Shown one piece after another: positions 1 through 11,431 of a stretch of 11,431 nt of DNA (the stretch's first letter is position 1; the number at the start of each line of letters is the position of its first letter). The notes under the pieces are model-generated. The model saw only the letters and a list, made by a program, of their open reading frames with translations, made no database searches and had not been told where the DNA came from. Made by a program: the position numbers and the translations under genes. The DNA comes from Chloroflexota bacterium. GTDB lineage: Bacteria > Chloroflexota > Anaerolineae > 4572-78 > J111. Where the stretch lies: contig RFJF01000114.1 in assembly GCA_003695455.1 (NCBI GenBank), forward strand, positions 1 to 11,431. Reading direction: 5' to 3'.

Positions 1-2843
1 GCCCCGAACGGGCCGCTCGGCTCCACGGTTTGCACCAGAATTACTTCCATCTCCGGCATTTCGTCGGCGCGATAAATTTTGTACGGGCCAAGCGCGGCAT
101 TGACCATTCGCCCGGCGCTGTCGTAGGCCATTTCTTCGCAGTGGCCGTAGCCCAGCGCCTGCGTCATGCCGCCCTCAACCTGCCCGCTGGCGGTGATGGG
201 GTTGATAGCCACGCCGCAGTCCACGGCCATAACCAGTTTTTTGACCGTCACCTGTCCCGTTTCGATGTCTACCTCTACTTCTGCAAACTGGGCAGCAAAC
301 GGCGGCGGCGATTCCGGCGAAACGTAACTGGCCGTTGCCATGATCTGCATCTGCTCTTCCTGGTGCAGCGAGTGAAGGGCCAGCGCCTCCAGCGTCACCG
401 AACGGCCATCGGGGGCCACGGCCTGCCGGTCACGCAGAACCACGCCGCTCCAGTCATCCAGCCCCAGCATCAGCCCGGCCCGTTCCTTGATTTGCTCGCG
501 AACTTTTTCGGCGGCTTTTTTAACGGCCATACCGGAAATGTAAGTGGTGCTGCTGGCGTACGCGCCCGTATCAAAGGGAGTCATATCGGTATCGCTGGAG
601 TAGATGATGATGTCTTCCAGCGGCACACCCAGCACTTCGGCGGCAATCTGGCTGAGCACCGTGTCTGAACCGGTGCCGAGGTCGGTAGCGCCCACCAGCA
701 CATTGAACGAACCATCGTCATTAATTTTGATGCTGGCTCCACCCATATCCAGCCCCGGAATGGCCGTGCCGTGCATACAAATAGCCACACCCAACCCGCG
801 CCGCAGATGCGGTTTGCCCGGCACCAGATTCCAGCCGGGTTGGCTGCGCCGGTTCCAGTCAATGGCCTGCATGCCCTGGGCCACGCATTCCGGCAGGCCG
901 CTGGTGCGCACCACCGGCACCGAGGTCACATTGTCGGCTTCGCCTTCGCCCAGTTGCGGCGCAATTTCCATCGGGTCGCCGGGTTTGATCCAGTTTTTTC
1001 GTTTGAACTCAATCACGTCCATGCCCAGCGCCACCGCAATTTCTTCCATGTGGGTTTCCAGCGCAAAGAGCGCCTGCGGCGCGCCGTAGCCTCGGTACGC
1101 GCCCGGAACCGGGATGTTGGTGTACACCACCTTGCACTCAAAGCGTTTGTGGGGCGCGTTGTAGGTACTCAGCCCGCGCAGGCCGGTGACGGTTTGCACG
1201 GTCAGACCGTGGGTGGCGTAGGGGCCGGTGTTGCCCAGCACGGTCATTTGCTGCGCTACCAGCGTGCCGTCGCTGTTGACGCCGGTTTTGTAAATGATGG
1301 TTTGCGGGTGGCGGGTGCGGCTCGAGACAAATTCCTCGGCGCGGGTCAGTTCCAGTCGCACCGGTTTGCCGGTGGCAATGGTCAGATGCCCCACAATATC
1401 CTCAATGAGCATTTCCTGCTTAACCCCAAAGCCGCCGCCAATACGCGGTTTGATGACCCGGATGCGTTTGGCGGGCAGGCCCAGCAGCGGGGCCACCATG
1501 CGCCGCACGTGAAACGGCACCTGCGTGGATGAGCGAATCACCAGCCGTTCGTCAGAATCCCAGTAGCTGATGGCAATGTGCGGCTCGATGGGAACCTGCT
1601 GCACCTGATGCACGTAATATTTGGCCTCAAACACGTGGTCGGCTTCGGCAAAACCCTGCTCCACGTTGCCCACATCGGCGTCAATAAAATGGCTGATGTT
1701 GTGGGCTACGTCGTAGGCGTCCGGCATATCCGGTTCATCGTGGATGACCGGCGCGCCTTCTTTGATGGCCTCGTTTTCATCAAACACGGCGGGCAAAACC
1801 TCGTACTCCACTTTGATGCGTTTCACCGCCTCTGCCGCGATTTCCGGCGTTTCCGCCGCCACCGCCGCCACCCGGTCGCCCACGTAGCGCACCTTGTTGT
1901 CAAAGCTCACCTGGTCGTGGGGATGGGGGTTGGGGTAGCTCTGCCCGCCGGAGGCGTAATGCACGCGGGCCACGTTTTGGTAGTGAATGACGGCGCGCAC
2001 ACCGGGCAGGGCGCGGGCTTCGCTGTCATCAATGTTTAAAATGCGGGCGTGGGCGTGGGGGCTGGTGAGCAGTTTGGCGTACAGCATCCCCCGCATTTCA
2101 ACGTCATCCACAAAAGCGGGGTTGCCTTTGGCCAGCTTCACAGCATCCACCTTTGGCTCCGATTTGCCAACAACCTTCAGCTCCGGGGCTTCCGGGGCCA
2201 CTACAAATTTGGGCAGCGTGATGCGTTGTGTGCCGACGCCGCCGGCCTGCGGGCCGCCGCCCGCCATTTCCGGGGTGGGGCCGGCTCCGCCCGCTGAACT
2301 GCCGCTATCGGGCAAATCGCCAAAATCCTGACCGGGCAAAATGATAGGCGTGACCACGTTGGGTTCAACCGTGGTTGGCGCTTCGCCGCGCATCACGGCT
2401 GCCGCTTCCAGCACGGCCTGTACCGGCTTCACGTAGCCGGTTTCGCGGTCCAGGATGCCGGACAGCGCATCGCGCACGTCCGCCTCGGTGGGGTTGGGGT
2501 TCTTTTCCAGCAGGGCTTTGGCTGCCAGAATCATCGCCGGGGTAGAGTAGCCGGACTGGATGGCCCCGGTGCGGATGAACGCCTCCTGAATGGGGTGCAG
2601 ATTGAGACCCTGCGCCAGCCCTTCCACCGTTTCAATGGCGTGGCCGTCGGCCTGCGCCGCCAGCAGAATATCACTGTTGACCAGTTTTCCATCCACCAGC
2701 ACCGCCGACGCGCCGGTTTCGCCGGTGTCGCTGCCAAAGCGCACACTGGTGTAGCCTTCGCGGCGCAGCAGCCGCAGCAGCGTATCGCCGGGGGCGCACT
2801 CAAACGTTTTTTCATCGCCGTTGATGATTACGTTGATTTGCAT
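1..2843 (-). CDS. xdhD: XdhD-type molybdopterin hydroxylase with a cysteine-less ferredoxin-like N-terminal domain (3' end cut by window)
   Basis: The open frame runs from ATG at 2843 (GAGGTG Shine-Dalgarno at 2849-2854, 5-nt spacing) off the left edge; 947 codons are visible. Residues 1-150 have the xanthine-dehydrogenase small-domain fold pattern (ETGAS, LHPIQEAFIRTGAIQSGY, NPNPTEADVRDALSG), but all eight [2Fe-2S] cysteine positions are replaced (S38, T43, S46, D58, S97, S100, D132, E134). A Gly/Pro-rich linker (about 170-205) leads to the molybdopterin subunit, with GGGFGVKQ, GAYRGYGAPQ, TDLGTGSDT, TGAYASSTT and DCGVAINPI. The frame leaves the window at SGPFG, so the catalytic Glu expected just downstream cannot be seen. 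The family hydroxylates purines or other N-heterocycles. E. coli XdhD (956 aa) has the same fused layout and, as I recall it, the same cysteine loss. A separate FAD subunit is not in the window. The substrate is unproven. Confidence 0.9.
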   Translation of the reverse strand, partial: MQINVIINGDEKTFECAPGDTLLRLLRREGYTSVRFGSDTGETGASAVLVDGKLVNSDILLAAQADGHAIETVEGLAQGLNLHPIQEAFIRTGAIQSGYSTPAMILAAKALLEKNPNPTEADVRDALSGILDRETGYVKPVQAVLEAAAVMRGEAPTTVEPNVVTPIILPGQDFGDLPDSGSSAGGAGPTPEMAGGGPQAGGVGTQRITLPKFVVAPEAPELKVVGKSEPKVDAVKLAKGNPAFVDDVEMRGMLYAKLLTSPHAHARILNIDDSEARALPGVRAVIHYQNVARVHYASGGQSYPNPHPHDQVSFDNKVRYVGDRVAAVAAETPEIAAEAVKRIKVEYEVLPAVFDENEAIKEGAPVIHDEPDMPDAYDVAHNISHFIDADVGNVEQGFAEADHVFEAKYYVHQVQQVPIEPHIAISYWDSDERLVIRSSTQVPFHVRRMVAPLLGLPAKRIRVIKPRIGGGFGVKQEMLIEDIVGHLTIATGKPVRLELTRAEEFVSSRTRHPQTIIYKTGVNSDGTLVAQQMTVLGNTGPYATHGLTVQTVTGLRGLSTYNAPHKRFECKVVYTNIPVPGAYRGYGAPQALFALETHMEEIAVALGMDVIEFKRKNWIKPGDPMEIAPQLGEGEADNVTSVPVVRTSGLPECVAQGMQAIDWNRRSQPGWNLVPGKPHLRRGLGVAICMHGTAIPGLDMGGASIKINDDGSFNVLVGATDLGTGSDTVLSQIAAEVLGVPLEDIIIYSSDTDMTPFDTGAYASSTTYISGMAVKKAAEKVREQIKERAGLMLGLDDWSGVVLRDRQAVAPDGRSVTLEALALHSLHQEEQMQIMATASYVSPESPPPFAAQFAEVEVDIETGQVTVKKLVMAVDCGVAINPITASGQVEGGMTQALGYGHCEEMAYDSAGRMVNAALGPYKIYRADEMPEMEVILVQTVEPSGPFG

Positions 2844-2875
2844 ATATTCACCTCGTTGAAACAATTAAACACTGA

Positions 2876-2896
2876 AGTAGGGAGCAGGGAGTAGGC
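2876..2896. repeat. 7-bp tandem repeat in the YgeW-XdhD spacer
   Basis: AGTAGGG, AGCAGGG and AGTAGGC are three near-identical heptamers in a row. The inner part (2884-2893) can also pair with TACTCCTGC (2907-2915), with one bulge, to form a hairpin. Confidence 0.6.
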
Positions 2897-2927
2897 CGTT
2901 ATTCTTTACTCCTGCTTTCGGGATTTG

Positions 2928-2947
2928 ATTATAGCAGGCCCGGCCTG
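2928..2947 (-). promoter_or_regulatory. Possible internal promoter/operator before xdhD: TATAAT plus palindrome
   Basis: On the minus strand a perfect TATAAT (2933-2928) directly follows the palindrome CAGGCC-G-GGCCTG (2947-2935), 10 nt after the YgeW stop. The -35 region is poor (CTGTCG at 18-bp spacing). The palindrome could be an operator that would overlay the promoter spacer. Confidence 0.3.
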
Positions 2948-2957
2948 TTTGCGACAG

Positions 2958-3950
2958 TTAACCGCGCCCGCCCATGGTCAGCGCCATCAGCGCCTTTTGT
3001 ACGTGCAGGCGGTTTTCGGCCTGTTTGTAAATAACAGATTGCGGCCCGTCAATCACGTCGTCGTCTACCTCGTGGCCGCGGTCCACCGGCATGCAGTGCA
3101 TGTAAACGGCGTGTTTTTGGGCCAGCGCCATTTTTTCGGCGGTCACGCGCCAATCTTCGTGCTGTGCGGCCATGGCCTCCACTTCGGCTTCTTCTTCTGT
3201 AACCATAATTGGCCCCCAAGATTTGGGGTAGAGAAAATCGGCGCCGGCAAAGGCTTCGTCCATGTTGTGCGTCTCGGTCAGCGTTACCCCGGCGATGTCC
3301 GCATTTTGGCGTGCCGTTTCCATAATTTCGGGCATCAGGTGGTAGCCTTCCGGGTAGGCCAGCGTGACGTCCATGCCAAAGCGGGGCATCAGCATTACCA
3401 GCGATTGCGGCACGCTGAGCGGGCGCACATATTTGGGCGCAAATGTCCAGCTGATGACAAATTTGCGGCCCCGCAGATTGCGACCAAACAGCTCCATCAG
3501 GGTCATCAAATCGGCCATGGCCTGGCAGGGGTGATCCACATCATCCTGCATACTGATGATGGGCGCATCGGCGTGTTGGGCCATTTCGTACAGGTATTTC
3601 TGGCCGATGCCGGTGCGGCAATCCCGGATGGCGATACCGTGGCCGTAACTGCTGAGCACAATGCCGGTATCTTTGGCGTTTTCGCCGTGACCGATTTGCG
3701 TGGCTTTGGGGGTGAGGTAGACGCCGTGGCCGCCCAACTGGGTAATTCCTGTCTCAAACGAGTTGCGGGTGCGGGTGGATTCTTCAAAAAAGAGCATGTA
3801 GAGCGTTTTGGCGCGTAAAATCTGGTCGTGGGGAATGCCGGCGGCAAATTCGCCCTTGAGCCGGAAGGCCAGTTCCAGCATGGTGTTCAGGTCGTCCACG
3901 CTCCAGTCCTGGGTGGTGATGAAATCTTTTTGAAACAATTTGGTGTTCAT
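2958..3950 (-). CDS. ygeW: YgeW-type knotted transcarbamoylase (ornithine/aspartate carbamoyltransferase superfamily)
   Basis: The 330-residue protein has both carbamoyl-phosphate motifs, STRTR (58-62) and HCMP (285-288), plus DHPCQAMAD (139-147). SWTFAPKYVRPLSVPQ (167-182), FGMDVTLAYPEGY (191-203) and YPKSWGP (241-247) are typical of YgeW and the acetyl/succinyl-ornithine transcarbamylases rather than ordinary ornithine carbamoyltransferase. It probably transfers or releases a carbamoyl group from a ureido compound. In E. coli-type clusters YgeW is tied to carbamoyl-phosphate recovery during anaerobic purine/urate breakdown, which fits XdhD next door. ATG at 3950 is preferred over an in-frame ATG at 4001, because the extra 17 residues are encoded by repeat-rich spacer and look non-conserved. 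The Shine-Dalgarno is weak (AAAGGA, about 13 nt upstream, followed by an A-tract). The true substrate is not readable from sequence, and an arginine-biosynthesis role is less likely. Confidence 0.88.
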   Translation of the reverse strand: MNTKLFQKDFITTQDWSVDDLNTMLELAFRLKGEFAAGIPHDQILRAKTLYMLFFEESTRTRNSFETGITQLGGHGVYLTPKATQIGHGENAKDTGIVLSSYGHGIAIRDCRTGIGQKYLYEMAQHADAPIISMQDDVDHPCQAMADLMTLMELFGRNLRGRKFVISWTFAPKYVRPLSVPQSLVMLMPRFGMDVTLAYPEGYHLMPEIMETARQNADIAGVTLTETHNMDEAFAGADFLYPKSWGPIMVTEEEAEVEAMAAQHEDWRVTAEKMALAQKHAVYMHCMPVDRGHEVDDDVIDGPQSVIYKQAENRLHVQKALMALTMGGRG

Positions 3951-4042
3951 TTTTTTTGGTTGTCCTTTGTGTTTGTAAATTTGCCCTCTGTCATTGGTCA
4001 TCTGTGTTCAAATGACCAGTGACAAGTGGAAAAAGACTCGTT
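3951..4042. repeat. Repeat-bearing spacer between LLM and YgeW genes
   Basis: The core 3991-4025 reads TCATTGG, TCATCTG, TGTTCAA, ATGACCA, GTGACAA in 7-bp steps. The rest is AT-rich with an A8 tract just before the YgeW start. No gene is seen. Confidence 0.55.
3991..4022. other. Hairpin-forming inverted repeat in the LLM-YgeW spacer
   Basis: TCATTGGTCAT (3991-4001) and ATGACCAGTGA (4012-4022) pair over 11 positions with one mismatch (G·U possible in RNA) around a 10-nt loop. There is no U-run, so an intrinsic terminator is not supported; an RNA-processing or stability element is possible. Confidence 0.45.
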
Positions 4043-5035
4043 TTACACCTCAAATTCCGGCATTACATCCCGGATAAACAACTCCAGCCCGTCGAAGGCC
4101 GGTTCATCGGCAAAAGCCACAATGAACAAATCCACGCCGAGCGCGGTGTATTCGCGCAGGCGGGCGGTCACTTCCTCCGGCGTGCCAACGATGGCTACAT
4201 CTTCCGGCCAAATGGGGTAGCGGGCCAGCGCGGCTTCGGCCTGCCGGCGTGTGGCGGCAATGCTGACCACGCCCATCCACGTGCGCCGGATGCCGGCGGG
4301 GTTGCGGCCCACCCCGGCGCAGTGATTCTCAAGCACGCGAATTTTGCGGGCATACGTTTCCGGCGAGACTCCCACCAGATTCCACCAGTCGGCATGCCGG
4401 GCAACGACCCGCAGCATCAGTTTTTCGCCCGCGCCGCCAATCATCACCGGCGGGGGCGGCTGGGGTTTGGGAAAACAGGCCGCGCCGTCAACCCGGTAGT
4501 GTTGGCCGTGGAAGGTGGCCGTCGGTTGGGCCGGGTCCCACATCAATTTGCAAATCTGCACCGCTTCGGCCAGTTGGGCAATACGCGCCGCCGCGCCGGG
4601 AAACTCAAAATTGTAGGCCCGGTACTCGTCAACGTGCCAGCCCGCGCCGAGACCCAGCACAAACCGCCCGCCGCTGAGCATTTGCAGGGTGGCGGCCATT
4701 TTTGCCAGCAGGGCCGGGTTGCGATAATTTTGGCCCAGCACCACCGGCCCAAAATGCAGGTTGGGGTAAAGTCCGGCCAGGTAGCTCAACGTGGTCAGCG
4801 ATTCGGGGAAATTATCCTGCCGGTCATTCATAAAATGGTCGGGAATCCAGGCCGAATGGAAGTGGCCGCTGATACGGTCCAGCATCCGCCGCACCCGCGG
4901 GATGTACTCCCGAATGTCGGACGGCATGCGCCGGTTGCCGTTAGGAATTTCCCAGCCAAATTGTGCAGAGTTCGTTGAGTTTATTGAGTTTGTGGAGTGT
5001 GTTGGGATGGGTGAGCGGAGAGTTTGGTCGTTCAT
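4043..5035 (-). CDS. LLM-class (luciferase-like) flavin/F420-dependent oxidoreductase
   Basis: The 330-residue protein matches the bacterial-luciferase-like TIM-barrel family: FGWEIPNG (26-33), YRNPALLAKMAATL (104-117), SGGRFVLGLGAGWHVDEY (121-138), VMIGGAGEKLMLRVVARHADWWN (197-219) and the C-terminal GTPEEVTARL (284-293). The family uses reduced FMN or F420. The SGGRF-GxGxGW pattern and the single-protein layout are common in F420-type members, but the cofactor cannot be settled here. Residues 14-23 are built from a 9-bp tandem repeat (Thr/Ile-Asn-Ser units), so the first ~24 residues look recruited from spacer DNA. There is no alternative ATG before the first barrel strand, so ATG 5035 is kept, although no clear Shine-Dalgarno precedes it. 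A role in oxidising or ring-opening a heterocycle is inference from context. Confidence 0.88.
   Translation of the reverse strand: MNDQTLRSPIPTHSTNSINSTNSAQFGWEIPNGNRRMPSDIREYIPRVRRMLDRISGHFHSAWIPDHFMNDRQDNFPESLTTLSYLAGLYPNLHFGPVVLGQNYRNPALLAKMAATLQMLSGGRFVLGLGAGWHVDEYRAYNFEFPGAAARIAQLAEAVQICKLMWDPAQPTATFHGQHYRVDGAACFPKPQPPPPVMIGGAGEKLMLRVVARHADWWNLVGVSPETYARKIRVLENHCAGVGRNPAGIRRTWMGVVSIAATRRQAEAALARYPIWPEDVAIVGTPEEVTARLREYTALGVDLFIVAFADEPAFDGLELFIRDVMPEFEV
4971..5006. repeat. 9-bp tandem repeat inside the 5' coding end of the LLM gene
   Basis: TTCGTTGAG, TTTATTGAG, TTTGTGGAG and TGTGTTGGG follow in 9-bp register and encode x-Asn/His-Ser tripeptides at residues 12-23 of the LLM protein. The tract is continuous with the 7-bp spacer tract. 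Confidence 0.65.
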
Positions 5036-5140
5036 CGTTCGTTGTCCGTTACTCGTAAATCGTCAACCCAAAATCGTAAATCAATTGAGTTTGTGGAGTT
5101 GGGTGAGTTTGGTCATTGATAATTGGTAATTGTTCATTGC
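5029..5140. repeat. Long degenerate 7-bp-period repeat tract between SDR and LLM genes
   Basis: About sixteen 7-bp units fill the whole 106-bp spacer and the LLM start codon. Examples are CGTTCAT/CGTTCGT (5029-5042), AAATCGT at 5057 and again at 5071, and TCATTGA/TAATTGG/TAATTGT/TCATTGC (5113-5140). It resembles in style the heptameric STRR repeats known from cyanobacteria. Confidence 0.7.
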
Positions 5141-5141
5141 T

Positions 5142-5894
5142 TCAGCCGTGTTCATCTTTGCGATGCCCAAAGCGTTGGCCGCCGTCCACGGCCAGCACTT
5201 CGCCGGTAACGTATTTGGCCCGCACAAAGTAAAGCACCGCCTCGGCCACGTCCTCCGGCGTGCCCCAGCGATTGAGCAGCGTTTTGTGGGCGGTGCGTTC
5301 AATGAGTTCGGAGTCAAAATCAGGTGGGGGCAACACCGGCCCCGGCGCCACGGCGTTGACGCGCACGGCGGGGGCCAGTTCCAGCGCCAGTTGCCGGCTG
5401 AGCGCCAGCAGCGCCGCCTTACCCACGCTGTGCGCTATGTAATTGGGCCACGGCTCAAACGCCGCCAAATCAACAATGTTGACAATTGCGCCTTCGCCGC
5501 GGGCCAGCATTCCCGGAGCAACGGCGTTGGCGCAGTAGAATGCGCCGTTGATGAGAATGTTGGTTACGGCGTGCCAGTCACTGAAATCAGCGGTGGGGAA
5601 GGGTGTTTCCCGCCACAGCGAGGCGTTGTTCACCAGAATATCCACGCCGCCAAATGTGTCGGCGGCGGCTTGGACCATGGCCGCAACCTGCGCAGCGTTG
5701 GCAATGTTGGCCTGCACCGCCAGCGCCTGCACGCCCAGCGCGCGAGCTTCGGCGGCGGTTTCTTGGGCGGCGGCCGCAGACGAGTTGTAATTGATAACCA
5801 CGTTGGCTCCGGCTTGCGCCAGCGCCAGGGTGATGGCTTTGCCCACGCGCACCGCGCCGCCGGTGATGAGTGCTGTTTTCCCGGTTAGATTCAT
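5142..5894 (-). CDS. Short-chain dehydrogenase/reductase, pteridine-reductase-like
   Basis: This is a 250-residue classical-length SDR with an N-terminal Rossmann fold. The glycine motif TGGAVRVG (11-18) has the Arg typical of NADPH-using pteridine reductases. NNAS is at 89-92, and the tail has VRVNAVAPGPVLPP (177-190) and VTGEVLAVDGG (229-239). At the active site the usual Ser is Asp142, as in PTR1-type pteridine reductases (NIVD, 139-142). Lys159 is present, but the canonical Tyr four residues earlier is His155 (HSVGK); a Tyr lies at 152. It may reduce a pterin or another bicyclic N-heterocycle, or it may be a divergent general SDR. The start at ATG 5894 gives the standard N-terminus directly before TGKTALITGG; the Shine-Dalgarno is weak (GGA). 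Only 33 bp of repeat-like spacer separate it from the amidohydrolase stop. Confidence 0.88.
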   Translation of the reverse strand: MNLTGKTALITGGAVRVGKAITLALAQAGANVVINYNSSAAAAQETAAEARALGVQALAVQANIANAAQVAAMVQAAADTFGGVDILVNNASLWRETPFPTADFSDWHAVTNILINGAFYCANAVAPGMLARGEGAIVNIVDLAAFEPWPNYIAHSVGKAALLALSRQLALELAPAVRVNAVAPGPVLPPPDFDSELIERTAHKTLLNRWGTPEDVAEAVLYFVRAKYVTGEVLAVDGGQRFGHRKDEHG

Positions 5895-5895
5895 G

Positions 5896-5944
5896 TCAGA
5901 GTCCAGATATCAGAATACAGAATTTGTTCATTGTTCATTGATTT
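5896..5944. repeat. Degenerate 7-bp tandem repeat tract at the amidohydrolase/SDR junction
   Basis: Plus-strand units in exact 7-bp register: TCAGAGT, CCAGATA, TCAGAAT, ACAGAAT, TTGTTCA, TTGTTCA, TTGATTT. The two identical TTGTTCA units include the amidohydrolase stop codon and its last residues. Confidence 0.65.
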
Positions 5945-7292
5945 CCACGCCGGCGCGTTTGAATAATCCCGCACAAGCCGAGCGGGCTTCGCGCAGCAGG
6001 GCATCTTCATCCACAAACAGGATTTTTTTGTGGCGCATCAGGATTTTGCCGTTGACGATGACCGTGTCAACTTCGCGGGCGTTAATGTTGTAAACCAGCG
6101 CCGACGGTACGCGATGCACGGGCATGGCAAAGGGGGTGTTTAAATCAACCAGCGTAATGTCGGCCTTTTTGCCCACCTCCAGTGAACCGATGTCGTTGGG
6201 TAACCCGAACGCCTCCGCTCCGCCCCGGCAGGCCATGCGGAGTACGTCTTCCGGCAGCAGAATCATGGCGTTGAGCGTGTGTACCTTTTGCAGCAGCGCC
6301 GTTGTTTTAAGCACTTCCATCATATCCTGACTGTTGTTGCTGCCGGGGCCGTCGGTGCCCAGCGCCACGCTGATGCCCAAATCGAGCATCTCCGGGATGC
6401 GGGCCACGCCGGAGGCCAGATACATGTTGGCTACCGGGCAGTGAACCACAATCGCGCCGTGTTGGGCAATCATCCGCAATTCCTCGTCGCTGAGCCAGAC
6501 GCTGTGCACCAGTTGCACGCTGGAATCCAGCGCCCCCAATGAATCGAGCCATTCCACGTGGCGCAGACCGCGCTTGTCCAGGTCAATCTGCACCTCGGCG
6601 CGGCTTTCTGCCACGTGAATATGCGTGCCCATGCCCCATTCTTTTGCCAGCAAAAAGGTGCGGGTCATCGTTTCATCAGAGCAGCCCCACGGAATTAACG
6701 GCCCAAATTGCAGCCGCAGGCGGTTTTGGTGCTTGCCGTGCCACGTTTCTCGCAGGCGGGCCATCTCTTTGACAATGTGGTCCGGCGTTTCTTTAAACGC
6801 CTCGTGGTAATTCATATCGGCCCAGCCGCGAGCCATCATAAAGCGCAGGCCCGCCTCCTCGGCGGCGCGGAAAATGGCGTCGTCGTTGGCCGGTTCGGTG
6901 TGCACGTAATGGTGGTCGTTCACCGCCGTGCAGCCGCTGCGCACGTTTTCAACCATGCCCAACATTCCGGACAGATACGCTTCTTCTTTTTGCAGCACCC
7001 GGGCCACGGGCCAGATTGCCGATTCAAGCCATTGCAGCAGCGGTTTGTCGTCGGCCAGGCCGCGCAGAAACGTCTGGAACAGATGGGTGTGGGCGTTGAC
7101 CATGCCCGGCATCACAGCCATCAGGTTGGCGTTGATGACGGTTTCGGCGCGGGTGCGGAGTTCCTCCGGCGGCGACCCCGCACCAACGGCCGCGATGCGG
7201 TCATTTTCTACCCACACATATCCCGGCGAGTGAATTTCGTCGTTATCATTGACGGTGACAATTGCACCGTTTTCAATCAGAATTGTGCTCAA
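5928..7292 (-). CDS. Amidohydrolase-superfamily deaminase (SsnA / 8-oxoguanine deaminase / AtzA-like)
   Basis: A start at TTG 7292 (TTGAGCACA, preceded by a GGTGGTG Shine-Dalgarno-like stretch and 1 nt after the upstream TAA) gives 454 residues, the usual family length. The only in-frame ATG upstream (7442) would add 50 residues lying inside the dehydrogenase gene. The subtype-III amidohydrolase signature is complete: VNAHTHLFQTFLRG (65-78; metal ligands H68, H70), HIHVAE (224-229; H226, E229), VHSVWL (H263) and TDGPGSNNSQDMMEV (313-327; D314). The family deaminates or hydrolyses aminopurines, pterins, triazines and similar rings. The LRGLADDKPLLQWL stretch resembles 8-oxoguanine deaminases. 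SsnA is a partner of XdhD and YgeW in the E. coli purine cluster. The last codons and stop are made from the TGAACAA 7-bp repeat that fills the next spacer. Confidence 0.9.
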   Translation of the reverse strand: MSTILIENGAIVTVNDNDEIHSPGYVWVENDRIAAVGAGSPPEELRTRAETVINANLMAVMPGMVNAHTHLFQTFLRGLADDKPLLQWLESAIWPVARVLQKEEAYLSGMLGMVENVRSGCTAVNDHHYVHTEPANDDAIFRAAEEAGLRFMMARGWADMNYHEAFKETPDHIVKEMARLRETWHGKHQNRLRLQFGPLIPWGCSDETMTRTFLLAKEWGMGTHIHVAESRAEVQIDLDKRGLRHVEWLDSLGALDSSVQLVHSVWLSDEELRMIAQHGAIVVHCPVANMYLASGVARIPEMLDLGISVALGTDGPGSNNSQDMMEVLKTTALLQKVHTLNAMILLPEDVLRMACRGGAEAFGLPNDIGSLEVGKKADITLVDLNTPFAMPVHRVPSALVYNINAREVDTVIVNGKILMRHKKILFVDEDALLREARSACAGLFKRAGVEINEQ

Positions 7293-7293
7293 C

Positions 7294-8328
7294 TTACACC
7301 ACCCGGTACTTGATTGGTTGGTTGTGAATGTGGTTGGCAATATTGGTGAAATCAGCAAACCGTTCATTGGCAGCGGCGGCCGTGGCCCCGGCGGCAGTGT
7401 GCGGCGTGAGCAGCACGTTGTAATTTTGCTTTGCCAGCGCAATCAGCGGGTTATCCGGCTTGAGCGGTTCCCACTCAAACGTATCCAGCGCCGCGCCGCC
7501 CACTTTGCCCGATTTCACGGCGTGGGCCAGTTCGGCTTCGTCAATCACGCTGCCACTGCCGCAGCTTACCAGGCAGACTCCGGTTTTCATTTGGGCAAAA
7601 CTGGCCGCGTTGATGAACATATCGGTTTCAGGGAAGTAGGGCAGCAAGTTGACCAGAAAATCACTTTGGGCGTACAGGGCGGGCAGTTGGGCGTACGTCA
7701 GCCCCAATTCCCGTTCAACTGTGTTTGGCAGCCGGCGGCGCTTGTTGTACAGAACTGTCACATCCCAGCCCGCCAGCCGCCGGGCCAGCTCCACGCCAAT
7801 TTCACCAAACCCCAAAATGCCGATGGTTTTTTGCCACAATCCTTCCACGTCATTCCGCCCCGACCAGTTGTAGGCAAAGGTGTCCTCGTCGGTGCGTTTG
7901 CTTTCGCCCCAGTAGGGCGTAGCATCGAGCGCAATTCGCTCAACCTCGCGCAATTTTTTACCCAGCGCCAGCATTTGCATGACCAAATGTTCCGCCACCC
8001 GGATGACGGTGCCCACTGGCCAGCGGCACACAATCACGCCGGCGGCCCGCGCCGCGTCCGTGTCAATATCGTACGTCAGCGAGCCGAGCCGCAGAATGAG
8101 TTTCAGGTTGGGCGCCGCGCCAATCATTCCGGCGTCAACCACGCCGGTGCGCTCCGAGATGAAATATTCGGCATCGGCCAGATGCGCCAGCAACGTCTCC
8201 CGGTCTGGCTGGCGCAGCATGGTGATGTCCAGATAATCCGGCGCCGCGCTCAGCGCGGCCTGCTGGTGGCGCTGGCCGCGTTCGGTGGTAAAAACGGTTT
8301 TGTGCCGGGTTATTTTGTTACTTGTCAT
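7294..8328 (-). CDS. D-isomer-specific 2-hydroxyacid dehydrogenase family protein
   Basis: The 344-residue protein has the two-domain layout of the SerA/D-lactate dehydrogenase family. The NAD-binding motif is GFGEIG (173-178) with Asn195/Lys196/Arg197 after strand 2, and LDTFEWEPL (281-289) and LLTPHTAAG (306-314) supply the catalytic Glu287 and His310. The Arg that normally binds the substrate carboxylate (TARG motif) is Ser258 here (SCGSGSVIDE, 255-264), so activity on a plain 2-hydroxyacid is doubtful and the substrate may lack a carboxylate there. ATG 8328 overlaps the end of the cyclodeaminase gene by 11 bp, and a GGAGG lies 10 nt upstream inside that gene, indicating translational coupling. 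The basic stretch after strand 2 may favour NADP. The true substrate is unknown. Confidence 0.9.
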   Translation of the reverse strand: MTSNKITRHKTVFTTERGQRHQQAALSAAPDYLDITMLRQPDRETLLAHLADAEYFISERTGVVDAGMIGAAPNLKLILRLGSLTYDIDTDAARAAGVIVCRWPVGTVIRVAEHLVMQMLALGKKLREVERIALDATPYWGESKRTDEDTFAYNWSGRNDVEGLWQKTIGILGFGEIGVELARRLAGWDVTVLYNKRRRLPNTVERELGLTYAQLPALYAQSDFLVNLLPYFPETDMFINAASFAQMKTGVCLVSCGSGSVIDEAELAHAVKSGKVGGAALDTFEWEPLKPDNPLIALAKQNYNVLLTPHTAAGATAAAANERFADFTNIANHIHNQPIKYRVV

Positions 8329-8911
8329 TTGCGCTTTGCCTCCGAATGCGTTGAACGGGTGTCAGTTGTTCGATTTGTGTTTCCAGCGTCGCCAATTCCG
8401 GCTCAAATTTTTGCAGCAGGGCCGGCTCCGGCCAGATGCGCAGGTTGCTGTCAAGCAGCAGCAGGGCGGCCCGGGCTGCTGCCGCCAGCAGGCTGATTGC
8501 CATTTCCATATCGTCCCGCACCTGCTCCGAAACCTGACCACGGAACGCCTCCAACTCTTGCGCCGCGTTGATGCTCAATTGGCACACATCTGCGGGCATC
8601 CGGCACAGCAAGGTTTGCCCCTTTAACACCTGGCCCGCATCACGATGGGCCACAAATTCGGCAATGGCCGTGGCGTCACGGTCACACAAATCAAGCAAAT
8701 CAGATTGAATGACGCCCATTTTTTTTATTTGCGGCGCAATTTGGGCCACATTCTGCGCGCCGTGGGCCAAGCTGATTTTCATGCAGGCGTACCCCAGAGA
8801 TGCCGCCTGTGCCGCCGATGCCGCGATGACCGCGCCGGCCATGGCGTGGTGGCTGTTGCTGACCGTGGTTGAAAATTGGCGAATCGATTGGCCGGTAACG
8901 CCGGTGTTCAT
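8318..8911 (-). CDS. Cyclodeaminase/cyclohydrolase family protein (FTCD C-terminal-domain type)
   Basis: The 197-residue, largely helical protein has the length of the stand-alone formimino-tetrahydrofolate cyclodeaminase domain. It keeps DLLDLCDRDATAIAEFV (71-87), which contains the family's CxxDxxAF-like helix, and the late helix DDMEMAISLLAAAARAALLLLDSN (133-156). The Gly-rich folate-binding loop (usually PGGGS) is replaced by SHHAMAGAV (20-28), so cofactor binding may differ. In purine fermentation the cyclodeaminase turns formimino-THF into methenyl-THF and ammonia, which would suit this cluster. The start ATG overlaps the preceding stop as ATGA, and an AAGGGG ribosome site sits about 8 nt upstream. 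The family is fairly clear; the reaction is inference. Confidence 0.78.
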   Translation of the reverse strand: MNTGVTGQSIRQFSTTVSNSHHAMAGAVIAASAAQAASLGYACMKISLAHGAQNVAQIAPQIKKMGVIQSDLLDLCDRDATAIAEFVAHRDAGQVLKGQTLLCRMPADVCQLSINAAQELEAFRGQVSEQVRDDMEMAISLLAAAARAALLLLDSNLRIWPEPALLQKFEPELATLETQIEQLTPVQRIRRQSANDK

Positions 8912-9777
8912 TCGTTGAGCCCCTTCAGAATGTGACCGGCAGTTTTTTGGCGGCTTTGCACGCTGCTGCTGGTATCAAACCAGGTGCGCCAGTAGCGCAA
9001 TTTGCCCTGCGCAATCTCAAAAAAGGCCAGGTCTTCATCTGCGCCGCGCCGGCCGGTATCGGGGTTGGTGCAGGCAAAAGTCTGCTCGCAAAATCCAAAA
9101 TTCGGCTGCGCCGAATCGAACAGGACCCGTCGCGGCGTAACGTGTGTATCGGTGTAATTGGCAAAGTAAATTTCTGCGGCGCGAGCCACGTCAGGCCAAC
9201 CCTGCTGAAAATCCCACGGCGGGCAAACGCAAATTTCATCGTGAAATACCGCCCGCAGTTGCGCCAGCTCATGGCTGCTCCATGCCCGCGCGTGAGCGTG
9301 GATTATCTGCCTGGCAGCGGCCCGGCTGGGCGGCTGCCCTGAATCGCGGGCCGGCGACCAGCCGACCTCCGGCCACGGCTCGTTGATGCCGGTAATGATG
9401 CGGCGGCGGATGGTGTCCAGATAAAAGTGGAAATGGCGCATTCTGAGTTGATTGTCAAACTCAATAATTGTGCCGCCTTGCGTTTCCACACAATCGCCGT
9501 GTGCAACGGTGACGCTGCGTTGAATCCAGTAGACTCCGGCAGCTTGCTGTTCAACATCTACCAGTAATCGAACGATACGTAACTGGAGCGCCGTATAATT
9601 AAACATCTGCTCTTGCATGGCGGCGCAAACTTCGTCAATTCCCTGCCATGTAACCGCCCCAAAAGTGGCCGTTACGGCGGGGTGAATGTGTGCGCAAAAC
9701 TGGTCGGGGTTTTGCCTTTCAAGTGCGTTAAATTGGGCGCGGATGGCCGCCTCGGCAGCAGCCCGGTTGATTGCCAT
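8908..9777 (-). CDS. Tandem NTF2-like (SnoaL-type) domain protein
   Basis: The 289-residue protein appears to hold two cone-shaped NTF2-like domains. The first is about residues 5-128 (helix AAEAAIRAQFNALERQNPDQF, then ITxx strands ending in FHFYLDTIRR). The second is about 152-272 (AARQIIHAHARAWSSHELAQLRAVFHDEI, then WPDVARAAEIYFANY, ending LRYWRTWFDTS). Each has the pattern of a short N-terminal helix, an acidic His-Asp/Pro strand and a terminal Tyr/Trp-Phe-D strand. Such proteins act as small-molecule isomerases, dehydratases, cyclases or binding proteins, and no specific catalytic set can be assigned. It is the first structural gene after the regulator (39-bp gap, with a small hairpin) and is coupled to the cyclodeaminase by an ATGA overlap, so it likely acts in the same pathway. 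Confidence 0.8.
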   Translation of the reverse strand: MAINRAAAEAAIRAQFNALERQNPDQFCAHIHPAVTATFGAVTWQGIDEVCAAMQEQMFNYTALQLRIVRLLVDVEQQAAGVYWIQRSVTVAHGDCVETQGGTIIEFDNQLRMRHFHFYLDTIRRRIITGINEPWPEVGWSPARDSGQPPSRAAARQIIHAHARAWSSHELAQLRAVFHDEICVCPPWDFQQGWPDVARAAEIYFANYTDTHVTPRRVLFDSAQPNFGFCEQTFACTNPDTGRRGADEDLAFFEIAQGKLRYWRTWFDTSSSVQSRQKTAGHILKGLNE

Positions 9778-9792
9778 CTGTTACCTGTATTT

Positions 9793-9806
9793 GGCAGTCA
9801 TCTGCC
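9793..9806 (-). other. Small hairpin between regulator and NTF2-like gene
   Basis: On the minus strand GGCAG-ATGA-CTGCC forms a perfect 5-bp stem with a 4-nt loop, 16 nt before the NTF2-like ATG. There is no U-tract, so it is not a standard terminator; it might tune processing or translation. Confidence 0.3.
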
Positions 9807-9816
9807 GGATTTGAAA

Positions 9817-10353
9817 TTACAACGCAGGCGGGGTGATGCAGCAAATCAGCTCCAGCGTGCCATCCCCCACCGCCGAAAATTCCTGCAATAAATCACCGTC
9901 AAAATAAATACTGTCCCCTTCGTCCAGTTCGTGCGTGGTTTTACCCACGGTGATGCGCATTTTGCCGTGAACCACGTGCATCCACTGCTCAGTGGGTTTG
10001 TCCAGCGGCATGGCTTGCCGGCAGGCCCCCGGTTCCATTTTGATGAGCAGCGGCAGCATCTGGCGGGTGATTTCCGGCGATAGCAAATCGTAACCCATGT
10101 GAGAGTCCGGAAAGTAGAGGGTCCGGCGTTCGTTGGCGCGCACAACGGTGTTGGGACGGGTTTCATCCAGAAAATAAAACATGGGTACGTGCAGGGCAGT
10201 GGCAATGCTTTGCAGCGAGTTGAGCGAGGGGGAAATCTGGTTGTTTTCAATCTGGCTCAAAAAACCGGCCGTCAACCCGGTTTGCGCGCCCAGTTCACGC
10301 AGGCTGAGGCCCAGTTTTTTGCGCTGTCTGCGAACACGTTCGCCGATTTTCAC
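9817..10353 (-). CDS. XRE-family transcriptional regulator with C-terminal cupin domain
   Basis: GTG at 10353 is the start because a strong GGAGGG lies at 10358-10363, 4 nt upstream; an in-frame ATG at 10422 would add 23 residues from the promoter region. The 178-residue product has a helix-turn-helix (about 5-60: GERVRRQRKKLGLSLRELG, TGLTAGFLSQIENNQISPS) and a cupin (about 98-175: QWMHVVHGKMRITVG, LDEGDSIYFDGDLLQEF). This HTH_3 plus cupin_2 architecture is typical of one-component metabolite-sensing repressors of catabolic genes (PuuR/SutR-like). It is the first gene of the run that follows, so it likely controls that operon and itself. The ligand is unknown; the cupin lacks an obvious two-histidine metal set in the part I can see. 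Confidence 0.9.
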   Translation of the reverse strand: MKIGERVRRQRKKLGLSLRELGAQTGLTAGFLSQIENNQISPSLNSLQSIATALHVPMFYFLDETRPNTVVRANERRTLYFPDSHMGYDLLSPEITRQMLPLLIKMEPGACRQAMPLDKPTEQWMHVVHGKMRITVGKTTHELDEGDSIYFDGDLLQEFSAVGDGTLELICCITPPAL

Positions 10354-10357
10354 TGTG

Positions 10358-10363
10358 CCCTCC
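10358..10363 (-). promoter_or_regulatory. Ribosome binding site GGAGGG fixing the GTG start of the XRE gene
   Basis: A perfect anti-SD match 4 nt before GTG 10353 decides the start, against the longer frame beginning at ATG 10422. Confidence 0.7.
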
Positions 10364-10460
10364 GGGGGTAACCAAAAATCAATGAAGCGGCCAAAACGGG
10401 ATGCCTGACGAAGCCGGGGCAATGCTCAAAATGCTGAAGGGTAAGCTGTATAGTGAGTGT

Positions 10461-10478
10461 AAACAACGTATGCTGTTT
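10461..10478. promoter_or_regulatory. Candidate operator: AAACA-N8-TGTTT dyad
   Basis: Perfect 5-bp inverted arms sit just downstream of the predicted transcription start, where an XRE-cupin repressor would be expected to bind its own operon. The arms are short, so chance is possible. Confidence 0.3.
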
Positions 10479-10487
10479 GTGTACGGC

Positions 10488-10516
10488 ATCGTAGCACAGG
10501 TTAGACATTTTTACAA
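10488..10516 (-). promoter_or_regulatory. Candidate sigma-70-type promoter for the XRE regulator and following operon
   Basis: On the minus strand TTGTAA (10516-10511) and TACGAT (10493-10488) are separated by exactly 17 bp, with TGC directly before the -10 (extended -10). Each hexamer matches 4 of 6 consensus bases. It lies about 135 bp upstream of the GTG start. This is a by-eye prediction only. Confidence 0.4.
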
Positions 10517-10533
10517 ATCACCGGCAGGGTGGG

Positions 10534-11431
10534 TCAGGATTCGGCCGCCTCTGCCAGCACCGATAGCGGCAGCGGAAAAACAGGCGGGCGCACACTGAAC
10601 GCCCCCACCTGTGCCATCTGCTCGGCCGGCGAGCCGTTCAACCCCGCTTCGCGGGCGATGAGCCGCGCCGCCGGCTGGCCGCATACGCGCCCCTGGCAGT
10701 TGCCCATTCCGCAGCGGGTCAGCCCCTTCACCTCGGCCAGGCTGTGCGCCCCGGCCTCCACTGCCGCCCGAATCTCCCGCTGCCGCACCGACTCGCAGCG
10801 GCAAATGATGGTCTCGTCATCCGGCAGGGTGAACAGCCCCGGCGCGGGCGCAAACCACGCCCCCAGCAGCCGGGCAAAGCGGCGCCCGCCTGCCAGCGCG
10901 GACTTCTCGCGGGCCGCAACACGGTCCAGTTCAATGTCGGAGAGGAAGCCCGTGTGGTGCGCCGCCGCGGCCCCGGCAATTCGCCCCTCAATCCGGGCCA
11001 GTTCTGCCCCGCCGATGCCTGCCCCATCGCCGGCGGCAAACACGCCGGGGTAGGTGGTTTGCAGGTACTTGCCCCGTTGGGGAATCCAGCCGCCCAGTTC
11101 GTGGTCAAACCGGTGCTCGCAGCCCAGCATGCGGCTCAACTGCGTAGCGGGGGTGAATCCCCAACCGGTCAAAATGGTATCTACGGCAAGCGTTTCTTTT
11201 TTGCCGGGGATGGGCGCGCCGCCGGAATCAAGCGGAGCAATCACCGCCCCTGAGACAGACTCGTTGCCGTGGGCGGCCACCACCGACCAGCCGGAGCGCA
11301 GCGATACCCCGGCCCGGCGCAAAATTTGCCGGTAGCGCCAGCCGTCGAGCAACTGCGCCCGCCGGGCCAGCAGCGTTCCCGGCATTTTGAGGGCACGGGC
11401 TACCGGCAGCCGCCCGGCATCGAGAACCGCC
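10534..11431 (-). CDS. FAD/NAD(P)-dependent oxidoreductase, HcnB / opine-oxidase subunit A-like (5' end cut by window)
   Basis: Only the C-terminal 298 residues are in the window; the frame stays open to the right edge, so the apparent ATG at 11385 is internal. It shows the second FAD motif of the glutathione-reductase-like fold (YPGVFAAGDGAGIGGAELA, about 127-145 of the visible part), the IEGRIAGAAAA helix, and then a BFD-type [2Fe-2S] domain with CRC (210-212) and CGMGNCQGRVC (240-250). The tail RPPVFPLPL matches HcnB/OoxA/SoxA-type proteins, which oxidise amino acids, opines or sarcosine with partner subunits. No partner is in the window. Its stop is 180 bp before the XRE regulator start with no clear terminator, so it could be an upstream operon member or a separate unit. 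Confidence 0.85.
   Translation of the reverse strand, partial: AVLDAGRLPVARALKMPGTLLARRAQLLDGWRYRQILRRAGVSLRSGWSVVAAHGNESVSGAVIAPLDSGGAPIPGKKETLAVDTILTGWGFTPATQLSRMLGCEHRFDHELGGWIPQRGKYLQTTYPGVFAAGDGAGIGGAELARIEGRIAGAAAAHHTGFLSDIELDRVAAREKSALAGGRRFARLLGAWFAPAPGLFTLPDDETIICRCESVRQREIRAAVEAGAHSLAEVKGLTRCGMGNCQGRVCGQPAARLIAREAGLNGSPAEQMAQVGAFSVRPPVFPLPLSVLAEAAES

Follow-up and report, generated by a model that had tools for sequence, protein, structure and literature searches.

Gene content and gene order

The window, the stretch of DNA analyzed here at its full length of 11,431 nucleotides, is one whole contig (RFJF01000114.1) of a Chloroflexota genome (GCA_003695455.1) placed within the class Anaerolineae. 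It holds a total of ten genes, all on the minus strand and close-packed or overlapping, and their Pfam domains bear out the co-directional gene set of the original prediction. By ascending position, the genes encode an XdhD-type molybdenum hydroxylase, a YgeW-like carbamoyltransferase, an LLM-class flavoprotein, an SDR, an amidohydrolase, a D-2-hydroxyacid-dehydrogenase-fold protein (2HADH), an FTCD_C-like protein, a tandem SnoaL/NTF2-like protein (8908 to 9777; SnoaL_2 in two stretches), an XRE-cupin regulator (9817 to 10422; HTH_3 and Cupin_2), and an FAD/BFD-like [2Fe-2S] oxidoreductase whose 5' end is cut by the contig end (10534 to 11430; Fer2_BFD, SO_alpha_A3, and Pyr_redox_2). The oxidoreductase has 59% identity to a same-genus protein (L015:455-1870), and relatives of the regulator lie near related clusters in L075 (39%) and L189 (40%). 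As in the original prediction, none of the ten genes encodes YgfK, YgeX, YgeY, hydantoinase, or carbamate kinase. Rfam and tRNA scans of the window gave no matches.

The six-gene order FTCD_C-2HADH-amidohydrolase-SDR-LLM-carbamoyltransferase is kept in the same-genus locus L015, and its first four genes keep their order in L132, from another family. The proviso that the order might be found in no relative thus falls away. The same-genus cluster adds a YgeY over its curated cut-off, a YgfM-like subunit, and a hydantoinase (TIGR02033, 481 bits; 482 in L014; cut-off, 393). A one-direction cluster in L187 contains YgeY, an unlabelled gene, a second type of carbamoyltransferase (CTase2), a YgfM-like gene, XdhD (77% to the window protein), SsnA, and YqeB, with YgeY, SsnA, and YqeB over their curated cut-offs; the L202 cluster contains YqeB (over its cut-off), YgeY2, and YgfM-like, XdhD, aminotransferase-like, and ThrC-like genes. 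Clusters in relatives also add genes for TPP-dependent E1/E2, UbiD, an FGGY kinase, a LacD-type aldolase, and a hydroxypyruvate-isomerase-like isomerase, and L132 has ABC transporter solute-binding and permease genes. Among 21 carbamoyltransferase loci, YgeY was present in 15 and an E1 alpha or beta gene in 10. From L074/L075, an HcnABC-like amine oxidase and a sugar-side-chain pathway were considered and retained only as a rival.

An XdhD-type enzyme without [2Fe-2S] ligands

By its sequence, the molybdenum enzyme (positions 3 to 2843; MoCoBD_1/2 and Fer2_2) is assigned to the XdhD type; since the window is a whole contig, the gene is cut at the contig end and lacks its 3' end. Over aligned positions, it is 40% identical to Escherichia coli XdhD, a similarity that extends from the N-domain through the rest of the chain, versus 36% to XdhA. 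It has the loop of E. coli XdhD Glu606 (LGEG; Glu633, codon at 945 to 947, position checked in the alignment), which is absent from E. coli XdhA and from the three other Mo enzymes reaching that column; Glu occupies the column in all 56 aligned rows, including the window. The name XdhD holds for features shared specifically with the E. coli enzyme but not by the curated model: the protein, incomplete at the contig end, scored 673.8 bits on TIGR03313 (cut-off, 1101.9), compared with 730 for L015, 701 for L187, and 2120 for E. coli. The window sequence ends just before the active-site Glu that follows GPFG, which is present in L006 and L015 and in 35/35 rows that reach its column. Aldehyde oxidoreductase (1dgj/1sij) and 4-hydroxybenzoyl-CoA reductase (1rm6) were among the best matches by sequence and fold, and the PDB fold search confirmed the family and nothing further. 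XdhD homologs (E ≤ 1e-150) were found in 241/396 genomes of the class. In many relatives, and in L015, a YgfM-like gene adjoins XdhD; in the window XdhD follows the carbamoyltransferase gene, with no adjoining YgfM, and its company includes the YgeW-like gene but neither SsnA nor YgeY.

The fold and Mo domain are common to xanthine-oxidase-family hydroxylases (1dgj/1sij, 1rm6, and XDH), but the window protein lacks both [2Fe-2S] ligand sets. In its N-terminal pseudo-[2Fe-2S] domain (residues 1 to 155; positions 2379 to 2843), aligned with the Fe-S domains of 1sij/1dgj, the positions of the eight ligand Cys are occupied by S,T,S,D,S,S,D,E, and E. coli XdhD likewise lacks all eight Cys. In a chosen sample of 55 Anaerolineae proteins, window included, 13 keep eight Cys, 5 keep four (the second cluster's set only), 10 keep one, and 27 keep none. 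Losses recur across the tree, with two replacement patterns at the Cys columns (S,T,x,D/E versus D,S/T,x,x), and one motif of the FAD partner is also eroded. The papers searched made no mention of these findings. Alignment error was rejected as the source of the Cys loss because proteins with 8, 4, 1, and 0 Cys align in one register, and the two replacement patterns also argue against it. Loss inherited in common with E. coli was also rejected, because Cetobacterium XdhD (45% to the E. coli protein) retains all eight Cys and E. coli XdhD falls outside the Anaerolineae rows in the tree, although the E. coli rows sit on long branches and their exact place is unsure.

The loss of all eight Cys and the missing neighboring YgfM gene might suggest a decaying or purely structural pseudo-enzyme with no catalytic role, and in 7/7 pairs of Cys-less proteins the N-domain does evolve at a somewhat higher rate than the Mo domain. 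Yet dN/dS in these pairs is only 0.08 to 0.17 for the N-domain and 0.03 to 0.14 for the Mo domain, and the emptied N-domain is under purifying selection. The invariant active-site Glu and the reported activity of the Cys-less E. coli XdhD (PMC12507026) likewise make a pseudo-enzyme very unlikely.

Carbamoyltransferase, amidohydrolase, and accompanying enzymes

The carbamoyltransferase (2958 to 3950; OTCace-type Pfam domains, start set by homologs) retains the motifs STRT, HPCQ, HCMP, KSW, and SVPQ. Catalytic motifs are common to N-acetyl-/ornithine carbamoyltransferases, from which it differs in its YgeW-like KSW and SVPQ loops and its separate clade. A quick tree placed it within a 26-row, Chloroflexota-only clade near YgeW; in the same tree, YgeW joined CTase2, apart from the window clade, with a support of only 81. 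The window protein scored 224 bits on the YgeW model TIGR03316 (cut-off, 500) and 234.2 on NF005538 (cut-off, 453), and CTase2 was also below these cut-offs in the window's genome (204 and 219.2) and in L187 (195 and 211). On TIGR03316 the window protein is thus slightly above its paralogs (224 versus 195 and 204), and it and CTase2 are about equally similar to E. coli YgeW (35 to 36%). The predicted YgeW type stands as a related clade near YgeW, but the plain name was dropped, as the TIGR03316 score is below cut-off and the clade may fall inside or outside the YgeW group. Homologs (E ≤ 1e-110) were found in only 36/396 genomes of the class, versus 241/396 for XdhD, and the two enzymes are therefore not obligate partners.

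The ATZ/TRZ-type amidohydrolase (5928 to 7292; Pfam; TTG start assumed) retains its metal-ligand motifs in the alignment. The original assignment to an SsnA type holds at the superfamily level only; the name SsnA was rejected because the protein scored 256.5 bits on TIGR03314 (cut-off, 455.5) and a true SsnA of the same genome (520.7 bits) lies on another contig (C568). UbiX adjoins an SsnA-like amidohydrolase in this genome, and one UbiD-family gene lies elsewhere in it. A separate locus encodes YgeY2, CTase2, ArcC (carbamate kinase), and a ThrC-like protein. Since SsnA, CTase2, and YgeY2 are on contigs other than the window, urate need not be the substrate of the window's genes.

The LLM-class flavoprotein (4043 to 5035, start uncertain; Pfam) has as its best model the F420-dependent subfamily TIGR03560 (194 bits; cut-off, 231.4), and its ortholog in L015 lies beside the same genes. 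LLM genes lie near XdhD in L015, L179, and L189, and the F420 gene cofD is over cut-off in a same-genus genome. No YgfK over cut-off was found in the window's genome; 3 of the 15 Chloroflexota genomes searched do have one. An F420-dependent LLM has already been proposed as the YgfK replacement in Chloroflexota (PMC12507026).

The SDR (5142 to 5894) carries a pteridine-reductase-like TGGAxRVGK motif and scored 212 bits on PRK09135 (pteridine reductase; cut-off, 288). Pteridine reductases of this family use the catalytic Tyr of YxxxK; the window protein and five relatives spanning the site have His at that position. The 2HADH (7294 to 8328; Pfam) and six relatives have CGSGS or similar at the site of the Arg that has a catalytic role in D-2-hydroxyacid dehydrogenases, and two 2HADH-2 paralogs have ARG there. 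The stand-alone FTCD_C-like protein (8318 to 8911) is a weak match to PF04961 (45.7 bits; gathering score, 24.5), with no useful PDB match and no plasmid relatives found; such proteins occur in 7/400 genomes of the phylum (E ≤ 0.001), including the window's own and one other strong match, and in L015 and L132, both outside that sample. With canonical catalytic residues missing from both the SDR and the 2HADH, and with a divergent FTCD_C, the family names do not reveal which reactions these proteins catalyze.

A candidate purine-type pathway and its alternatives

The reductive uric acid pathway of E. coli comprises XdhD-YgfM, YgfK, SsnA, HyuA, YgeW, YqeA, YgeY, and YgeX, and Li et al. 2025 assign XdhD, SsnA, HyuA, YgeW, YgeY, and YgeX (PMC12507026). 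The window shares with it an XdhD with the Glu606 loop and a Cys-less N-domain and the YgeW-like carbamoyltransferase loops, and in the same-genus relative the cluster further shares YgeY, hydantoinase, and a subunit resembling YgfM. In contrast, the window has an LLM for YgfK, a non-SsnA amidohydrolase, and a carbamoyltransferase of what appears to be another clade; it adds FTCD_C, 2HADH, SDR, and NTF2 and lacks YgeX and carbamate kinase. An LLM (PF00296) is also common to the Chloroflexota SsnA neighborhoods described in that source (PMC12507026), which are SsnA loci, whereas here SsnA is on another contig.

We put at about one in two the probability that the window is part of an Anaerolineae cluster degrading a purine-type N-heterocycle. 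On this reading it is a variant of reductive urate/yanthine catabolism and forms a second branch, next to a more canonical set encoded elsewhere in the genome. With the Glu606 loop setting the orientation, XdhD would interconvert oxopurines at carbon 6 (of the urate-to-yanthine type). Reduction of the ring would fall to the LLM, which is probably F420 dependent, instead of YgfK, and the amidohydrolase would deaminate or open the ring. Hydantoinase and a YgeY-type hydrolase, encoded in the same-genus cluster and not in the window, may then yield ureido acids, one ureido group of which would be phosphorolysed to carbamoyl phosphate by the YgeW-like carbamoyltransferase. The XdhD affiliation, clade context, and conserved order favor the variant purine route of the original prediction, but its formimino transfer to tetrahydrofolate (THF) is not supported. 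Against a urate branch, the relatives' E1/E2, UbiD, FGGY kinase, aldolase, and isomerase are superfluous to urate breakdown, XdhD, the carbamoyltransferase, and the amidohydrolase are all under the curated XdhD, YgeW, and SsnA cut-offs, and XdhD has no adjoining YgfM.

These extra genes recur in relatives, and it is possible, if rather unlikely, that the cluster uses uricolytic paralogs on another, larger N-heterocycle (for example, a pterin or a purine whose side chain is sugar-like or carboxylated), with the TPP-dependent E1/E2, FGGY kinase, aldolase, isomerase, SDR, and UbiD/UbiX processing the side chain. Such a substrate would suit UbiX beside the SsnA-like amidohydrolase, the L132 transporter genes, an SDR nearest to pteridine reductases, and the separate, canonical-looking set in the same genome. 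However, an XdhD of the same clade, with the Glu606 loop, lies in the plain uricolytic-type cluster of L187, kinase and E1 genes are absent within the window, and the SDR lacks its catalytic Tyr. The formimino route (deamination or hydroxylation, ring opening, formimino transfer to THF, and cyclodeamination by FTCD_C) draws on an FTCD_C score above gathering; we reject it as highly improbable, given that no FTCD_N domain was found in the one genome searched (the window's, 87% complete), that FTCD_C is weak, rare, and with few relatives, and that XdhD with a carbamoyltransferase indicates ureido rather than formimino intermediates. UbiD, several amidohydrolases, and a carbamoyltransferase do occur together in relatives, and with the UbiD-family gene elsewhere in the window's genome they recall a xanthinase (Rabinowitz)-like route from xanthine to a ureidoimidazole carboxylate, with carbamoyl loss, UbiD decarboxylation, and amidohydrolase steps. 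This route is hardly credible: it leaves XdhD and the LLM without a place, the window has no UbiD, and no formiminotransferase was found in the 87%-complete genome.

Whichever compound is degraded, the Cys loss bears on how XdhD obtains electrons. E. coli XdhD is the first enzyme of reductive urate breakdown, a newly described and medically relevant process, and its electrons are said to come from NADH via YgfM; its sequence lacks ligands for the Fe-S relay normal in xanthine-oxidase-family enzymes. Either there is an unknown electron path to molybdenum or no electrons are needed, and both are directly testable. As a tentative proposal, which we consider unlikely, XdhD-type enzymes with a repeatedly dismantled electron-transfer chain would act as redox-neutral purine transhydroxylases. 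The YgfM flavin-binding motif would be lost before the FAD-side [2Fe-2S] cluster and that before the Mo-side cluster, while the molybdenum active site and the Glu606 loop would persist, as would the emptied domain, on which purifying selection acts. Molybdenum would be reduced by hydroxylation of one purine at carbon 8 (xanthine to urate) and reoxidized by taking oxygen off carbon 6 of urate, so that the net reaction, xanthine to yanthine, would draw on no outside source of electrons. Among Anaerolineae, proteins retaining 8, 4, 1, or 0 Cys provide natural intermediates. Beyond XdhD, the operon marks a probable second carbamoyltransferase clade, holds a set of enzymes with changed catalytic residues, and is a concrete starting point for tracing a purine-like pathway among Chloroflexota, which are known here mainly from metagenome-assembled genomes.

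Gene Content and Gene Order

The window is one entire contig (G000:C410) of a 4.38-Mb genome that is 87% complete in 929 contigs. It carries 10 genes, all on the minus strand. In transcription order, domain scans identified a FAD/BFD oxidoreductase (cut), an XRE-cupin regulator, a tandem SnoaL/NTF2 protein, an FTCD_C-like protein, a 2HADH-fold protein, an amidohydrolase, an SDR, an LLM protein, a carbamoyltransferase, and a Mo-hydroxylase (cut at the contig end). Scans of the window for tRNAs and Rfam families gave no match at gathering scores. In a same-genus relative, a small Fer2_4 protein precedes the ortholog of the FAD/BFD protein (10534 to 11430), both within L015:189-1870; multi-subunit dehydrogenases of amines or amino acids have this arrangement.

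Searching genome contigs with the carbamoyltransferase recovered 21 loci, all from Chloroflexota or its classes. The same-genus locus L015 has the window's order from FTCD_C through 2HADH, amidohydrolase, SDR, and LLM to carbamoyltransferase, at 57 to 90% identity. Downstream come YgeY, another 2HADH, a LacD-type aldolase, a Mo-FAD (YgfM-like) subunit, XdhD, and SDR, isomerase-like, and FGGY kinase genes. FTCD_C-2HADH-amidohydrolase-SDR was retained in a locus from another family (L132; 47 to 72% identity), and 2HADH-amidohydrolase-SDR in two more (L182 and L185), with YgfM and XdhD further along; the gene order is partly kept in these four loci. Of the 21 loci, at least 15 contain YgeY and at least 10 an E1 subunit (alpha or beta), both lower bounds because several loci sit on short contigs. 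Other stretches of the same-genus genome encode a hydantoinase (TIGR02033; 480.8 bits versus a cut-off of 393), UbiD, E2, more amidohydrolases, an Fe-ADH, and FAD oxidases. An FTCD_C-like relative (about 41%) also occurs in an unrelated context (L069, G283:C45), near a gene that by eye resembles YqeC. The operon of the original prediction is real, conserved, and purine-linked, in part as predicted; any route past XdhD and the carbamoyltransferase is an inference, and its substrate may be a compound other than urate.

The amidohydrolase keeps its metal-ligand motifs. The SDR (5142 to 5894) keeps TGGAxRVGK; its catalytic Tyr is replaced by His, as it is in five relatives spanning the site. In the 2HADH-fold protein (7294 to 8328) and six relatives, CGSGS or similar stands where two 2HADH-2 paralogs have ARG. 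As a result, the family names of these diverged enzymes do not reveal their reactions. Closer relatives of the 2HADH-fold protein, which is without the usual catalytic Arg, share the stretch around DEDTFAYNW.

A Separate Gene Set and the Carbamoyltransferase

Genes of a more canonical appearance lie elsewhere in the same genome. A true SsnA on contig C568 scored 520.7 bits (cut-off, 455.5). Contig C285 (L076) carries YgeY (486 bits, above the cut-off), a carbamoyltransferase paralog (CTase2) with 52% identity to that of the window, ArcC, and then a ThrC-like gene at the place where E. coli has YgeX. Contig C276 (L096) carries a partial, separate XDH, nearest to the selenium-dependent XDH model, with all eight Fe-S cysteines kept. 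A GntR regulator precedes the genes on each of C276 and C285, and the two regulators share 54% identity. On contig C350 (L092), a UbiX flavin prenyltransferase adjoins an SsnA-like amidohydrolase (74% to the amidohydrolase AHase-c9). Among 18 relatives picked from the carbamoyltransferase matches, SsnA exceeded the cut-off in 17 and scored 453.5 versus 455.5 in the other. A YgfK search of the window's own genome returned nothing above the cut-off; of 15 Chloroflexota genomes searched, three (G564, G580, and G423) had YgfK above its curated cut-off, which makes them exceptions to its published absence from Chloroflexota.

A quick tree placed the window carbamoyltransferase inside a 26-row Chloroflexota clade and grouped CTase2 with YgeW with a support of only 81; ornithine, N-acetylornithine, and putrescine enzymes fell apart from these. 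Two measures count against the CTase2-YgeW grouping: the window enzyme scored 224 with the YgeW model, slightly above two CTase2 proteins (204 and 195), and identity to E. coli YgeW is 35 to 36% for both. From these comparisons and the genes on other contigs, the window looks like a second branch alongside the canonical set, and its carbamoyltransferase may lie inside or outside the YgeW group.

XdhD and the Loss of Cluster Cysteines

The Mo enzyme of the window (3 to 2843, minus strand) aligned to E. coli XdhD along the entire chain, with 40% of aligned positions identical (XdhA, 36%). The two share the loop with Glu606 (E. coli XdhD numbering), which is absent from E. coli XdhA and three other Mo enzymes reaching that column; Glu606 occurred in 56 of 56 XdhD-type rows. 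Li et al. (PMC12507026) propose that this residue orients urate. In class-wide sampling of 396 genomes, XdhD homologs (E ≤ 1e-150) were found in 241 and carbamoyltransferase homologs (E ≤ 1e-110) in 36; in most cases, therefore, XdhD is not accompanied by this carbamoyltransferase. Many of the 40 XdhD neighbourhoods inspected (20 + 20) had no purine gene nearby or lay on a short contig. Three tie the XdhD clade to purine catabolism: L187 (YgeY, one unlabelled gene, CTase2, YgfM-like, XdhD, SsnA, and YqeB, with curated cut-offs passed by YgeY, SsnA, and YqeB), L189 (LLM, YgfM-like, XdhD, SsnA-like amidohydrolase, YqeB, and YqeC), and L202 (YqeB, YgeY2, YgfM-like, XdhD, and a ThrC-like gene).

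Aligned with 1sij and 1dgj, the XdhD of the window has the N-domain and none of its cluster cysteines, and the E. coli XdhD N-domain is likewise free of them. All eight [2Fe-2S] cysteines are replaced, and orthologs in Anaerolineae show graded loss. The nonrandom sample comprised 30 loci from the class-wide search, 40 hand-picked stretches of its list, L006, and L015, filtered to >600 residues and ≥50% identity with duplicates removed; L217, a row without the N-domain, was excluded from cysteine counts. The two sets of four were complete (4+4) in 13 of 55 rows including the window, with 0+4 in 5, 0+1 in 10, and 0+0 in 27. On a tree of the Mo domain only, in which the E. coli rows have long branches, the label "none or one" required 5 changes (of which well-supported branches impose at least 3) versus a shuffled mean of 15.5, "both clusters" 7 versus 11.9, and "second cluster only" 2 versus 4.9. 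In Cetobacterium, XdhD is encoded in a uricolytic-type cluster together with dpaL, YgeY, SsnA, and dihydropyrimidinase genes; this XdhD has lost none of the eight cysteines, and the loss in E. coli is therefore a separate one. The replacements follow two patterns, S,T,x,D/E in the large clade versus D,S/T,x,x elsewhere, which is consistent with separate losses.

In seven pairs of cysteine-less proteins, dN/dS was 0.08 to 0.17 for the N-domain versus 0.03 to 0.14 for the Mo domain; for eight-cysteine pairs, the N-domain values were 0.24 and 0.18, with saturation in a third pair. A structure model of the L015 XdhD (pLDDT 72, pTM 0.72) kept beta-grasp-like strands and the helix run in the N-domain, with low confidence in the former cluster loop. 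Its match to aldehyde oxidoreductases spans about 1,025 alignment columns, but with a TM-score of 0.67 and an rmsd of >11 Å, and domain placement in the model is therefore unreliable.

The Flavin Partner and Electron Supply

A motif of the FAD-subunit partner, YgfM, is eroded as well. None of the 27 Chloroflexota YgfM-like proteins inspected (including L015:14355-15107) has the Asn of the GGN motif, which along with AGG is presumed to bind FAD, and neither does E. coli YgfM; two canonical comparison subunits and those of Cetobacterium and Shinella have it. Four of the 27 span the first motif barely or not at all, and one (in L197) lies apart from XdhD. Because most of the remaining proteins keep this first motif (AGG plus T, S, or A), flavin may still bind. 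GGN erosion is present even beside four eight-cysteine XdhD proteins. With the first cysteine set on the FAD side, as in xanthine oxidase structures, this suggests that the flavin motif was lost before the FAD-side cluster, and the Mo-side cluster last.

Among the papers listed by literature searches, no title or abstract opening states that the XdhD cluster ligands are missing; an earlier notice is possible, with subscription papers and bioRxiv outside the coverage. The words "cysteine" and "2Fe-2S" do not occur in the main text of PMC12507026, the portion of PMC12990295 covered mentions iron-sulfur for YgfK only, and passages of PMC2997495 (searched for XdhD) and PMC2276186 (searched for XdhD, cysteine, and cluster terms) hold no statement of missing ligands. 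For C. difficile, the portion of PMC11448449 covered describes Mo-subunit loci that have no FeS or FAD genes close by.

Either an undescribed route brings electrons to the Mo center, or the enzyme is capable of redox-neutral turnover. The latter, in which one purine is hydroxylated while another is dehydroxylated, is the boldest reading and appears rather unlikely. According to the section on XdhD in PMC12507026, E. coli XdhD purified together with a 30-kDa protein taken as YgfM converted urate to yanthine with NADH; the section mentions no minus-NADH control. The NADH result speaks against redox-neutral turnover as the sole mode. The cluster-less XdhD is the part of the window worth following.
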